A stretch of 64,000 bases of DNA from Ignavibacteriales bacterium (lineage in GTDB: Bacteria; Bacteroidota; Ignavibacteria; Ignavibacteriales; Ignavibacteriaceae): NCBI GenBank assembly GCA_015709675.1, contig CP054182.1, positions 3,823,448-3,887,447 of the forward strand. The letters are read 5' to 3'. The position numbers were made by a program, and so were the translations under genes. Shown in pieces: positions 1 through 64,000 of this stretch (the first letter of the stretch is position 1; every line of letters starts with the position of its first letter). The notes beneath the pieces are model-generated. The model saw only the letters and a list, made by a program, of their open reading frames with translations, made no database searches and was not told the origin of the DNA.

Positions 1-266
1 GCATTGGGATCCGCCTGATCAAGATTTGCACCAAATATAACAACGGTAAGAACCGATGAAAATATCTGATAAATAAAAAATCCGGACATCAGGCCGATAA
101 ACCCAGCCTTTACCGGTGAAATTGTCGGCTTCAGCAGAGGTTCTTCAGCAATCCTGTCATCGTCCTGCCGGAAACCCTGCTCCTGATTTGAATCGTCTTT
201 TTCTCCGGGAGTGTGGCCGGGCTGATCCGGGCTTTGCCCTTCTTTATTTTCCTTATCTTCTTTCAT
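1..266 (-). CDS. N-terminal part of a membrane protein (runs off the left edge)
   Basis: The first 88 codons are present, starting at the ATG at 266-264; the 3' end lies outside the window. The first ~45 residues are polar and acidic (many D, E, Q, K) and are followed by PTISPVKAG and a hydrophobic stretch from about residue 52 that should span the membrane (ends near IFGANLDQADPN). The layout of a charged cytoplasmic tail followed by a glycine-rich membrane helix resembles the N-termini of CPBP-family intramembrane metalloproteases of related bacteria, but the catalytic region is not in the window, so this is only a guess. It is in the same orientation as the next gene, separated from it by a terminator-like hairpin. 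Confidence 0.6.
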   Translation of the reverse strand, partial: MKEDKENKEGQSPDQPGHTPGEKDDSNQEQGFRQDDDRIAEEPLLKPTISPVKAGFIGLMSGFFIYQIFSSVLTVVIFGANLDQADPN

Positions 267-323
267 GCCTAGTCTTCATTCCGGCTCCGATTCATCATCC
301 GGGACCGGTATATATAAAAAACA

Positions 324-348
324 GTCATGGAGAAAAATTCTCCATGAC
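324..348 (-). terminator. Rho-independent terminator after the DUF3108 gene
   Basis: A perfect 11-bp inverted repeat (GTCATGGAGAA / TTCTCCATGAC) with a 3-nt loop. Read on the minus strand it is followed by GTTTTTTATA, a T-rich tract. It lies 25 bp after the stop of the DUF3108 gene, so it should end the long minus-strand operon. Confidence 0.75.
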
Positions 349-372
349 CTCAGATATAATTGTTACCGCTTG

Positions 373-1149
373 TTATTTTTTTGCTTTAAGAGGACCGGCT
401 AATCCTTCATAGGCAGTCAGTTCGGCATCAATAGAACCGATCACCACCTTTGTTTTTACTTTCACCGGAACCCGCAAATCATCATCCGTCAGCCAGATAA
501 TGATGTTCCCCTCGCTTTTGAACAATCCCCCCTCCTGCACAAGAGGTTCAACCATAATGCAGTCAAATGTTCCGGCAGCAACGGTTATCCGTTCCTTGCC
601 AAGATACACCACATCAAGATCATACACCTTGTCATTATAAAAGTTCTGCAGATTATATCTGTAACCGGGTTTTCTCTTTTCAAAATCAAAGGTCCGTGCC
701 AGATAAAATGCTGAAACGATATCATTCACATATTTGGGAATATCATATTCCCCCTTGCTGGTTCTTGCCTTATTTTTCCTGTGATCAAAAAAGGCGGAGA
801 AATCCTTTGAGAAGTTTCCTTCACGGATATGCTGTTCAAATCTCCAGGGGAACAGTCCTGCAGTATCCAGATAGGTTTCATACCGGTCACGGACTTTATA
901 TATCCAGTCAAAACTGGGGATTGAGTTCACTTCAAAAGTTACATGATACGCGTTTCTTCCTGAGATGCGTTTTATTTTCGGGATCTGCATCACGGCAATG
1001 CCCGCGGTAACAAATCCGAACTTCACATCAAAGGTCAGTTTTTCACCATCCCTGAATGCTTTATTTTCCAGACGGCGGAATTCCTGCCCTGAGGCATCTG
1101 CAAGAAATATAAGCGTAAGCAGATGGATCATCAAGAATTTCATTTTCAT
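373..1149 (-). CDS. DUF3108 domain-containing exported protein
   Basis: A 258-residue protein with a signal peptide (MKMKFLMIHLLTLIFLADASG, cleavage near residue 21) and a single DUF3108 domain over almost the whole mature chain, recognised from the start (EKLTFDVKFGFVTAGIA), the central YxLQNFYNDKVYDLDVVYLGKERI and the end (IWLTDDDLRVPVKVKTKVVIGSI). DUF3108 proteins are predicted periplasmic or outer-membrane-facing proteins of unknown function, often encoded near lipopolysaccharide or envelope genes. The stop of the GT9 gene is only 1 bp upstream, and a GGAG sequence about 7 bp before the ATG overlaps the GT9 coding end, so translation is probably coupled. Family assignment is good; function is unknown. 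Confidence 0.85.
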   Translation of the reverse strand: MKMKFLMIHLLTLIFLADASGQEFRRLENKAFRDGEKLTFDVKFGFVTAGIAVMQIPKIKRISGRNAYHVTFEVNSIPSFDWIYKVRDRYETYLDTAGLFPWRFEQHIREGNFSKDFSAFFDHRKNKARTSKGEYDIPKYVNDIVSAFYLARTFDFEKRKPGYRYNLQNFYNDKVYDLDVVYLGKERITVAAGTFDCIMVEPLVQEGGLFKSEGNIIIWLTDDDLRVPVKVKTKVVIGSIDAELTAYEGLAGPLKAKK

Positions 1150-1150
1150 T

Positions 1151-2185
1151 TCAGCTCCGGTTTTTCAAAAGTTTTGTCGTTATTTCATTAAAGACATATG
1201 AAATGTCTATAGTATTCATACAATCAAGTTTTTCACATTGTTCCCTGGTGCAGTTACTGCAGTCCAGCTGCGGAGTAAAGACCAGGCTCCCGGCAGAATA
1301 AGGTCTCCATCTGCGGGGAGAACAGACCGTTATCTTCGGATAAAATCCTGCCGTGGGGGTACCCAGCGATGCTGCTATGTGAATCGGTCCGGTGGAATTG
1401 GCAATAAACAGACTGCTTAACGAACTAAGCGCTGTCAGTTCCAGAAGACTCAGCTTCCCGGCAAGACTGCAGGTCCGGCCATGAACTTCCAATTCAGAAC
1501 ATAAATTTACTTCTTTTTCCGAACCTGTTAAAACAATCCCTAAATCAGTTTTTTCCGCAAAAAGCCGCACTAATGACTTCATTTTATCCGCAGGAAGATC
1601 AACCGCCGAACCTCCGCTCCCGGGGTGCACAATAATAAAAGGAGACTTTACTCCGTGATCCTTCAGAAGCCCTGTTACCGCGGATAACGCTTCCTGATCA
1701 ATCTTCACAGAATAATCTGCCGATTCTTCAGTAAGAGGTTCAGTTATTCCGAGCGGTCTTAACAGGCTAAAATTATATTCCGCCTCATGCTTTGCCGCCG
1801 TTTTCCTGTGTTCGAAGATTCTTTCATTAAAAAGGAATGAATACCACCGGTAGCCGGTCCCAATCCTAACGGGAATTCCAGCCCTGAAAAGCATGAGCGC
1901 AACTCTTAAATCAGGGGAAACTGCAATCGCTGTATCAAATTTCCTGCTTCGCAGCGTTTTGCTATTTGACGCGGTATCCGGCCTGCCGTTCTTTTCTGCC
2001 AGCAAAATTACCTCATCAATAAAGGGATGCCCCTTAAGCAGGTCTGCCGTATATGCCCTGACCAGAAAGGAAATTCTGGCTGCTGGATATTTTTTCCTCA
2101 GGGCTGATGCCATGGGAAGAGTCAGAACCAGGTCACCGATTCTGTCCGTTCTGACAATCAGAATATTCTGCGGTGCGGGGTTCAT
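1151..2185 (-). CDS. Glycosyltransferase family 9 (heptosyltransferase-like)
   Basis: A 344-residue GT9 enzyme. The N-terminal Rossmann domain opens with ILIVRTDRIGDLVLTLP, the GT9 acceptor-side signature. The C-terminal donor domain shows VHPGSGGSAVDLP (residues ~190-205) and ANSTGPIHIAASLGTPTAGFYP (residues ~262-285), the nucleotide-sugar-binding segments of ADP-heptose:LPS heptosyltransferases. The C-terminus has a Cys cluster (C-x2-C-x4-C-x4-C), also seen in many WaaF/WaaC relatives. Likely role: adding a heptose or related sugar to lipopolysaccharide core at the cytoplasmic face of the inner membrane. The ATG overlaps the stop of the upstream DNA-glycosylase gene by 4 bp (ATGA), so the two are translationally coupled. 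The exact sugar cannot be told from sequence. Confidence 0.88.
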   Translation of the reverse strand: MNPAPQNILIVRTDRIGDLVLTLPMASALRKKYPAARISFLVRAYTADLLKGHPFIDEVILLAEKNGRPDTASNSKTLRSRKFDTAIAVSPDLRVALMLFRAGIPVRIGTGYRWYSFLFNERIFEHRKTAAKHEAEYNFSLLRPLGITEPLTEESADYSVKIDQEALSAVTGLLKDHGVKSPFIIVHPGSGGSAVDLPADKMKSLVRLFAEKTDLGIVLTGSEKEVNLCSELEVHGRTCSLAGKLSLLELTALSSLSSLFIANSTGPIHIAASLGTPTAGFYPKITVCSPRRWRPYSAGSLVFTPQLDCSNCTREQCEKLDCMNTIDISYVFNEITTKLLKNRS

Positions 2186-2772
2186 CTGATATCCTCAGTA
2201 TGGAGCGTAAATCGCCAGGGAAGTTCGGCTGCTTTTGTAATGCCGATTCTGTGAGAGGTCCTTATTTCGAACTTCAGCTTTCTGAGCGGTTCGGTAATCA
2301 TAATCTCATCACCGCGCAGGTCGGTTCCGTTATCACTTCTGCTGATATCAAGTCCTTTGCAGACATTTCCCGGTCCTGAAAGAAGTTTCTCAGGAGCAAC
2401 ATTTTTCCGCCCCCTGTTATTCCGTATATATTCAACGCCAAAGAGCGGATGCACGCTCCTGATAAGCACTGCCTGGCCGCTTCCCTGTTTTCCTGTCACC
2501 ACATTGGCGCAATAGTGCATCCCATAGATAAAATAGACATAAAGAAATCCACCCGGACCGAACATAACGCGGTTCCTTGCCGTTTCCCCCTTGTGGGAGT
2601 GTGAAGCCGGCTCATGCTGTTCATATGCTTCTGTTTCAGTAATCATACCTCCGGCATAACCGGCGGGAGTTTTCTTAAGAAGAAGTTTACCAAGGAGGCG
2701 GGGTGCTGCTTCAGACGCGCGAAGCATAAAAATACGCTGAGATGTTTTCCTGAACTGATAAGAGGAGGTCAA
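2182..2772 (-). CDS. DNA-3-methyladenine glycosylase (AAG/MPG family)
   Basis: Removes alkylated purines such as 3-methyladenine from DNA (base excision repair). Family hallmarks: RLLGKLLLKK near the N-terminus, ITETEAYEQHEPASHSHKGET (catalytic Glu and conserved DPASH-like segment), RNRVMFGPGGFLYVYFIYGMHYCANVV and the VLIRSVHP and LLSGPGNVCKGLDI motifs. About 196 residues from the TTG at 2772, or 181 from the ATG at 2727. The TTG start keeps the hydrophobic stretch that normally precedes the LLGK motif, so it is preferred, but no clear ribosome-binding site decides. It ends in a 4-bp overlap with the GT9 gene, an odd partner for a repair enzyme, suggesting simple co-transcription. Confidence 0.88.
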   Translation of the reverse strand: MTSSYQFRKTSQRIFMLRASEAAPRLLGKLLLKKTPAGYAGGMITETEAYEQHEPASHSHKGETARNRVMFGPGGFLYVYFIYGMHYCANVVTGKQGSGQAVLIRSVHPLFGVEYIRNNRGRKNVAPEKLLSGPGNVCKGLDISRSDNGTDLRGDEIMITEPLRKLKFEIRTSHRIGITKAAELPWRFTLHTEDIR

Positions 2773-2785
2773 GCGGAAGTCCGGA

Positions 2786-3472
2786 TTAACCTGATTTTTT
2801 TCTCAGGTCGTCTATAATTGCCTGATAATATGCCCTGCGAGAGGGGTCTTTCAGGGCAAGATGCTGAAATACATCAATAGCCTCGGTGAAATTGCCCTGT
2901 GCCATATATATTTTACCCATGGTCTCAGAGTAGATTTTCGCGCCGGCATGTTCTTTTTCGGCGGCTGGATGCACTTCGGATGGTTCACCCGGCTTTGGCG
3001 GAGGAATTTTTGCCTTTGATATACGGCTCGCCAGTTCCGACAGATCTTCTTCTTCAAGGAGATCAAATGATATTTCCTCCTCAGCCTGTATCTGCGGTTT
3101 GGGTTCAGGTTCTTCCACAAACGTGGTTCTTCTGGTCAGAGTGAAGGGACTGCGGTGGCGGCGTATATTCTCAATCTGCTCGCTGTAAAACTCGAGAGTT
3201 TTCGGAGAGCCAATAATCACACTTCCCTTCTGAAATGCCAGAAGCGCGTTATCATAATCTCCGAGGAGTGTATATGCTTTGCCGAGAATAATATGCGCGG
3301 TCGCGTAATCAGGATATGCGTCAAGACCCTGCTTCAGGATATCCACAGCTCCGTTTATGTTATTACGGTCTAATTCAGAGTCAGCTTTCCTGACAAAGAG
3401 CGGGGTATCGGGACTGAAGTCATAGATGAGGTCTACCTTTTCGGTAAACCTCTCTAAAGGCGTCTTTGACAC
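2786..3472 (-). CDS. Tetratricopeptide-repeat protein
   Basis: A 228-residue soluble protein starting at GTG (3472), 3 bp after the GT2 stop. Two or three TPR units are visible at residues ~28-95 (ELDRNNINGAVDILKQGLDAYPDYATAHIILGKAY, then LGDYDNALLAFQKG). A low-complexity Pro/Glu-rich linker follows (~120-175, with EPEPKPQIQAEEE and KIPPPKPGEPSE), then a last TPR near the C-terminus (MGKIYMAQGNFTEAIDVFQHLALKDPSRR). No signal peptide or membrane segment, so it is probably cytoplasmic. TPRs bind proteins; the partner is unknown, but the position next to the polysaccharide synthase-like GT2 suggests a role in its assembly or control. No better start exists downstream, which supports the GTG. Confidence 0.75.
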   Translation of the reverse strand: MSKTPLERFTEKVDLIYDFSPDTPLFVRKADSELDRNNINGAVDILKQGLDAYPDYATAHIILGKAYTLLGDYDNALLAFQKGSVIIGSPKTLEFYSEQIENIRRHRSPFTLTRRTTFVEEPEPKPQIQAEEEISFDLLEEEDLSELASRISKAKIPPPKPGEPSEVHPAAEKEHAGAKIYSETMGKIYMAQGNFTEAIDVFQHLALKDPSRRAYYQAIIDDLRKKSG

Positions 3473-3475
3473 GGC

Positions 3476-4930
3476 TTATGCTTTCTTAGCGTAGGCGTGC
3501 CGTATTGATGTATAAGAAATAAATGAAAATCCGATAAAGAACAGTAACTGGAACGGAATAGCAGCCAGTTCAAGGAAATAGAGTGATGAACCGATACCAA
3601 CCAGACAGTAAACTGCCATGATGGTCTCAACAATTGTTGATGTATCTATTCTGGTTGCTGCATACTTATTGTTCTTCCAGGAGTCCTTGCTGGATTCCAC
3701 TTTGAACTTAGGAGTTCTTACAAACTCACTCTTGCGGCTCAGGAGTCCTTCAATAACTGCACGGGAGTTATTAACGGCCAGCCCCATGCTTCCCGCCATA
3801 AAGAGGGGGAAAAGCACAATTCTTTTTCTCCAGTTGGTATGGATATCCTTCTGTGAATAAAGATAAAAAAGGAATGAACTGATAAAAGCAAAAATGAATA
3901 ATGACATGATGGCAAAATATGCTTCATGAGAACCGCTGTTCTTTACGTATATAAGCGGAACATTCAGAATTGCTGAAAGCAGAATAAACGGAAACGCCAG
4001 ATTGTTGGTCAGATGAAACGTTGACTGCAGTTTTACGCGCAGCGGCTGATCTGATTTCCACACCAGCGGCAGGATTTTCTTCGCGGTTTCAACAGCACCC
4101 TTGGTCCATCTGAACTGCTGTGCTTTAAGTGCATTAATTTCAGCCGGAAGTTCAGCCGGTGAAGTGATATCCTTCAGGAATACGAATCTCCATCCGTTCA
4201 ACTGTGCACGGTAGCTCAGGTCAAGATCTTCGGTAAGCGTATCCGCATGCCAGTTGCCGGCGTCTTCAATACAGTTCTTTCTCCAGATACCAGCGGTACC
4301 GTTGAAGTTGATAAAGAATCCTGCTTTATTACGTACGTTCTGTTCAATAACAAAGTGACCGTCAAGCGCGAGAGCCTGAGTCTTTGTCAGAATGGAATAA
4401 TCTCCGTTCAGGTGCTCCCATCTGGTCTGCACCATTCCAACCTTCTCATCATTAAAGAAGGGGAGGGTTTTTTTCAGAAAGTCGGGCTGCGGAATAAAAT
4501 CAGCATCAAAGATTGCGATATATTCCCCTTTTGCAATGGCCATACCTGCCTTAAGAGCACCGGCTTTAAAACCTTCTCTTGAACCTCTTCTGATGTGCTC
4601 GATATTAAAGCCTTCTGCTTTTTTTGCTTCAACTGCTCTGCGGACTATTTCGACCGTTTCATCGGTTGAATCGTCAAGCACCTGAATTTCCAGCTTATCC
4701 TTCGGATACTCAATCTTGCAAACGCTGTCAATCAGGCGTTCAACCACATACAGTTCGTTATACATCGGAAGCTGAATGGTCACCACTGACTCAGGCATCG
4801 TCTCGTCAGCGGGAGTAGGTTTTACGTTTTTGAATTTATTATAATAATAAATCATAATAAATCCGTGGCTTCCGAACACAAAAAGGATCGTTAGCGATAT
4901 GAAGTACGATATAAGAACTATATCATCCAT
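3476..4930 (-). CDS. Membrane glycosyltransferase family 2, cellulose-synthase-like
   Basis: A 484-residue processive-type GT2 enzyme. A membrane segment at residues ~8-28 is followed by the catalytic domain with all four motifs of BcsA-like synthases: DDSTDET, DADF, TEDLDLSYR and QQFRW. At least four further membrane segments lie after residue ~305 (LTNNLAFPFILLSAILNVPLIYV, IMSLFIFAFISSFLFYLY, and the last ~50 residues). Such enzymes polymerise or transfer sugars from UDP-sugars at the cytoplasmic side and pass the product across the inner membrane. There is no PilZ domain, so direct cyclic-di-GMP control is not visible. Close relatives in Ignavibacteria and Bacteroidetes are annotated as glycosyl transferases of unknown product. 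Encoded just after lptE, which fits an envelope role. Confidence 0.88.
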   Translation of the reverse strand: MDDIVLISYFISLTILFVFGSHGFIMIYYYNKFKNVKPTPADETMPESVVTIQLPMYNELYVVERLIDSVCKIEYPKDKLEIQVLDDSTDETVEIVRRAVEAKKAEGFNIEHIRRGSREGFKAGALKAGMAIAKGEYIAIFDADFIPQPDFLKKTLPFFNDEKVGMVQTRWEHLNGDYSILTKTQALALDGHFVIEQNVRNKAGFFINFNGTAGIWRKNCIEDAGNWHADTLTEDLDLSYRAQLNGWRFVFLKDITSPAELPAEINALKAQQFRWTKGAVETAKKILPLVWKSDQPLRVKLQSTFHLTNNLAFPFILLSAILNVPLIYVKNSGSHEAYFAIMSLFIFAFISSFLFYLYSQKDIHTNWRKRIVLFPLFMAGSMGLAVNNSRAVIEGLLSRKSEFVRTPKFKVESSKDSWKNNKYAATRIDTSTIVETIMAVYCLVGIGSSLYFLELAAIPFQLLFFIGFSFISYTSIRHAYAKKA

Positions 4931-4975
4931 TTAAAAATTTTCTCTCTTATGATGTTTATATATATTTTTTTATCA

Positions 4976-5521
4976 TTACCAGCCGGAAACCGTTTCCAGC
5001 AAAATGTCGTCAGTAATTCTGTCAAGAGCCGTTTCAATTGCCGAGCTCTTACCGGCAACCCCGTCAGCGGAAGCATAATCACCATAGTTTGAAAACTGCT
5101 TTTCATAAATCGTGATTTTCTTCACCAGATCCCTGTAGCGCACCTGCACGCTGATGGTAACTCTCCGTGCGGCAACGCTCTCTCCCGGGTTCACCACCGC
5201 CGGTGCGTCAGTAAACTGTGTGATTACACATTCAACAACTGCATCGGCCTGGGTTCTGTCGGTGATCGTAAAACTATTATCTTCAATGAATTTATTCAGC
5301 AGACCGGTGGAGAAATTTTCGCGAAGTCCCGGCTCGGCTGAACCGCTTTTATCCTCCGCAAAAGGAACAGCTAATGACTTCAGATGCGGGGGAACTGAAG
5401 CTCCTGTGAAGGAATAAGGACATCCAGCACAGCCTGCAAAAATAACGAAAATCGGGGCAATTACCAAGAACACCAGCCTCGCCCTTCCGGCCCGAAATAC
5501 CCGGGTTTTTATGCTGTCCAT
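4976..5521 (-). CDS. lptE: LptE-family outer-membrane lipoprotein
   Basis: A 181-residue lipoprotein. The N-terminus has basic residues, a hydrophobic core (LVFLVIAPIFVIFAG) and a lipobox-like FAGC, predicting lipidation of the cysteine after FAG. The mature part starts GCPYSFTGASVPPHLKSLAVPFAEDKSG, the pattern of the LptE family of Bacteroidetes-type bacteria (a small alpha/beta domain), followed by EPGLRENFSTGLLNKFIEDNSFTIT. LptE is the lipoprotein plug of the LptD lipopolysaccharide translocon; lptD is not in the window. The start overlaps the end of the sigma-54 activator gene by 13 bp. The order miaB, sigma-54 activator, lptE is conserved across Bacteroidetes relatives and supports the call. 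Confidence 0.85.
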   Translation of the reverse strand: MDSIKTRVFRAGRARLVFLVIAPIFVIFAGCAGCPYSFTGASVPPHLKSLAVPFAEDKSGSAEPGLRENFSTGLLNKFIEDNSFTITDRTQADAVVECVITQFTDAPAVVNPGESVAARRVTISVQVRYRDLVKKITIYEKQFSNYGDYASADGVAGKSSAIETALDRITDDILLETVSGW

Positions 5522-6615
5522 GACTCCTCATCAATGTGATACTCTTCAATTTTTCTGTACAAGGTGCGGGGACTAATTGCCAGCAATTTGGCTGCCTTCC
5601 GCTTATTTCCGCCACTTGATTTCAGTGCGGTCAGAATTGCCTCCCTTTCAGCTTCCTGCAGGGTGATTGCTCCGTTTCCGTTCCGGTGCTGCTGAACTGC
5701 TTCATGTTTCTGGCTCTGCATTTCGGTAAGAAGCCGCTGAATTTCCAGAATATCCCGTTTTATTTCAAATAACGCGCGAAGCAGGAAATCCCGCTCCATC
5801 TCTTCAGGCGTTTTACCTGTTGAGACCGGCAGAAACCGGGAATCTTCTTTTTTCTCAGTATTAATCAGACCCGTAAGAGCATTTTCGGTTATCAGCGGGC
5901 TGCGGCTTATCGCTATTGCTGTCCTTACAACACTTCTGAGCTCCCTTACGTTCCCTGGCCAGTTGTATTCCATAAAACGCTCAATAACTCCGTCAGTAAA
6001 GCGGTAGCCGGATACATTGTTAGTCTCCTCATACTCATCAAGAAAGTGCTTTACCAGAAGCGGAATATCTTCCTTCCTTTTTCTCAGCGGCGGCAGGTCA
6101 ATGATTACTGATTTGAGACGGTAATAAAAATCCTCTCTGAACCGCTTATTGGCCACTTCAAGCTCAAGATTTTTATTGGTAGCCGCAACAATCCTGATAT
6201 CGGTTTTTGATACGGTGTCAGCCCCGACCGGCATAAACTCCCGCGTCTCGATTGCTCTCAGGAGCTTCACCTGCATAAGAAGCGGCATATCCGCTATTTC
6301 ATCGAGGAACAGGGTTCCGCCGTTCGCCAGTTCAAAATATCCTTTGCGGTTTTCGGATGCGTTCGTGAAAGCTCCCTTCTTATGTCCGAATAACTCGCTT
6401 TCAAAAATTCCTTCCGGAATAGCTGCACAATTGATGCTTACCAACTGATTATTGCTTCGCGGGCTCAGATTATGAATCGCACGGGCAACCACTTCCTTGC
6501 CGGAACCGCTTTCACCATGAATCAGGACAGAGATATCAGACGAAGCAACCTGTTCAATAATAGACCGCACCGCCTGAATTTCTTTTGAGATGCCAACCAA
6601 TCCTAAATCAGACAT
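5509..6615 (-). CDS. Sigma-54-dependent transcriptional activator, AAA+ and Fis-type HTH, no sensor domain
   Basis: A bacterial enhancer-binding protein of 368 residues. Using the start at 6615: Walker A GESGSGKE (34-41), the sigma-54 contact loop GAFTNA (81-86, consensus GAFTGA), Walker B TLFLDE (101-106), arginine-finger region FREDFYYRL, and a C-terminal Fis-type helix-turn-helix (GGNKRKAAKLLAISPRTLYRKI). No receiver, GAF or PAS domain precedes the AAA+ domain. I chose ATG 6615 over the ATG at 6636 because AGAGGAG lies 8-11 bp before it, while the longer start has no such site. It overlaps the MBL gene by 8 bp and lptE by 13 bp. Its targets are unknown; the neighbours suggest envelope genes. 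Confidence 0.9.
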   Translation of the reverse strand: MSDLGLVGISKEIQAVRSIIEQVASSDISVLIHGESGSGKEVVARAIHNLSPRSNNQLVSINCAAIPEGIFESELFGHKKGAFTNASENRKGYFELANGGTLFLDEIADMPLLMQVKLLRAIETREFMPVGADTVSKTDIRIVAATNKNLELEVANKRFREDFYYRLKSVIIDLPPLRKRKEDIPLLVKHFLDEYEETNNVSGYRFTDGVIERFMEYNWPGNVRELRSVVRTAIAISRSPLITENALTGLINTEKKEDSRFLPVSTGKTPEEMERDFLLRALFEIKRDILEIQRLLTEMQSQKHEAVQQHRNGNGAITLQEAEREAILTALKSSGGNKRKAAKLLAISPRTLYRKIEEYHIDEESWTA

Positions 6616-7411
6616 TGATACGGCTCCTCTTTTCATACACGGTGCCGGTGGTCAGTTCAATTGTCATCCCCTCTTTTGCAAGGATGATCCTGTTTTCGGG
6701 GAATTCACGGGTAAGCGCCAGGAGTCCCGGTTCCTGTTCAGAAGTATAATGAGTCAGAATAATCATTGTATGTTCATGTTTTTCGGCCAAAGAGCGGAAT
6801 GAATCCGCTGAAACGTGTGAGCATTCGGAAATATATATATCAGGAGTTTCACCTGCCGGCATCAGATCAGCTTCACCGCCAATATCGCCGGTATAGAAAA
6901 GTGTTTTCCCTCCTGCCGTTATCAGAAAGCTTCCCGAATAAAATCCGCCGCCGGAGACATCATAGCCTTTATACTTATCAAGATGGCTGTTAGCAAACGG
7001 CAGCACAGAGATGCCGTCAGCAGGTCTGAACTCCGATCCGGTCCGGAATGGTGTATATACCGCCTGAAAACCGAAACGGTCTTCAAAGAGATAGGAATCT
7101 GCAAGCAGTCTTTTTACGGCAGATTCATCAGTCTGGTGAAAAAAAAGAGACACCGGAGCTGATCTTCTTCCAAGTTTCCACTGGGTAAAAAGTGACGGAA
7201 GCCCGGCCCAGTGATCAGCGTGCCGGTGAGAGATCATCACACCGCTGATGAGACTGAACGGAATACCCGCTGCAATCAGCGCGCGGGATATACCATCCCC
7301 GGCATCCATAAGAAGGTAATAATCGTTAAGCTGCAGAATGAATGACGAATGAAAACGATTCAGCTCCGCAAGCGCAGAGGAAGTGCCGATAAAAATCAGT
7401 TCCGCTGTCAT
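6608..7411 (-). CDS. MBL-fold metallo-hydrolase, ribonuclease Z-like
   Basis: A 267-residue metallo-beta-lactamase-fold enzyme. It opens with LIFIGTSSALAELNRFHSS, typical of RNase Z/arylsulfatase-type MBL proteins, and carries the metal-binding signature SHRHADHWAGLP (HxHxDH) near residue 63, a later TGDIGGEAD aspartate and ECSHVS and LTHYT histidines. The short length and the RNase Z-like start suggest either a tRNA 3'-end processing enzyme or a general MBL hydrolase; I cannot see the exosite arm typical of long RNase Z. It overlaps the SPOR gene by 4 bp upstream (ATGA) and the sigma-54 activator downstream, so the cluster is translationally coupled. Confidence 0.82.
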   Translation of the reverse strand: MTAELIFIGTSSALAELNRFHSSFILQLNDYYLLMDAGDGISRALIAAGIPFSLISGVMISHRHADHWAGLPSLFTQWKLGRRSAPVSLFFHQTDESAVKRLLADSYLFEDRFGFQAVYTPFRTGSEFRPADGISVLPFANSHLDKYKGYDVSGGGFYSGSFLITAGGKTLFYTGDIGGEADLMPAGETPDIYISECSHVSADSFRSLAEKHEHTMIILTHYTSEQEPGLLALTREFPENRIILAKEGMTIELTTGTVYEKRSRINV

Positions 7412-8088
7412 CGGGAAGATTTCACAATTTTAGATTCGGTTTTAGTTTCTGCTTCAACCTGTTTTTTGATGGTTCTCGCTTCCATTTCGGTATCAAACTG
7501 ACCCACCAAGACGATATAGAATAATGATCCGCCAATTTCTTTTTCTTCCATAAACGTATCAAACCCTTTGCCGGCAAGAGTATTCAGCAGACGCTCCGCG
7601 TTCAAGCGGTTCAGGAAGGCCCCTGCCTGAAGGGAGTAATAAACGGATTTGGATTCAGTCTGAACGGATTCAGCGGGTACTGTTTCCCCGGTCTCTGTAA
7701 CCTCATCCGAATACTCAACCTTGTCAAGCTGCTTCAGATAAGGGGAATCAGGATAATTTTTTTTCAGGTTAGAGGCAATTTCCTTTGCACGGTTATATGA
7801 ACCGAGAGCATAATAATAGGAATGGAGCCGGAACAGAGCCGCGTCATTATAGGCAAATGAAGGAAAGCGGGAAAGGAGCTGTTCAAATTTAACTACGGCT
7901 TTGTCATCCTCGGTCAGCAGCGCATCAAGGAATATATATGAGGGAGAATCCTTGGCGGAGGATTTCTGCAGTATCACCAGAACGGAGTCACTTCTGCCTG
8001 ATTCAATAAGCCGCAGGCACTGAACAATATCAGGCGATTGTGACCATACCTGAAATGTAATGAGGACAATAGCGAGCAGGGCTTTCAT
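7408..8088 (-). CDS. Exported TPR-like protein with C-terminal SPOR domain
   Basis: A 226-residue protein with a signal peptide (MKALLAIVLITFQVWSQ). A helical region with TPR-like units (residues ~60-120: FEQLLSRFPSFAYNDAALFRLH, then YYALGSYNRAKEIASNLKKNYPDSPY) is followed by a short acidic linker and a SPOR domain (residues ~147-222: YSLQAGAFLNRLNAERLLNTLAGKGFDTFMEE, then FYIVLVGQFDTEMEARTIKKQV). SPOR domains bind septal peptidoglycan stripped of stem peptides, so the protein is probably periplasmic and recruited to the division site. Placed between miaB and the MBL gene, with a 4-bp overlap to the latter. Confidence 0.85.
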   Translation of the reverse strand: MKALLAIVLITFQVWSQSPDIVQCLRLIESGRSDSVLVILQKSSAKDSPSYIFLDALLTEDDKAVVKFEQLLSRFPSFAYNDAALFRLHSYYYALGSYNRAKEIASNLKKNYPDSPYLKQLDKVEYSDEVTETGETVPAESVQTESKSVYYSLQAGAFLNRLNAERLLNTLAGKGFDTFMEEKEIGGSLFYIVLVGQFDTEMEARTIKKQVEAETKTESKIVKSSR

Positions 8089-8114
8089 AAACTGTAAACG
8101 CCTCCGCTAACCGG

Positions 8115-9470
8115 TTACACTGCCTCCGAACGAACCGGAGTTATCCGCTTATCTACCATTCTCACATAATCTCCAAAAAGCGTGGCAGAGGTGCCTTTTT
8201 TAATTTTAACTTCTACATAATCCCCTTCCCCTATATCATCAATACGGGGAATGATTACCACTTTATTGGAATCTGTCCTGCCGGCAAGGAATTCATCTGA
8301 CTTTCTGCTTGCCCCCTCAATCAGAAGCACTTCATGCCTGCCGAGCATTGATTCGTTTATTTCGGCGGAAATTCTCTGCTGCAATGAAATGATTTCCTGC
8401 AGGCGTTTGGATTTTACTTCCTCAGCAACATCATCTTCCATACGGTAAGCTTTTGTGCCTTCACGGGGAGAATACTTAAACATATACGCACCGTCATAAC
8501 GGACTTTGCTCATCACATCAAGAGTGGCAAGATGGTCTTCCCAGGTCTCCGTCGGGAAACCGGATATAATATCTGTTGAAAAGCTCACCCCGGGAATAAT
8601 CCTGCGGGCTTTCTCCATCAGTTCAAGATAATGCTCAACCGTATACGTCCTGTTCATAAGTTCAAGAATACGGTTTGAACCTGACTGCACTGGCAGATGT
8701 ATATATTTGCAGAGATTTTCATGCGCCGCAATCGTATATAACAGTTTATCTGACATATCCTGAGGATGCGAGGTGGTAAAACGGACACGGATTTTTCTAT
8801 CAACCTCCGCCACCGCAGCGAGCAGATCGGCAAAATCATAATCACCGTCAGCATAGGAATTCACATTCTGGCCAAGCAGAGTTACTTCCCTGAATCCTCG
8901 TTCAGAAAGCATCCGGACTTCAGTCACAATCGAGGAAAGGCTTCTGCTTCTTTCACGTCCGCGAGTGAAGGGAACCACGCAGAAGGTGCAAAATTTATCA
9001 CAGCCGCGCATCACGGAAATAAACGCGCTCAGACCGTCTTCGCGGTAAGGTATAATATCGTCGTAGGTTTCGGTTTTTGAAAGTTTTACCCCGATGCCCT
9101 TTTCACCTGCAAGAGCCAGCCCGATAAACTCCGGAATTCGTCTGTATTCATCCGGCCCTACCACCAGGTCAACAACTTTTTTTTCTTCAAGCAGGTCTTT
9201 GCGGAGACGTTCAGCCATACAGCCGAGAACACCCACCACCAGCCCCGGTTTTCCCTGTTTCAGCGTTTTCATATTGCCCAGACGTCCGTAAATACGTTCT
9301 TCGGCATTTTCGCGTATTGAGCAGGTGTTCATCAGTACCACATCAGCTTCCTGAAGAGTTGGTGAGACTGTGTAGCCATTTTCCCTGAGGATACCAAGGA
9401 CAACCTCGGTATCGGCAAAATTCATCTGGCAGCCATAAGTTTCAATAAATACGCTGTTCTTTTTTTCCAT
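8115..9470 (-). CDS. miaB: tRNA-2-methylthio-N6-isopentenyladenosine synthase
   Basis: A 451-residue radical-SAM methylthiotransferase that adds a methylthio group to N6-isopentenyladenosine-37 in tRNAs reading UNN codons. The N-terminal MTTase domain has its three iron-sulfur cysteines (ETYGCQMNFADTE, MNTCSIRENAEER, VLGCMAERL). The radical-SAM motif C-x3-C-x2-C is in RGCDKFCTFCVVPFTRGRERSR, and a C-terminal TRAM domain follows (LAGRTDSNKVVIIP to ATLFGDYVRM). The FCVVPFTRGRERSR run distinguishes MiaB from MtaB and RimO. ATG start. First of the coupled run miaB, SPOR, MBL, sigma-54 activator, lptE. Confidence 0.96.
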   Translation of the reverse strand: MEKKNSVFIETYGCQMNFADTEVVLGILRENGYTVSPTLQEADVVLMNTCSIRENAEERIYGRLGNMKTLKQGKPGLVVGVLGCMAERLRKDLLEEKKVVDLVVGPDEYRRIPEFIGLALAGEKGIGVKLSKTETYDDIIPYREDGLSAFISVMRGCDKFCTFCVVPFTRGRERSRSLSSIVTEVRMLSERGFREVTLLGQNVNSYADGDYDFADLLAAVAEVDRKIRVRFTTSHPQDMSDKLLYTIAAHENLCKYIHLPVQSGSNRILELMNRTYTVEHYLELMEKARRIIPGVSFSTDIISGFPTETWEDHLATLDVMSKVRYDGAYMFKYSPREGTKAYRMEDDVAEEVKSKRLQEIISLQQRISAEINESMLGRHEVLLIEGASRKSDEFLAGRTDSNKVVIIPRIDDIGEGDYVEVKIKKGTSATLFGDYVRMVDKRITPVRSEAV

Positions 9471-9545
9471 TCAGTTCCGGAATTTTTTCAGTGTTTTAGT
9501 GTAAAAGGAATAAAAATATGAAGAGGAGCAGCAGGACGGGAAATC

Positions 9546-9707
9546 CTATAGCTCCTGATTGGAGAGAAAATATAAAACCACATTAACGAGTATCAGGGCA
9601 AGAATACCGAATACCGTCATAGCGGTACGCTCTCTCCTTTTTCTGTCCTGATGTATCTCCCCGCCTAATTCAAGCTCATCATCATCAGATTTAAAATATC
9701 CGAACAT
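9546..9707 (-). CDS. Small single-pass membrane protein of unknown function
   Basis: A 53-residue protein. The acidic N-terminus (MFGYFKSDDDELELGGEI) is followed by a basic patch (HQDRKRRERT) and one membrane helix (AMTVFGILALILVNVVLYFL). I chose the ATG at 9707 because AGGA lies 5 bp upstream; a longer reading would need a TTG at 9734. The charge pattern predicts the N-terminus in the cytoplasm. No family recognised. It sits 75 bp upstream of miaB in the same orientation and may share its transcript. Confidence 0.65.
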   Translation of the reverse strand: MFGYFKSDDDELELGGEIHQDRKRRERTAMTVFGILALILVNVVLYFLSNQEL

Positions 9708-9778
9708 TACATCCTGGTCATTGGTTATTAACAATTATAATACAGCTCCTGTAAGAATACAGGGTTGAATCACGTTTA

Positions 9779-9786
9779 CAAAATTA
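9779..9786 (-). promoter_or_regulatory. Possible Bacteroidetes-type -7 element
   Basis: On the minus strand this reads TAATTTTG, matching the Bacteroidetes -7 consensus TAnnTTTG. It lies about 70 bp before the small membrane protein gene. No well-spaced -33 TTTG is present, so support is weak. Confidence 0.25.
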
Positions 9787-9804
9787 GGCAATTTTCTGAC
9801 AAAA

Positions 9805-9859
9805 ATGAACACCTTAGGATTGCCCATGTGTGAAAGAACACATGAGAATTGGTGTTCAT
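9805..9859. repeat. Nested inverted repeat
   Basis: Outer arms ATGAACACC (9805-9813) and GGTGTTCAT (9851-9859) enclose inner arms CATGTGT (9825-9831) and ACACATG (9838-9844) around a 6-nt loop. The whole can fold into one interrupted cruciform or RNA hairpin. It lies 11 bp after the RNA-methyltransferase gene and before the small membrane protein gene. There is no T-tract, so it is not a typical terminator. Confidence 0.7.
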
Positions 9860-9869
9860 GGTCATTTAG

Positions 9870-11312
9870 TTATTCCTGCCCAAAAATAATTTTTTGAGTT
9901 CTCAAAGTGCGGGGAAACCGGCTTTTAAGCCCCTGAGGGGTGATTGTTGCCGTGCCGATCACCGTACCATCATATTTGACGGCTACCTGCCCTTTTTGTG
10001 CTGAATCAATTTTTATGGTGCCTCCTGCCATATATTCCTTAAGGTCTCTCAAATCAGTGATTTCATACAGGTGACTGGTAATGGCACCGTTGAATACCTG
10101 GGCTGCAATTGACGAGAGAATGAAATTTCCATATTTATCGGCCGAGCCTAGTTTTAATCCAGCACGGCTGAACCAGGCCTCCGGATGAAAGTCGAAGCTC
10201 CGGTGAATGAACTGATACTCCCCTGACTTCACATAATACGTGTACTCATTAAGCACATCGGGCGTGATTCCAAAGTAACGGTGCAGATATTCCAGATCTT
10301 TCTGAAACTTCTTATAGCCGCCTGTTTTATACTGTTCATGATGATGTCTGCCCCCTTCAGAATCACCCGTAATTTCATCTTCCTTTATAAGCTTTGCAAC
10401 AAAGAACCCTTCCGAGTTCACTTCCCAGGGAATAAGGCGGCGCGTATTATGCAGTTCCTGATTATCACCGAGAACCATTCCCGCTTCAGACTTCAGAGGA
10501 ATCTCAACTGGAACTAGTTTAAAAGGAAACTTTCTGAGAAACTGTTCAAGTACCTGCTCATTTTCTTCAACGGTAAGAGTGCAGGTTGAATAAACCAGTT
10601 CACCCCTCTGCCTGAGCATTTTTGCGGCCGAGACCAGGAGACGGTACTGAATTTCCGCCAGGTTTTTTACCGAATCCGTAGTCCACCATTTATTAATCTC
10701 TCCCTTCTTCTGAAGAACCCCGAGACCGCTGCAGGGGACATCAACTAAAATTTTATCAAACCAGGAGTGAAATATCTTTGAAAGCATTTCTCCCTTGCCA
10801 TGCATCACGGCTGCATTCATCACATTCATCCTTTCGGTATTAAAGGCGAGTGACTTTACCCGTTCTGCCGCGATATCATTGGCAATCAGGGTACCGCGGT
10901 TATTCATGAGTGCTGCCAGCTGTGTGGTTTTTGAACCGGGTGCAGCGCAAAGATCAAGCACTTTATCCTCCTCAGAAGGATTAAGCACCAGCGGCGGAAT
11001 CATGGAAGAAAGTGACTGTATATAATAATACCCGAGGATGTGTTCAATCGTTTTGCCTGCCAGCCCTTCCGGGTCATCTATCTTCAGACAGAGAGGAATA
11101 AGCGGATGAACTTCAGATGAAATGGCATACTGATTCTGCAGTCGTTCCTTAAGACCCTCAGGAGTTATCCGTGCGGGATTGACCCGTATATATTCAGCGG
11201 GCTCCTGCATCAGAAATGCATCATAGCGTTCAGTCCATGATCTTCCGAACGCGCCGTCAAAATAGCCGCGCATCTGATCGCTGAAAGGAGTATAATTGCG
11301 GTTGGTTATCAT
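9870..11312 (-). CDS. RsmB/RsmF (NOP2/Sun)-family RNA cytosine-C5 methyltransferase
   Basis: A 480-residue SAM-dependent m5C methyltransferase. The N-terminal domain (residues ~1-100) precedes the catalytic core with motif I DLCAAPGSKTTQLA, motif IV DVPCSGLG (contains the PC cysteine) and motif VI YSTCTLTVEENE (contains the TC nucleophile). The C-terminal ~150 residues (from about FGITPDVLNEYTYYVKSG to the end) look like the RsmF/YebU-type PUA-like RNA-binding tail. The size and tail point to the RsmF type (16S rRNA) rather than RsmB, which has an N-terminal NusB domain that is missing here. Position modified cannot be read from the sequence. Confidence 0.88.
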   Translation of the reverse strand: MITNRNYTPFSDQMRGYFDGAFGRSWTERYDAFLMQEPAEYIRVNPARITPEGLKERLQNQYAISSEVHPLIPLCLKIDDPEGLAGKTIEHILGYYYIQSLSSMIPPLVLNPSEEDKVLDLCAAPGSKTTQLAALMNNRGTLIANDIAAERVKSLAFNTERMNVMNAAVMHGKGEMLSKIFHSWFDKILVDVPCSGLGVLQKKGEINKWWTTDSVKNLAEIQYRLLVSAAKMLRQRGELVYSTCTLTVEENEQVLEQFLRKFPFKLVPVEIPLKSEAGMVLGDNQELHNTRRLIPWEVNSEGFFVAKLIKEDEITGDSEGGRHHHEQYKTGGYKKFQKDLEYLHRYFGITPDVLNEYTYYVKSGEYQFIHRSFDFHPEAWFSRAGLKLGSADKYGNFILSSIAAQVFNGAITSHLYEITDLRDLKEYMAGGTIKIDSAQKGQVAVKYDGTVIGTATITPQGLKSRFPRTLRTQKIIFGQE

Positions 11313-11345
11313 TAGTAAAAATCTATTCAGCTGCAGAAAGAATCA

Positions 11346-12473
11346 TCAGCGGCCAAGCACCTTTTCATAATAGGCCTCATACTGGGGTATGATGATATCT
11401 TTTCTGAACTTGTCATGAGCCCGTTTCCGCGCTTTATCAGAAAACATCTTATATTTCTTGTCGTTTGTCAGCAGGTCAAGCGTATATCTTGCCATCCGGT
11501 CTATATCGCCGATTTCTGCTATATATCCCGTCTCATTATGACGCACCAGTTCAGGCAGCCCTCCCACACTTGAACTGATGACCGGCACACCGCAGGACAT
11601 TGCCTCAAGCGCCGCAAGACCAAAACTTTCTGACTGTGATGGAATCAGGAATAGATCGGCACAGTTTAGTATCTCAACAAGACCTTCCTGCTTTCCGAGA
11701 AAGACCACTTTGTTGCTTACATTCAGTTCGCGGGCAAGCCGTTCACATTCAGAGCGGTCGGGACCGTCACCCACCAGCACCAGCTTCACTGGTATTTTGT
11801 CTTCGATTTCCTTCAGCATTCTGATGGTATCCGTTACCCGTTTCACCGCGCGAAAGTTCGAAGTATGTAAAAGAAGTTTTTCACCATTCGGAGCCAGTTT
11901 CTGCTTCAGGCAGGAATCACTTTGCGGTTTAAATACCTCAGTATCAATGAAGTTTGGTATAACTTCTATTTCTTTATTGATTTCATAATTAGTGATCGTT
12001 TTTTCTTTCAGAAATCTTGATACCGCTGTAACGCCGTCGCTTTTCTCAATGCTGAACTTTACCAGATGGATAAACGAGGGTTCAAGTCCCACAAGCGTGA
12101 TATCGGTGCCGTGCAGTGTGGTAATAATCTTTACATCATGATGCGGGGCAAGAATCTCCTTGGCAAGATGCGCGCTTGTGGCGTGGGGTATTGCATAATG
12201 AACATGCAGCAGGTCAAGGTTTTCAAACTTTGCTACTTCAACCATTTTGCTGGTCAGAGCGAGACTATACAGTGGAAATTCAAACAGAGGATAATTTCCC
12301 ATTTCCACTTCATGAAAGAAGATATTGCTTACAAAATGATGCGAGAGTCTGAAAGGCATTGCATAGCTGATAAAATGGATTTCATGCCCCTTTTCTGCCA
12401 GGCTTTTGCCCAGTTCTGTTGCCACAACTCCGCTCCCGCCATACGTGGGGTAACAGGTAATTCCTATTTTCAT
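11346..12473 (-). CDS. bshA: N-acetyl-alpha-D-glucosaminyl L-malate synthase
   Basis: A 375-residue GT4-family glycosyltransferase catalysing the first step of bacillithiol synthesis: UDP-GlcNAc plus L-malate to GlcNAc-malate. BshA hallmarks are MKIGITCYPTYGGSGVVATE at the N-terminus, HEIHFISYAMPFRL, LHVHYAIPHA, TTLHGTDITLVG, and the donor-site SFGLAALEAMSCGVPVISS. Length is normal for BshA. The other bacillithiol genes (bshB, bshC) are not in the window. Located 17 bp after the M28 peptidase and 33 bp before the methyltransferase, in the same orientation. Presence implies that the organism uses bacillithiol as a low-molecular-weight thiol, as known for Bacteroidota and relatives. Confidence 0.93.
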   Translation of the reverse strand: MKIGITCYPTYGGSGVVATELGKSLAEKGHEIHFISYAMPFRLSHHFVSNIFFHEVEMGNYPLFEFPLYSLALTSKMVEVAKFENLDLLHVHYAIPHATSAHLAKEILAPHHDVKIITTLHGTDITLVGLEPSFIHLVKFSIEKSDGVTAVSRFLKEKTITNYEINKEIEVIPNFIDTEVFKPQSDSCLKQKLAPNGEKLLLHTSNFRAVKRVTDTIRMLKEIEDKIPVKLVLVGDGPDRSECERLARELNVSNKVVFLGKQEGLVEILNCADLFLIPSQSESFGLAALEAMSCGVPVISSSVGGLPELVRHNETGYIAEIGDIDRMARYTLDLLTNDKKYKMFSDKARKRAHDKFRKDIIIPQYEAYYEKVLGR

Positions 12474-12490
12474 AGTATTATATTCTTTCT

Positions 12491-14011
12491 TTAATCCGGC
12501 CGTTCATCAGGTGTCAGGCGCTTATCAAGGTTAGCCAGACGGATACTCAGATGATACATCAGTTCCGAAACTTTTCTGATCTTTTCAAAATTAATCTTCT
12601 CTATATCATCGGTCGGCTTATGATAGTCTTCCAGCATATAATCATAAAAGAAGACAACCGGGATTCCTTTTCTTGCGTAATGGTAATGATCGCTCCGTTC
12701 ATATATACGATTGGGATCATCCGGCTCATCAAATTTATAATTAAACGCAAACTTAACGGTTTTTTTGTTAACTTCCTCAACGATTGCCTTGAGCTCAGAG
12801 GAAATCTTGTCCGAGCCAACCGAATAAATGGAATCCTGATGCTCGCGTCCGACCATATCAATATTAATCTGCGCGATAATCTTATCCATCCTGCCAAAAT
12901 TATCACTCAGATAACTCGCTCCGAGCAGCCCCTTTTCCTCAGCTCCGTGAAGAACAACCAGCACCGAACGTTTGATGTTTTTTGCGCTTACCAGAGCCCG
13001 CGCGGCCTCAAGAACGGCAACAATACCGGACCCGTCATCGTCCGCGCCGTTATATACCTGTCCGCGGTCAATACCCACATGGTCATAATGGGCGCCAAGC
13101 GCGACAAATTCTTCCTTCAGCACCGGATCACTCCCCTCAACATAGCCAATAATATTTGTAGTATATCCTGCTTCCTGCTTTGCCATAATATCAAGCGTAC
13201 CGCTGACACCGAGCACAAAGGCGGAGAGTTTCTCGCCTGCCTCTTTTTTCTGTATATACTCCGCATAAGAAAGGGGTGATCCTGAAAGAAGTTTTTTCAG
13301 CCCCTCCTCTTTCATCAGAAACACTCCGCGTCCCGGATTGCGGGTGGAAGCCTTTGAGGGAAGAGAGATGGCAGGTTTTGAAAGGGATGACCATTCCTCC
13401 TCGATACTCTTGTCACCGGTAAAAATGATTCCGGCCGCGCCTTTGCCATAAGCAGTAAAAAGTTTCGCTCCTGAGTATTCTTCTTCAACGGCGGGATCAT
13501 TTTCCGGATTCAGAGCTTTTGGCACCCCTGAGGCGATAATCACCAGTTTGCCACGTACATCAAGCCCTTCATAGTCATTCCATCCCTGCTCAGGCACTTC
13601 AAGACCGTAGCCGGCAAAAATTACCGAATAGTTCAGAACGGTATCAGAACGGTACTTGCTCCAGCTTACTATTTCCTCACCAAACCGTACAACCTTTTTT
13701 ACTTCTCCGACCCCCATATCGAGAGTAAATGTTGATTTATCACTTATTTTTGTCAGGGTGAGTTCCACCGGCATCCTGTAATCAGGATACTCCGGCAACG
13801 GTTTGACCCCTGATTTTTTTAATTCAGAGATAATAAACAACTGGGAAAGGCGGTCACCTCTGGTGGCTGCTTCCCGCCCCTCGAACTCATCAGAGGCCAG
13901 AACTTCCAGGTTTGCCCTGAGATTGGTGATGCTGATCAGCCCTTTTTCCTGTGTATGCAGAATCAGGAAAGGAAGGATCAGCAGTAGTATCAGATTGGAA
14001 CGTATTTTCAT
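12491..14011 (-). CDS. Exported M28-family zinc aminopeptidase with PA domain
   Basis: A 506-residue protein with a signal peptide (MKIRSNLILLLILPFLILHTQ). A PA (protease-associated) insert lies at about residues 130-230 (VIIASGVPKALNPE to AYGKGAAGIIFTG). The M28 domain keeps all expected zinc and catalytic residues: GAHYDHVG (His), NGADDDGSG (bridging Asp), HGAEEKGLLGA (catalytic and ligand Glu), INIDMVGRE (Asp) and DYMLEDYHKPTDD (His). So it should be an active aminopeptidase acting in the periplasm or outside. It is the first gene of the long minus-strand run and faces a divergent pfkB-like gene. Confidence 0.9.
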   Translation of the reverse strand: MKIRSNLILLLILPFLILHTQEKGLISITNLRANLEVLASDEFEGREAATRGDRLSQLFIISELKKSGVKPLPEYPDYRMPVELTLTKISDKSTFTLDMGVGEVKKVVRFGEEIVSWSKYRSDTVLNYSVIFAGYGLEVPEQGWNDYEGLDVRGKLVIIASGVPKALNPENDPAVEEEYSGAKLFTAYGKGAAGIIFTGDKSIEEEWSSLSKPAISLPSKASTRNPGRGVFLMKEEGLKKLLSGSPLSYAEYIQKKEAGEKLSAFVLGVSGTLDIMAKQEAGYTTNIIGYVEGSDPVLKEEFVALGAHYDHVGIDRGQVYNGADDDGSGIVAVLEAARALVSAKNIKRSVLVVLHGAEEKGLLGASYLSDNFGRMDKIIAQINIDMVGREHQDSIYSVGSDKISSELKAIVEEVNKKTVKFAFNYKFDEPDDPNRIYERSDHYHYARKGIPVVFFYDYMLEDYHKPTDDIEKINFEKIRKVSELMYHLSIRLANLDKRLTPDERPD

Positions 14012-14278
14012 ATTTTTAATGAATTATTAATAGACTACTACTAAAACTGTAAATTTAGATGCATTGTTCAAATCCACCGGCAGGGATTCAAAAAAAATTA
14101 CCACCCGGCCCGGCATGCCGGATAACCGGGGAGGAATAATCGCTCTCTTTGATTTATTTACTGCGTGTAACTTTGATAACAAATATAGATATTCGATTCG
14201 TAGAATTCTCGAAAATATCCGTAAAGGCATTAATTTGATGACAAAACGCAGGATTGGTTTTCATGGGGAACAGGCCGG

Positions 14279-15133
14279 ATGAGGTTATTTCTGATTGGTC
14301 ATTCGGTCGTTGACCAGATTATCCATAAGGACGGCACCCGGCAGAATGAGATTAAACCGGGAGGACTCTGGCATTCCGTTAATGGAATACTCCCCCTCCT
14401 CGGGGAGGAAGATCAGATATTCCCCGTAACCATGGTTTCGGATGAGACCATGCAGGTTTATGGCAGGAATTACCAATCCGTCAGCCAGGAGTATTTCACC
14501 TGGAGGGAAAAAGTCCCTAAAGTAACCCTCACTCTGCTCAATGACAAGGAACGGCTCGAGGACTACTCAAATCTGCAGGAATCGCTCTCAATTGACTCAA
14601 TCCCCTTCGAGACGGCAGATGGCATCCTTCTGAATATGATTACCGGATTTGACATCAGCCGGCAGGATCTTGCCCTGCTCAGAAGCAAAACATCCTGCCT
14701 TATATATATGGATATCCACTCCCTGGCACGGGGAGTCGCGGATGGTTACAGCCGCCCTCTCCGGAAAATTGACCACGCGGAGGAATGGCTCGCACTCGCT
14801 GACGTGATTCAGTGTAACGAGGCAGAATCGGGCATGCTCTTTGACGAGGCAGATGAGCAAAAACTGGCATCTCGGGTTCTTTCATGCGGACCGGAGGTCT
14901 TAATTATTACAAAGGGAAGCACCGGAGCCAGAGCCTACTTCAAACACCGCTCAGAAACCGCATCGGTATTTATCAGTGCAGAGCAGGTTGCTGTTTTCAC
15001 AGAAGTCGGATGCGGTGATGTATTCGGATCGGCTTTTTTCTTTCATTTCGCAAAAACCGGGAATGTGACGCGCAGTCTTAAAAATGCCGTGAAACATTCC
15101 GGTGAATTCGTTAAAACCGGCTTCGGCTTATGA
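14279..15133 (+). CDS. PfkB-family carbohydrate/nucleoside kinase
   Basis: A 284-residue sugar kinase-like protein. The C-terminal signature is EVGCGDVFGSAFFF, where the catalytic base of the GxGD motif is Asp247. An ADP/ATP-binding ITKGSTGARAYF segment lies upstream (~residues 216-228). The N-terminal part is short (LIGHSVVDQIIHKDG), closer to the adenosine kinase/fructokinase type with a reduced lid. Substrate cannot be assigned. The ATG at 14279 has a GGAACAGG-like site upstream. First gene of a plus-strand run with a membrane protein, an RmlD-like reductase, a GH13 enzyme and an ArsC-like protein. Confidence 0.8.
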   Translation: MRLFLIGHSVVDQIIHKDGTRQNEIKPGGLWHSVNGILPLLGEEDQIFPVTMVSDETMQVYGRNYQSVSQEYFTWREKVPKVTLTLLNDKERLEDYSNLQESLSIDSIPFETADGILLNMITGFDISRQDLALLRSKTSCLIYMDIHSLARGVADGYSRPLRKIDHAEEWLALADVIQCNEAESGMLFDEADEQKLASRVLSCGPEVLIITKGSTGARAYFKHRSETASVFISAEQVAVFTEVGCGDVFGSAFFFHFAKTGNVTRSLKNAVKHSGEFVKTGFGL

Positions 15134-15217
15134 TGCTTCCGGGCTTTCTCATTATTTTTGTGCTGCAGGTTTTTAACAACAAACGTTAACCGGTATTCCG
15201 CGAGGTTCATAATCAAA

Positions 15218-16099
15218 ATGAAACATAAGACTGTCATTACCACTCTCTCCATTCTAATTGCCCTCTTTTCCATCATTGCGGCTTCAACCGGAATATTCAG
15301 TGATAAAGGGACCGGCCCCTTTCTGCATGAAACCGTACGGGGGGATACCGTCCTGATTTACGGAAAAGGGCTCTACGCCCACATGTCAGCCGATGTTGCT
15401 GTTCAGGGAATAGCACAGGATTATATTACTCTGTTCCTGGGTGTACCTCTCCTGCTTTTCGGACTCGCAAGAGCAAGGAACAACTCACTGAGAGGAACCA
15501 TTCTGCAGACCGGCACAGTATTCTATTTCCTCCTTACGTATCTCTTTTACCTTGCAATGGCAATGTATAACGCAATGTTCCCGGTTTATATACTGCTCCT
15601 TGCCTCATCATTGTTTTGCCTGCTGCTGCTTCTTATTCCATTTGATACAGACCGGTTCAGAGAGAGTATAAAATCTGAGGCAGTCTATAAACAGGCCGGA
15701 ATCTTCCTGATTATTAATGCAGGGATGATTTCACTGCTCTGGCTGAGCGTTATCATTCCGCCGGTTCTTGAAGGGACAATTATCCCTAAACAGGTGCAGC
15801 ATTACACCACACTAATTGTGCAGGGGTTTGATCTGGCAATTTTCCTCCCGCTGGCATTTGTCTCCGGATGGATGGCAGTAAAAAAGCAGATCTATGGTTA
15901 CCTGTTCACAACCGTATATATGATATTTCTTTCCATCCTGATGCTTGCACTGGTATCAAAAATCCTGTTTATGGCTGCAGAAGGAGCAAGCGTCATTCCG
16001 GTTATTTTCATCATGCCACCTATTGCCGGCATTGCCATCTACTTTAGCTGGCGTCTGCTGGGGAATCTCCATAAAGAGAAAACTCCGGAAGAAGCCTGA
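15218..16099 (+). CDS. Polytopic membrane protein of unknown function
   Basis: A 293-residue protein starting at ATG 15218; an upstream TTG would add 20 polar residues and is unlikely. About eight hydrophobic segments: the N-terminal ~8-28, then around LFLGVPLLLFGLA, FYFLLTYLFYLAMAMY, FPVYILLLASSLFCLLLLLI, IFLIINAGMISLLWLSVII, FDLAIFLPLAFVSGW, VYMIFLSILMLALVS and VIFIMPPIAGIAIYF. A ~60-residue non-membrane loop follows the first helix (GTGPFLHETVRGDTVLIYGKG). I do not recognise a family. The 84 bp before it contain no clear promoter, and it is probably co-transcribed with the kinase and the RmlD-like gene. Confidence 0.75.
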   Translation: MKHKTVITTLSILIALFSIIAASTGIFSDKGTGPFLHETVRGDTVLIYGKGLYAHMSADVAVQGIAQDYITLFLGVPLLLFGLARARNNSLRGTILQTGTVFYFLLTYLFYLAMAMYNAMFPVYILLLASSLFCLLLLLIPFDTDRFRESIKSEAVYKQAGIFLIINAGMISLLWLSVIIPPVLEGTIIPKQVQHYTTLIVQGFDLAIFLPLAFVSGWMAVKKQIYGYLFTTVYMIFLSILMLALVSKILFMAAEGASVIPVIFIMPPIAGIAIYFSWRLLGNLHKEKTPEEA

Positions 16100-16129
16100 A
16101 ATAAAACTCCGGAATCAGTATCTTTGGAA

Positions 16130-17041
16130 ATGGATCAAATTGTTTTTAAGACCCGGATACTGATATTCGGTGCGAACGGCTCACTCGGGCGCAGGTGTGC
16201 CGAGGTCTTTCAGGCCCGGCCTGATATTGAGCTGCTTTTATGTTCAGCAAACGACCGCGGGTTGTTCCCCTTCGGGCAGTTCGTTCAGGCAGATGCCACA
16301 AAGCCGGAGGAAGTGAAGAAAATTGTGGCGTCTTTCAGGCCAGACCTCATAATTAACGCCTCGGCGTTTACCAATGTGGATTTGTGTGAATCAGAGAGAC
16401 AAAATGCCTGGCTGGTAAATGTCCGTCTGGTGGAAAACATAGCCGATGCAGCCAGAGTATTCGACAGTTACGTTATTCATATTTCAACGGATTATGTATT
16501 CGACGGAGTGAGGGGCCCCTACTATGAAACTGATAAAACCAACCCGGTTTCTTATTATGGCCGTACCAAACTTGCCAGTGAAAACGCCTTACGGATCAGC
16601 GGAGTGCCTCATACAATACTGAGAACAAACGTCCTGTACGGATTATTTCCGGGGGGTAAACTTGATTTTGTGCGCTGGGTGGTTAACTCCGTCCGCAAGG
16701 GGGAAACTATCAGAATCGTTACGGATCAGATTAATAATCCAACTTTTGTGGATGACCTTGTTTTTGCGATTGAGCAGGTATTTACCTTCCGCAGGCAGGG
16801 AATTTATCATACCGGGGGAATGGATTTCCTGAGCCGGTATGATTTCACTCTCCGGATCGCGGAGATATTTAATCTTGATACTTCATATATAAAGGCCATC
16901 AAAACCGAAGATCTGAATCAGCCGGCAAGGCGTCCCCTGAAATCAGGTTTATATACCATTAAAGCACAGTCGGAGTTCAGCTACCGGCCACACACGCTCG
17001 ATGACTCTCTTCATCTGATGAAAAAAATTCTGGAGCAGTAA
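16130..17041 (+). CDS. RmlD-like NAD(P)-dependent sugar-nucleotide reductase (extended SDR)
   Basis: A 303-residue short-chain dehydrogenase of the dTDP-4-dehydrorhamnose reductase type. The nucleotide-binding motif is FGANGSLGRR (near residue 15), with INASAFTNVDLCE, then HISTDYVFDG, the catalytic SYYGRTK (YxxxK) and the TNVLYG segment. RmlD reduces dTDP-4-keto-6-deoxy-L-mannose to dTDP-rhamnose; without rmlA, rmlB or rmlC nearby the exact substrate is uncertain. The ATG at 16130 is preferred over a TTG 6 bp upstream. Only 1 bp separates its stop from the GH13 start. Confidence 0.82.
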   Translation: MDQIVFKTRILIFGANGSLGRRCAEVFQARPDIELLLCSANDRGLFPFGQFVQADATKPEEVKKIVASFRPDLIINASAFTNVDLCESERQNAWLVNVRLVENIADAARVFDSYVIHISTDYVFDGVRGPYYETDKTNPVSYYGRTKLASENALRISGVPHTILRTNVLYGLFPGGKLDFVRWVVNSVRKGETIRIVTDQINNPTFVDDLVFAIEQVFTFRRQGIYHTGGMDFLSRYDFTLRIAEIFNLDTSYIKAIKTEDLNQPARRPLKSGLYTIKAQSEFSYRPHTLDDSLHLMKKILEQ

Positions 17042-17042
17042 T

Positions 17043-18836
17043 TTGTTACGATTAGCAGCATTTCTTTTTCTTGTAATTCCCCTTTTTTCACAATACGCAC
17101 CACCCCACTGGAGCAAAGGAATTATCTGGTATCAGATTTTTCCTGAAAGATTTTTTAATGCTGATACACTGAATGACCCCACTGCCGATAAAGTGCTTAT
17201 CAACAGCAAAAAATCTAAAGAGGGCTGGAAAGTAACGCCATGGACTTCTTCCTGGTTTGCCGAATCTGAATGGGAAAAACTGCAGAGCGGCAATCTCCGC
17301 GAGCATTTTACTGACCGGAGGTACGGCGGTGATATTGAGGGAATCATCAGAAAACTTGAGTATCTTCAGAGGACAGGCGTTAAAGGAATCTATCTGAACC
17401 CTGTCTTTGAAGCAGTCTCCATGCATAAATATGACGGCTCAACCTTTCATCATATAGACGTGAACTTCGGCCCTGATCCTGAAGGGGATAAAAAGCTGAT
17501 TGCATCAGAAAACCCTGCTGACCCGAAAACCTGGGTATGGACTTCCGCCGATAAACTGTTCCTTGAACTGATCAGACAGGTGCACGCACGGAATATGTAT
17601 ATCATCATTGACGGTGTGTTCAATCACTGCGGCGAGCAGTTCTGGGCATTTCAGGATGTTATGAAGAATCAGGAGAAATCGCCATACAAAGACTGGTTCA
17701 GAATTTCCGCCTACGACGATCCTTCAACATCATCAAACGAATTTGATTATAAGGGATGGTGGGGAATTAAATCACTTCCGGAATTCGCCCGGACCGAAAC
17801 AAACCTGGCTCCCCCGGTAAAAGATTATATATTCAGCGCGACAAGACGGTGGATGGATCCTGACGGTGATGGTGACCCTAAGGACGGTATCAATGGATGG
17901 CGGCTTGATGTTGCACGCGATGTTCCCATAGGATTCTGGCGTGAATGGAGTTCCATAGTGAGAAGCATCAATAAAGAATCATTAATAATCGGCGAACTCT
18001 GGGAACTTTCACCTGACTTTGTTTCCAAAGAGGGGGTGTTTGACGGACTGATGAATTATAATTTTGCCTTTGCCGTGAATGACTTCTTCATCGCGGACAG
18101 GAAGAAAATCACCGCAACTGCGTTTGTGAATGCACTAAAAAGCATTGATTCTGTATATCCCGGAGAGAATCTGCATGTCCTGCAGAATTTAATAACATCA
18201 CATGATACCGAGAGACTTTCTTCACTGATTCAGAATCCTGACAGACAGTATGACCGGGATGCTGATTACCGTAACAATAGTTACAATCCTGGTCAGCCCT
18301 CAAGGGAGGTTTATGAAATGCAAAAACTGATTGCTGCATTTCAGATGACTTACCGGGGTGCTCCGATGATTTATTACGGTGACGAAGTGGGAATGTGGGG
18401 CGCTGATGACCCCCACTGCCGCAAGCCGATGCTCTGGGACGGTATGGAATACGATGCAGAGGAGATTACCGCAGTAACCGGATTCAGCAAGGGATGGGGA
18501 GTTTATAAGGTCTCCGTTAATAAGGATTTGTATTACCGATATATGCATCTTATGAGAATCAGGAACAGCAGCAATGCACTCCGTTACGGCACTTTAGAAT
18601 TTATCTATGTAAATGATAAGACCAGGACCTTCGGCTTTAAGCGTGAGCATGGAGATGAAAAATACTTCGTATTTTTTAATCTTTCCGATGAACAGGATGT
18701 CATTGAGATTCCCGTTACCGAAAAGACCGTAAGGGATATTTTCTCAGGTGAAAAACTCACTCCACGGAATAAGAAACTCCGTTTTGTCCTTTGGGGAAAA
18801 TCTTTCGCTATTTACAATATCGGTAAAGAGGAATAG
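17043..18836 (+). CDS. Exported GH13 alpha-amylase-family glycoside hydrolase
   Basis: A 597-residue enzyme beginning at TTG 17043, directly followed by a signal peptide (LRLAAFLFLVIPLFSQ), which is why the unusual start is believed. The (beta/alpha)8 domain starts IIWYQIFPERFFNAD. Catalytic residues are intact: region I DGVFNH (Asp190), nucleophile Asp289 in GWRLDVARD, acid/base Glu318 in GELWE, transition-state stabiliser Asp388 in SHDTE. A C-terminal beta domain closes the chain. The YQIFPERF start and the large B-domain resemble neopullulanase/cyclomaltodextrinase-type enzymes, but substrate is not certain. It should act in the periplasm or outside. The stop of the RmlD-like gene is 1 bp upstream. 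Confidence 0.9.
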   Translation: MLRLAAFLFLVIPLFSQYAPPHWSKGIIWYQIFPERFFNADTLNDPTADKVLINSKKSKEGWKVTPWTSSWFAESEWEKLQSGNLREHFTDRRYGGDIEGIIRKLEYLQRTGVKGIYLNPVFEAVSMHKYDGSTFHHIDVNFGPDPEGDKKLIASENPADPKTWVWTSADKLFLELIRQVHARNMYIIIDGVFNHCGEQFWAFQDVMKNQEKSPYKDWFRISAYDDPSTSSNEFDYKGWWGIKSLPEFARTETNLAPPVKDYIFSATRRWMDPDGDGDPKDGINGWRLDVARDVPIGFWREWSSIVRSINKESLIIGELWELSPDFVSKEGVFDGLMNYNFAFAVNDFFIADRKKITATAFVNALKSIDSVYPGENLHVLQNLITSHDTERLSSLIQNPDRQYDRDADYRNNSYNPGQPSREVYEMQKLIAAFQMTYRGAPMIYYGDEVGMWGADDPHCRKPMLWDGMEYDAEEITAVTGFSKGWGVYKVSVNKDLYYRYMHLMRIRNSSNALRYGTLEFIYVNDKTRTFGFKREHGDEKYFVFFNLSDEQDVIEIPVTEKTVRDIFSGEKLTPRNKKLRFVLWGKSFAIYNIGKEE

Positions 18837-18845
18837 TTAGCGGCA

Positions 18846-19193
18846 ATGGCGCTGAACATACAGATATTCGGAACAAAGAAGTGCAAGGAATCCGCCAAAG
18901 CCGAGAGGTACTTTAAGGAACGGCGAATTCAGTTTCATTACCGTAATCTTGCTGAAAAAGGTATTAGCAAAGGGGAACTTGACAGCATCGCTGCGGTATA
19001 TTCACTTGAAGAACTGATGGACACCGAAGGAAGCCAGTATAAAAAACGAAATCTGGCATATATCCGTCATGACCGGGAATATGAACTTCTGAATGATCCC
19101 CTGCTCTTTAAAACACCTATCGTCCGTAATGGCAGAAAAGTCACTGTTGGTTATCAGCCGGATGTATGGAAACAGTGGATCGAAGAGAATTAG
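18846..19193 (+). CDS. ArsC/Spx-family thioredoxin-fold protein
   Basis: A 115-residue member of the ArsC family (COG1393). It has the start IQIFGTKKCKESAKAERYF, where a single Cys (C-x-x-S) takes the place of the arsenate-reductase cysteine, and the C-terminal LLFKTPIVRNGRKVTVGYQPDVW, the ArsC-like PIV-R segment. It is the only cysteine in the protein. Many such proteins are not arsenate reductases, and no arsenic genes are nearby, so function is open. The last codon is followed by a TAG that belongs to the first heptad of a 7-bp repeat array. 9 bp after the GH13 gene. Confidence 0.8.
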   Translation: MALNIQIFGTKKCKESAKAERYFKERRIQFHYRNLAEKGISKGELDSIAAVYSLEELMDTEGSQYKKRNLAYIRHDREYELLNDPLLFKTPIVRNGRKVTVGYQPDVWKQWIEEN

Positions 19194-19222
19194 TAATTAG
19201 GAGTTAGTAATTAGTAATGAAT
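19188..19222 (+). repeat. Heptamer array of type AATTAGT overlapping the ArsC-like stop codon
   Basis: Four 7-bp units in register (19188-19215) followed by an AATGAAT unit. The second unit ends in GG and the third begins AG; the other two are AATTAGT. The stop codon TAG (19191-19193) is inside the first unit. The 30 bp 19188-19217 are identical to 63897-63926. Confidence 0.9.
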
Positions 19223-19320
19223 GAATAATTTGATTACTAAAATATCTTACTTTGAGTATCACTCTGCTCTCTCATTAATATTCTTACTGTCTCTTCTCAA
19301 GAACTCCCCTTTATAAAATA

Positions 19321-19358
19321 AAAATCCCCGGCAATGATTAATCACTGCCGGGGATTTT
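19321..19358. terminator. Bidirectional Rho-independent terminator
   Basis: A 13-bp perfect stem (AAAATCCCCGGCA / TGCCGGGGATTTT) with a 12-nt loop, flanked by A-tract and T-tract, so it can stop transcription from both the ArsC-like gene (plus) and the giant secreted protein gene (minus), which converge here. Confidence 0.9.
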
Positions 19359-19380
19359 TAATTTACACTATTTACTGCTT

Positions 19381-22300
19381 TTACTTCATCAGAACAAGTT
19401 TTCTGGTCTGAACAAAGTTTCCTGCGGTCATCTTATAGAGATATACTCCTGATGAAAGCTGTGAAGCATCAAAACTCACAGTGTAGCTGCCTGCCGGCTT
19501 TACTTCATTAACCAGTATTGCAACCTCGTTCCCGATCATATCATATACTTTAAGGGTAACCTGGGAGGCTTCCTTAACGTTATACTGAATGGAAGTTGAC
19601 GGGTTGAACGGATTCGGGAAGTTCTGGCCAAGCGAAAACTCCTTCGGAGCATCTAAGTCATCTTCAAGTGAAGTAAGTGTTGAGTTTATCGAAAAATTAT
19701 ACACAACGCCTGCTTCTGCATTGAAGGTCACCGAGGTAACCGTAAGCATATCAATAATGGAAGGAATACCAGCACCGGTCATTCTGAAATAATAATTATT
19801 TCTGATTTCTTCAGGGATCAGTGAAGTTATATCATTCCATGTCAGTGTTACTTCTCCTGAGGTTTTGGACATTACTCTGAAATTCCAGCTCTTTCCTGCA
19901 TCAGGGAACTGATATTTAGCGCGGATATCCGAGCCGAACTTTGAGAAGTACTGTGACCAGCCTGACTGTTCAAAGTACGTGGTTACTGCTTCAGGAGCGG
20001 GAGATACCGGCGGTTTTGCATAGTCAAACACTGCGTCAAAACCGTCAGTAGCGTTCTGGCTTGCGCCAAATACCAGCAAATTATCACTTACCGTTCCTGT
20101 TGTTGCAATAATGGGTACTGCCCAGTTGTTGATATCGGATTCGGTTTCTGCCGGCTGTTTGTCTTTAGGAGCATCCTGCGGAATCACTGCATTACTTTCG
20201 TCGTAAACCGCGCTCACTCCTTCTTCAAGTACGGAGAACCAGTAACCATTCCATATATCAAGGAAAAATGAGGGGAAATATACACCATCTCCGTAGCCGT
20301 AATAAACATTCTGAATCCAGCCTGCCTGAGCGGCTTCTTCAGCGCTTAAATTAAGCTCACCTTTTTTGAATCGCACAAGCGAAGTCGGATATCCGAGCAG
20401 GAACGGTGTAGCTGAGATATTCCAGCCGGGTACAAGTGGTTTTTCAATGATTCCTACATTACCTGTACCGAATACATCAAGGTCACCTTCTGTTTCAACA
20501 CCAAACCAGTAACCATGTCCGTTACTCACTGCGGAGGGAACACTATATCCCCCTGTATTGCTATACTGGAAGAGGAAGTAGGTCGTGAAGTCATCACCAA
20601 AGATTGAAGCAGGAGATGCATCATCGGGATTAACCGGAACTGATAACAGATTCCATCCGGCTGGTACAAACGTTCCAATATCAATCTTGGTACCTGTACC
20701 GCTGAGGGATACCGTCAGAACCTCAGGATTATTGCCTGGGAATGTTACCACACCAGCAAATTCACCAAGTGCAGCCGGCTTAAATTTAAGGGAGAAAGTA
20801 TGGCTTGCGTCTGGTTCAATTAAAACCGGGAACTCTCCGCTATAGTCGAGAGAAAAACCGGTTCCGGTAAATGTTGGCTCGTCTATTGACAGCGTTATAT
20901 CACCGCCGGTATTTGAAATTGTGATATCAGCCGTTTCATACATACCCACAGGGATGTTGCCAAATGACACTTCAGCAGGATCAATTGTTCCGTTAGGAAC
21001 CAGCGCTGTACCCTCACCTGAGAGCCCAACGGTAAAGCTGCCAAGAACATTCGTTGCGTTGCTCACGAAGGTCAGTTCGCTTAAAAAGGTTCCTATTTCA
21101 GTCGGCGAGAACGTTACAGAAAGTTCAACCGACTGGTTCGGAGCAATAATCAGAGGGAAAACTACTTCTTCCACAGTATATACGGAAGCACCTGAAGTAA
21201 TATCATCTATCTCCAGATCACCTTCACCTTCAGGATTTGCGATAACAACTTCAAGAGTTTTTGTCTGTCCAATCTTTACTGATCCGAATGAAAGACTGGC
21301 CGGATCTGCAGTTATATTGATGGGAAGAGTAATACCTTCACCAGCAAGATCAACTTCCAGCGAGCCATTGTTGGTTGCATTGCTGGTAAAAGTAACCGTT
21401 GCTGAGTAGAGGGTAACCTCTGTCGGAGCAAAGGTAATCGAAACTTCTTGTGACTCACCCGGCGCAACGGTGAATGATGTTGCACTGGTAACCGTAAACA
21501 CTTCAGACCCTGAAATTGAAACTCCGGTTACATCCAGTGTTCCTTCACCGGTATTGGAGATTGTAATTGTTTCAGTTTTTGTCTGAGTAACCTTTACTCC
21601 GTTAAAATTAAGCAGTTCGGTATCACTTCCAATTACTATCGGAAGCTCAATTCCTGTACCGGAAAGGGGTATTGTCAGCTCACCGTTTTCAAATGAGTTG
21701 CTGCCGATAACAACACTTCCTGTATATGGAGCAATCAGAGCCGGACTAAATACCACAGGTAGATGAACAGTATCACCCGGTTCAATGGTCCAGGTAGTCA
21801 TATCGAGATTGCTAAATCCCACTCCCTGTACACTCAGCGATGAAATTACAAGATTCTGCTCGCCTGAGTTTCCGATAACAATTCGCTCGGTTTTGCTTTG
21901 AGTCTGTTTTACTTCACCGAAATCTAATGATTCCGGATTTGCAGTAATCTGCGGAGGTGTTGGCTGATAACCGATGATCAGATAAAAATCTTTCTCCCCC
22001 CCCTGGCCGGAGTTATAGGTGTATACAGGATTCTGTCTGAGATCCTGTTCGGTTTCTCCTGATATATCAACAAGTGTAATATCATATTCCGAAGGTATAG
22101 TAAGGAATTCAGTGAAAGTAAGTGTTACCTCCTGATTTACCTTATCAGTATTAACGGAGAAATCCCACTGCTCAGAATCCTCATCAAGCGATTTCAGAGC
22201 GCGGATATCTCTCATATATCTGTTGCCAAGTACTGCGCTCCAGCCGGCATGAGGGAAAAATACTTCGATAAAGTTTGACTGGGGTGCCGGCGGCTTTGGT

Positions 22301-23211
22301 ATATCAATACCTGAATCATAACCGTCTGTGGCGAAAGGAGACTGCCCGGCCATAGCGGTAGTATCTGAAAGAGTGCCAGTTGCTGCATTAATTTTTATGT
22401 GCCAGCCGGTTCCAATAACTAAACGATTTGCAACCGTATTTTTAATTGTAACCATATCTGCATTTGCACCGGTCGGGGCAGAAACAGTGGTGGTAAATGC
22501 ATAATACTTATTATCTTCGCCGCCGTTTACAAAAGCAGCCGGTATGGTTGCTGTGTATGATGTTCCGGTTCCGGTTGCCTGAACTACTGTTGAGGTGGAA
22601 AAATTATCGGTTGTATATCGCACAAAGATTTTTTCTTCTGTTGCGGGTATTTTGTCAAGAACAACTGTAACTGTTGCGTCCGAACCTGACATCGCTGAAT
22701 GAGTTGTGGATAGGATATTTGAAGGCTCAGCGGAAAGTCTCATGAAGATTGCCTGAGTATTTTCTGTATATCCCTTATCCTCCCAGTTCATGACATACCA
22801 GAATCCGTTGTCTACGGTAATTTGATTGTTAAAGTTAGTCCCACCACTGCCATATCTATCGTAGGTCTGAAGTAGATCAAATGCAACAGTGCTTGTTTTA
22901 CGCCAGGAGTTGTTATATGAATTATTTACAGGTCCGGATGTAAATAAGAATTCATACGATTCCCCCTGAATATCTCCTCCAGATTCCGCTACCTTAATTG
23001 TTGTTTGCCATCTTGGCGTACCTGTTTGTATCTTAATAACTTTTCCGCCACTCACTTGGGTATAACTTCCAAATACGGAATTTGCAGCAGGCGGATTCGT
23101 CCATCCATTCCAGTTTCCGGGCAGGTTTAATCCCTCCGGTTCAAAAATCTGTGCCTGTAACCCTGAGCTAAACAGAGCAAGCACCGCATATAACATTAAC
23201 ACACGCTTCAT
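19381..23211 (-). CDS. Giant secreted protein with four ASH (choice-of-anchor D) domains and a C-terminal sorting domain
   Basis: A 1276-residue protein. The start ATG at 23211 is preferred because AGGA lies ~9 bp before it and it opens directly with a signal peptide (MKRVLMLYAVLALFSSGLQA). Domain order: N-terminal beta-rich region, then a first WHIKINAATGTLSD-type module, four ASPM/SPD-2/Hydin-like Ig repeats (starts ITANPESLDFGEVK, DTELLNFNGVKVTQ, TADPASLSFGSVK, IDPAEVSFGNIPVG), a region with FVPAGWNLLSVPVNP, a second NNWAVPIIATTGTVSD module that mirrors the first, and the C-terminal module (NFPNPFNPST to RKLVLMK). The last module is read as a type IX secretion signal. It should be exported and surface-attached; function unknown. 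Confidence 0.85.
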   Translation of the reverse strand: MKRVLMLYAVLALFSSGLQAQIFEPEGLNLPGNWNGWTNPPAANSVFGSYTQVSGGKVIKIQTGTPRWQTTIKVAESGGDIQGESYEFLFTSGPVNNSYNNSWRKTSTVAFDLLQTYDRYGSGGTNFNNQITVDNGFWYVMNWEDKGYTENTQAIFMRLSAEPSNILSTTHSAMSGSDATVTVVLDKIPATEEKIFVRYTTDNFSTSTVVQATGTGTSYTATIPAAFVNGGEDNKYYAFTTTVSAPTGANADMVTIKNTVANRLVIGTGWHIKINAATGTLSDTTAMAGQSPFATDGYDSGIDIPKPPAPQSNFIEVFFPHAGWSAVLGNRYMRDIRALKSLDEDSEQWDFSVNTDKVNQEVTLTFTEFLTIPSEYDITLVDISGETEQDLRQNPVYTYNSGQGGEKDFYLIIGYQPTPPQITANPESLDFGEVKQTQSKTERIVIGNSGEQNLVISSLSVQGVGFSNLDMTTWTIEPGDTVHLPVVFSPALIAPYTGSVVIGSNSFENGELTIPLSGTGIELPIVIGSDTELLNFNGVKVTQTKTETITISNTGEGTLDVTGVSISGSEVFTVTSATSFTVAPGESQEVSITFAPTEVTLYSATVTFTSNATNNGSLEVDLAGEGITLPINITADPASLSFGSVKIGQTKTLEVVIANPEGEGDLEIDDITSGASVYTVEEVVFPLIIAPNQSVELSVTFSPTEIGTFLSELTFVSNATNVLGSFTVGLSGEGTALVPNGTIDPAEVSFGNIPVGMYETADITISNTGGDITLSIDEPTFTGTGFSLDYSGEFPVLIEPDASHTFSLKFKPAALGEFAGVVTFPGNNPEVLTVSLSGTGTKIDIGTFVPAGWNLLSVPVNPDDASPASIFGDDFTTYFLFQYSNTGGYSVPSAVSNGHGYWFGVETEGDLDVFGTGNVGIIEKPLVPGWNISATPFLLGYPTSLVRFKKGELNLSAEEAAQAGWIQNVYYGYGDGVYFPSFFLDIWNGYWFSVLEEGVSAVYDESNAVIPQDAPKDKQPAETESDINNWAVPIIATTGTVSDNLLVFGASQNATDGFDAVFDYAKPPVSPAPEAVTTYFEQSGWSQYFSKFGSDIRAKYQFPDAGKSWNFRVMSKTSGEVTLTWNDITSLIPEEIRNNYYFRMTGAGIPSIIDMLTVTSVTFNAEAGVVYNFSINSTLTSLEDDLDAPKEFSLGQNFPNPFNPSTSIQYNVKEASQVTLKVYDMIGNEVAILVNEVKPAGSYTVSFDASQLSSGVYLYKMTAGNFVQTRKLVLMK

Positions 23212-23419
23212 TATAGTCATCCTGTCATTTTTTTTAAATTGATAAAAAAGGCCGGTTCCAATTATAGTTAAAAACCGAAAGTCAGCAAAGGGAAACCGTA
23301 TAGCAGCGCTGCCGTAAAGCCTGTTTCTTGCGTAAAAACACACTTTTTACCGGTTTACGTAACCTCCTAAAATCTTTCTCCGGATGAGGTTTCAGAGGGA
23401 ATTTTTCGGATTTTTCCCC

Positions 23420-23431
23420 TAACTTTCGTAA
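23420..23431 (+). promoter_or_regulatory. Possible promoter element before the threonine aldolase gene
   Basis: CCCCTAACTTTCGTAA (23416-23431) lies 28 bp before the start codon. It includes TAACTTTC, close to the Bacteroidetes -7 consensus TAnnTTTG, and is nearly identical to a sequence at 52034-52048 before another gene start. The pairing is the main support; no -33 box is evident. Confidence 0.35.
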
Positions 23432-23458
23432 TGGAATTCAAAACTATCTGACCCTGAA

Positions 23459-24487
23459 ATGAACTATATTGATTTAAGAAGCGACACCATCACCCGCCCT
23501 TCCCCCGGAATGAGAAAAGCCATGGCAGAAGCCGAAGTCGGGGATGATGTCTTCCGCGAAGACCCCACTCTGAATGAACTGCAGGCCTATGCCGCTGATT
23601 TACTGGGGAAGGAAGCTGCCCTTTATGTACCCAGCGGTGTGATGGGAAACCAGCTCTGTCTGAACATTCTCACCAGACCCGGCGATGAAGTAATCTGTGA
23701 GTATGATGCACACATTTTTAACTATGAATCCGGCTCCCCCGCTGCCCTCAGCGGTATTACCCTGCATCCCTTAAAAGGAAGTTATGGTGAACTTGATCCG
23801 CAGCAGGTTGAATCGGTTATTCACCCCTCCTATGCTTACTACATGACCAAAAGCCGTGTCATCGCCGTGGAAAATACCCATAACCGGGCAGGCGGCACGG
23901 TTATCTCACTTGAAAATATCAGAGCTTTGAAAGATGTTGCTGAGAGGAACGGCCTGTTCTTTCATCTTGACGGTGCCAGGTTGTGGAATGCCTCAGTGGC
24001 ATCAGGTATCAGTGTAAAGGAATATGCTTCCTTCTTTGATACCGTTTCAGTATGTCTTTCCAAAGGACTGGGTGCTCCTGTTGGTTCAATCATTGCCGGA
24101 AGCAAAGATCTGATGCAGGAAGCATTCCGTAAAAGAAAAGCCTGGGGCGGCGGCATGAGGCAGGCAGGCATTCTCGGAGCGGCAGGACTCTATGCCCTTA
24201 AAAACAATATCGGGCGGATGAAAGAAGATCATGAGAAAGCCAGGATTCTCGCTGATGTAATTAACTCTCTTCCTTATGTTGAAATTGACATGAAGGCAGT
24301 GCAGACCAATATCCTTCTTTTCAAACCGCTGAAGATGACCGTTCAGGAAACTATCGCGAAAGCAAAAGAACTGGGCGTACTCTTCTCCCCGGGAAAGGTT
24401 GATTCAGTCCGAGCCATTACCCATCTTGATGTATCGTTTGAGGAAGTAAATCTCGCGGCAAAAATTATTGAGAAACTGTTCGGGTAA
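23459..24487 (+). CDS. ltaE: Low-specificity L-threonine aldolase
   Basis: A 342-residue PLP enzyme of fold type I that cleaves L-threonine or L-allo-threonine to glycine and acetaldehyde. It opens with IDLRSDTITRPSPGMRKAM and has VGDDVFREDPTLNELQ, the conserved ENTHNRAGGTV, HLDGARLWNA (PLP-ring Asp) and CLSKGLGAPVGS with the PLP lysine at residue 202. Length and motifs match the GntG/LtaE family well. First of a three-gene plus-strand operon with gaps of 3 and 4 bp, divergent from the giant secreted protein gene. Confidence 0.93.
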   Translation: MNYIDLRSDTITRPSPGMRKAMAEAEVGDDVFREDPTLNELQAYAADLLGKEAALYVPSGVMGNQLCLNILTRPGDEVICEYDAHIFNYESGSPAALSGITLHPLKGSYGELDPQQVESVIHPSYAYYMTKSRVIAVENTHNRAGGTVISLENIRALKDVAERNGLFFHLDGARLWNASVASGISVKEYASFFDTVSVCLSKGLGAPVGSIIAGSKDLMQEAFRKRKAWGGGMRQAGILGAAGLYALKNNIGRMKEDHEKARILADVINSLPYVEIDMKAVQTNILLFKPLKMTVQETIAKAKELGVLFSPGKVDSVRAITHLDVSFEEVNLAAKIIEKLFG

Positions 24488-24490
24488 CCT

Positions 24491-24946
24491 ATGAAAGAGA
24501 CGACCGATCTGAATCTGTTCCGCCATGAGACCCGTGTTACCGTCCGCTTCCATGAGGTGGATATGCTGGGGGTCTGCAACAATGCCGTATATATCAACTA
24601 TTTTGAGCAGGCACGGCTGCAGTATATCAAAGACCTCGGGCTGGTGCCTGATCAGGGGCTCTTTGCCGAAAATAATTTCTATATGGTGCGTAATGAAATC
24701 AACTACCGGAGCCACTCTCACTTTGATGATGAACTGATTATTCACAGCCGCATCAGTTATATCGGGAACTCCTCATACGGGTTTGAGCATCTGGTCACCA
24801 ATGCAAAAACCGGGAAACTGATAGCAGACGGCAAGGGAGTGATTGTGCAGGTCTCAAAGCCGGATGAAACGCCGGTTCCCCTCTCGCAGAAGTTCAGGGA
24901 TACCGTCACCGGATACGAAAAACACGTCAGCGTAAAAGGAGGATAA
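24491..24946 (+). CDS. Hot-dog fold acyl-CoA thioesterase (YbgC/4HBT type)
   Basis: A 151-residue single-domain hot-dog protein. The signature near the N-terminus is VRFHEVDMLGVCNNAVYINYFEQARLQYI, equivalent to the active-site helix of YbgC-type thioesterases (catalytic Asp in VDMLG). It is the usual length for the family, with a central NEINYRSHSHFDDELIIHSRI strand region and a TGKLIADGKGVIVQV segment typical of the fold. Hydrolyses an acyl-CoA thioester in the cytoplasm; natural substrate unknown. 3 bp after the threonine aldolase gene. Confidence 0.88.
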   Translation: MKETTDLNLFRHETRVTVRFHEVDMLGVCNNAVYINYFEQARLQYIKDLGLVPDQGLFAENNFYMVRNEINYRSHSHFDDELIIHSRISYIGNSSYGFEHLVTNAKTGKLIADGKGVIVQVSKPDETPVPLSQKFRDTVTGYEKHVSVKGG

Positions 24947-24950
24947 AACG

Positions 24951-25643
24951 ATGCGCAGAGCCGTTATTGACATAGAAACCGCCGGATACAATTTTGAAGA
25001 GCTCTCAGAAAGCCAGCAGGAGTATATACTCCGGGACGCAATGAAGGAGAGGGATGAAACGCTCAGAGAACAGAAGTCCGAAGAGGCGAAAAAATGGCTC
25101 AGCTTATACCCCCTTTCAAGCCGGTGCGTGGTTATCGGGATACGGGATATTGATCACGGAGTCTCATATATATATTATGAATCGCCCGAACTGAAGGAGT
25201 TTACTGAAGAAGAGACTGGATATAAATACAAAGGACTCCCCGAAAAGGAGATGCTTGAGTCTTTCTGGAAATTTATCAAAAATTTTAATCAGATTATAAC
25301 CTTTAATGGCAGGGGTTTTGACCTCCCTTTCCTGATGGTCAGATCTGCCGTTCTCCGTGTAAAACCAAGCCGTAACTTTGTCGGCAACCGCTACGATTCC
25401 TCCTCCCACATTGACCTTCTTGAGCAGTTCAGTTTTTACGGACTGACCAAACGATTCAATATGGATTTCTACTGCCATGCATTCGGTATTGAGACTCCAA
25501 AAAGCAAAGAGATATCAGGGAATAATGTTAAGGAGTTTTATGACAGAGGGGATGTTATGGAGATAGCAAAATATAATGCCCGCGATCTGATTGCCACGGA
25601 AGAACTTTACCGTGTGTGGAATGAATATCTGAATCTCAGGTAA
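24951..25643 (+). CDS. Ribonuclease H-like 3'-5' exonuclease (PolB-exo2/DEDD type)
   Basis: A 230-residue protein with the four carboxylate motifs of DEDD exonucleases: Exo I VIDIETAG, Exo II TFNGRGFDLPFL, the DLLEQF segment and Exo III YNARDLIAT (Asp). It matches the predicted PolB-like 3'-5' exonuclease family. A strong AAGGAGGA ribosome-binding site sits 7 bp before the ATG and overlaps the previous stop. Likely degrades or trims single-stranded nucleic acid in the cytoplasm; no polymerase domain. Followed by a hairpin terminator. Confidence 0.85.
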   Translation: MRRAVIDIETAGYNFEELSESQQEYILRDAMKERDETLREQKSEEAKKWLSLYPLSSRCVVIGIRDIDHGVSYIYYESPELKEFTEEETGYKYKGLPEKEMLESFWKFIKNFNQIITFNGRGFDLPFLMVRSAVLRVKPSRNFVGNRYDSSSHIDLLEQFSFYGLTKRFNMDFYCHAFGIETPKSKEISGNNVKEFYDRGDVMEIAKYNARDLIATEELYRVWNEYLNLR

Positions 25644-25663
25644 TTCAAACTTTTCTGAGAACC

Positions 25664-25689
25664 GGGGTTCTGCCTTCCGGCAGAACCCC
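25664..25689. terminator. Hairpin terminator between convergent genes
   Basis: A perfect 11-bp stem (GGGGTTCTGCC / GGCAGAACCCC) with a TTCC loop, 20 bp after the exonuclease stop and before the convergent WG-repeat gene. The downstream tract on the plus strand (ACTTTAACTTTATCG) is T-rich though not a pure run. Confidence 0.75.
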
Positions 25690-25738
25690 ACTTTAACTTT
25701 ATCGTATTATTCTGTTCCGAATACCTGCCGGACAGAAT

Positions 25739-26602
25739 TCATTTCAGTCTGAGAACCGTCTCTCCCTGCATGTTTATATATTCGTATCCGGAAGCGGTTT
25801 CCACAAATGCGTAACCGTCACGGAACATAGCATGCCGGTAATATCTGAAGGGAATTACCGTTTCGCCTTTCTGATTAATGAAGCCCCATAAACCTTCTTC
25901 ATTTTTTACTGATGCAAGCCCGCCGTAAAAATTATGTGCTCCGTTATATTTCTGTTCAATAACCAATTCACCCTTGGCATTAATGAATCCCCACTTATCG
26001 CCTGTGCGTACAGCGGCAAGTCCTTCATTAAATGCATACACCCGGTTATAGTCGCCTGTAATGACTGTTTTTCCGGCAAGGTTCATGAAACCGGCCTTAT
26101 CGGCATAGCTTTTCTGGAAGCCAAAGAGACCATCACCAACCCCGGTGATATCCTGAAACTGCGGTTCAATGACAAACTTGCCTGTTTTATCAATAATGCC
26201 CCACATACCTTTTTTTTGCGCATGGGCATAGCCGCCCCTAAATTCATAACAAAGCTGATATTGAGGCTCAATGACAAATTTTCCTGATTTATCAATGTAG
26301 CCCCATTTTCCGTTTTTCATCACTCGGGCAAGTCCCTCTGAAAATTCATCCGCCGCGTCAAACTGGAGCGGAATTACGAATTTATTCTTCTTATCAATGA
26401 AGCCATATTTTCCATCCTTGCTTACAGCAGCAAGTCCTTCGGAAAAATATCCGGCAAAAGAGTATTCCGGTTTTATTACCCACTCCCCTTTTGCGTTCTG
26501 ATAACCGGCTTTGCCCTCCTCCATAGCCATAAAATAGAAAATCTCAGGCTTCTGGGCGGAAATCATGACGCTTAAAAACAAAACAATAAGAATGGCTTTC
26601 AT
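25739..26602 (-). CDS. WG-repeat secreted protein
   Basis: A 287-residue protein starting at ATG 26602, 8 bp after an AAGGA site, followed by a signal peptide (MKAILIVLFLSVMISAQ). The mature part is made almost entirely of seven WG-type repeats (GKYGFIDKKNKFVIPLQF, GKWGYIDKSGKFVIEPQY, GMWGIIDKTGKFVIEPQF, DKWGFINAKGELVIEQKY, GLWGFINQKGETVIPFRY and two looser ones). WG repeats are usually found in exported beta-rich repeat proteins of unknown function. No other domains. It is monocistronic: the exonuclease gene converges on it and a repeat-filled region lies upstream. Confidence 0.85.
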   Translation of the reverse strand: MKAILIVLFLSVMISAQKPEIFYFMAMEEGKAGYQNAKGEWVIKPEYSFAGYFSEGLAAVSKDGKYGFIDKKNKFVIPLQFDAADEFSEGLARVMKNGKWGYIDKSGKFVIEPQYQLCYEFRGGYAHAQKKGMWGIIDKTGKFVIEPQFQDITGVGDGLFGFQKSYADKAGFMNLAGKTVITGDYNRVYAFNEGLAAVRTGDKWGFINAKGELVIEQKYNGAHNFYGGLASVKNEEGLWGFINQKGETVIPFRYYRHAMFRDGYAFVETASGYEYINMQGETVLRLK

Positions 26603-26659
26603 GGCAGAGTCCTTTTCTTTCTGAATTATACCGGGTAAAATAGTAAAATGTTTCAAATC

Positions 26660-26694
26660 AATGTGCAATGAACAATTTACAATGTACAATTGAC
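26660..26694 (+). repeat. Degenerate heptamer array (AATnnnC units)
   Basis: Five consecutive 7-bp units, all starting AAT and ending C: AATGTGC, AATGAAC, then AATTTAC, AATGTAC, AATTGAC. Two of the units (AATTTAC, AATGAAC) recur in the array at 63931-63951. Confidence 0.8.
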
Positions 26695-26876
26695 AAAGAT
26701 ATTTAGTATAGGGGATTGTCCCGGCGTCTTAGCTTTATGAGGCGAACTTATTCTTCCCCAATGGCACGCAGGTTTTACCGATGCTTCGCAGCGCGGATTT
26801 TGACGGATTAGAAGATTTCTAAGTCTACTCTGATTATTTTTGGAGTAAGCAGACAGAGAAGAAACCAATTAATGTC

Positions 26877-26939
26877 ACCCTTTCGGGGTTAAATGTATAA
26901 CCTTCTAAATTTACTACAGTAATTTCATCCCTTCGGGAT
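26877..26939. repeat. REP-like hairpin doublet
   Basis: Two short hairpins with nearly identical stems: ACCCTTTCGGGGT (26877-26889) and ATCCCTTCGGGAT (26927-26939), 37 bp apart. The CCCTTnCGGG core and paired arrangement resemble REP or BIME elements. Confidence 0.6.
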
Positions 26940-26959
26940 TAATCACATATATAAGACAT

Positions 26960-26997
26960 ATTCACAATTCACAATTCACAATTCACAATTCACAATT
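26960..26997 (+). repeat. Perfect AATTCAC heptamer array
   Basis: Five CACAATT-type units in perfect register, no mismatch. It lies just beyond the terminator of the minus-strand operon ending at 27055. Confidence 0.95.
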
Positions 26998-26999
26998 AA

Positions 27000-27033
27000 A
27001 AAAGGGCGATCCTTTTTCAAGAACCGCCCTTTT
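27000..27033 (-). terminator. Rho-independent terminator of the 27055-37085 operon
   Basis: Stem AAAAGGGCG (27000-27008) pairs with CGCCCTTTT (27025-27033); on the minus strand the hairpin ends in a run of T. It lies 21 bp after the stop of the last operon gene. Confidence 0.85.
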
Positions 27034-27054
27034 AGAAAGGTTAAGTAATGTGAA

Positions 27055-28572
27055 TTACTTTAAGAGCATCATCTTTTTGGTTACTGAGTAGTCACCAACG
27101 CTCAGGGTGTAGAAATAAACACCTGAGTTCAGTTTTGATGCGTCAAATGAAGCAGTATATCCGCCCTTAAGCTGGAAGTTTTCAACCAGTGTTGCAACTT
27201 CCTGTCCGATCAGGTTATATACCTTCAGAGAAACGATTCCGTCAACAGGGATGGAATAGCTGATCTTGGTTGAAGGGTTGAACGGATTAGGATAGTTCTG
27301 GCCGAGTGAGAATTCGCCCGGGGTGAATACGGTTTCATCTTCCTTAACTGAGGTCAGGAAGTCACCGAAGATATTATACAGTTCTGCATAGGTAATATCA
27401 AGCGCGAGGAAGAAAAGGTGGTTTTCACCGAATCCGCCTTCGTTATCAAGCGGTGTTGTGCCGCCGTTAGCAGTATCATAACCAGGATAAGCAACTGCAT
27501 ATTTATATTCGATAGCACCTGCGCCTAAGCCGGTCCAGAATACAACGGTATCTGACCAGATTTTGTCGCCTGCAACTTTATCACCGTCAATACCTGCATC
27601 GTTAAGAACGCGCATGTAACCGGCAGTGGTATCAGCAGCAACCCAGTTTCCAGCCCAGTTTCCGATAGGAGCTGAGCCGCCTTTTAAACCAACCCACTGA
27701 ACTGAATTTGGATCAATGTTCTGGCCATTCAATTTGTTAACGAGCGGTCCGGACATATTAACCTGGAAGAGCGCGGTAACATTCTGAGTAAGATTTCCGG
27801 TAACCGGGAAAATTCTCGGAACGATTGGTTCCAGATCAAGTGTGGTGCCGTCAGCAACATACGTTAACCATCTGTCTGAACCAGTTTCCCAGCCAGTGTT
27901 GGTGAAGCGTGCGTCAGGGAAAGCTTTGAATTTCCACTTTGTTGAGTCACCAAGAGCGCCTTTGTAGGTCATGCTGGTGGTGAAAATTCTCGGAGTGAGA
28001 GGATCTTCAAACAGTCTTCTTTCGCCGCTGATAACGGTTCCGAGACCATCCCAGTCAAGACCCATAACAAGGAGGGAGTCCTGTGCGGGATCGAAACGGC
28101 CAACGCCGGTTCCATAGATGGTGCTGAGATCAGCAGTAAAATTTGCTGTATTGGTAACCAGAACAACAGTGGTGTATGCGGAATCATTATTGAACCAGTA
28201 AACCGGAAGGGTCTGGGTTCCTGATGCAGCAAGAGTAAATGTTCTGTTATCAACACCTTCCCATCCGTCAGGTCCTTTTACGAATTTGAATTCGTAGTTG
28301 GTACCGGCGAATGTAGCAGGAATGACAGCATCAACGGTATATACCGTATCAGCGTCAGCATCAGCCATTTTGAAGTTCCAGCCAGACCAGTTGCTGCCGC
28401 CATTGGCGGAATTTTCCTGGAAGCTTCCGCGAACTGTTATGGAATCAGATGCAGGAACATAGAACCCTTTGAACACCTGAGCGCCCAGATCAACACGGAA
28501 AGTCACTGTAACGTTCTGCGCGAATACAGTGCTCACCGCCATAAGGGCAATAAGAGTGAACAGTTTTTTCAT
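27055..28572 (-). CDS. Secreted protein with starch-binding-like domains and C-terminal sorting domain
   Basis: A 505-residue protein with a signal peptide (MKKLFTLIALMAVSTVFA). The mature part shows three beta-sandwich repeats starting VTVTFRVDLGAQVFKG, ANFTADLSTIYGTGVG and TALFQVNMSGPLV, each followed by a W-rich strand region (WSGWNFKMADADADT, WKFKAFPDARF). They resemble the CBM20/CBM-like E-set domains of glycan-binding proteins, although this is a structural-type judgement. The C-terminal ~85 residues form the PNPFNPST-type sorting module. Last gene of the operon with PorV-like and TonB-receptor genes, so it may bind glycans at the cell surface. Confidence 0.75.
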   Translation of the reverse strand: MKKLFTLIALMAVSTVFAQNVTVTFRVDLGAQVFKGFYVPASDSITVRGSFQENSANGGSNWSGWNFKMADADADTVYTVDAVIPATFAGTNYEFKFVKGPDGWEGVDNRTFTLAASGTQTLPVYWFNNDSAYTTVVLVTNTANFTADLSTIYGTGVGRFDPAQDSLLVMGLDWDGLGTVISGERRLFEDPLTPRIFTTSMTYKGALGDSTKWKFKAFPDARFTNTGWETGSDRWLTYVADGTTLDLEPIVPRIFPVTGNLTQNVTALFQVNMSGPLVNKLNGQNIDPNSVQWVGLKGGSAPIGNWAGNWVAADTTAGYMRVLNDAGIDGDKVAGDKIWSDTVVFWTGLGAGAIEYKYAVAYPGYDTANGGTTPLDNEGGFGENHLFFLALDITYAELYNIFGDFLTSVKEDETVFTPGEFSLGQNYPNPFNPSTKISYSIPVDGIVSLKVYNLIGQEVATLVENFQLKGGYTASFDASKLNSGVYFYTLSVGDYSVTKKMMLLK

Positions 28573-28629
28573 TTTTACCTCGTTTTAGATTGTGGTTTTT
28601 TATTTTTCATATCTTACGGTTTCAATCAA

Positions 28630-29637
28630 TTAAAAACCGATTGATAACGAAACTTTTGAAATATCTTTAAATCGTTTGTAATCAGCGTAGCTGTAATCAA
28701 TCCGTGCTGAAAAAGAACCAAAGTCGTACTTAAATCCGACACCTGCGTTCAGCCCTTCCTCTGCCTCTTCAGATTTGAGCAGGGAGTTATAACCGGCCCG
28801 CAAGGAGACCATATTACTCCAGGTAACTTCTCCGCCGAGATTAAGATAGGCAGTGTGATTGTTGGGATAGACAGCATCGGTAGCAACTTCAAATCTGAAA
28901 TCATCTGTTACAGCGAAATCATACCCTAAACCAACAGTAAACACCAGCGGCAGAGTCCAGTAATCTGTATTCAGTGTCGCGGTAATTTTTTCATTATTAC
29001 CAGTATTGGCGGGGTCAACATCCACCGGCTGGTAGAGGTCTTTTCCGTCAAGTTTCATTTCAGTTCCAAAGTTAGCTATATTCATTCCAATTTTCAAGCC
29101 AGGAAGCTGGGTATAAAAGAGAAGCCCGACATCCAGCGCGAATGCTGAAGCTGATTCATTCCATATCTGCTGGCGGATGTATTTCAACGTTCCGCCGATG
29201 GAGAACCTGTCGGTCAGGTTTCTGGAGTAGGATACACCAAGGGCAATATCCTGAGCTTTCCAGCGCTGGCCGGTGCCGTTTGGCTGTTCCGGAGTGGTTA
29301 TCTCTTCATCACCGTAGTCAAGCTGATTCACGCTGATACCGAAAGCATCATCCACACCGCGGAATACAAGCCCTGCCCAGTTATAATTGGTGCCGACGAG
29401 CCAGTCAGAATAAGACACATTAAACTCACTCCGCTCCAGCCGTGAGATTCCTCCCACGTTCCAGAAGAGTGAGGTTGCATCGTTTGCCACTGCAACAAAT
29501 GCCCCTCCCATTCCGGCGGCTTTTGAGCCAACCGGAACGGTAAGAAAATTAGCAGCGGTTGTACCGACTTTCGTCTGGCCGAACAGAGCCGCAGTCCCCA
29601 GTATTACGATCATACTAATATATTGTAATGTTTTCAT
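28630..29637 (-). CDS. PorV/PorQ-family outer-membrane beta-barrel protein
   Basis: A 335-residue protein with a signal peptide (MKTLQYISMIVILGTAALFG) and then TKVGTTAANFLTVPVGSKAAGMGGAFVAVANDATSLFWNVGG, the FadL-like N-terminal plug pattern of PorV/PorQ proteins. Alternating beta strands run to a terminal VSLSIGF with a C-terminal Phe, typical of outer-membrane barrels. In type IX secretion systems PorV shuttles cargo at the outer membrane. The neighbouring genes encode cargo-like proteins with sorting modules, which supports that link, but no PorK/L/M/N genes are in the window. 19 bp after the 1183-residue gene. Confidence 0.85.
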   Translation of the reverse strand: MKTLQYISMIVILGTAALFGQTKVGTTAANFLTVPVGSKAAGMGGAFVAVANDATSLFWNVGGISRLERSEFNVSYSDWLVGTNYNWAGLVFRGVDDAFGISVNQLDYGDEEITTPEQPNGTGQRWKAQDIALGVSYSRNLTDRFSIGGTLKYIRQQIWNESASAFALDVGLLFYTQLPGLKIGMNIANFGTEMKLDGKDLYQPVDVDPANTGNNEKITATLNTDYWTLPLVFTVGLGYDFAVTDDFRFEVATDAVYPNNHTAYLNLGGEVTWSNMVSLRAGYNSLLKSEEAEEGLNAGVGFKYDFGSFSARIDYSYADYKRFKDISKVSLSIGF

Positions 29638-29656
29638 TATTATCTCCGTTCTGCCG

Positions 29657-32600
29657 TTACTTTATGATAGCAAGTTTACCATACTTCTTAGCGCTCACTC
29701 CTTCTGCTTCAACCACATAGAAGTAAACACCGTAGGCAACATCAAGACCCTCCTTGGTACGGAGATCCCAGGTGAGGGAGCCGTCAAGAAGGTCGCCGTC
29801 ATGCTCAATCGTCCTGATATGCGCGCCTGCTGAAGTATATATATAGACTCTGCTCTTCGGAGGCAGATTAATGAAGTTGATTATGCGCTCGCCTCTTCCG
29901 CGAATCTGGGTAGGCAGCGGTTCTTCGAAGACGTTGGTAACCACGTAGGGGTTCGGCACTGCTTTCACGCGCTCCATCTGCTCATTTGCATTAGCGGCGT
30001 CATAGCCCGGTATATCCGAATTAAAGACGAAGCGGTCAGAAGCAGTGAACGGCTTGAAGAAGGAAATAATCAGCGTATCTCCTCCCTTGGCCACATAGGC
30101 AGCGGTATCAAGGAACGCAAAACGCCATCCGATACGGTCACCTTCTTTGGTAGCCACAACAACTGCATCACCGTCGGAAAGAGTATCCCTCTTGGATGTT
30201 GATGTTTCCGTCATCACAAATTTCAGCTGGACCGGATTTGCACGGTCTGTTACATCAAAAATCTTAAAGTTTATCGCGGTCTTTTTCGGAATGGTTCTTC
30301 CGAAGAGGGTGCGCAGATCATTTGATGAATCAGCATACGTATCTGAGAAGACAAAAGCCAGATCAACCGGAGGCTTCACACCGTATATATTACGCACCGG
30401 ATCCTCATACCGGGAAGCGGTAAAGCCGAGGCGTTTGGTAGTATCAGCAATCGGGTTGTTTATCTTCCAGGCGGTTCTGCTCATATCCAGACGGATTGAG
30501 TCAGGTGACTGATACGAAGTATCAAAGGAGATTCTCACACCGTTGAATATATCTCCATTTGAGGGGAAGAGCCGGTTTACACCGCTCAGAATCTGAAGAC
30601 CGGAGAGTGAATCCTTTACACTGTATGCATAAGCGGTTCTCACACCGTTCCTGAGTGAATCAAGGAACGAAACTACATACAGAGTTTTAGAAAGTTTAAA
30701 GGGATCAACCACTTCAAAATAAGGAGTGGCCGTGGAGAATCCGCCGACGCGGTCAAGCTGCACGCCGCTTGCAGGAGGAACATAACCAAGGACAGGAGCA
30801 TTCGGCGTTATCGCAACGGTGTTTATATCCGTCTGAATATTGCCGAGAGCATCTTTTGCCACAAAGCGGGTGTTCTCTGAAGGGAATACATCTGATTCAG
30901 CTTTGCCGCGGTCATAAGCAACAACAGCGTAGTAATAGGTTTTACCGTTAATTACATCGGTATCAACAAATGAATTCTGAACACCGGTTTCGTTGCCAAG
31001 GTAGAACGGCGCACCGCTGGTAAGATCATAGAGCGCGGCGCCTGAAAGGAAGTAGCCGTATATACCGTTCTTCAGGTCAAACTGAGCGATCGGACGGTAA
31101 AATACTTTCTGTCCGGTTCCGTCTGAAATCTGCAGAGCGTCTGAAAAATCAGGATCGGTTCCTTTATATATCTTGTATCCTTCAAAGTCTTTTTCCTTAA
31201 GTGAAGGATCAAGTGAGTTTTCCGCAACGCGGTCCCAATAGAGGGTAACCTGACCGTCACCGGGAACTGCCGTAATAGTCGGTTTTTCAGGCGGACGCGG
31301 GAAGTTATAATTCGCGTTATAGATAATCTGCGCGATTCTCTTTGTTTTCAGAACTCCTCTGAAGTCGTCTCCAAATGCAAGAGCGAGTGAGAAACGCTCT
31401 GTCTGTCCCGGCAGCAGCGGAAAATAACCTGAACCGTACATAAAGTCACCGTCCTCACCGCGGATAGCAACGTTATTAACGATACTTTCAGGAACCTTGA
31501 AGAATCCGGGTTTCAGATTCTTCCACATATCTTCTTCATTAGACATGGTAATTGCATTCGAAGGTACATAGTACCAGAATGAAGTAAGACCTAACTGATC
31601 TGATTCATCCACATCGAGTGCATCAAAGTTTGGTTCACCAGGTGTTGGAACTCCGTCCCCTTCACCGGCATCACCGGTACCCGGCTGACCATCCGCGCCA
31701 ACGTCATCATACTGCGCCGTCCAGTCCTGATCGTTGTCAATCAGGTCATCACGTTTTTCATCAAGCATCTTGTCATTAAGGCCAAGGCTTGCGATGTAAT
31801 CTTTATACTGAACCGGATTAGTTGTGTCAAACAGAACGGTTCCGTTATCGGCACGTTTGAACTGCCGGTAGTGAACGATATAGTTTTCGTCGATCAGACC
31901 GTCAAGATCGTTATCAATACCATCAGTAGCATCCTTGCCCAGATCACCCTGCGTATTGATTGCGCCTTCACGCAGAGCCGTCACACCGGGCTGCAGGAAG
32001 AAAGGCACACCCATTGATACCACAGTAACGGTATCATTGGGCATTGTGAATGTTGTGCGGGCAAACGTAGCTTTATCAATCAGGATCAGCTTGTCCCCTG
32101 CAGTAATGGTTTTAGAATTATAATCGTTACCGGTAAAATATGGAGCTGAAAGCGGGAAAAGCTTTCTGTTATCAGCATCATTATCCACCCCGTCGTAGGG
32201 ATTACCCGGTGACTCAAGGAATGCGTATGCTATATATCCGACTTTTGAAGGATCCGGCTGCCACTTCGGATTATCTGAAGCGCGTACTCTGCCTTCAAAA
32301 TCCCAGGTGTAGGTAATTGCTTCGCGGACATCGAAGAATGACACGTCATCATTCCATTCGCTTCCGTCAATACCGACATAGGTTCCGATTACGGTACCAA
32401 ATACGGTCTGATCGTATGTTTCAGTTCCGTCATTCTTTATATTATACAACCAGAAGACCACATCCTGCGCCAGAAAGTTTGACCATTGCAGGCCTCTTAC
32501 GGCAACCTGAAGCGCCTGACCGCGGCGGGTAGTGTCGTTCATATCAGGATAGTAGCCATGGCGGTTATACATTTTTTCATCATTAAAATCATCCATCCAG

Positions 32601-33208
32601 AAATAGCTTTCCTGGTCGGCGTTTAACTGTGCACGGCCGAAGTAACCATTCCAGTCAACAGCAGGAGTAACATCAACACCGTTTACGATGATTGGTTTGC
32701 CTGAGTAGGTCCAGGTCGGGCGGTCAGGCCAAACCGGGGGCCAGGTTTCGGGCTGATGGCTCATAGCAACACCTTTCCCGGTTGCCTGAAGAGTCGGGTT
32801 TGCAAATCCCGGAATCGGTTCAAAACCAAGGAATTTACCTCCCTGTGCAAAGTCACCGCCGCCGGGGCGTTCTACAGGAGTAATTACCACAGATACAACC
32901 GTATCACCGGCATCTGCTATTCCGTTTTTATTCCAGTCTTTTATAGGAAGACGCACACCCACAACAGGTGAAACGTCACCCACATAACCGTTATCATCGT
33001 AGCGCCAAGAACCGCGCGGACCCTGTGAACCGGGCTGCGCAATTACGCCATAATTTGAGAATACGGTTCTGACCTGGTTTCCTCTGTGAACACCAACTTT
33101 TCTGAATGAGCTGGTTCCGCGGGCCGTGACCCGCTCCTGCGCAATCAGTTCACCGAAGGTCAGCATAAGCACTGCCGCGGTGAGTATATATATCTTAAAA
33201 TTTCTCAT
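29657..33208 (-). CDS. Large secreted protein, fibronectin-type and EF-like loops, C-terminal sorting domain
   Basis: An 1183-residue protein with a signal peptide (MRNFKIYILTAAVLMLTFGELIAQ). The N-terminal half has Asp/Asn-rich loops (KDWNKNGIADAGD, DGVDNDADN, DGIDNDLDGLIDEN) that look like calcium-binding loops of the TSP3/dockerin kind. A fibronectin type III-like module lies around PEKPTITAVPGDGQVTLYWD to YYYAVVAYDRG (~residues 650-780). The C-terminus (NPYVVTNVFEEP to KKYGKLAIIK) is a FlgD/type-A sorting-like module. Orthologs usually sit with a TonB receptor and PorV-like gene, as here. Probably a surface-attached component; no enzymatic domain visible. Confidence 0.8.
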   Translation of the reverse strand: MRNFKIYILTAAVLMLTFGELIAQERVTARGTSSFRKVGVHRGNQVRTVFSNYGVIAQPGSQGPRGSWRYDDNGYVGDVSPVVGVRLPIKDWNKNGIADAGDTVVSVVITPVERPGGGDFAQGGKFLGFEPIPGFANPTLQATGKGVAMSHQPETWPPVWPDRPTWTYSGKPIIVNGVDVTPAVDWNGYFGRAQLNADQESYFWMDDFNDEKMYNRHGYYPDMNDTTRRGQALQVAVRGLQWSNFLAQDVVFWLYNIKNDGTETYDQTVFGTVIGTYVGIDGSEWNDDVSFFDVREAITYTWDFEGRVRASDNPKWQPDPSKVGYIAYAFLESPGNPYDGVDNDADNRKLFPLSAPYFTGNDYNSKTITAGDKLILIDKATFARTTFTMPNDTVTVVSMGVPFFLQPGVTALREGAINTQGDLGKDATDGIDNDLDGLIDENYIVHYRQFKRADNGTVLFDTTNPVQYKDYIASLGLNDKMLDEKRDDLIDNDQDWTAQYDDVGADGQPGTGDAGEGDGVPTPGEPNFDALDVDESDQLGLTSFWYYVPSNAITMSNEEDMWKNLKPGFFKVPESIVNNVAIRGEDGDFMYGSGYFPLLPGQTERFSLALAFGDDFRGVLKTKRIAQIIYNANYNFPRPPEKPTITAVPGDGQVTLYWDRVAENSLDPSLKEKDFEGYKIYKGTDPDFSDALQISDGTGQKVFYRPIAQFDLKNGIYGYFLSGAALYDLTSGAPFYLGNETGVQNSFVDTDVINGKTYYYAVVAYDRGKAESDVFPSENTRFVAKDALGNIQTDINTVAITPNAPVLGYVPPASGVQLDRVGGFSTATPYFEVVDPFKLSKTLYVVSFLDSLRNGVRTAYAYSVKDSLSGLQILSGVNRLFPSNGDIFNGVRISFDTSYQSPDSIRLDMSRTAWKINNPIADTTKRLGFTASRYEDPVRNIYGVKPPVDLAFVFSDTYADSSNDLRTLFGRTIPKKTAINFKIFDVTDRANPVQLKFVMTETSTSKRDTLSDGDAVVVATKEGDRIGWRFAFLDTAAYVAKGGDTLIISFFKPFTASDRFVFNSDIPGYDAANANEQMERVKAVPNPYVVTNVFEEPLPTQIRGRGERIINFINLPPKSRVYIYTSAGAHIRTIEHDGDLLDGSLTWDLRTKEGLDVAYGVYFYVVEAEGVSAKKYGKLAIIK

Positions 33209-33232
33209 TTGTCTTTTCCGTTTATTTCAATC

Positions 33233-35986
33233 TTAAAAGAATAACGTTGCACCAAATTCAATTCTCCGGGGCTCGGAGTAGTTGGTCGGAACGCGGTACC
33301 ACTCATCAAGCGTGTTAACGATGACCGGAAGATTCTGCTGGCGTCTGAGGAATTCCTCAACCGTAAAGTCAGCCGTTCCGCTGTCACCATACACATTCAC
33401 CTCATTGCGGATATCAAAGAGGTTATAGATTCTGGTAAAGAAGCTGATTTTGTAGGTATCCATGATCTTAAAATCATAATACGCGCGGAAATCCGCGTTT
33501 ACATACGTCGGCTTTGTTTCGCTGTTAGTCAGCAGGGTTGAGAGATTAATTGACTGATTCGGTGTATACGGGAAACCGCTGCCGTAATTGCCAATCATGC
33601 TGAGGCCCCAGTTTTCAGCAGCATAGGAGAATGTAACGTTAATCGTGTGTGTCTGATCCTGATTCAGGCGGATAAGCTGAATCTCAGGAAGCGCTCCGCC
33701 AACCAGCGCGTTTCTGGTAGCCGCAGGATCGGACGCGTTGCCTTTTGCAGACTGCAGTGTATAATCAATTGTACCGGACCATCCGTCGGAGAAACGTTTG
33801 GTCAGAGTAAAGACGATTCCTTTTACAAAACCGAAGTCTGAGTTAACAAACTGGCTGTAACGTCCTGAACCGCCGAAGAGGGTAATTTCATCAGCACGGG
33901 TGCCTGCCAGATCGCGTATATCACGGAAGTAGGCAGTCAGGTCAATTGATATATCATCGGTGATTGCCTGCTGAACGCCGACTTCACCGCTGATGGTTCC
34001 CTGAGGCCTGAGATCTGAGTTGCCTGCAATACCGAGGTTTCCTGTTCCCTGTCCGAACTTAAATTCAGGATTGGTATATAACAGGTCAAACGGCGGAATC
34101 TGGAAGAAGTAGCCGTAGGAGAAGTGAATCACTCCGCGGTCGGTTATCGGGAATGCAACACCAAGGCGAGGGCTGAGCTGGCTTTTTGTACTGGCATCCT
34201 TATACCAGTATGTCTGTCTTTCAGCAAGAGTCTTCGCGATGTTCGCCGGATTGAGCGGGTTGTATATATTCGGGTCAGAAGGATCAACCAGCAGCTTGCC
34301 GTCAGGCATGAACATATCATAGCGGAGACCGATATTAATAATGAGCTCGCTCAGCTCAATTTTATCCTGCAGATAGGCTGAGAACTCAACCGGGTTGCGG
34401 GTATAAATATCAATCGCAAGATTTTCTGCCGGATTGTTGATATCCGGAACACGCAGGGTAACATACGGGTTGCGGGTATCCTTCGGTGAACCAATACCGT
34501 CCGGCTGTATCAGATTCACGTTATCAAAGCTGAGATTGTGGCGGTTAAACTCCACACCGGCTTTAACCTGATGAATCTGTGTAACCTGTGAGGTTATATC
34601 AAACTTAACACCGTAGGTACCGGTTGTTCTTTTGAAATGTGATGACTGTGTTCCGCCGGTTCTGAAGCTGGGAACATCAGCAGGTGACTGGCCAAGCAGT
34701 TCATTATGCGTGTATTTAGGATCGTTATAATCCTCATAGACGTACTGTCTGAATCTCTTAAAGAAGTAGCTCAGGTTAAGCTGATAGAATGTGCTTGAAC
34801 CAAGTGTATGAGTCATGCCGAGAATGTTGGTATGACCGGTTCTGAATTTCTTAAAGTCACCATCAGGATTATATGCGAAACTATGATCATAATCACGGTA
34901 TTCCACATCATCAATCATATAGTTATAGGTAAGCTTGATCTCCGGGATAACACGGTATGTCAGCTTGCCCTGTCCGTAGACTTTCTGGTTCCAGTTCATC
35001 GGGACTATTTCACCGTCTCCGGTTTTTTGAATATCGTATCTGTTTTCAAGAGGAACTGAGGCACCAAGGTTGGTGGTGATATCCCACGGATTAAACACCC
35101 GTTTGCCGTTCAGCCATCCGCCGAAGTATACATAGCGGAAATTCCCGTAGAAGTAGAGACTGTTCGGAATAATCGGGCCGCTTAAGGATCCTTCAAAGTT
35201 GTGAATTGAGAGGGGATCAAAATCATCTATTGCGCGGAAGATATCCGTACGGTCGCTGTAATAGTCGCCAAAGTATGTGGTGACATTTCCTTCAAAGGTG
35301 TTTTTACCATCTTTTGTCGCGATGTTTACATAACCTGAAAGCGCTTTTCCGTATTCGGCGTTAAAAGCTCCTGACACGAACTGCAGTTCCTGAATAGAGT
35401 TTGCGTTTACATCAACAACGGTACCGCCGTCATAGACGTCTGTTACCGGCACACCGTCAATAGCGTAAACAACTTCACCGCTTCTGCCGCCTCGGACTGA
35501 ATTACCGACCACTCCGGCTTTAAGACCCAGCACCTCCTGAAATTCAGTAACCGGCAGGGCTGCAATATCATCAGCGCCGACAATGGCGGTTGACGCGGTT
35601 AAGTCCTTGGTCACCAGCGGTTTTGTTGCAACAACCACAACTTCATCCTTCAGGGTCAGGGAAGTTTCGCTGAGAACAAAATCAATTTTGGATGTCAGGT
35701 CAATTGAAACGCGCACACCGGAAACGCTCTGCGAGTTATATCCGATTGCGGATGCTTTAATGGTATAGGTACCGGGCGCTACATTGAGGATGTTGTAATA
35801 ACCATCCAGATCAGTTGCCGCACCCTGTGTTGTGCCTTCAATTATCACATTGACAAATGGCAATGCTTCGTTAGTTACTTTATCGGTCACCCTTCCTGAA
35901 ACCTTGCCTGACTGGGCAGCCAGGTCAGCAGTCAGAAGAGCTACCAGAAAAAATAACGGTAATATATACCGTAATCTTTTCAGCAT
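33233..35986 (-). CDS. TonB-dependent outer-membrane receptor with carboxypeptidase-like N-terminal domain
   Basis: A 917-residue receptor with a signal peptide (MLKRLRYILPLFFLVALLTADLAAQ). A CarboxypepD_reg-like domain (residues ~27-110: GKVSGRVTDKVTNEALPFVNVII to GVRVSI) precedes a TonB plug (~115-235: ALPVTEFQEVLGLKAGVVG, GGRSGEVVYAIDGVPVTD) and a 22-stranded-type barrel ending RIEFGATLFF with a C-terminal Phe. A strong CGGAGGA ribosome-binding site precedes the ATG. It takes up a large or scarce ligand through the outer membrane using TonB energy; the ligand is not evident. 22 bp after the propeller-like gene and 24 bp before the secreted protein gene. Confidence 0.92.
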   Translation of the reverse strand: MLKRLRYILPLFFLVALLTADLAAQSGKVSGRVTDKVTNEALPFVNVIIEGTTQGAATDLDGYYNILNVAPGTYTIKASAIGYNSQSVSGVRVSIDLTSKIDFVLSETSLTLKDEVVVVATKPLVTKDLTASTAIVGADDIAALPVTEFQEVLGLKAGVVGNSVRGGRSGEVVYAIDGVPVTDVYDGGTVVDVNANSIQELQFVSGAFNAEYGKALSGYVNIATKDGKNTFEGNVTTYFGDYYSDRTDIFRAIDDFDPLSIHNFEGSLSGPIIPNSLYFYGNFRYVYFGGWLNGKRVFNPWDITTNLGASVPLENRYDIQKTGDGEIVPMNWNQKVYGQGKLTYRVIPEIKLTYNYMIDDVEYRDYDHSFAYNPDGDFKKFRTGHTNILGMTHTLGSSTFYQLNLSYFFKRFRQYVYEDYNDPKYTHNELLGQSPADVPSFRTGGTQSSHFKRTTGTYGVKFDITSQVTQIHQVKAGVEFNRHNLSFDNVNLIQPDGIGSPKDTRNPYVTLRVPDINNPAENLAIDIYTRNPVEFSAYLQDKIELSELIINIGLRYDMFMPDGKLLVDPSDPNIYNPLNPANIAKTLAERQTYWYKDASTKSQLSPRLGVAFPITDRGVIHFSYGYFFQIPPFDLLYTNPEFKFGQGTGNLGIAGNSDLRPQGTISGEVGVQQAITDDISIDLTAYFRDIRDLAGTRADEITLFGGSGRYSQFVNSDFGFVKGIVFTLTKRFSDGWSGTIDYTLQSAKGNASDPAATRNALVGGALPEIQLIRLNQDQTHTINVTFSYAAENWGLSMIGNYGSGFPYTPNQSINLSTLLTNSETKPTYVNADFRAYYDFKIMDTYKISFFTRIYNLFDIRNEVNVYGDSGTADFTVEEFLRRQQNLPVIVNTLDEWYRVPTNYSEPRRIEFGATLFF

Positions 35987-36008
35987 GATTCCTCCGGATC
36001 GACTATAG

Positions 36009-37085
36009 TCAATTTATTTGGTAGATTGTAGTTTTAACATAATTTTCAACGGCAAACAATGTTCTGCCGAAGATAAAAATTTCCATGCGTGAGTCTTTGC
36101 CCGCGCTTATGCCGTCAGCCTTCCGGATTGCTCCGGATGCTGTATCGTAGATAAAAAATTCATTGCCCGCACCGGTAACCGCGGTGAGCAGAGTCTTCGT
36201 CTCATCCAGGGTATATACACCGGTTACAGCTTTCACGCTGCCGGGCAGCGGAGAAGCAAATGATGAACCATCTCTGCCGGTTATTTTACCCTGCCGTGTT
36301 ATAAAGCGGTCAGGTGTAAGCATATATATCGCGGGTTCAGCGAGCGTGATGCTTTCGGTAAAATCAGTGTTCATCAGGCGTGTCTCAGGATATACCCCCG
36401 ACTCAGATTCTCTGTTGACCGAAAGAAGCAGCTGACCGCCTGCTTCATCAAATCCTGAAAGAGTAGATCCTTTCAGTCTTACAGACTGTATATTGCCGTC
36501 AGCAGGAGTATAGGTAAACAGGACAATATTTTCTCCTGCATCATCACGGCCAAGAATATTAGATGCACCGGTGACCGAAGCGCTTCCGGCTTTCAGGAAG
36601 AAGGTGCGCTCCATAGTAAATTCTGCATTTTCAACCACAGCAGTTTCTGTAATGCTGCCCCGCAGATCTGAGCTGAGTATCATTCTGAGCGGTTCAAATG
36701 AGTAGATCACACCGTTATCATCAACAGCAAACAAAGGATGAGGGAGATCAAAGGAAGCAGTGATATCTTTGGTATAAATAAGACCTGATGAGCGGCTTAC
36801 CAGAAAGAGTGATACGGGGTAGTCTGACTTGTCTGGCTGAAATCCGAAATTGAGCAAAAGGAAAAAAGTGCCTGAGGGGGACGGAATAATCTTCTTAACT
36901 CCGGTAAGCTGCTGTGTAATTTTACCGGACACGGGGTGATTAACGGTAAGTCTGTCATCAGAGGCAATAATTTCCATTCCGCCAGAGGAAATATACGCTC
37001 CGGCAGCCTCCTTTACCCGGGAAAAATCCTGAGGAAAGATCCCCCCTATAATTATTGCAAACAGAACCAAGAACCGATTAACCAT
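36009..37085 (-). CDS. Exported propeller-like protein of unknown function
   Basis: A 358-residue protein with a signal peptide (MVNRFLVLFAIIIGGIFPQ). It has many short beta strands and repeated hydrophobic-glycine turns typical of a beta-propeller (FFLLLNFGFQPDKS, LFAVDDNGVIYSF, AIYMLTPDRFITRQG, TVYTLDETKTLLTAVTG-like pattern), but no named family motif. First gene of the operon with the TonB receptor, so it may work with that uptake system, perhaps in the periplasm. Translation start is the first ATG of the frame. Confidence 0.65.
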   Translation of the reverse strand: MVNRFLVLFAIIIGGIFPQDFSRVKEAAGAYISSGGMEIIASDDRLTVNHPVSGKITQQLTGVKKIIPSPSGTFFLLLNFGFQPDKSDYPVSLFLVSRSSGLIYTKDITASFDLPHPLFAVDDNGVIYSFEPLRMILSSDLRGSITETAVVENAEFTMERTFFLKAGSASVTGASNILGRDDAGENIVLFTYTPADGNIQSVRLKGSTLSGFDEAGGQLLLSVNRESESGVYPETRLMNTDFTESITLAEPAIYMLTPDRFITRQGKITGRDGSSFASPLPGSVKAVTGVYTLDETKTLLTAVTGAGNEFFIYDTASGAIRKADGISAGKDSRMEIFIFGRTLFAVENYVKTTIYQIN

Positions 37086-37502
37086 GAAAACCTGACATTC
37101 TCACTACCATCGAAATATTTTTAATAAAAATCCTTACAAGATAGCTATTTAGATTCAATTTTCATTAAAAAATCTGAGCTGAGAGTAAAGTAAACCCTGG
37201 CAGACAACCCTCATAAACCCTTATTCTTAAATAACTTAAGAAAATGATTGGTAAAGTTAAGAAACTAAGGGGAGGAAGAATTATAAATTACTGTCGAGCT
37301 ATCAAAGAGGCAGCTTCAGCAAAACCACACTCTCTGCCTTTTCACTGTTTTATCAGGATATTTTCCTTCTCAGAGGGGAAACTTAATCCCAAAATCTTCC
37401 TTACATAAAGAAAACTTCTGAACAATATTGTCCCTAACGGAAGGAAACTGCTCAGGGATTAGCGGCAACAAATGCATTCCCCTGCGGTTGAATTCTTTGG
37501 GC
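37086..37502. other. Gene-free region between operons
   Basis: 417 bp without a gene. It contains AT-rich palindromes (ATTTTTA-A-TAAAAAT at 37117-37131 and TTCTTAA/TTAAGAA at 37224-37242) and presumably the promoter of the minus-strand operon that starts at 37085, but I could not find a convincing promoter box. On the minus strand a short open stretch (~41 codons, ~37330-37490) has no start or family. Confidence 0.5.
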
Positions 37503-38393
37503 CTAAACGTCTTTGCGCGATTCGTTAGGGGGCAACAGATTCATCTCTTCCCCCATTAACTCGTTTATCCGGTCAATCGTCAGCGGGGCTGAGCCCTCAT
37601 AGTGGTTGTTAACATTCAGGTAAATCTCCGTCTCCCGGGAGAGGAGAATCCGGATGGCATTCACCACTTTCTGCAGGTCATCATTTTTTGGCAGCACAAT
37701 CTGATTCCACTTCTTTCCGGTGAGTTCCTCAATCCCCTCCCGGTCAGGTCCGTGAAGCCGGATGACCATTTTTTTGAAACTGTGGGTAAAGGGTTTGGCA
37801 AGCGTCTCATAAACCGGCGGCATATAATAACCGTGAATCAGTACCGGAATCAGCTTCTGTTTCGCAAGAAATTCAAAGAATGACTTATTCAGGTAATTTG
37901 GGTTTCTGATTTCGACAGCATACTCATAACCGGAGGGTATCGTCTCAATAAATGCCCCAAACCGCTCCTGAAACTCTGCCTGTGAAGGCATCTTTTGCTT
38001 ATTAAGATACTCAAACTGAAACATCAGTGGTCCGAGTTTTCCTTTCATCGGATCCAGGGTCTTTAGAAAAGACTCCATTAATTCCGGCGACAGGAAATGG
38101 GGATTTTCCACCAGCGGAGCTTTACCCCTCGAGTAAAAATGTGTGAGGGTAATGCTGTTAGGAATTTTAATGGTAAACCGGAAATCATCTGGCACTGACT
38201 CAGTGTAACCCACCACATCTTTTTCTCTGGGAAGAGAAACCGATTCCGGCCCGTGAAGAGACCAGAACCACTGGTCAATTTCCACGGTGGGATATTTCCG
38301 TGAATACTCTGTTAAATAATTTTTGACTCCGGGGCTGTAAACCAGACCGGTCCAGGAATCATATTTCCAGCTGCAGGTGCCTGTTTTGAGCAT
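37503..38393 (-). CDS. DUF72 (YecE-like) TIM-barrel protein
   Basis: A 296-residue DUF72 protein. It opens MLKTGTCSWKYDSWTGLVYSP, continues with VEIDQWFWSL, then DDFRFTIKIPNSITLTH, GKLGPLMFQFEYLN, YAVEIRNPNYLN and VIRLHGPDREG, all hallmarks of the family (a TIM-barrel thought to bind a metal or phosphate). Function is unknown; a role in DNA or stress metabolism has been proposed for relatives but not shown. Complete and of normal length. Divergent from the M16 peptidase genes. Confidence 0.88.
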   Translation of the reverse strand: MLKTGTCSWKYDSWTGLVYSPGVKNYLTEYSRKYPTVEIDQWFWSLHGPESVSLPREKDVVGYTESVPDDFRFTIKIPNSITLTHFYSRGKAPLVENPHFLSPELMESFLKTLDPMKGKLGPLMFQFEYLNKQKMPSQAEFQERFGAFIETIPSGYEYAVEIRNPNYLNKSFFEFLAKQKLIPVLIHGYYMPPVYETLAKPFTHSFKKMVIRLHGPDREGIEELTGKKWNQIVLPKNDDLQKVVNAIRILLSRETEIYLNVNNHYEGSAPLTIDRINELMGEEMNLLPPNESRKDV

Positions 38394-38417
38394 GGTGGTA
38401 GTTGAAAATAAATTAAA

Positions 38418-38453
38418 AGGACTTTAAGGACACTAATGACTTTAAGGACAAAA
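38418..38453 (+). repeat. Degenerate 9-bp tandem repeat (GGACTTTAA type)
   Basis: Four roughly 9-bp units, GGACTTTAA, GGACACTAA, TGACTTTAA, GGACAAAAA, in the 222-bp gap between the DUF72 gene and the M16 peptidase genes. Confidence 0.6.
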
Positions 38454-38630
38454 ACCTTTATAAAATTTAAATAAAATCTTGTAAAAGTTTTAGAAATACT
38501 TTTGAAGTAAACTCAGAAACCTGAACTTCGTCTCACTTAAACCGTTCCTCACTTTTCCCCTGCGGCTCCAGCGGGTTTTTGGTATTTTGGGCAATTATTT
38601 TATTTTTTTCCACAAATGCACTGCTCTGTC

Positions 38631-39953
38631 ATGAAAACTAAATCTGCTCTGCTGTTGCTGCTTCTGTCAATCACTCTGGCGGCACAGTCAAAGAAAATTG
38701 AATTCACCGAATATGATCTGCCAAACGGGCTGCATGTTATCCTCCATCAGGATAATTCAACCCCCATCGTTGCAGTCACCATCACCTACCACGTCGGGTC
38801 AAAAAACGAAGATCCAAAACGGACCGGCTTTGCCCACTTCTTCGAACATCTGATGTTTGAAGGAACAGCCAACATCAAGCGGGGACAGATTGACTCCCTC
38901 GTGCAGAATGCCGGAGGACAGCTTAATGCTTCAACCGATTTTGATGCAACACGCTATTTTCTGCTGCTCCCCTCCAACCAGCTTGAACTGGGGCTGTGGA
39001 TTGAATCGGAGCGGCTGCTTCACGCAAAGATTGACTCCTCCGGAGTTGAAACCCAGCGCGCTGTTGTAAAAGAAGAACGCCGTGAGCGGATTGACAATCA
39101 GCCCTACGGAAGTTTCCTTGAGCAGACGTTCTCCCACGCATATCAGGTGCATCCATACCGCTGGACTCCTATCGGATCATTCCAGTATATAGATGAAGCA
39201 ACCATCGAGGAATTCAGAGATTTCTACAAAACTTTTTATGTTCCCAACAACGCAGTACTCTCCATTGCGGGTGACATTGATATAGAGAAAACCAAAAAAC
39301 TCATTGAAAAATACTTTGGTGAAATACCCCGGGGCACCAAAGATATACCACGTCCGAAGGAAGTTGAGCCAAAGAAAACCGCTGAAGTCCGCGACACTGT
39401 GTATGACAAGATTCAGCTTCCCGCGGTTATTCAGGCGTATCACATCCCTGCAATGGGAACTGCTGATTTTTATGCACTAAATATGCTGACTACCCTGCTC
39501 TCCTCCGGACAGAGTTCACGATTATATAAAGAACTGGTTGATAATACCCAGTTATCCGTATCAACCGGATCATTCCCCTTTGCTCTTGAGCATCCGGGGC
39601 TGTTTGTGATCTACTCCATAGCCAACATGGGTAAAACCGCCGATCAGAATGAGGAAGCGGTAAACCGGGAGGTGAAAAAAGTTCAGGATGAAATGATTTC
39701 AGAAGATGAATTCATCAAACTGCGGAACCAGATTGAAACCAGTTTCATTGGTGATAAGCAGCGCGTTCAGGGAATCGCGGAAGCGTTAGCCCAGTATTAT
39801 CTATTCTTCCGTAACAGCAATCTGATAAATACCGATCTGGATCAGTATCTGAGAGTCACCCGTGAGGATATACAGCGAGTGGCGCGGGAATACCTTACCC
39901 CTGAAAACAGAGTTACCCTTTATTATCTGCCAAAACCGGCGGGAAAGCAATAA
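38631..39953 (+). CDS. M16-family zinc metallopeptidase (catalytic subunit)
   Basis: A 440-residue protein starting at ATG 38631 (an ATG 15 bp upstream is also possible but would place residues before the signal peptide). Signal peptide MKTKSALLLLLLSITLAAQ. The active site is intact: the inverted zinc motif HxxEH is HFFEH at His69, Glu72, His73, in the segment FAHFFEHLMFEGT; a further downstream Glu is in RAVVKEERRER. It resembles the beta-type subunit of M16B peptidases (pitrilysin/processing peptidase). Probably periplasmic and active together with the next gene product. Confidence 0.92.
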   Translation: MKTKSALLLLLLSITLAAQSKKIEFTEYDLPNGLHVILHQDNSTPIVAVTITYHVGSKNEDPKRTGFAHFFEHLMFEGTANIKRGQIDSLVQNAGGQLNASTDFDATRYFLLLPSNQLELGLWIESERLLHAKIDSSGVETQRAVVKEERRERIDNQPYGSFLEQTFSHAYQVHPYRWTPIGSFQYIDEATIEEFRDFYKTFYVPNNAVLSIAGDIDIEKTKKLIEKYFGEIPRGTKDIPRPKEVEPKKTAEVRDTVYDKIQLPAVIQAYHIPAMGTADFYALNMLTTLLSSGQSSRLYKELVDNTQLSVSTGSFPFALEHPGLFVIYSIANMGKTADQNEEAVNREVKKVQDEMISEDEFIKLRNQIETSFIGDKQRVQGIAEALAQYYLFFRNSNLINTDLDQYLRVTREDIQRVAREYLTPENRVTLYYLPKPAGKQ

Positions 39954-39968
39954 GAGGAGAATGATATT

Positions 39969-42032
39969 ATGAAAACGCTATTATATATTTTTATTGTACT
40001 GAGTATTGCACTCTATCCGCAGGTTGACAGAACCAAACCTCCCGTTCCGGGTCCGGCTCCCGAAATAAAAATCGGGAGTTATGAAAAATTTGAACTGAAA
40101 AACGGACTGAAAGTCTTTGTCGTGAAAAATGACAAACTGCCGGTCATTTCCGTTTCCCTTTCCCTGGATATAGACCCAATCCTCGAGAAGGATAAAACCG
40201 GATATATATCAGCAGCGGGCATGCTGCTGCGAACCGGCACAAAAAACCGGAGCAAGGACCGTCTGGATGAGGAGATTGACAAAATCGGTGCGACGATTTC
40301 CACCTCCTCCGGCGGTGTTTACGGCTATGCACTCAAGAAACATGCTGAAACGCTGTTTGATCTGATATCTGATATTACCATCAACGCAAATTTCACGCAG
40401 CAGGAACTCGCCAAGATTAAGCAGATGATGCAGTCCAATCTTGCCGCTTCGCTGGAAGAACCGGATGCCATTGCCGACCGTGTAATGAAAAAACTCTATT
40501 ACGGCGAAGGTCACCCGTATGCTGAGTATGAAACTGCAGAGTCGGTAGATAAATTCACCCTTGATGACTGTAAATCATTTTATGAAACCTATTTCCGCCC
40601 GCAGACCGGATATATGGCAATCGTGGGAGACATAACTCTTGCTGAAGCTAAAAAGCTCGCAGAAAAATATTTCGCGCAATGGCAGAAAAAGGATGTTCCG
40701 AAACATACCTACAAAGCACCCGAACCTCCGAAGAGTCCGGTTATCGCGATTGTTAACCGGGACAATGCAGTACAGACCAATATCCTTGTCGGTCATCCTG
40801 TACAGCTTTCGATGAACAGTCCCGATGTTATCAAGGCACGTGTAACAAACACCATCCTTGGAGGAGGCACCTTCCGCTTATTCCTTAATCTTCGTGAAAA
40901 GAACGGCTGGACCTACGGTGCTTATTCATCACTCAACAATGACCGGCTTGTCGGAAGTTTTGCTGCATCCGCGAATGTCCGGAATGAAGTCACTGACAGC
41001 GCCATTACTGAGATTCTGAATGAGATGAAACGTATCGGCAAGGAACCGGTACCAGAAAAAGAACTGCAGATGGTCAAGAATTATATCAGCGGATCGTTCG
41101 CCATATCACTTGAGAGTCCGCAGACGGTAGCCAATTTTGCTATCAACACCGAGCGGTATAAGCTGTCCAAGGATTATTTCCGCAATTACCTGAAATCCGT
41201 CGCGGCAGTCAAGCCGGCGGATATATCAGCTGCTGCAAAAAAGTATATCCTTGCTGACCGCTCTTACATCATTCTGGTTGGAAAAGCAGATGAGATACTT
41301 GAGAAGGTTCAAAAATTCTCCACCGCTCCGGTACTCTTCTACGATGAACTGGGCAACCGCATTGAAAAAACGAAACCCGCCGGTGACGAAGCAGTCCTTA
41401 CCGGCGAGGATATTATCCGTAAATATATACAGGCAATCGGCGGTGCGGACAATATCATGAAGGTTCAGGATAAAACCGTGATGATGCAGGCAAAGATTCA
41501 GAACTATGACATAAGCGCCGTAATCTATCAGAAGGCGCCGGATAAGATGCTGCAGAAATTCACCTTTGCCGGGATGGATCAGGTAATTGTGTATGACGGT
41601 GAAAAAGCATTTCAGAAGAGCATGATGGGAGAAGAGGAACTCACCGGTGACAATCTGGAAATGATGCAGTTTGAAGCAGGTCTGCACAACATACTGCGCC
41701 TTAGCGATCTTGGCGTAACCATCGAAAACAAAGGTCTGGATAAAGCCGGCGGAAAAGATGCATGGAAGATAGAAATTACAATGAAAGGCGGGGCTGTTAT
41801 CCGTCACTTTTACGATAAGGAAACCGGTTTAAGACTTCGTGAAGAAAGAACAGTTGACTCCCCCCAGGGAAAGATTACGCAGTCAACCGACCTGAGCGAT
41901 TACAAGGAAGTAAACGGCGTGCTTTATCCCCATCTGATGAAACAAAACGCAGGCGGAATGACCCTTGAACTGAAGATTACGGCAATTCAGATTAACGCGG
42001 GAATTGCTGATTCAGTATTCAAAGTCAACTAA
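39969..42032 (+). CDS. M16-family inactive partner subunit with extra C-terminal domain
   Basis: A 687-residue exported protein (signal peptide MKTLLYIFIVLSIALYPQ) following the active M16 gene by 15 bp; a GAGGAGA ribosome-binding site precedes it. The two M16 halves (residues ~30-245 and ~250-455) lack any HxxEH, but keep the partner-subunit signature GGTFRLFLNLREKNGWTYGAYS, so it matches the non-catalytic half of a heterodimeric M16B peptidase. Residues ~470-687 form an added domain (VLTGEDIIRKYIQAIGG, then LEIKITMK and YKEVNGVLYPHLM) like the LolA/outer-membrane lipoprotein-sorting fold. Unusual fusion. The stop codon TAA uses the first two bases of a heptamer array. Confidence 0.88.
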   Translation: MKTLLYIFIVLSIALYPQVDRTKPPVPGPAPEIKIGSYEKFELKNGLKVFVVKNDKLPVISVSLSLDIDPILEKDKTGYISAAGMLLRTGTKNRSKDRLDEEIDKIGATISTSSGGVYGYALKKHAETLFDLISDITINANFTQQELAKIKQMMQSNLAASLEEPDAIADRVMKKLYYGEGHPYAEYETAESVDKFTLDDCKSFYETYFRPQTGYMAIVGDITLAEAKKLAEKYFAQWQKKDVPKHTYKAPEPPKSPVIAIVNRDNAVQTNILVGHPVQLSMNSPDVIKARVTNTILGGGTFRLFLNLREKNGWTYGAYSSLNNDRLVGSFAASANVRNEVTDSAITEILNEMKRIGKEPVPEKELQMVKNYISGSFAISLESPQTVANFAINTERYKLSKDYFRNYLKSVAAVKPADISAAAKKYILADRSYIILVGKADEILEKVQKFSTAPVLFYDELGNRIEKTKPAGDEAVLTGEDIIRKYIQAIGGADNIMKVQDKTVMMQAKIQNYDISAVIYQKAPDKMLQKFTFAGMDQVIVYDGEKAFQKSMMGEEELTGDNLEMMQFEAGLHNILRLSDLGVTIENKGLDKAGGKDAWKIEITMKGGAVIRHFYDKETGLRLREERTVDSPQGKITQSTDLSDYKEVNGVLYPHLMKQNAGGMTLELKITAIQINAGIADSVFKVN

Positions 42033-42058
42033 TGAAGAATGAAGAATTAAAAATTTCT
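42031..42058 (+). repeat. Heptamer array of type AATGAAG overlapping the M16 stop codon
   Basis: Four units in register: AATGAAG, AATGAAG, AATTAAA, AATTTCT. The TAA stop codon (42030-42032) shares its last two bases with the first unit. On its minus strand the first two units equal the ATTCTTC units of the 54647 array. Confidence 0.75.
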
Positions 42059-42141
42059 GATCCGTGGGAATCCGTGTTGCGAGGCATCCATATATTCTGC
42101 TGAGTCGCAATAGAAGAAATTTAAGTATTATATAATCTTTC

Positions 42142-42169
42142 GTAGAGACACGCCGCGGCGTGTCTCTAC
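42142..42169. repeat. Perfect 28-bp palindrome
   Basis: A perfect 14+14 bp palindrome (arm GTAGAGACACGCCG) without loop. Similar GTAGAGAC...GTCTCTAC palindromes are dispersed in cyanobacterial and other genomes. Not a terminator (no T-tract). It lies between the M16 and HAD genes. Confidence 0.85.
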
Positions 42170-42242
42170 ACTGTTTATTGAATTTTTAATCCTCTTCGCT
42201 GACTTTGCTTTTAAATTATCCCGGCATAAAAAATTAAAATTG

Positions 42243-42857
42243 ATGATTATGAGTAGATATAAAGTTATAGTTTTTGATCTCGGCAATGTTCTGATTCCCT
42301 TTGACCATACTCTTGCCGCAAAAAGATTTGAGGCAGTCGCAACGGGGATGGGAGAACGGTATATGAATTTTTTCCGGGAGCATTATGATGTCCACCGTGC
42401 ATTTGAGCGGGGGGATATGTCCCGAAAGGATTTCATTTCTTTCTGCCTTAATCTGCTTGACCAGAAGACTGACCCGGAAACATTCTGCAGATACATATCA
42501 GAGATTTTTACTGTGAATGAAGATGTGACAGCACTTCTTCCTGAACTGAAAAAACGGTACCGGTTAGTGCTTCTTTCCAACACCAATGATATCCATCATG
42601 AATTCGGCTGGCAGCATTACCCGTTTCTGCGGAACTTTGAAAAGCTGATTCTTTCTCATGAAGTGAACGCAGTAAAGCCGGAAGATAAAATTTATAAGGC
42701 GGTTGAAGCATATACACAGGAAGCACCTTCCTCACATATCTTTATAGATGATATTGCTGAATATGCTGAAGGTGCCCGGAGACAGGGGTGGGATGCCATA
42801 CAGTTCACGGGATATGATAATCTCGTAAAAGAACTGCGCTCAAGGGGAATAATTTAA
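42243..42857 (+). CDS. HAD-superfamily phosphatase (YihX-like)
   Basis: A 204-residue HAD-IA hydrolase. Motif I is VFDLGNVLIPFD, with the nucleophile Asp in the DLGN form that replaces the usual DxD, common in the YihX/epoxide hydrolase N-domain branch. Motif II is LLSNTND, the motif III lysine is in NAVKPEDKIYK and motif IV is IFIDDIAEYAEGA. The overall layout and the SNTN, HEFGW segments match YihX-type glucose-1-phosphate phosphatases, though the substrate is uncertain. ATG 42243 chosen; a second ATG at 42249 is possible, and no Shine-Dalgarno separates them. Confidence 0.85.
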   Translation: MIMSRYKVIVFDLGNVLIPFDHTLAAKRFEAVATGMGERYMNFFREHYDVHRAFERGDMSRKDFISFCLNLLDQKTDPETFCRYISEIFTVNEDVTALLPELKKRYRLVLLSNTNDIHHEFGWQHYPFLRNFEKLILSHEVNAVKPEDKIYKAVEAYTQEAPSSHIFIDDIAEYAEGARRQGWDAIQFTGYDNLVKELRSRGII

Positions 42858-42865
42858 AATAAACA

Positions 42866-42887
42866 GGGGAAGGCATCTGCCTTCCCC
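42866..42887. terminator. Hairpin between convergent genes
   Basis: A perfect 10-bp stem (GGGGAAGGCA / TGCCTTCCCC) with a 2-nt loop, 9 bp after the HAD gene and 22 bp before the stop of the minus-strand YCF48-type gene. Minus-strand downstream sequence is T-rich (GTTTATTTTAAATTATT), so it probably terminates that gene; it can also act on the HAD gene. Confidence 0.6.
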
Positions 42888-42908
42888 GTGTCCGGAAGAG
42901 ATTCCGTG

Positions 42909-45347
42909 TTATTTCATCAGATTCATTTTTCCGTAAAGCGCGTTACCCGCAGAATTCTGCAGTTTGTAGAGATATATTCCGGATGAAAGTCCTGCCGCGT
43001 TAAACTCAACCGTATGATTTCCGGCATCCAGTTTGCCTGAGAGCAGCACAGCCACTTCATTACCCAGGATATCATAAACCTTCAGAGATATATTATCACT
43101 CTGCGGAAGAGCAAAACTTATCATCGTTGAAGGGTTAAAAGGATTCGGATAGTTCTGGTAGAGAGCAAATTCAGACGGCATTCCGACATTCACCTCAATT
43201 ACCTGAGAAAACTCATAACTTCCGTCAAAGTCAATTTGTTTCAGGCGGTAAGAATATATACCATTCACCGCGCTGTTATCGGTAAAACGGTACGCTTTTG
43301 CGGATACCGTTGTTCCTGAACCGCGGACTGAACCAATAACTGACCACTCTTCATTTCCGCTTCTGCGCTGAATTTCAAAACGGGCGTTGTTTGTTTCGGT
43401 GGCAGTTGTCCAGTCGAGAATAACTTTACCATCAGCAGCCGACGCCGTAAACGAAGTCAGCTCAACCGGAATATTTCCGCTGAACAGTCCTTTAATAATA
43501 TTTGCACGGGAGCCTACTGCATACAGTCCGCCATTGCGGATGTCTGCTGAATAAAATGTTGCATTTGACGGGGCTTGCGTATATGGTATCCAGGTGGTAC
43601 CTGCATCCGAAGTGAAGAGGACTTCACCAACCGAACCGAGAACAAATCCGACACTGTCATTAAAGAACTTCACCGTGTAAAGAGTCGCAGTGGAATTTGA
43701 AGTCTGGGTCGTCCAGGTTGTACCGCCGTTGCTGGTCATGACAATTCTTCCGGAAGAGCCGACCAGATAACCAAACTGCGGGGAGGGGAAATCCATTGCA
43801 TAGAGCGTTGTTGTTGTGGGGTTCAGGTTAACCCAGGTTGCTCCGCCGTCTGTAGAGCGGTATGTTTTTCCGCTTGTTCCGGTTGCAATTAGATCAGAAG
43901 CGCTGAAGAGTTCAATGTCGTATATAGCGGTAGTACCGTGAGGATCAGGGAGTGCTGTCCAGGTAGCGCCTCCATCAGTGGTCTTCAGTATATCACCGCC
44001 GGAAGTGGCAACATATCCGGTCATTTCATCCCAGAATTGTGTAGTATTTATAACCGTGGTCGTGCTGGTAATGGGGAGAGTCTGCTGGGTCCAGGTTGTA
44101 CCGCCATCCGTGGTTTTAAACACGCCTGAATTTCCCCGTGTGGAAACATACCCTGTCTGTGTATTAAGGAAGTTTCCGCTGTATACCCGGAACTTTGGAT
44201 TAAAAGGAAGCTGCGTCCAGTTCATACCGCCATCGTTGGTCACAAAAACAACACCAAGACTGTCACCAGCAGTACCTGAACCGCCGGTTGCAAAACCGAA
44301 CTGATCATTTACGAAAGCGATTTCCCGCAGTTCTTCACGGTTAAGAGAAGTTCCGAGTATATTCCATGTTGCGCCGGAGTTATTAGAAAGCACTGCAAGA
44401 CCGGCCTCGCAGACTGCAAGCACCGATACCGCTGATTTTGGTCCGGCTGCAAGATTTCCGCCAAGTGCAAGACCATAAACGTTTGATGTAGGAGCCGCAC
44501 CAATGAAACTGGGGGTCCAGACTGTTCCCTGGTCGGTTGTTACATAAACATTACCGTCAGCTCCTGCCGCGAATCCAAGACTATCTGTTGCAAATTTGAT
44601 TTCATAAAAGGTACCTGTTCCGTAATCCACAGGAGACCAGGTAGCACCGCCATCCGTGGTTTTGTTGATCGCATAGAGTGCATCACCAACAAATCCAATC
44701 TGCGGATTTACAAAATAGATGGCACGAACGGTACCGGTAGCTGTATATCCGGAAACTGCGCTCCAGGTAGCGCCGCCATCTGTGGTGCGGATGAGCCGGC
44801 CGGGAGTTGCCGAGCCAGTACCGGCATAAACGGTATCAGCATTCAGAGCGTGGATTTTATATACCAGTACAGAAGTTGTGCCGCCGATAACCTGTTCGCT
44901 CCAGGTAGCACCGCCGTCGGTAGTTTTAAGAAGTTTTCCGCTTGAACCTCCGATATATCCAAGGTTTTCGTTAACGAAGTCAACATACCAGATATTTGAG
45001 GTCAGATTAGTGGTAAGCTGCGCCCAGGTTGCACCTCCGTCCGTAGTTTTCATGGCGAGACCTGCAGTACCGACTGCATACCCGACATTGTCATTTACGA
45101 AGTCTGCTTCATAGATACTTCTGTTTCCGGCAACGGTGTCCGGTCTGAGCAGTGTCCAGCTGCTTCCTCCGTCAGTGGAGATACTGACAATGCCTGCGTC
45201 ACTAAAGGTGAGTATTTTGCCTCCGCTCAGTATCACCGCGTCATTCAGGTGATTTCCGTGCGGTTTGGGATGCAGCCACTGCCAGTCAACGAACTGGGCC
45301 TGAAGCATTCCCGCGGTTAAGAAAAGAAAAAGAACAAGTTTTTTCAT
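42909..45347 (-). CDS. Secreted YCF48/BNR-repeat propeller protein with sorting domain
   Basis: An 812-residue protein with a signal peptide (MKKLVLFLFLTAGMLQAQ). It has about thirteen Asp-box-like repeats of the pattern TTDGGATW (for example STDGGSSWT, TTDGGATWAQL, TSDAGTTWIPY), as in the YCF48/photosystem-II-stability-type beta-propellers. An Ig/fibronectin-like region (GNIPVELTSFTASAADGKVILDWTTATETNNARF) leads to the C-terminal sorting module (QNYPNPFNPST to KMNLMK). A paralog with the same plan is encoded at 52082-54469. It is exported and probably surface-attached; function unknown. Confidence 0.88.
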   Translation of the reverse strand: MKKLVLFLFLTAGMLQAQFVDWQWLHPKPHGNHLNDAVILSGGKILTFSDAGIVSISTDGGSSWTLLRPDTVAGNRSIYEADFVNDNVGYAVGTAGLAMKTTDGGATWAQLTTNLTSNIWYVDFVNENLGYIGGSSGKLLKTTDGGATWSEQVIGGTTSVLVYKIHALNADTVYAGTGSATPGRLIRTTDGGATWSAVSGYTATGTVRAIYFVNPQIGFVGDALYAINKTTDGGATWSPVDYGTGTFYEIKFATDSLGFAAGADGNVYVTTDQGTVWTPSFIGAAPTSNVYGLALGGNLAAGPKSAVSVLAVCEAGLAVLSNNSGATWNILGTSLNREELREIAFVNDQFGFATGGSGTAGDSLGVVFVTNDGGMNWTQLPFNPKFRVYSGNFLNTQTGYVSTRGNSGVFKTTDGGTTWTQQTLPITSTTTVINTTQFWDEMTGYVATSGGDILKTTDGGATWTALPDPHGTTAIYDIELFSASDLIATGTSGKTYRSTDGGATWVNLNPTTTTLYAMDFPSPQFGYLVGSSGRIVMTSNGGTTWTTQTSNSTATLYTVKFFNDSVGFVLGSVGEVLFTSDAGTTWIPYTQAPSNATFYSADIRNGGLYAVGSRANIIKGLFSGNIPVELTSFTASAADGKVILDWTTATETNNARFEIQRRSGNEEWSVIGSVRGSGTTVSAKAYRFTDNSAVNGIYSYRLKQIDFDGSYEFSQVIEVNVGMPSEFALYQNYPNPFNPSTMISFALPQSDNISLKVYDILGNEVAVLLSGKLDAGNHTVEFNAAGLSSGIYLYKLQNSAGNALYGKMNLMK

Positions 45348-45445
45348 AGAGCACCTCTCTATATATATTATGATTGATTGAAGTAAGAAGTTCTACGTTC
45401 AGCAATCCGCCGGCTGCATTGCTTACAGCCGTGAATCCTGCAGAA

Positions 45446-46888
45446 TTATCTGCTTATTCCGCTGATTATAATACTGGCGCGGCCGTTTGAGCCGTCCGTC
45501 GAGACTGTGATGAATACCGGTTTGGGAACATTACTGGTATCCTTGTTGTCCGTAACCACAAATGAAAATCTCGTAGCCAGACGGCTTTGAGTGTCACCCA
45601 TCGTTACAGCAATACTTCCTCTTGCATCAACATTTTCACCCTCCACATTCACGGTAATAGTAGTACCGGGCGCGAGAGGGTTATTATTCTGATCTTTTAC
45701 TTCGTAGATAAATTCCTGGCTGCCGGCGTTTGGTATATCAAAACCTGAACCAGGCTGAATGGTAAGCTGCGGCACACCGGAAAAAAGCACTATGGTGGAA
45801 ACTGAAATGGTATTGGAAGTTTCATCAGCAGTAGAAGCGGTCACCGTTGCGAATCCATTGCCGAGTGTAGGATGCACTGGTCTTGGAGCCGCGGAAAGAA
45901 GATCAACACTTGCCCTGCCCGCGTCATCAGTCTCGGCAGAGCCAAGAATGATACCGCCTGTTGTCGTAAAATATACTTTGGTGCCGGGCCGGACCGGATT
46001 ACCGTATTTATCACCTACAAAAGCAGTCACACTGTTTTCCAGGCCAAAAATATTGTATCCGGCAAAATTGAGAAATCCTGAAGCAACACTGAAGTGATCC
46101 GGATCAGGGAGTCCTCCATGGATGACTACACTAACCGGCTGGGAAGTAATGGTCCGGTTTGAGGTAACAATTTCCGCTGTAATCTGTACAACACCTGCTT
46201 TGGTACCGCTGGTGAGGAATACTGATGCCTGCCCGCTCGAATCAGTCATGGTTACATCCGGACTAAGAAATTCCCCGCCTCCCGGCGCTGCTCCGAACTT
46301 AAAACGTATCACTGATGAATTTACTGATGAGATTTTTCTGCCAAGAGAATCAACCACCTGGAACGTGAGCCGGCCGGATTCAAGCGATCCGCTCTGCCGC
46401 ACACCAAGACTGGCGACCGACTGGGAAAGGAGAAAGATTGATGAAGGAGGTCCGCTCACACCAGTACCGCCTCCGCTGGAAACTACTTTCTGCAGTGAAA
46501 CCGGCAGTAAAGAGTTGGTATTATTTACGGAAGCAAATACCTGGGTTGTATCAGCCAGATATCCGCTTTTGCTGAGGATCAGGGTTACTGCCTGGCTGAG
46601 AGTAAGATTAAAGTTAAGTGTAAAAACACCTGATGAATTCGTAGAACCGGAAAATATGCCGGAAGATGCAATTACTTTAACCGTAACGCTGTCTACCGGA
46701 GCATTGGTAGCTGCATCAACCACACTGCCGGTGATAGTGACATTTCCTGTCGGGGTTCCGGCACCGCCTCCTCCGATAGTTTCGATTTTCGGATCGGTTG
46801 CAAGTTCACATCCGGGAGTAAGAATCAGAACAGCAAAAAACAATGGGAGTAATGCCCGGAAGATTTTTGTTATTTCTGACTGTTTCAC
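45446..46888 (-). CDS. Lipoprotein with Ig-like (Big) and carboxypeptidase-like domains
   Basis: A 480-residue protein starting at GTG 46888 (no ATG is near). The N-terminus is a lipoprotein signal with a lipobox-like LTPGC at about residue 27. A carboxypeptidase regulatory-like domain (NVTITGSVVDAATNAPVDSVTVKV, ~50-140) is followed by two or three bacterial Ig-like domains of the Big_1/invasin type (SGRLTFQVVDSLGRKISSVNSSVI, NSVTAFVGDKYGNPVRPGTKVYFTT, EFIYEVKDQNNNPLAPGTTI). Probably outer-membrane anchored and extended to the surface. Encoded between a YCF48-type secreted protein and a YIP1 protein, all on the minus strand. Confidence 0.8.
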   Translation of the reverse strand: MKQSEITKIFRALLPLFFAVLILTPGCELATDPKIETIGGGGAGTPTGNVTITGSVVDAATNAPVDSVTVKVIASSGIFSGSTNSSGVFTLNFNLTLSQAVTLILSKSGYLADTTQVFASVNNTNSLLPVSLQKVVSSGGGTGVSGPPSSIFLLSQSVASLGVRQSGSLESGRLTFQVVDSLGRKISSVNSSVIRFKFGAAPGGGEFLSPDVTMTDSSGQASVFLTSGTKAGVVQITAEIVTSNRTITSQPVSVVIHGGLPDPDHFSVASGFLNFAGYNIFGLENSVTAFVGDKYGNPVRPGTKVYFTTTGGIILGSAETDDAGRASVDLLSAAPRPVHPTLGNGFATVTASTADETSNTISVSTIVLFSGVPQLTIQPGSGFDIPNAGSQEFIYEVKDQNNNPLAPGTTITVNVEGENVDARGSIAVTMGDTQSRLATRFSFVVTDNKDTSNVPKPVFITVSTDGSNGRASIIISGISR

Positions 46889-46977
46889 TGATGCTTATAA
46901 TTTATTTATTGTAAACTGAAATGTACGTTATACGCAGTTAGTATTCAATGCCTGAAAGCTCCTGCTATCCGCGCAAT

Positions 46978-47805
46978 TTACTGAGCAAACATCCTGAAAA
47001 ACGGCACATAGCTGGTCAGCAGAAACCAGACTGTAGTGAATCCAAGCCACAAGCTGAACACCATTATCAGATACGTCTTTTCTTTTTCTTTCTGAAACAT
47101 TACCCTGCTGAGGCCGACCGCGAATACAAAATAGGAGGCAATGGTAAAAATATCAAGCCTTGAGGCAATAAAGCCGGCCCAGGTCTGCCGGTCCATTCCG
47201 GCAAGTGTAGCTACGGAAAGATCGGTAAACGTCCTGTCCAAAAGCATGGAGGCGATTGCAATCAGAATAATGGAAACCGCACTGATATAGGAGGAAAGGG
47301 AGCTGGCAACCAGCACTCCCCGGTATTCCCCTTCCGCGGCAAAAAAGAATCTGGCGATGCCAAAATAAACCGCCGCGATCAGGAAATAAATCACACTTCC
47401 GAAGATAAGAATCATCAGACTCTGAAACAGGGTAGCATTCGGGGTTCCTATTGCTTTTATCCGCTCACTGGCGGCATCCATCTGCTCTTCCTTCTGGGAT
47501 TCCGTGAGCTGACCTGATTTCACCATTTCGTCAAGTGTTTTTTCCGTCTGTTTCATCTGCTTGTCCCGCACTTCCATAACAATTACCGGATTGGTGAAGA
47601 GGATATACGATGAAGCAATACTGAGGAGAATGATTACCGCCAGAGGGATAAGCCAGTCGGAGGTTCTGAGGGGGAATTTAACCAGAGTATCAAAAACCGA
47701 CCGGGGTTCGGTAAAAACACCCGCTGCCAGGTCAACATGCTGAGGCGGGGTTCCCTGCGGTTCTTCTTCTGTTACGACGGGCTGACTGTTATTCTGTTCT
47801 TCCAT
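46978..47805 (-). CDS. YIP1-family integral membrane protein
   Basis: A 275-residue protein with the YIP1 layout: a polar N-terminus, FTEPRSVFDTLVKFP just before the first helix, and about five membrane segments (WLIPLAVIILLSIASSYILF, LFQSLMILIFGSVIYFLIAAVYFGI, SSLSSYISAVSIILIAIASMLL, ASYFVFAVGLSRVMF, YLIMVFSLWLGFTTVWFLLTSYV). A charged stretch between the first two helices (KQMKQTEKTLDEMVKSG) may be coiled coil. YIP1-family bacterial proteins have no known function. Divergent from the sugar-ABC solute-binding protein. Confidence 0.82.
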   Translation of the reverse strand: MEEQNNSQPVVTEEEPQGTPPQHVDLAAGVFTEPRSVFDTLVKFPLRTSDWLIPLAVIILLSIASSYILFTNPVIVMEVRDKQMKQTEKTLDEMVKSGQLTESQKEEQMDAASERIKAIGTPNATLFQSLMILIFGSVIYFLIAAVYFGIARFFFAAEGEYRGVLVASSLSSYISAVSIILIAIASMLLDRTFTDLSVATLAGMDRQTWAGFIASRLDIFTIASYFVFAVGLSRVMFQKEKEKTYLIMVFSLWLGFTTVWFLLTSYVPFFRMFAQ

Positions 47806-48012
47806 CTGCGTAATCCTTGTAATATTATACAGCCAAATTATTTATCCTGAAGGCAAAAGACAAACAAAAAATGATTAAATTTCGCATCACAAGCCCCGGC
47901 AAACAGGCAGAGGGGAAGACATCCGGAAGGGGTGCATAACAGCCAGATTTCTGAAATCCCCGTTTCCGGCACAAAAACGATGCAACAGGCACACAATATA
48001 TATAATCCGTCA

Positions 48013-49290
48013 ATGAAAAACAGACTGCTCATTTCTCTGCTGGCGCTCATGCTGAGCGCGGGGTTTTCCCTTTCCTGCAGCGGAGAGAAAAGTGAAGGTA
48101 AGGTAATTGAGTTCTGGACTTTGCAGCTCAGCCCGTACTTTGATGAGTACTTCCGCGATCTGATTACCCGTTATGAATCGGAACATCCGGGGGTAACAAT
48201 ACGCCATATAGATATTCCCTACGATGCAGCGATACAAAAACTGATGGCAGCCGCTTCAGCAGGAACTCCTCCTGATATTATCAATCTTTCATCCGATTTT
48301 CTTGCAAAGTTTGAGAAATTCGGGCTTTTTGCTGATTTGCGAAATCATGACAGCGAAGACTCCATCCGCAGCCGCTATCTTGAAAATGCTCTGGCTGAGT
48401 GTGTTTATGACAATAAAATCATTGCTCTCCCCTGGTACCTGAACACCTACGCAATGATATATAACAAAGACCTGCTCAGAAAAGCAGGATTCGATAGCAG
48501 TGATGTCCCAAAAACATTTGATGAGTTTACTGCATTTATACGGGAGTATAAAAACCGCGCGGGCAAGTATGCAACATTCTGGAATATCGGCAGAGACAGT
48601 TATCTCCCCATGATGCTCGGCTCGGAGGATATACCGATGACAGACAGCCAAATGACAAAAGCTCTTTTTAATAAGCCGGAATCATCAGAAAAAATTGCAG
48701 AGTGGGTTGATCTGGTAAAAGGAAAATATCTTTCGCGTGATTGTGTCATCCGCCCCGGTTCAGCGATTATTGAACCGTATCAGTCGGGACAGGTCGCCAT
48801 GGTATTCACCGGACCGGTGTTTTTACGGCAGGTAAAAGAAAACGCCCCCGGCATCTATGCGGAAACCGGCATTGCGCCTCCGGTTACAGGCAGAACAGGA
48901 AAGCATGAACTTGCCGCAATGGCGCTCTCGGTACTTTCCTCTTCAGCACACAAACAGGAGTCGTATGAATTTGTGCGGTATATACTGAACGCTGAAAACC
49001 AGCTCCGATTCGCCAAGATGGCGCCGGTATTCCCCTCTCACAATGACGCACTCAAAGACCGGTATTTTACTGAGACTGACGGTTCACTTGAAACCACGGC
49101 CCGGGTGATGGGGGCTGAGTATCTCCCCTCGGCGACACGGCTGCGGAGTTATCTGCGCCATCCCCGGTTTGATCAGCTCAGAAATTTCTTTGATGAGGCA
49201 ATTCAGAATGCGGTCCTGACCCGTATATCAACACAGGATGCTCTTGATAAGGCAGCAAAAAGCTGGAACGCGGTGCTCGATGAGAACTAA
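48013..49290 (+). CDS. Sugar ABC transporter solute-binding lipoprotein
   Basis: A 425-residue substrate-binding protein of the MalE/UgpB-like family, starting at ATG 48013 with a lipoprotein signal (MKNRLLISLLALMLSAGFSLSC). Typical family segments are IEFWTLQLSPYFDEYFRDL, the RYESEHPGV region, the TPPDIINLSSDFLAKFEKFG hinge-like segment, IIALPWYLNTYAMIYNKDLL and SGQVAMVFTGP, with an EFVRYILNAE C-terminus. It binds a carbohydrate in the periplasm and delivers it to the two permeases that follow. The next gene starts 11 bp before the stop, so translation is coupled. Confidence 0.92.
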   Translation: MKNRLLISLLALMLSAGFSLSCSGEKSEGKVIEFWTLQLSPYFDEYFRDLITRYESEHPGVTIRHIDIPYDAAIQKLMAAASAGTPPDIINLSSDFLAKFEKFGLFADLRNHDSEDSIRSRYLENALAECVYDNKIIALPWYLNTYAMIYNKDLLRKAGFDSSDVPKTFDEFTAFIREYKNRAGKYATFWNIGRDSYLPMMLGSEDIPMTDSQMTKALFNKPESSEKIAEWVDLVKGKYLSRDCVIRPGSAIIEPYQSGQVAMVFTGPVFLRQVKENAPGIYAETGIAPPVTGRTGKHELAAMALSVLSSSAHKQESYEFVRYILNAENQLRFAKMAPVFPSHNDALKDRYFTETDGSLETTARVMGAEYLPSATRLRSYLRHPRFDQLRNFFDEAIQNAVLTRISTQDALDKAAKSWNAVLDEN

Positions 49291-50125
49291 AGAAGCGTAT
49301 CTCTTTCTTGCTCCGGCAATGGTCATCTTTGGTGTCTTTCTTTTTTATCCGATGGGTAAGATTATCTATTACAGCTTTTTTGATTACAATTTACTGACTC
49401 CCGCACAGTACAGCGGTCTTGACAATTATCTGCAGCTGTTCAGTGATGAAAAGTTTCTGGCATGCCTTGGCAATTCATTCATCTTCATTCTTGTTTCTCC
49501 GCTCCTGGTAGTTGTATCACTCATGCTTGCACTTGCCGTGCGTGACGGAGGAAGAGGGGCAAAGTTTCTGCGTCTGGGTTATTTTCTGCCTGTAATCACT
49601 CCGGTTGTCATTGCGGGAGTTATCTGGAGATGGATATACTCCGAAGATACAGGAATTCTTAATTACCTTCTCAGCACCATAGGAGTCAATCCTGTAGCAT
49701 GGCTTTCAGAATATCCGACCAACATTATATCCGTTATGATCCTCACTGTCTGGCGGGGGTTTGGTTATTATATGATGATTTTTCTGGCAGGGCTGGCAGT
49801 TATTCCCGCCGAACTTGAAGAGGCAGCAAAGATTGACGGTGCAGGAAGATTTCAGCGGGTGCGGATGATACTGATTCCCCTGCTGCTCCCTTCGATTCTG
49901 TTTATCATGGTTATCTCAACCGCTTCGGCTGTCAGGATTTTCACTGAGCAGTATATACTCCTCCCCGGTGTGCCGATGGACAATAAAGCAGTGGTATCGT
50001 TCCTGTTTAATGAAGCCTTTGAGCAGTTCCGGTTTGGATATGCATCTGCGGCGGGAGTGGTTCTGTTCATTGTCACCCTTGGCATCTCCTGGCTGAACAT
50101 CAAAATGCTTGAGAGGCCGGAATGA
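49280..50125 (+). CDS. Sugar ABC transporter permease (MalF/UgpA type)
   Basis: A 281-residue permease with six predicted membrane helices. Start is the ATG at 49280, overlapping the solute-binding gene by 11 bp; an upstream start would need a non-coding-like N-terminus. Family signs are EAYLFLAPAMVIFGVFLFYPM, the sequence after the second helix, and the EAA-loop segment AELEEAAKIDGAGRFQRVRMILIPLLLPS in the cytoplasmic loop, which contacts the ATPase. The partner permease follows with a 4-bp overlap (ATGA). An ATPase gene is not present in the window. Confidence 0.92.
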   Translation: MRTKEAYLFLAPAMVIFGVFLFYPMGKIIYYSFFDYNLLTPAQYSGLDNYLQLFSDEKFLACLGNSFIFILVSPLLVVVSLMLALAVRDGGRGAKFLRLGYFLPVITPVVIAGVIWRWIYSEDTGILNYLLSTIGVNPVAWLSEYPTNIISVMILTVWRGFGYYMMIFLAGLAVIPAELEEAAKIDGAGRFQRVRMILIPLLLPSILFIMVISTASAVRIFTEQYILLPGVPMDNKAVVSFLFNEAFEQFRFGYASAAGVVLFIVTLGISWLNIKMLERPE

Positions 50126-50916
50126 AGTATATTGTAAGAATCCTTTTTCTGCTGATTGCCGTACTTCCCTTCCTCTGGCTGATCAGCACATCACTAAGAA
50201 GCGCGGAAGAAATTTTCCGTTATCCCCCTTCGTTTCTTCCTGATGCGTTTCACTGGAACAATTACACGGAAGTATTTGATGCAATACCTTTCGTGCTTTA
50301 CTTTTTTAACAGTGTTATTGTTGCAGTTGCAGCAGTAGTACTGAATCTGCTTCTTGCTTCACTCGCGGGATTTGCTCTGGCGCGGCTGCAGTTTAAGGGA
50401 AAGAGTTTTTTCTTCCTTATGGTTCTCGGCGCTATGATGATCCCAAAGGAGATAACGGTTATTCCGTTATATACCGTTGTGCTGAGAATGGGGCTTGCTG
50501 ATACCCTGGCAGGAGTAATCATTCCCTTTGCGGTGGAAGGACTTGCGGTGTTTATGATGCGGCAGGCATTTCTTGCCATACCAAAGGAAATTGAGGAAGC
50601 AGCTATTATAGAAGGGTGCTCTCCCCTGATGCTCTGGTGGAGAGTGATGATGCCCATGACCCGTCCGGTACTTGCCACACTCGCTATCTTTACTTTCATC
50701 GGAACGTGGGGAGACTTCCTCTGGCCGCTGATTGTGCTGCGGGACAGTGATTCCTACACGCTGCAAATCGGGCTGAACTCCATGCTGGGTACCTTTGTAA
50801 ATAATTACCGCCTTGTTGCTGCGGGCTCGGTGCTTGCGCTGATTCCTGTTATCGCGGTGTTTATGATCACGCAGAAATATTTTGAACGGGGAATACTCTC
50901 CGGGGCAGGGAAATAA
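50122..50916 (+). CDS. Sugar ABC transporter permease (MalG/UgpE type)
   Basis: A 264-residue permease, second of the pair. It starts in a 4-bp overlap with the previous permease. Six helices; the EAA loop is KEIEEAAIIEGCSPLMLWWRVMMPMTRP. The N-terminal IVRILFLLIAVLPFLWLISTSLRSAEE and the C-terminal TQKYFERGILSGAGK are typical of the MalG family. With the preceding permease it forms the membrane channel; the ATP-hydrolysing subunit must be supplied from elsewhere (for example a shared MsmK/UgpC-type ATPase). A J-domain gene follows after 29 bp. Confidence 0.92.
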   Translation: MKYIVRILFLLIAVLPFLWLISTSLRSAEEIFRYPPSFLPDAFHWNNYTEVFDAIPFVLYFFNSVIVAVAAVVLNLLLASLAGFALARLQFKGKSFFFLMVLGAMMIPKEITVIPLYTVVLRMGLADTLAGVIIPFAVEGLAVFMMRQAFLAIPKEIEEAAIIEGCSPLMLWWRVMMPMTRPVLATLAIFTFIGTWGDFLWPLIVLRDSDSYTLQIGLNSMLGTFVNNYRLVAAGSVLALIPVIAVFMITQKYFERGILSGAGK

Positions 50917-50945
50917 TTTGATATATACTTTATTAAGGAACATGA

Positions 50946-51860
50946 ATGGCTAAACAGGGAGATATACAGGCTCGGCTCAGAACAGCAGACGCATTGCTCG
51001 AACAGGACCGGTATCAGGAATCGTATTTTGTATTTGATGAGGTGACTTCAGCACTGATGAAAGCGCTGGATGAGAGTTCATCCGCCCGGAAACTTTCCAA
51101 GGGAGCCGGCTGGGTTGCGGCGCTGCTCACGGGGGGATTCGGCGCAGAAGATTTTATTGTTATTCCAATGGTCAATAAAATGCTGATGAAGTTCCTCGGC
51201 ATTGATCTTGATGATACTCTGCGTATGCTGTTTACTGCTTCGACCAGAAAGCTTTTCATCTGCGGACTTGACCGCTCGATTGCAGGATCAGTTTCCCAGC
51301 AAAGAGTGCTGCTGGATTTTCTTATTGCCTACCGGCTGATCGGGGATCAGAGCGACAAGGGATTTCTGGACAATCTGATGACGCTGATCAATCCTTTCGC
51401 GGAAGATTCGGGAATCACCGGCAGGGAAACACAATTGGACATCAATGATCTGCTCGCGCAGCTTTTTCCTGAAGTGCAGCGGAGGCATGAGCAGGTGTAT
51501 TATCTGAATGGTTTGTTATTCCTGTATCTCACTGACAGGAATCTGACCTCTAACCGGTTATATCAGGCACTCCTGATGGCTCAGCAGGGGCGGCAGTATT
51601 CTTACCGGGGAGCCGGCGGCCGTATATATAACTCCCCTGCTGAAGAAGAAGCAGAGAAGGCCCGGTACTACGGAGAAGTATTCAATTTACAAGGGAAAGT
51701 CACCAAGGATGATATACGCAAACGTTACCGCGAGCTCATGAAAACGTACCATCCTGACCGGATGGCTCATGCCAACGAATCCGAAAAGAAAGCCGCTGAG
51801 GAGAAGGTAAAAAAGATCAATGAGGCGTATGAATATTTTAAGAAGAAGTATGGGATATAA
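50946..51860 (+). CDS. C-terminal J-domain (DnaJ-like) protein
   Basis: A 304-residue protein with a J domain at its C-terminus (~residues 240-304), including the essential HPD motif in KTYHPDRMAH, preceded by DDIRKRYRELM and followed by EEKVKKINEAYEYFKKKYG. The upstream ~235 residues have an amphipathic, mostly helical region (VSSALMKALDESS-like N-terminus and a Gly-rich AALLTGGFGAEDFIVIPMVNKMLMKFL) of no known family. A J domain activates Hsp70 (DnaK) ATPase and recruits it to a client. A soluble protein; the client is unknown. Neighbouring ABC transporter genes are 29 bp upstream. Confidence 0.85.
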   Translation: MAKQGDIQARLRTADALLEQDRYQESYFVFDEVTSALMKALDESSSARKLSKGAGWVAALLTGGFGAEDFIVIPMVNKMLMKFLGIDLDDTLRMLFTASTRKLFICGLDRSIAGSVSQQRVLLDFLIAYRLIGDQSDKGFLDNLMTLINPFAEDSGITGRETQLDINDLLAQLFPEVQRRHEQVYYLNGLLFLYLTDRNLTSNRLYQALLMAQQGRQYSYRGAGGRIYNSPAEEEAEKARYYGEVFNLQGKVTKDDIRKRYRELMKTYHPDRMAHANESEKKAAEEKVKKINEAYEYFKKKYGI

Positions 51861-51869
51861 TTAATTTTT

Positions 51870-51912
51870 CTGCGTTCATCTGCGAAATCTGCGGGAAAAA
51901 AATTTCCCGCAG
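51870..51912 (+). repeat. ATCTGCG-type repeat ending in a hairpin
   Basis: TCTGCG units repeated about every 9-10 bp, ending in the inverted repeat CTGCGGGAAA / TTTCCCGCAG (51889-51912). It shares a long segment with 54520-54590. The hairpin may also act as the terminator of the J-domain gene. Confidence 0.7.
51889..51912 (+). terminator. Possible terminator hairpin after the J-domain gene
   Basis: The stem CTGCGGGAAA/TTTCCCGCAG with a 4-nt A loop, 28 bp after the stop codon. No clear T-run follows, so terminator function is uncertain and it may simply belong to the repeat. Confidence 0.4.
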
Positions 51913-52033
51913 TTGACCTGGGGCAGATCCGGGGGTAAAGCAAAATTCAACTTCACCTTTCTGGCAGAATAGCACAGAGGGTACATTCTAAGTTGTTCGC
52001 AGTTCATTCAAAACAACTTTTCTTTTCTATTCA

Positions 52034-52048
52034 CCCCTACTTCCGTAA
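52034..52048 (+). promoter_or_regulatory. Possible promoter element before the second YCF48-type gene
   Basis: CCCCTACTTCCGTAA, nearly identical to the sequence before the threonine aldolase gene (23416-23431). It is 34 bp before ATG 52082. Shared position and sequence suggest a promoter, unproven. Confidence 0.35.
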
Positions 52049-52081
52049 ATTAGCATCATGTTTCACAAATTTGTCATCCCT

Positions 52082-54469
52082 ATGAAAAAGTACCTGCTTG
52101 TTGTTTTGATTCTTATTTCATGCACCTCTTTTGCGCAGCTGACCGAGCCTCTGCCAATTAAGCATCCTACCATCCGGGCTGATTTCCGGTTTTACAAGTA
52201 CACCGGCAATAAACTCTGGACCATAGGATATAATTTCGCGATCAGGTCATTCATAGGCAGGTCCACAGACCAGGGTGATACCTGGCAGATCGACTATCCT
52301 TCAATTTTTAAACCGAACGATAATATTAATGCTCTGGCTTTTCCAACTGAGACAACTGGTTATGTCGGCGGATCAAATGGTGTCATTTATAAAACCACCA
52401 CCAGCGGAACAATATGGACAGAGGTAACTGATACTAATGTCTATATGGGAGGTATTAATGACATTCACTTTTTTGATGAGCAGAATGGTTTAGTGGCAGG
52501 ATCGAACTCAAAAGGGTTTTATATGATCCGCACCACCAATGGCGGGCAGACATGGACGGGAGTAACCACACCAACTACCTCAACCTGTTATCAGTTTTAT
52601 TTTGACACTCCGCTGAACGGCTGGATTACCACAGGCTCCGGCAGATTTATGAGAACAACGGACGGCGGAGCCACATGGACCGTGGCAACGGTTACCGGCA
52701 CCACATCAACCATTTACTCAATCAGAAAAGCAGATGCTTCCACCTATTTTATGACCGGTACTGCCGGACAGGTTTACCGGAGTACCGACGGAGGTGTTTC
52801 ATTTGCCTCCGTTACATCGCCTGCGAATCTTCCATTGTACTCAAGTGAATTCACTGACGCAAATAACGGATATGTATTCGGATCCAACGGCGCAGCTTAC
52901 CGCACTACCAACGGCGGCACCAACTGGACTCTGATTCCTGAACTTGCCGGTGAAGTAATCCGTGGTTCGATCAGAATCGGGAACAGGATACTCACGGCAG
53001 GCTACCGCAGCACCATGCATATATCAAACGATGCAGGACAGACTTGGACGAACCCGACCAGTCCTTACCGTGATTTCTGGGGAATCTATAAAGAATCCGC
53101 GACCAACTATATCACCTGCGGAGACCGCGGTGAGATTCACTATACCACCAACGGCGGAGGCAGCTGGACACGCGTTCCGGTGCGTCCGACAACACAGATA
53201 CTCTATGACGTGGTAAAGTTCGGCGATTATATCTATGCATGCGGAAGGAACGGAGAATTCCACCGCTCATCAAATCTTGGAGCATCATGGTCAACTTTTT
53301 ATGTCGGCAGCAATACCACCCGTCATTACAAGATGTATTTCTTTAATGAGACTACCGGCTTCATGGTGAATAATGACGGTAATATCTATTCAACCTCCGA
53401 CCGGGGAACAACCTGGACTTCACGCTTTATTGTTCCAAGTACTATTCTTTATGATATAAAATTTGTAAACACACAGCTTGGATATACGGTAGGTTCGGGC
53501 GAAAGGATTTTTAAAACCACCGACGGCGGCACAACCTGGGCAAACGGGAATATGGTTTCCCCTCCGGGACAGCTTTTGGGCTTATATATGCTTAACGATA
53601 CTGTAGGATATGTATCCGGTGAAAACGGTGCTGTGTTCAGAACCTATGACGGGTTCCAGTCAGTATTCCTTATGACCGATACTGTAGCACTTGCCGGAAA
53701 GCTGATGCATGATGTTTTTGCCTATGACATCAATAACGTTTATGCTGTCGGGCAAGGAGGCACCTTCCTAAGGACTATCAACGCAAGCCAGTTCGGACAG
53801 TGGGGTCAGACACTTTACGGAGAAGATCTTATTGCTGTTGACGGCAGAGGCTCTCAGGGCGTAGTAGTCTGCGGCGCTGACGGCACCGTCTATTTCCATG
53901 ACGGAATACTACCTGTGGAACTAACCTCCTTCACTGCTAAAGCGGAGAAGGGTAACGTTACTCTTGAGTGGATTACTTCTTCCGAAGTAAACAACCGCGG
54001 TTTCGCCATTGAAAGAAGCACAAACGGAACCTGGACTGAAATCGGCTTTGTGTCCGGCGCGGGGAACTCCGCCGTGCAGAATATATACAGCTATACTGAT
54101 CCCTATGCTCCAGCCGGAGCAGTGCAGTACCGGCTGAGACAGATGGATTTCAGCGGAACCTATGAGTATTCGTCCGTTATCGAAGTGAACAACAGCAATC
54201 TGCCTGATGTATTTGCATTAGAACAGAATTATCCGAATCCGTTTAACCCGGCAACCACATTCAGTTTCACCCTGGCACAGGAAAGCAATGTGACTCTGAG
54301 TGTATTTGACATTCAGGGAAACAAGGTCGCTGATGTGATCAATGAAAAGATGCAGGCCGGCAGATACGCGGTTGATTTTAATGCCTCCGTACTGAGCAGC
54401 GGGGTGTATATCTACAAGATAACCGCGGGAACGTTTTCAGCGGTCAGGAAAATGACACTGCTCAAATAG
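52082..54469 (+). CDS. Second secreted YCF48/BNR-repeat propeller protein with sorting domain
   Basis: A 795-residue protein. ATG 52082 is chosen because it opens with a signal peptide (MKKYLLVVLILISCTSFAQ); an ATG 24 bp upstream would add MFHKFVIP. No Shine-Dalgarno decides. About eleven Asp-box repeats of type TTDGGATW (STDQGDTWQI, TTNGGQTWTGV, TTDGGTTWANG and others) form the propeller, followed by an Ig-like module (GILPVELTSFTAKAEKGNVTLEWITSSEVNNRGF) and the sorting module (QNYPNPFNPATTFSF to RKMTLLK). Same plan as the 42909-45347 protein. The heptamer array at 54475 starts five bases after the stop codon. Confidence 0.88.
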   Translation: MKKYLLVVLILISCTSFAQLTEPLPIKHPTIRADFRFYKYTGNKLWTIGYNFAIRSFIGRSTDQGDTWQIDYPSIFKPNDNINALAFPTETTGYVGGSNGVIYKTTTSGTIWTEVTDTNVYMGGINDIHFFDEQNGLVAGSNSKGFYMIRTTNGGQTWTGVTTPTTSTCYQFYFDTPLNGWITTGSGRFMRTTDGGATWTVATVTGTTSTIYSIRKADASTYFMTGTAGQVYRSTDGGVSFASVTSPANLPLYSSEFTDANNGYVFGSNGAAYRTTNGGTNWTLIPELAGEVIRGSIRIGNRILTAGYRSTMHISNDAGQTWTNPTSPYRDFWGIYKESATNYITCGDRGEIHYTTNGGGSWTRVPVRPTTQILYDVVKFGDYIYACGRNGEFHRSSNLGASWSTFYVGSNTTRHYKMYFFNETTGFMVNNDGNIYSTSDRGTTWTSRFIVPSTILYDIKFVNTQLGYTVGSGERIFKTTDGGTTWANGNMVSPPGQLLGLYMLNDTVGYVSGENGAVFRTYDGFQSVFLMTDTVALAGKLMHDVFAYDINNVYAVGQGGTFLRTINASQFGQWGQTLYGEDLIAVDGRGSQGVVVCGADGTVYFHDGILPVELTSFTAKAEKGNVTLEWITSSEVNNRGFAIERSTNGTWTEIGFVSGAGNSAVQNIYSYTDPYAPAGAVQYRLRQMDFSGTYEYSSVIEVNNSNLPDVFALEQNYPNPFNPATTFSFTLAQESNVTLSVFDIQGNKVADVINEKMQAGRYAVDFNASVLSSGVYIYKITAGTFSAVRKMTLLK

Positions 54470-54474
54470 TTGAG

Positions 54475-54502
54475 AATTGATAATTGATAATGGAAAATTA
54501 CT
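54475..54502 (+). repeat. Heptamer array of type AATTGAT
   Basis: Four units in register (AATTGAT, AATTGAT, AATGGAA, AATTACT), starting five bases after the TAG stop of the YCF48-type gene. Confidence 0.7.
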
Positions 54503-54519
54503 TTAAGTAGCTTTGCATT

Positions 54520-54590
54520 TGATCTGCGTTAATCTGCGAGATCTGCGGGAGAAAAAAGTTTCCCGCTGATTTCGCAGATATTCGCGGAAT
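54520..54590 (+). repeat. ATCTGCG-type repeat forming a long inverted repeat
   Basis: ATCTGCG units about 9 bp apart, then a near-complementary second half (TCCCGCTGATTTCGCAGAT), so the region can fold into a ~20-bp imperfect hairpin. It shares the first half with 51870-51912. Confidence 0.7.
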
Positions 54591-54646
54591 TACCGACATA
54601 TGTTTTATTAGAAGAAATCCCTTAATCCTGCCTTTGAAGAGGGAAA

Positions 54647-54779
54647 ATTCTTCATTTTTCATTCTTCATTCTTCATTCTTCATTCTTCATTTTTCATTCT
54701 TCATTTTTCATTCTTCATTCTTCATTCTTCATTCTTCATTCTTCATTTTTCATTCTTCATTCTTCATTTTTCACTCTTC
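54647..54779 (+). repeat. 19-unit heptamer array (ATTCTTC)
   Basis: Nineteen consecutive 7-bp units in perfect register (133 bp). The only variation is C/T at position 4 (ATTTTTC) plus one ACTCTTC at the right end. The stop codon and last residues of the minus-strand thioesterase gene are inside its right end. A plus-strand reading frame through it (54634-54819) is an artefact of the repeat. Confidence 0.97.
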
Positions 54780-55189
54780 ATTACCGAAAACCGTTTTCTG
54801 GTTTCATCTGTTACTCTAACCGGCCTGAGAGATTTGGGATCAACCGGACACCAGAGGGTGCGGGCTGAAGCGAGGAGTTTGTTATCAGATGAACGGTATA
54901 TATCGGTAAGCCGCTCGAAGGCAAGCGCGGTTGACGTGCCTACTCTGGTTTTGGCAATGATATCGTCCCCTGACTTTGCCGGATATTTATAATCTATCTC
55001 ATGCCTGATTACCACCCAGAGGTATTTTTCTGCTTCTTCCTTTGTCGCGGCATGGTACCAGTGAGCCACAGCGGCATCCTGCACCCATCGGACATAGACG
55101 GTATTGTTCACATGATTGAGCCGGTCAATGTCTTCAGGTTTGATTTTTATCGGAAGCTCAAAGAGTTCTGTTGAGGGGTCGGGAGTCAT
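54764..55189 (-). CDS. Hot-dog fold acyl-CoA thioesterase (FatA/YbgC-like)
   Basis: A 141-residue thioesterase. The signature is KIKPEDIDRLNHVNNTVYVRWVQDAA (residues ~16-42), the DxxxHVNN pattern of 4HBT/FatA-like enzymes, followed by YLWVVIRHEIDYKYPAKSGDDI and AFERLTDIYRSSDNKLLASARTLW. ATG at 55189. The reading frame runs into the heptamer array: the final residues MKSEK and the TGA stop (54766-54764) come from repeat units read on the minus strand. Removing the array would give a different C-terminus, so the true ancestral end was probably shorter or different by a few residues. Confidence 0.85.
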   Translation of the reverse strand: MTPDPSTELFELPIKIKPEDIDRLNHVNNTVYVRWVQDAAVAHWYHAATKEEAEKYLWVVIRHEIDYKYPAKSGDDIIAKTRVGTSTALAFERLTDIYRSSDNKLLASARTLWCPVDPKSLRPVRVTDETRKRFSVMKSEK

Positions 55190-55408
55190 GGTGTTCTTTC
55201 AAGCTATAATTTTATAAAGAGATGCTCATCATCCGCCCAATTTTAATCGTTTTTTGGGCAGATGGCTCATCAAGTGTACAACGGTTGGGCACATGAGGGG
55301 GGTATCCGCCCAATTATTGGTGATTTTTGTACAAGACAAGATTAATAAGTGAAAACTTTGCGGCTTAATGCCTTGGCGCGAGGAAGTCAGAGTAAATGCA
55401 AACCTGGT
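55190..55408. other. Short gene-free region with GCCCAA/TTGGGC direct and inverted repeats
   Basis: The 12-bp ATCCGCCCAATT occurs at 55231-55242 and 55304-55315. GCCCAA (55235-55240) pairs with TTGGGC (55254-55259), and another TTGGGC lies near 55285. It could hold overlapping hairpins. No gene seen. Confidence 0.5.
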
Positions 55409-56875
55409 TCAGTTTAACCGGACGATTACCACTCGTCTGTTTTGTGCTCTTCCTTCTTCGGTGGAGTTATCAGCAACAGGGAATTCATGCCCCATTCCTC
55501 TGACGGTGAAGCGCTTTGCATCAATGCCTTTTCCGGTCAGATATTTGAGAACCGCATTTGCCCGCTGCAGAGAAATTCTTTTATTCACCTCCGGCTTTCC
55601 GACATTATCCGTATGTCCTTCAATCAGCCAGGTTGACTTTCCATCCGCAATCATTTCCGCGGCTAGCCGGTCCAGGTCAGCATACGCAGCAGGGAGCAGT
55701 TCAGAACTGCCGCTCCTGAAAGAAGCACCAGCACTCAGAACAAACTCTTTTGTAACCTCATATGGCACAGGCACCTGTACTTCTTTAATCACCTGTTCCT
55801 TTTTAATCGGGCAGCCGGTAGAGTCAACCTGCACTCCGGAGGGGGTATTCGGGCATTTATCAAACACATCAAAAACGCCGTCACCATCAGTATCAAGCGG
55901 ACAGCCGTTTTTATCAACAGTAACACCGGGAAGCGTGGATGGACACTGATCAAGGTAATCGGGCACACCGTCTTCATCGGTATCAACCGGGCAGCCGTAT
56001 TGGTCAACGCGGACGTTGCGCGGAGTATTGGTGCAGATATCAAGATAGTCGGGTACGCCATCTTTATCGGTATCCGCAGGACATCCTGCCCGGTCAACTT
56101 TCACCCCCTCAGGAGTACCGGGACAGTCATCCAGATAATCGTACACACCATCTTTATCTTCATCATATGGGCAGCCAAAGGGATCAGTTTTAACGCCGGG
56201 AGGGGTACCGAGACACATATCTTCTGAATCGGGGATGCCATCGCCATCTTCATCCGTATCTCCGAAAAAAGCAAAGGAAAGACCTGCCTGTCCAAAGAGA
56301 ATATTGTCCTTGTCGGTACCTTTCAAAAGATTATCAAGGTTATCTTCAGGGCTGATAAATACACCGCCAATCAGATTAAAGGTAAGGTTTTTTGTCAGGA
56401 GAATACGGAAGCCAAAATCCGCGTTAAAATTGAGTTCAGTGGTTTCATATGCAGGAGTACGGGTCAGGACCACTCCCCCTTCGGTCTTGGGTTTGAAGGA
56501 AAGAATTGATGCGCCTGCCGAGAACTGCGGGAAAAAAACTTCACCGATAGAGAGGTTATACACCAATGCGCCGCCGTAGTAGAGAAGGTCTGTGCGAACC
56601 TCATTTGGTGTCAGGGCTGCGTCTGTTGCTTTCAGGTAGCCATACGCACCGAAAGCTTTAATGCCGAGACTGCTTTTTGAGTACGTCGGAAAGAAATACT
56701 CCAGAGATGCCATGCCCATATAGTCCAGGTTGAAGTCGGTGTAGTCAGTCATGCCGAGGGTAGGTCCGCCCCCGACGGAAAGAACCAGAGTCCCTGTGAA
56801 TGGGTGGTAGATATCCTTAGACTGCCCGAAGACAGCAAGGGGGAGAAAAAGCATCAAGAGGAGCAGGCGTTTCAT
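55409..56875 (-). CDS. OmpA-family outer-membrane protein with TSP3 repeats
   Basis: A 488-residue protein. Signal peptide MKRLLLLMLFLPLAVFGQ; an N-terminal ~180-residue outer-membrane beta-barrel-like domain (LVLSVGGGPTLGMTDY to GLSFAFFG); five thrombospondin type-3-like calcium-binding repeats (DEDGDGIPDSED, DEDKDGVYDYLDD, DTDKDGVPDYLDI, DTDEDGVPDYLDQ, DTDGDGVFDVFDK); and a C-terminal OmpA domain (LSAGASFRSGSSELLPAAYADL, LIEGHTDNVGKPEVNKRISLQRANAVLKYL, GRAQNRRVVI). The NxxLxxxRAxxVxxxL and NRRV motifs bind peptidoglycan. It links the outer membrane to the cell wall. Confidence 0.93.
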   Translation of the reverse strand: MKRLLLLMLFLPLAVFGQSKDIYHPFTGTLVLSVGGGPTLGMTDYTDFNLDYMGMASLEYFFPTYSKSSLGIKAFGAYGYLKATDAALTPNEVRTDLLYYGGALVYNLSIGEVFFPQFSAGASILSFKPKTEGGVVLTRTPAYETTELNFNADFGFRILLTKNLTFNLIGGVFISPEDNLDNLLKGTDKDNILFGQAGLSFAFFGDTDEDGDGIPDSEDMCLGTPPGVKTDPFGCPYDEDKDGVYDYLDDCPGTPEGVKVDRAGCPADTDKDGVPDYLDICTNTPRNVRVDQYGCPVDTDEDGVPDYLDQCPSTLPGVTVDKNGCPLDTDGDGVFDVFDKCPNTPSGVQVDSTGCPIKKEQVIKEVQVPVPYEVTKEFVLSAGASFRSGSSELLPAAYADLDRLAAEMIADGKSTWLIEGHTDNVGKPEVNKRISLQRANAVLKYLTGKGIDAKRFTVRGMGHEFPVADNSTEEGRAQNRRVVIVRLN

Positions 56876-56947
56876 TTCGTCTCAAAATTATAAAATCATA
56901 CTACCAAGTTAACGCAATCGGTGAAATCATGGAAACGCCAAAAAATT

Positions 56948-57003
56948 ATGAAATTTGAAGTATGAAATGTGAATTATGAAGGATGAAGGATGAATTATGA
57001 ATT
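56948..57003 (+). repeat. Eight-unit degenerate heptamer array (ATGAAnn)
   Basis: Eight consecutive 7-bp units, in order ATGAAAT, TTGAAGT, then ATGAAAT, GTGAATT, then ATGAAGG twice, then ATGAATT twice. Upstream of the ompA-like gene start. Confidence 0.75.
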
Positions 57004-57095
57004 TTTCCAGAACGCCGATTGCGCGACATGATTTCTGGACTCCACGAAAGATGTCGCATATTCGGTTTATATGGAGCGCAGTAAGAAAAAACCGG

Positions 57096-57340
57096 TCATC
57101 CGCTCTGCGGATTCAGGGTTTGTTTTTCGTTGTGGTGTTATTATTGGGTCACCCGCGATGCGGATTTGGGGTATCGTTCTCGTGCGAGTGTTAGTAACCG
57201 GTCATCCGCGAAGCGGATTCAAGGGTATTGTTTTCGTGTCGGGGTTATTAACGGGTCATCCGCGATGCGGATTCAGGGGTATTGTTTTCGTGTCGGGGTT
57301 ATTAACAGGTCATCCCGACTTCGTCGGGATTCATTAGGTC
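57096..57340. repeat. Five-unit tandem repeat of ~54 bp with internal hairpins
   Basis: Repeat starts (GTCATCC) at about 57096, 57149, 57202, 57256 and 57310, spacing 53 to 54 bp. Each unit carries a short palindrome whose stem differs between units (CCGCTCTGCGG, CCGCGATGCGG, CCGCGAAGCGG, CCGCGATGCGG, CCCGACTTCGTCGGG), suggesting compensatory change. Not a CRISPR array: there are no unique spacers of fixed size. Confidence 0.8.
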
Positions 57341-57348
57341 TGCTGTAA

Positions 57349-58917
57349 CTATTTCATTAAAAGGAGTTTGGCTGTTTTGCTTATACCTTTCCCCTGCATC
57401 CTGACGAAATACATACCGGAACTGAGGCCGGAGAAACTGGTTTTGAATTCGTGTATGCCTGATAACAGGAAGCCGGCATATATACTCATGACTTCGGAGC
57501 CGGAGGCATCAAACACTTTAAGTAAGAGGTCGGTATCCCGACTTAACTCAACCCGGACGGTAGTTGCGGGATTAAAGGGGTTCGGATAGTTGCTGAGAAG
57601 AGCATATTCCGCCGGAGGCATTGATTCTTCAGCATCGGTAAGGTTTATAGTTACTCCGGTAATGGAGGTTTGAGCCGGAGTAATTTCCAGAGAACCGATC
57701 AGATAATCAGGCAGGTGAATACTCTGCGCAAGAAGTTCGTAGGTACCGTAAGGAAGTTTTGGAAGGAGAAATCCGTTCCCCGTTCCTGAGATACCGGTTG
57801 CATAAATTTTAGCATTCTGGGGAGAGCGCGCATACAGCACTACTGCATCCGCTGATATTCTGTTTGCCATTGCCTGCACCGAACCGGTTATCCGGCCGTC
57901 TCCATAGGCAGAGTCACGCTGCATGGAAAGAGATATATCCTGCACCGCACTGTTCACGTAGATTGAATCAGCATCCTGCCAGAGCAGCGGGGAATAATTT
58001 CCGCTCTTGTAGTAGGCCGGAATAAAATAATCGGAAAAGGACTGAACAAAATAGTATCCGGCCGAATTGATATTCCTTACCGTATAATTTCCGCGGTAGT
58101 CAACCAGGGCAGCATATACATTATCCGTTTCCTCAAGTATTTTACCTGGATTATGCTTCCCTTTTCTGATAACAACCACACCCTTATCAACCGGATATAC
58201 GGAAACAGAATCGGAAACCACACCCTGCACCGAAAATCCGGTCGGGGTGACGGCTGGCAGAACGATTTCCGTCTGAGAAACAGAATCCCGTTTAACCACA
58301 ACCGGCTGAGCCGCAAAGGGATTTCCCGTATTGCCTGAGAAAATGAGATTTCCCTCCGGATGCTTTGCGGCAATGCGATACTCCCCCGCCGGAAGCTGCA
58401 ACGAAAAATTACCGTATATATCCGTCACCGCGGATGCATACTGATACAGTCCCTCATGAAACATATATACCGGCTGACCTGGAACGGGCATTCCCTGATA
58501 GACCACGGAACCGGACGCAGTTCCAAGAGGCGGATCAGGATCGTGAAATTTTATTTTTATTTTCACCGTGACCGGATCAGGGCGGTAATTCACATACACA
58601 AACATGGTGTCAACGGTATCCGTCACTGCGATTGATGCATAGTGGGAGAGAATGCAGTCCATGCCCAGCGTATCCCCAGCCGGTAAGGTCATCGGATAAC
58701 CGTTGTAGGAATCCCAACGGATAAAATAACGTTGATTGAGATAGGATATGCTGTCAATCTCCAGAGGCTGATTTCCTTCATTCAGGAACCAGACTTTTAC
58801 GAAGCGGCTGAACCGGTCCTCAAACTCAATTTTCCCAGGCCTGATATCCAGATCGGGCTGGGCGTGGATATATGAAGAAATTACCAGCAGCAGGATGACC
58901 GGCAGGGATTTAACCAT
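57349..58917 (-). CDS. Secreted protein with carboxypeptidase-like domains and C-terminal sorting domain
   Basis: A 522-residue protein with a signal peptide (MVKSLPVILLLVISSYIHAQ). An N-terminal ASH/Ig-like segment (PGKIEFEDRFSRFVKVWFLNEGNQPLEIDSIS) is followed by two or three carboxypeptidase regulatory-like segments (ASGSVVYQGMPVPGQPVYMF..., YGNFSLQLPAGEYRIAAKHPE, VDYRGNYTVRNINSAGYYFVQSF, GRITGSVQAMANRISADAVVLYAR) and the C-terminal sorting module (NYPNPFNPATTVRVELSRD to KTAKLLLMK). Exported surface protein of unknown role. Divergent from the sigma-factor operon with a 61-bp gap. Confidence 0.82.
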   Translation of the reverse strand: MVKSLPVILLLVISSYIHAQPDLDIRPGKIEFEDRFSRFVKVWFLNEGNQPLEIDSISYLNQRYFIRWDSYNGYPMTLPAGDTLGMDCILSHYASIAVTDTVDTMFVYVNYRPDPVTVKIKIKFHDPDPPLGTASGSVVYQGMPVPGQPVYMFHEGLYQYASAVTDIYGNFSLQLPAGEYRIAAKHPEGNLIFSGNTGNPFAAQPVVVKRDSVSQTEIVLPAVTPTGFSVQGVVSDSVSVYPVDKGVVVIRKGKHNPGKILEETDNVYAALVDYRGNYTVRNINSAGYYFVQSFSDYFIPAYYKSGNYSPLLWQDADSIYVNSAVQDISLSMQRDSAYGDGRITGSVQAMANRISADAVVLYARSPQNAKIYATGISGTGNGFLLPKLPYGTYELLAQSIHLPDYLIGSLEITPAQTSITGVTINLTDAEESMPPAEYALLSNYPNPFNPATTVRVELSRDTDLLLKVFDASGSEVMSIYAGFLLSGIHEFKTSFSGLSSGMYFVRMQGKGISKTAKLLLMK

Positions 58918-58922
58918 ATTTT

Positions 58923-58952
58923 TTGATATTTTTCATACTTTGTTAGTATAAA
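58923..58952 (+). promoter_or_regulatory. Possible promoter of the sigma/anti-sigma/CHAT operon
   Basis: TTGATA (58923-58928) and TATAAA (58947-58952) are 18 bp apart, similar to the standard -35/-10 pair, and would start transcription near 58959, about 20 bp before the sigma-factor start. No ECF-type motif was recognised. Confidence 0.45.
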
Positions 58953-58978
58953 ATAGCTTCAAAAAGTGACATTCCCCA

Positions 58979-59539
58979 TTGGGTGAAAAAGATTTACAGT
59001 TTCTGCATTTTACTTCCGAGGACTTAACTCCCCTTCTCGAGGCGGCGAAGTCTGGGGACGAGTCTGCCTTCAGCCGGCTTTCGGCTATTGTACAGACCAT
59101 CGCACGGGAGTATTTCCACGCAAAATTCCGAAGCGGAAAGCTCAGGAATATAGAGGATGCCGAGGATCTGACATCCAACGTCTGGCTTTCTTTCGCAAAG
59201 CAGTACCAGAAGATTGAAAATCCGGAATACTGGCTGAGACGGGTGCTTTTTTTAAGTTTTGTGAGCTTTTACAAGAAGGCGAAAAAATACCAGTACAGCG
59301 ATCCGGAAGAAGTTTTCAGAAAGGCAAAGAGTGAATATAATTTCGGGGAGGAAGCTGATATTGACCGGGTAACAGCCATTACGGCTGAGATGTCCGGTGA
59401 TAAACGGGAGATTCTTCGTATGCGGTTTCAGGAGGAGATGAAGTTCCAGGAGATAGCCGAGGCTTTGGGAAAAAGCGAGGACGCAGTTAAAAAGATGTTT
59501 TACCGCCTGATTGCAGAAATAAGGGAAAAACTGGAATGA
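58979..59539 (+). CDS. ECF RNA polymerase sigma factor
   Basis: A 186-residue ECF-type sigma factor. Region 2 spans residues ~20-90 (LLEAAKSGDESAFSRLSAIV, AEDLTSNVWLSFAKQ, PEYWLRRVLFLSFVSF). A linker with charged residues follows, and region 4 spans ~135-185 (REILRMRFQEEMKFQEIAEALGKSEDAVKKMFYRLIAEIREKL), the helix-turn-helix that reads the -35 box. The start is TTG at 58979: the frame is closed by a TGA just upstream (58967-58969), and no ATG lies before residue ~130. Followed by the membrane anti-sigma factor (37 bp) and the TPR-CHAT protein. Confidence 0.88.
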   Translation: MGEKDLQFLHFTSEDLTPLLEAAKSGDESAFSRLSAIVQTIAREYFHAKFRSGKLRNIEDAEDLTSNVWLSFAKQYQKIENPEYWLRRVLFLSFVSFYKKAKKYQYSDPEEVFRKAKSEYNFGEEADIDRVTAITAEMSGDKREILRMRFQEEMKFQEIAEALGKSEDAVKKMFYRLIAEIREKLE

Positions 59540-59576
59540 TGTCCCAAATCACACGAACAGATTACTATTTACCATT

Positions 59577-60512
59577 ATGAGCGAAACGAAAAAATCACCC
59601 GAAGATATTTTAGCAGAGCTGAGCAGCGAGGATGCAGAAAAACTTCTGAGCGCCCCGCCGGAAGATAATCCTGATCTGCAGGAATTTTCTGCGGTTTATC
59701 TGAGGGCACAGCAGGGATTAAGCAAGGGTAGCCATCCTGATGTAATGGAACTGGCGGAGTATATTGTTGCGGAATCTGCCGGAGAAGAATTCCGTGCAAG
59801 CGGTTTATTTAGCAAAATCCAAAAACACCTTGAAGTTTGCCCCTTTTGCAAAGCTGAATATCATTCCCTGCGGGAAGACTTGCCTCAGCCTGTAAAACAT
59901 GAAAAAATACCATCTGTTCCGGTCAGAAGAGGAAAAAAGAATAAACTTAGTTTCTCAAAGATTGTTTATTACCCTGTAAGAATTGCAGCGGTATTTCTGC
60001 TTGGCTGGCTTGCTGTTTATTCAGCATCAGAACTTTCGATGCCTGAAACAATCAGATACGGTTCCGCCGATATCACTCCGGATGGCGTAAGCAGAGCCCT
60101 TACCTCGGACACATTCTCTGAGACTCACACCCTTGTTTCAGAAGAGAGGTATGATGAAGCTATAAGCCTGCTGCTGAGACAGATTGAAGAAGACCCGGAC
60201 GGCGCATCAGCTTTTTATCTTCATTACACCGCAGGGAAGCTCTATCTCCTTTCCGCGCAGTCGGATATATTCGGGATGTTTACCAGCTACGATGATGAAA
60301 AAGTCAGGCTTGCCCAGAAAGAATTCCAGCTTGCCATTGAGAAAAACTATTCAGGCAAGTATGAGAACATCTCATACGATGCATCATTTTATCTCGCCAA
60401 GACGTATATCCTGCAGAACAATTTCGCCAAAGGAAAAGAACTGCTCGAATATGTTGCCGGAACCCGGGGGAGCAAATCTCGCGAAGCCGCTGAACTCTTA
60501 AGCGAACTCTGA
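59577..60512 (+). CDS. Membrane anti-sigma factor with zinc motif and C-terminal TPR region
   Basis: A 311-residue protein. The cytoplasmic N-terminus holds a ZAS-type zinc motif HLEVCPFC (His84, Cys88, Cys91, spacing H-x3-C-x2-C) that binds the sigma factor, with helical EEFRASGLFSKIQK just before it. One membrane helix lies at residues ~134-151 (VRIAAVFLLGWLAVYSA). The extracytoplasmic part has TPR-like helices (residues ~185-300: EERYDEAISLLLRQIEEDPDGASAFYLHYTAGKLYLLS, AQKEFQLAIEKNY, LAKTYILQNNFAKGKELLEYVAG). Position directly after the sigma gene supports the anti-sigma role. The TPR tail is unusual and may sense or bind the next gene product. Confidence 0.8.
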   Translation: MSETKKSPEDILAELSSEDAEKLLSAPPEDNPDLQEFSAVYLRAQQGLSKGSHPDVMELAEYIVAESAGEEFRASGLFSKIQKHLEVCPFCKAEYHSLREDLPQPVKHEKIPSVPVRRGKKNKLSFSKIVYYPVRIAAVFLLGWLAVYSASELSMPETIRYGSADITPDGVSRALTSDTFSETHTLVSEERYDEAISLLLRQIEEDPDGASAFYLHYTAGKLYLLSAQSDIFGMFTSYDDEKVRLAQKEFQLAIEKNYSGKYENISYDASFYLAKTYILQNNFAKGKELLEYVAGTRGSKSREAAELLSEL

Positions 60513-60514
60513 AC

Positions 60515-63500
60515 ATGAAACGTACGGGACTGCTCGCCGGTTTCATTCTCATTATTATCCTTACCTCAGGCCCTCATTATCAGATAGCGGACAAAGAGGA
60601 AACAGAGGAAAGCATTTCATCCTATGATGAAGTATTTGAGAAAACCGTTATCACGCTAAGACGAAGGAATACCGAGGAGGTGAGCCTGCTGAGCGCAAGG
60701 AGGTACAAAACGGGATACCAGTTTGCCGTCATCCGCACCGATTCACTTAAAAAAGCCGGAAACTATCAGGCTGTGTTTGACACACTCGATATATACTTTC
60801 CCGCTTCCCCCGCAAGCATTGTTTACTATGAAGAACTGATCAGCACCGGAGCCGGCTCGGGGAATCTGCTGCTTATTAAAAACAAGCTGGATGAAATCCG
60901 TGACCGGCCGCTTACGCCGTATGAAGAATATGCCCGGGGAATCATTATGAACCTGAGGGGGAACATAGATTCAGCAATTACCCTGTTCAGCGGCATCATC
61001 AGAAAACATCCTGAGCTTACAATTGTTTATCTCCGTTACGCAAACGCACTCAAGGACAAAGGAAGATATACGGAAGCCAGACAAGCGCTGAAAAAGTTTT
61101 TTACCGCGGATAATGATGACAGCTATCTTCATGCCGAGGCAGTCCTGCTGCAAGGAACCATCGCTTTTCTCGAGGGAGAGTATGACCAGGCAATGAAATA
61201 CTACCGGCAAGCGGAAAAGCTTTCCGATGAACTGTACGATATCCACACCGGATCGAGGGCACGGATCAATCAGGGACTAATATATGATATATACGGAGAG
61301 TATGATCCGGCCAGAGAGCTTTTCAACAAAGGCATTGAAGGCGCGAAGCGTCTGAAAGATCCGGAACTGCTGGCTTACGGATATTCTGAACTTGGTGTTT
61401 CCTATTCATTCACCTCAGACTACCCTGACGCGCTCGGCTACTATCAGGAAGCGATCACCATTTATCTGAAGACAGGAAACTCTCTCCGGCTTTCGTATTT
61501 ATATTCCAACAGAGGCAATTTACAAAACGCCATGGGAAACTATGCCGGAGCGCTGGCAAGTTACCGTGCGGGTATTGAAGCATCAGGGGATGCTCCGCGT
61601 CCGCTCATCCAAAACCTGACTGGCATGGCTGATGTGTATGTCAACGCGGGCAATTATACGCAGGCCATCAGGCATTACCATGAAGCTATGCAGCTCGCAA
61701 AAAAGATTAATGACAGGGATCTGCTCAGTTCAATCGAGACCGGCTCCGGATCATTCAAGCTGAACCTTGGTGCTTATGAGGCGGCGGAGGAGCATTTCAG
61801 GAGGGCGCTGCTATATACGGATGTAAAGAGCAATCCGCTCCAGGCAGGAGACATCATGGACAAACTGGCACTGTCACTGAAGGGACAGGGTAAGACAGAT
61901 TCAGCAATCATCCTGCTTCAGGAAGCAATCAGAACAGCAGAAAAATATCAGGATATCATTCTTCTGGCCTCAGCATCACAGCATCTTGCAGAGATATATC
62001 ACGGGGAGGGGGAAGCAGCGAAGGCACTTGGTATTCTGGCAGAGATCCGGAAATCAGTACCGGCGGAGACATATCCCCAGCAGCATGCGGAGGCGGTACT
62101 TACTGAAGCGGATATACGGCTTCAAACAGACAATGCTTCAGAGGCTCATAACCTGCTTTTCTCAACCGGCGTTGCAGAACTGACAGGAAACAATGCCTAT
62201 CTCGCGCTGTATTACCATTCCCTACACACCCGCGCGCTGATCACACTCGGAAACAGAGCAGAAGCAGAAAAAGAATTACAAAACGCAATTGCATTGTATG
62301 AAAGAACGGCACAATCTCTCATCGGCGGCAGCCATGATATTCCCGGGTTAACAAAACTTGCCGCCGGACTCTACAATTCACAAATAAAACTTCTGAATGA
62401 GAGGGGGGATTACAAGACTGCGTTCGGTTACTTAGAGCGAAAAAACGGAGGAAGCGCCTTCAGGAATGTGATATCTCTGACTCTGGCCCAAAGCATGGAT
62501 AATCCTGATCTCCTTGACAAACTTTACTCCCTTGCCTGGACTGCAGAGTCGCAGATTCACACACAGACGGAGAGGGATTCTGCACTGCAGCTTTATAACT
62601 CACTGCTTGAATTCTTATCATTGCAAAAACCAGTCAGGATGGAAATGCTGAGTGTTACAGAGATGCAGTCCGCCCTTGAGGAGGATGAGTATATCATCGC
62701 GCTGCATACAACTGAGGATTCGTCGTATATCTATGCACTTGGGCGGAATGAGTTTCTGACCAGGAAAATAAAAGGAGGAGAAAATTCTTTAAGAAGAATT
62801 AAACGGGGCATCTCCCCTAACTATGACCGGAGGCCGGGCTCACCTGATTTCCTCAACAGGGAACTCTTTGCCTTTGACGCAGTTGCCGCACGGTATCTTT
62901 ATAAACACCTGTTCGGTTTTCTTAATGACAAACTGGAAAAAGGGAGCAGGCTGATTATCCTTCCTGATAATATCTTCAGGGACTTCCCTTTTGAAACGCT
63001 TGTTGTAAACTCCGATGATGAAAATAACAGTTTTCATTATGAGGCATGCGAATTTGCCGGGGAGAGGTACCGCTTTGTCTATACTCCATCCTTCTCAGCA
63101 TACAAAGGACTTGAGAAGATCAATTACAGCAAAAACAAGACCTCACTGCTGGTGGGGAATCCCCTCGTGTCATCATCATCAAGAGGATTTGCCGAGAGGA
63201 GAAGCATACAGGGGAATACAGATGGCAGCAATACAAAGCAATTCCTCCCGCTGAAATACTCCGCTGAGGAGGTAAACTCCATTGACAATATGCTTGATTT
63301 CTCAACCGTACTAACCGGATCTTTTGCTACTGAATCACGGTTCAGAGAACTGGCAGCAGATGCTTCGCTGATTCATCTTTCAGCACATTCATCAGTCACA
63401 AAGAATCAGCCGGTGATTTATTTTTCCGGACTCTACGATGCTGAACATGACGGCATTCTTGAGCCGGGAGAGATTGCTTCGCTTGGATTAAAATCGGAAA

Positions 63501-63916
63501 TGGTTGTGCTAAGCAGCTGCAGTTCGGGGCTGGGAGATCCGGATGCGGAAGAGGGTGTCACCGGCATGAACCGCGCACTGATTGAGGGGGGAGCAAAGAG
63601 TGTTATCTCCACACTCTGGGAAATCAATGATGAATATACATCACGCTTTATGGAGATGTTTTATGATCATCTCAGCGTAGGGATCTCCAAATCGGAAGCA
63701 CTGCGCAGAACCCGGTCAGATTTTATCAGCCAGGTGAATTCTGATCCATACTACTGGGGAGCATTTATTCTCTACGGCGCAGACTCCCCTATGCATATCG
63801 AGAAGAAAAACTATATCTTTATTATGTTTCAATACTTATCTATCGGTTTCGCGGGAGCTTTTGTTTTACTTGTTTATATACGCAGGCTAACACGGCAATT
63901 AGTAATTAGGAGTTAG
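60515..63916 (+). CDS. Membrane-anchored TPR-CHAT (caspase-like) protein
   Basis: An 1133-residue protein, 2 bp after the anti-sigma gene. The N-terminus is a signal anchor (MKRTGLLAGFILIIILTSG); residues ~100-630 form TPR repeats (YGEYDPARELFNKGIEGAKRL, YPDALGYYQEAITIYLKTGN, YTQAIRHYHEAMQLAKKIND and more). A CHAT protease domain follows (~residues 790-1090) with the catalytic His958 in LSAHSS and Cys1002 in LSSCSSG. A final membrane helix (~1099-1122) ends in RRLTRQ. If the N-terminal segment spans with its positive end inside, TPR and CHAT are periplasmic. The final LVIRS and stop come from a heptamer array. Function inferred: a cysteine protease that acts with the upstream genes. Confidence 0.85.
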   Translation: MKRTGLLAGFILIIILTSGPHYQIADKEETEESISSYDEVFEKTVITLRRRNTEEVSLLSARRYKTGYQFAVIRTDSLKKAGNYQAVFDTLDIYFPASPASIVYYEELISTGAGSGNLLLIKNKLDEIRDRPLTPYEEYARGIIMNLRGNIDSAITLFSGIIRKHPELTIVYLRYANALKDKGRYTEARQALKKFFTADNDDSYLHAEAVLLQGTIAFLEGEYDQAMKYYRQAEKLSDELYDIHTGSRARINQGLIYDIYGEYDPARELFNKGIEGAKRLKDPELLAYGYSELGVSYSFTSDYPDALGYYQEAITIYLKTGNSLRLSYLYSNRGNLQNAMGNYAGALASYRAGIEASGDAPRPLIQNLTGMADVYVNAGNYTQAIRHYHEAMQLAKKINDRDLLSSIETGSGSFKLNLGAYEAAEEHFRRALLYTDVKSNPLQAGDIMDKLALSLKGQGKTDSAIILLQEAIRTAEKYQDIILLASASQHLAEIYHGEGEAAKALGILAEIRKSVPAETYPQQHAEAVLTEADIRLQTDNASEAHNLLFSTGVAELTGNNAYLALYYHSLHTRALITLGNRAEAEKELQNAIALYERTAQSLIGGSHDIPGLTKLAAGLYNSQIKLLNERGDYKTAFGYLERKNGGSAFRNVISLTLAQSMDNPDLLDKLYSLAWTAESQIHTQTERDSALQLYNSLLEFLSLQKPVRMEMLSVTEMQSALEEDEYIIALHTTEDSSYIYALGRNEFLTRKIKGGENSLRRIKRGISPNYDRRPGSPDFLNRELFAFDAVAARYLYKHLFGFLNDKLEKGSRLIILPDNIFRDFPFETLVVNSDDENNSFHYEACEFAGERYRFVYTPSFSAYKGLEKINYSKNKTSLLVGNPLVSSSSRGFAERRSIQGNTDGSNTKQFLPLKYSAEEVNSIDNMLDFSTVLTGSFATESRFRELAADASLIHLSAHSSVTKNQPVIYFSGLYDAEHDGILEPGEIASLGLKSEMVVLSSCSSGLGDPDAEEGVTGMNRALIEGGAKSVISTLWEINDEYTSRFMEMFYDHLSVGISKSEALRRTRSDFISQVNSDPYYWGAFILYGADSPMHIEKKNYIFIMFQYLSIGFAGAFVLLVYIRRLTRQLVIRS

Positions 63917-63951
63917 TAATTAGTAAACTCAATTTACAATTTACAATGAAC
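63897..63951 (+). repeat. Double heptamer array at the end of the CHAT gene (AATTAGT then AATTTAC types)
   Basis: The first 30 bp (63897-63926) are identical to 19188-19217 and provide the final codons and TAG stop (63914-63916) of the CHAT gene. A second array (63931-63951) has AATTTAC, AATTTAC, AATGAAC, units also seen at 26660-26694. Confidence 0.9.
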
Positions 63952-64000
63952 AAAATTGAACAGATTTAACCCGCCGAGCAGGTGACCCATTAATAAAGCC

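Follow-up and report, generated by a model that had tools for sequence, protein, structure and literature searches.

What does a caspase-like TPR-CHAT protein do in an operon with an ECF sigma factor and a membrane anti-sigma factor? This question is raised by a locus near one end of the window, the 64,000-nt stretch of Ignavibacteriales DNA (contig CP054182.1) that was analyzed here. To our knowledge, almost no regulatory circuits have been described for the Ignavibacteriales. A preliminary description of the sequence had placed a three-gene unit of ECF sigma factor, zinc-motif anti-sigma factor and TPR-CHAT protein at 58979-63916. An open reading frame check of the window confirmed the three genes, with the same coordinates and the same gaps of 37 bp and 2 bp. 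The trio is conserved across the Ignavibacteriales. However, the boundary was drawn too narrowly: a divergent gene at 57349-58917 had been overlooked, and it belongs to the unit together with two promoter-like elements. The module therefore has four genes, coding for an ECF sigma factor, a membrane anti-sigma factor, a TPR-CHAT protein and a surface protein with a type IX secretion system (T9SS) tail (Table 1). Gene content, conservation, the catalytic pair, the promoter motif and correlated losses are seen directly. Read from sequence, they suggest that the CHAT protein may cut or engage the anti-sigma factor outside the inner membrane and thereby switch on a few envelope genes. Neighbors of the locus are the T9SS-tail gene and sugar-nucleotide genes.

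Table 1. Features of the four-gene module, in window positions.
Feature	Position	Strand	Evidence or remark
Surface protein, 522 aa, fourth module gene	57349-58917	-	PF13620 7.4e-9, PF18962 7.8e-8
Promoter-like element 1, TGTCAC-N17-TACTAA	58943-58971	-	25 nt before surface-gene ATG
ECF-type sigma factor, 186 aa, TTG start	58979-59539	+	TIGR02937 4e-16, Sigma70_r4_2 2.9e-9
Promoter-like element 2, TGTCCC-N17-TACTAT	59540-59568	+	Sigma/anti-sigma gap, about 9 nt before anti-sigma ATG
Membrane anti-sigma factor (putative), 311 aa	59577-60512	+	Pfam scan, membrane-helix check, AF2 model m91b8ffcae48a
Zinc motif H84-x3-C88-x2-C91	59826-59849	+	Conservation among CHAT-bearing loci
Disordered juxtamembrane linker, residues 155-176 (Arg173 at 60093-60095)	60039-60104	+	pLDDT <50
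TPR-CHAT protein, 1133 aa	60515-63916	+	Pfam, AF2 model m388f24256ccb, Foldseek
CHAT domain, residues 792-1089	62888-63781	+	PF12770 E=3.4e-50
Catalytic pair His958; Cys1002	63386-63388; 63518-63520	+	Orthologue alignment

The sigma factor scores 59.1 bits against the superfamily model NCBIfam TIGR02937 (cut-off 42.9) and is assigned to the ECF sigma-70 factors, which have sigma regions 2 and 4 only. In Pfam, region 4 is above its cut-off and region 2 is below. Identity among orthologues ranges from 38 to 86%. The next protein is predicted to consist of a cytoplasmic zinc-motif domain, one membrane helix, a disordered linker and a periplasmic TPR domain. In the AF2 model the membrane helix spans residues 128-154 and the TPR fold residues 178-310; the latter is a structural match to the TPR domain of YbgF (2xev). 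Conservation and the modeled fold thus bear out the zinc motif, single helix and TPR-like tail noticed earlier. H84, C88 and C91 are each kept in 29 of the 30-31 CHAT-bearing loci, and the motif is gone in two loci. The Pfam scan did not call zf-HC2 on this protein. An N-terminal H-x3-C-x2-C domain followed by a membrane helix is the arrangement of the ZAS membrane anti-sigma factors. Operon position and architecture make the protein the putative anti-sigma factor of the cognate sigma factor.

The TPR-CHAT protein begins with a signal or anchor segment, followed by a TPR superhelix, the CHAT domain, and a C-terminal membrane helix with a basic tail (AF2 model: pLDDT 80, pTM 0.74). The His958/Cys1002 pair singled out in the preliminary description is intact and is invariant in the 23/23 orthologues that cover both positions. 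Cys1002 aligns with Cys627 of Csx29. Domain and pair together assign the protein to the CHAT peptidase family, with predicted peptidase activity. Both of the membrane segments proposed earlier are conserved: the C-terminal helix and basic tail are found in all orthologues reaching that end, and a hydrophobic N-terminus in nearly all. From these terminal segments we infer that the CHAT domain faces the periplasm. The predicted topology, with the AF2 models, agrees with the earlier proposal that the CHAT domain and the anti-sigma TPR tail lie on the same, periplasmic side. The surface protein has a signal peptide, an N-terminal beta-type region, a CarboxypepD_reg domain and a C-terminal T9SS sorting tail.

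Orthologues were surveyed in 164 genomes of the Ignavibacteriales, and 37 of these carry the anti-sigma gene. The CHAT gene follows it directly in all but three of the loci with enough downstream sequence, and CHAT orthologues lacking the anti-sigma gene occur only at contig ends. The co-occurrence in related genomes that had been proposed as a check is thus observed. Full-length orthologues of the surface protein adjoin the module in nearly all loci. Outside the order, the scores of CHAT relatives fall sharply, and those in cyanobacteria, Acidobacteriota, Saprospiraceae and others do not have the sigma/anti-sigma arrangement. Anti-sigma matches elsewhere in the phylum are partial and mostly cover the TPR end.

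A bipartite element, TGTCMC-N17-HACTAW, is oriented toward the surface gene in 22/22 divergent loci scanned, always with the 17-nt spacing. All scanned loci with CHAT have a second copy before the anti-sigma gene; both scanned loci without CHAT lack it. In 29 of 33 loci this copy is the best-matching site, with no more than one mismatch, and in two more it overlaps a mis-called start. Outside the locus there are 41 exact sites in 15 module-bearing genomes versus 7 in 15 module-lacking ones (binomial P=6e-7). Because this enrichment is confined to module-bearing genomes, we assign the motif to the sigma factor of the module, which very likely reads these promoters. When one mismatch was allowed, the window's own genome showed no enrichment (17 hits versus 40 in the control), and the counts were therefore restricted to exact sites. 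Chance matches account for some of the sites beyond the locus, several of which fall inside genes. Five exact sites in a haem-motif coding region (L209, L210, L232, L237 and L241) were excluded because they represent conserved coding sequence.

Three loci, in three genera, have no CHAT gene: a decaying locus (G013), a divergent fusion (G025) and a third (G056). G013 still has a C-terminal CHAT remnant that shares 53% identity with a congener's intact gene, and CHAT was therefore lost there rather than primitively absent. The surface-protein gene is lost together with CHAT in all three; no full-length orthologue was found in G013 and G056. On one account, the operon would be an ordinary one and CHAT a regulon member fixed by history, without direct contact with the anti-sigma factor. 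Joint inheritance could account for everything, and CHAT would be expected among the targets, given the promoter between the sigma and anti-sigma genes. We regard this account as improbable. Gene order is kept down to about 25% anti-sigma identity, and CHAT, the surface gene, the gap promoter and Arg173 of the anti-sigma linker are lost together in separate genera.

Arg173 is invariant in the 32/32 CHAT-bearing loci and is the only such residue inside the disordered linker. In the CHAT-less loci the position is occupied by G, Q and Q (3/3, three genera), although the remaining invariant residues of the TPR part are mostly retained in G056 and the G025 fusion. In the window the linker reads SRAL, not TRGR. 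Since Arg173 is kept with CHAT and replaced wherever CHAT is missing, the comparison supports an action of CHAT on the linker. The replacement could partly reflect general relaxation, because there are only three CHAT-less loci, of which G013 is decaying and G025 is a divergent fusion. We conclude that CHAT probably acts on the anti-sigma factor; cleavage at or near Arg173 is a more tentative proposal. In separase the residue reading a P1 Arg is D2151, and its counterpart in Csx29 is K670 (PMC9729208). The position of separase D2151 aligns with Ser1043 of the window protein, and the pocket therefore gives no reading of Arg specificity.

The joint loss of Arg173 and CHAT would suit docking equally well. 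The TPR-CHAT protein might act as a co-sensor or co-inhibitor, docking on the linker, through Arg173, and on the TPR tail without cutting, while another protease makes the site-1 cut. Adjacent genes for two TPR proteins hint at a complex. The nearest fold is that of DdvA, an anti-sigma factor that carries TPR-CHAT itself and whose active site is reportedly incomplete. However, a purely structural role would not need an invariant His/Cys pair, and Arg173 lies in a predicted disordered linker, not in a folded domain. Docking without cleavage appears unlikely to us.

The position of the surface gene bears on a different substrate. This gene diverges from the sigma gene in family f1, and in several f2 genomes it lies directly downstream of CHAT on the same strand. 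The same promoter element is predicted to drive the two genes, which, as noted, are lost jointly. CHAT might then process the T9SS-tail protein, or other periplasmic T9SS cargo, with the sigma and anti-sigma factors merely co-regulating the pair. However, the surface gene changes place whereas CHAT always follows the anti-sigma gene directly, and the loss of Arg173 exactly where CHAT is lost would be left unexplained. We consider such a substrate distinctly unlikely.

As a whole, the observations are best explained, with slightly better than even confidence, by a four-gene envelope-signaling module with CHAT as its dedicated site-1 protease. The sigma factor would be held by a zinc-type, membrane-spanning anti-sigma factor with its TPR domain in the periplasm. 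The TPR-CHAT protein would be held in the inner membrane by its anchor, with the caspase-like domain on the periplasmic side; it would sense a signal via its TPR superhelix and cut the juxtamembrane disordered linker at Arg173 or close to it. Release would then be completed by a general site-2 protease of the RseP type. The genome encodes this protease family, which is weak support for that step because all 14 control genomes have such proteases. Free sigma factor would act on the promoter of the secreted T9SS-tail surface protein, on the gap promoter, giving anti-sigma factor and CHAT as feedback, and on a few extracytoplasmic redox and surface protein genes elsewhere, with DUF2231, haem and PepSY genes among the expected targets. 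The fuller reading is possible but falls a little short of an even chance: a dedicated periplasmic CHAT protein acting in trans as site-1 protease at a conserved juxtamembrane Arg motif, in a self-limiting switch that has a promoter class to itself and governs extracytoplasmic redox proteins as well as T9SS surface proteins.

If true, the use of caspase-like CHAT peptidases as proteases that relay envelope signals to sigma factors would extend beyond CRISPR, and Craspase and DdvA would be two cases of a wider theme. Among CHAT-to-sigma pathways outside CRISPR, this one would be the first to divide protease and anti-sigma factor between two proteins. From the comparison come a motif for the promoters, a candidate region for the cut and a list of predicted targets.

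Several known systems resemble the module in part. The E. coli DegS/RseA/sigmaE pathway shares a membrane anti-sigma factor and the expected order of a periplasmic cut followed by an intramembrane cut by RseP. However, DegS is a PDZ serine protease, whereas the sigma operon here encodes its own candidate, a cysteine peptidase of caspase-like type that carries a TPR superhelix. In the PorXY-SigP-PorA system of Porphyromonas gingivalis, an ECF sigma factor is likewise tied to a protein with a T9SS C-terminal domain (PMC7712824), but SigP works with a two-component system, and neither CHAT nor a zinc membrane anti-sigma factor is described there.

Craspase had been proposed as the nearest parallel. 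Its TPR-CHAT protease cuts a sigma restrainer and frees an ECF-type sigma factor (PMC10028731), and the set of Csx29, Csx30 and CASP-sigma has in common with the module a TPR-CHAT protein with the His/Cys pair, a sigma-restraining protein (putative in the module) and an ECF-type sigma factor. Csx29 belongs to a CRISPR effector (gRAMP/Cas7-11) and is activated by RNA, whereas the locus has no CRISPR genes, as was noted for the window, and no sign of a target RNA. The only Cas1 match in the genome is at 0.29 Mb, a long way from this locus (3.88 Mb). The CHAT protein has a predicted signal and membrane helix, and the zinc-type membrane anti-sigma factor appears unlike Csx30, to which a PDB sequence search gave no match at E<=1. 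No Craspase model was matched in PADLOC. Membership in type III-E Craspase was rejected on the lack of CRISPR genes in the locus, the apparently different restrainer and the predicted periplasmic CHAT.

In Foldseek, DdvA (8rot) was the best match to the TPR-CHAT model (E=1.1e-16, with a poor global superposition, TM-score about 0.4), ahead of separase and of Csx29 (1.6e-12). A phmmer search of the PDB with the CHAT domain also ranked DdvA first, though weakly (E=0.079). DdvA, not Craspase, is thus the closer structural parallel. In Myxococcus xanthus, a single DdvA chain is said to combine anti-sigma factor, membrane helix and periplasmic TPR-CHAT. DdvA-DdvS (PDB 8rot, 8rw5) and the module share an ECF sigma factor, a transmembrane anti-sigma factor and TPR-CHAT; the window protein has the separase/Craspase-type fold by structural match and is periplasmic by predicted topology. 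The single chain of DdvA is split here between two genes. The module further differs in the TPR tail of its anti-sigma factor, its intact catalytic pair and its T9SS surface protein. DdvS controls a CBASS/CRISPR defence island (PMC12288465), whereas the predicted targets of the sigma factor here are surface and redox proteins. A split DdvA-like system whose catalytic pair is intact is the description that fits the unit best.

The unit comprises four genes (see table). The three open reading frames of the preliminary description, separated by gaps of 37 and 2 bp, were recovered unchanged; at almost every locus, full-length orthologues of the fourth gene, which encodes a surface protein, adjoin the unit. 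Several genomes of family f2 have this gene relocated to a place directly downstream of CHAT. A second family of proteins with a type IX secretion (T9SS) tail accompanies the module in f2 (VTGTAIVD...LNFGPYWYEP domain, no Pfam name; scanned loci L042:2305, L043:2046, L161:8980-11000, and L162).

Genes and promoter-like elements of the unit
Feature	Position	Strand	Length	Characteristics
Surface-protein gene	57349-58917	divergent from sigma		CarboxypepD_reg domain, type IX secretion tail
Element 1, TGTCAC-N17-TACTAA	58943-58971	minus		between sigma and surface gene, facing surface gene
Sigma gene (ECF)	58979-59539		186 aa	TTG start; TIGR02937 59.1 bits (cut-off 42.9 bits), clear region 4
Element 2	59540-59568			second copy, sigma/anti-sigma gap
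Anti-sigma gene	59577-60512		311 aa	H84-x3-C88-x2-C91, single membrane helix, TPR tail
TPR-CHAT gene	60515-63916		1133 aa	TPRs; CHAT domain, residues 792-1089 (E=3.4e-50); His958, Cys1002

The anti-sigma profile matched in 23 genomes among 79 relatives searched, and there a CHAT gene nearly always follows on the same strand at a distance of 2.5-4 kb. Across the whole order, 37 of 164 genomes carry an anti-sigma orthologue, and gene maps keep the order sigma, anti-sigma, CHAT in all loci of sufficient sequence save three; the proposed co-occurrence of the three families is borne out. When 84,980 species genomes were scanned, the named loci belonged to Ignavibacteria, Ignavibacteriales, and Melioribacteraceae. 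Other CHAT relatives (cyanobacteria, Acidobacteriota, others) scored much lower and had no sigma/anti-sigma neighbourhood. In genome G002 (L033:5696-9155), a frameshift or a sequencing error near residue 1040 divides the CHAT gene between two overlapping frames, and the anti-sigma gene of G488 (L160:2224-3201) carries an in-frame TAG. The genome that holds the window has a second CHAT locus (L005:4458-14446), which lacks a sigma factor and encodes CHAT proteins of 820 aa and 1843 aa; after each comes a 270-aa secreted protein (VKVENYTNYTIYVY... stretch), the two being paralogues. Closely spaced CHAT proteins of similar sizes occur in G003, G009, and G034. ATG is hardly ever the start codon of the sigma gene. 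The window (58979) and many relatives use TTG, and one subclade has no usable ATG, GTG, or TTG, so that only ATA or ATC is left ahead of a conserved D-[YF] (unusual starts: L034:4213, L035, L037, L150-L155). Built-in low translation of sigma is a possible reading of these codons.

His958 and Cys1002 are invariant in all 23 CHAT orthologues spanning both. Every orthologue that extends to the C-terminus ends in a hydrophobic helix and then a basic tail, and the N-terminus is hydrophobic in nearly all orthologues; by the positive-inside rule, these segments would place the CHAT domain in the periplasm. The anti-sigma model has a helix (128-154), a disordered stretch (155-176), and a TPR fold close to YbgF (178-310). 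Taken with the CHAT terminal segments, it predicts the TPR parts of both partners on the same side, in agreement with the topology first proposed. In the CHAT pocket, separase D2151 and Csx29 K670 (PMC9729208) correspond to Ser1043, so the P1 preference cannot be read from it.

Arg173 is the sole invariant residue of the anti-sigma disordered linker in the CHAT-bearing loci (32/32), mostly within T-R-G-R and in the window within S-R-A-L. In the CHAT-less loci, which are few (n=3) and include general decay in G013, this position is Gly (G056) or Gln (G013, G025), while the remaining invariant TPR residues are mostly kept in G056 and G025. G013 retains a 114-aa remnant (L048:5945-6289) in which a hydrophobic N-terminus runs into the membrane helix of the CHAT C-terminus. 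The end of this remnant shares 53% identity with the C-terminus of a congener's CHAT protein; the CHAT gene was therefore lost there. G025 has a 487-aa ORF (L053:2933-4396) with no adjoining CHAT, in which a sigma-like N-terminus is fused to a membrane helix and an anti-sigma-homologous TPR tail (SIG 60 bits, ANTI 135 bits). Since the three loci lie in three genera, the events are at least partly independent, and this correlated loss supports a link between CHAT and the anti-sigma protein. As a rival to cutting of the anti-sigma protein by CHAT, CHAT could dock on it without cutting. Another rival makes the surface protein the CHAT substrate; in the CHAT-less genomes G013 and G056, its orthologue is absent, and only C-terminal tails or partial matches were found.

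Element 1 is present in 22/22 scanned divergent loci, always with a 17-nt spacer (a further one, L150, whose scanned stretch is too short, was left out). In L043, L161, and L162, loci with a relocated surface gene, the element precedes a gene of the second T9SS-tail family. Element 2 occurs at 0-1 mismatch in 29/33 loci, against 0.15% of shuffled-gap controls; two more copies overlap a mis-called start, one of these two with a 16-nt spacer. It was not found in the scanned CHAT-less loci G056 and G013, and no element was seen upstream of the sigma gene itself in the loci scanned. The 15 module-bearing genomes hold 64 exact sites, of which 23 lie within the locus and 41 outside it; 15 module-lacking relatives hold 7. 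With the pattern reversed as a control, the counts are 28 and 31. The out-of-locus difference (41 vs 7) has P=6e-7, with the caveat that the relatives have a common ancestry and that control hits, too, are missing from four of the module-lacking genomes. This excess ties the element to the module's sigma factor, and this promoter link has good support. Recurrent out-of-locus targets include DUF2231 membrane proteins (four genera), a CxxCH protein of 370 aa (three genera), PepSY lipoproteins, and T9SS-tail proteins, with one case each of YceI and a cupredoxin. This set suggests an envelope or redox theme. The DUF2231 genes carry exact TGTCAC-N17-HACTAW 22-65 nt ahead of the start (L224, L233, L264, L268, L270).

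A third rival is that CHAT and sigma/anti-sigma are only co-regulated. The best explanation of these patterns is that CHAT would act as site-1 protease on the anti-sigma protein and an RseP-type protease would then free sigma; the genome has an M50 family member as candidate. Freed sigma would drive transcription of the surface gene and, by feedback, of anti-sigma/CHAT.

Among structural matches of the TPR-CHAT model (pLDDT 80), DdvA, a transmembrane anti-sigma protein (8rot, E=1.1e-16), ranks first, ahead of human separase and, in third place, Csx29; the superpositions are globally loose (TM-scores below 0.5). The DdvA active site is reportedly incomplete, and autoproteolysis is said to have been proposed. 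In Myxococcus, DdvS/DdvA controls a defence island (PMC12288465); in Craspase, cleavage of Csx30 by Csx29 relieves CASP-sigma (PMC10028731). The interpretation first proposed, a parallel of the Craspase sigma pathway, is partly supported; DdvA is the better structural match, and the genes are four, not three. The unit is better anchored to a split DdvA-like system of four genes with its own promoter class than to Craspase.
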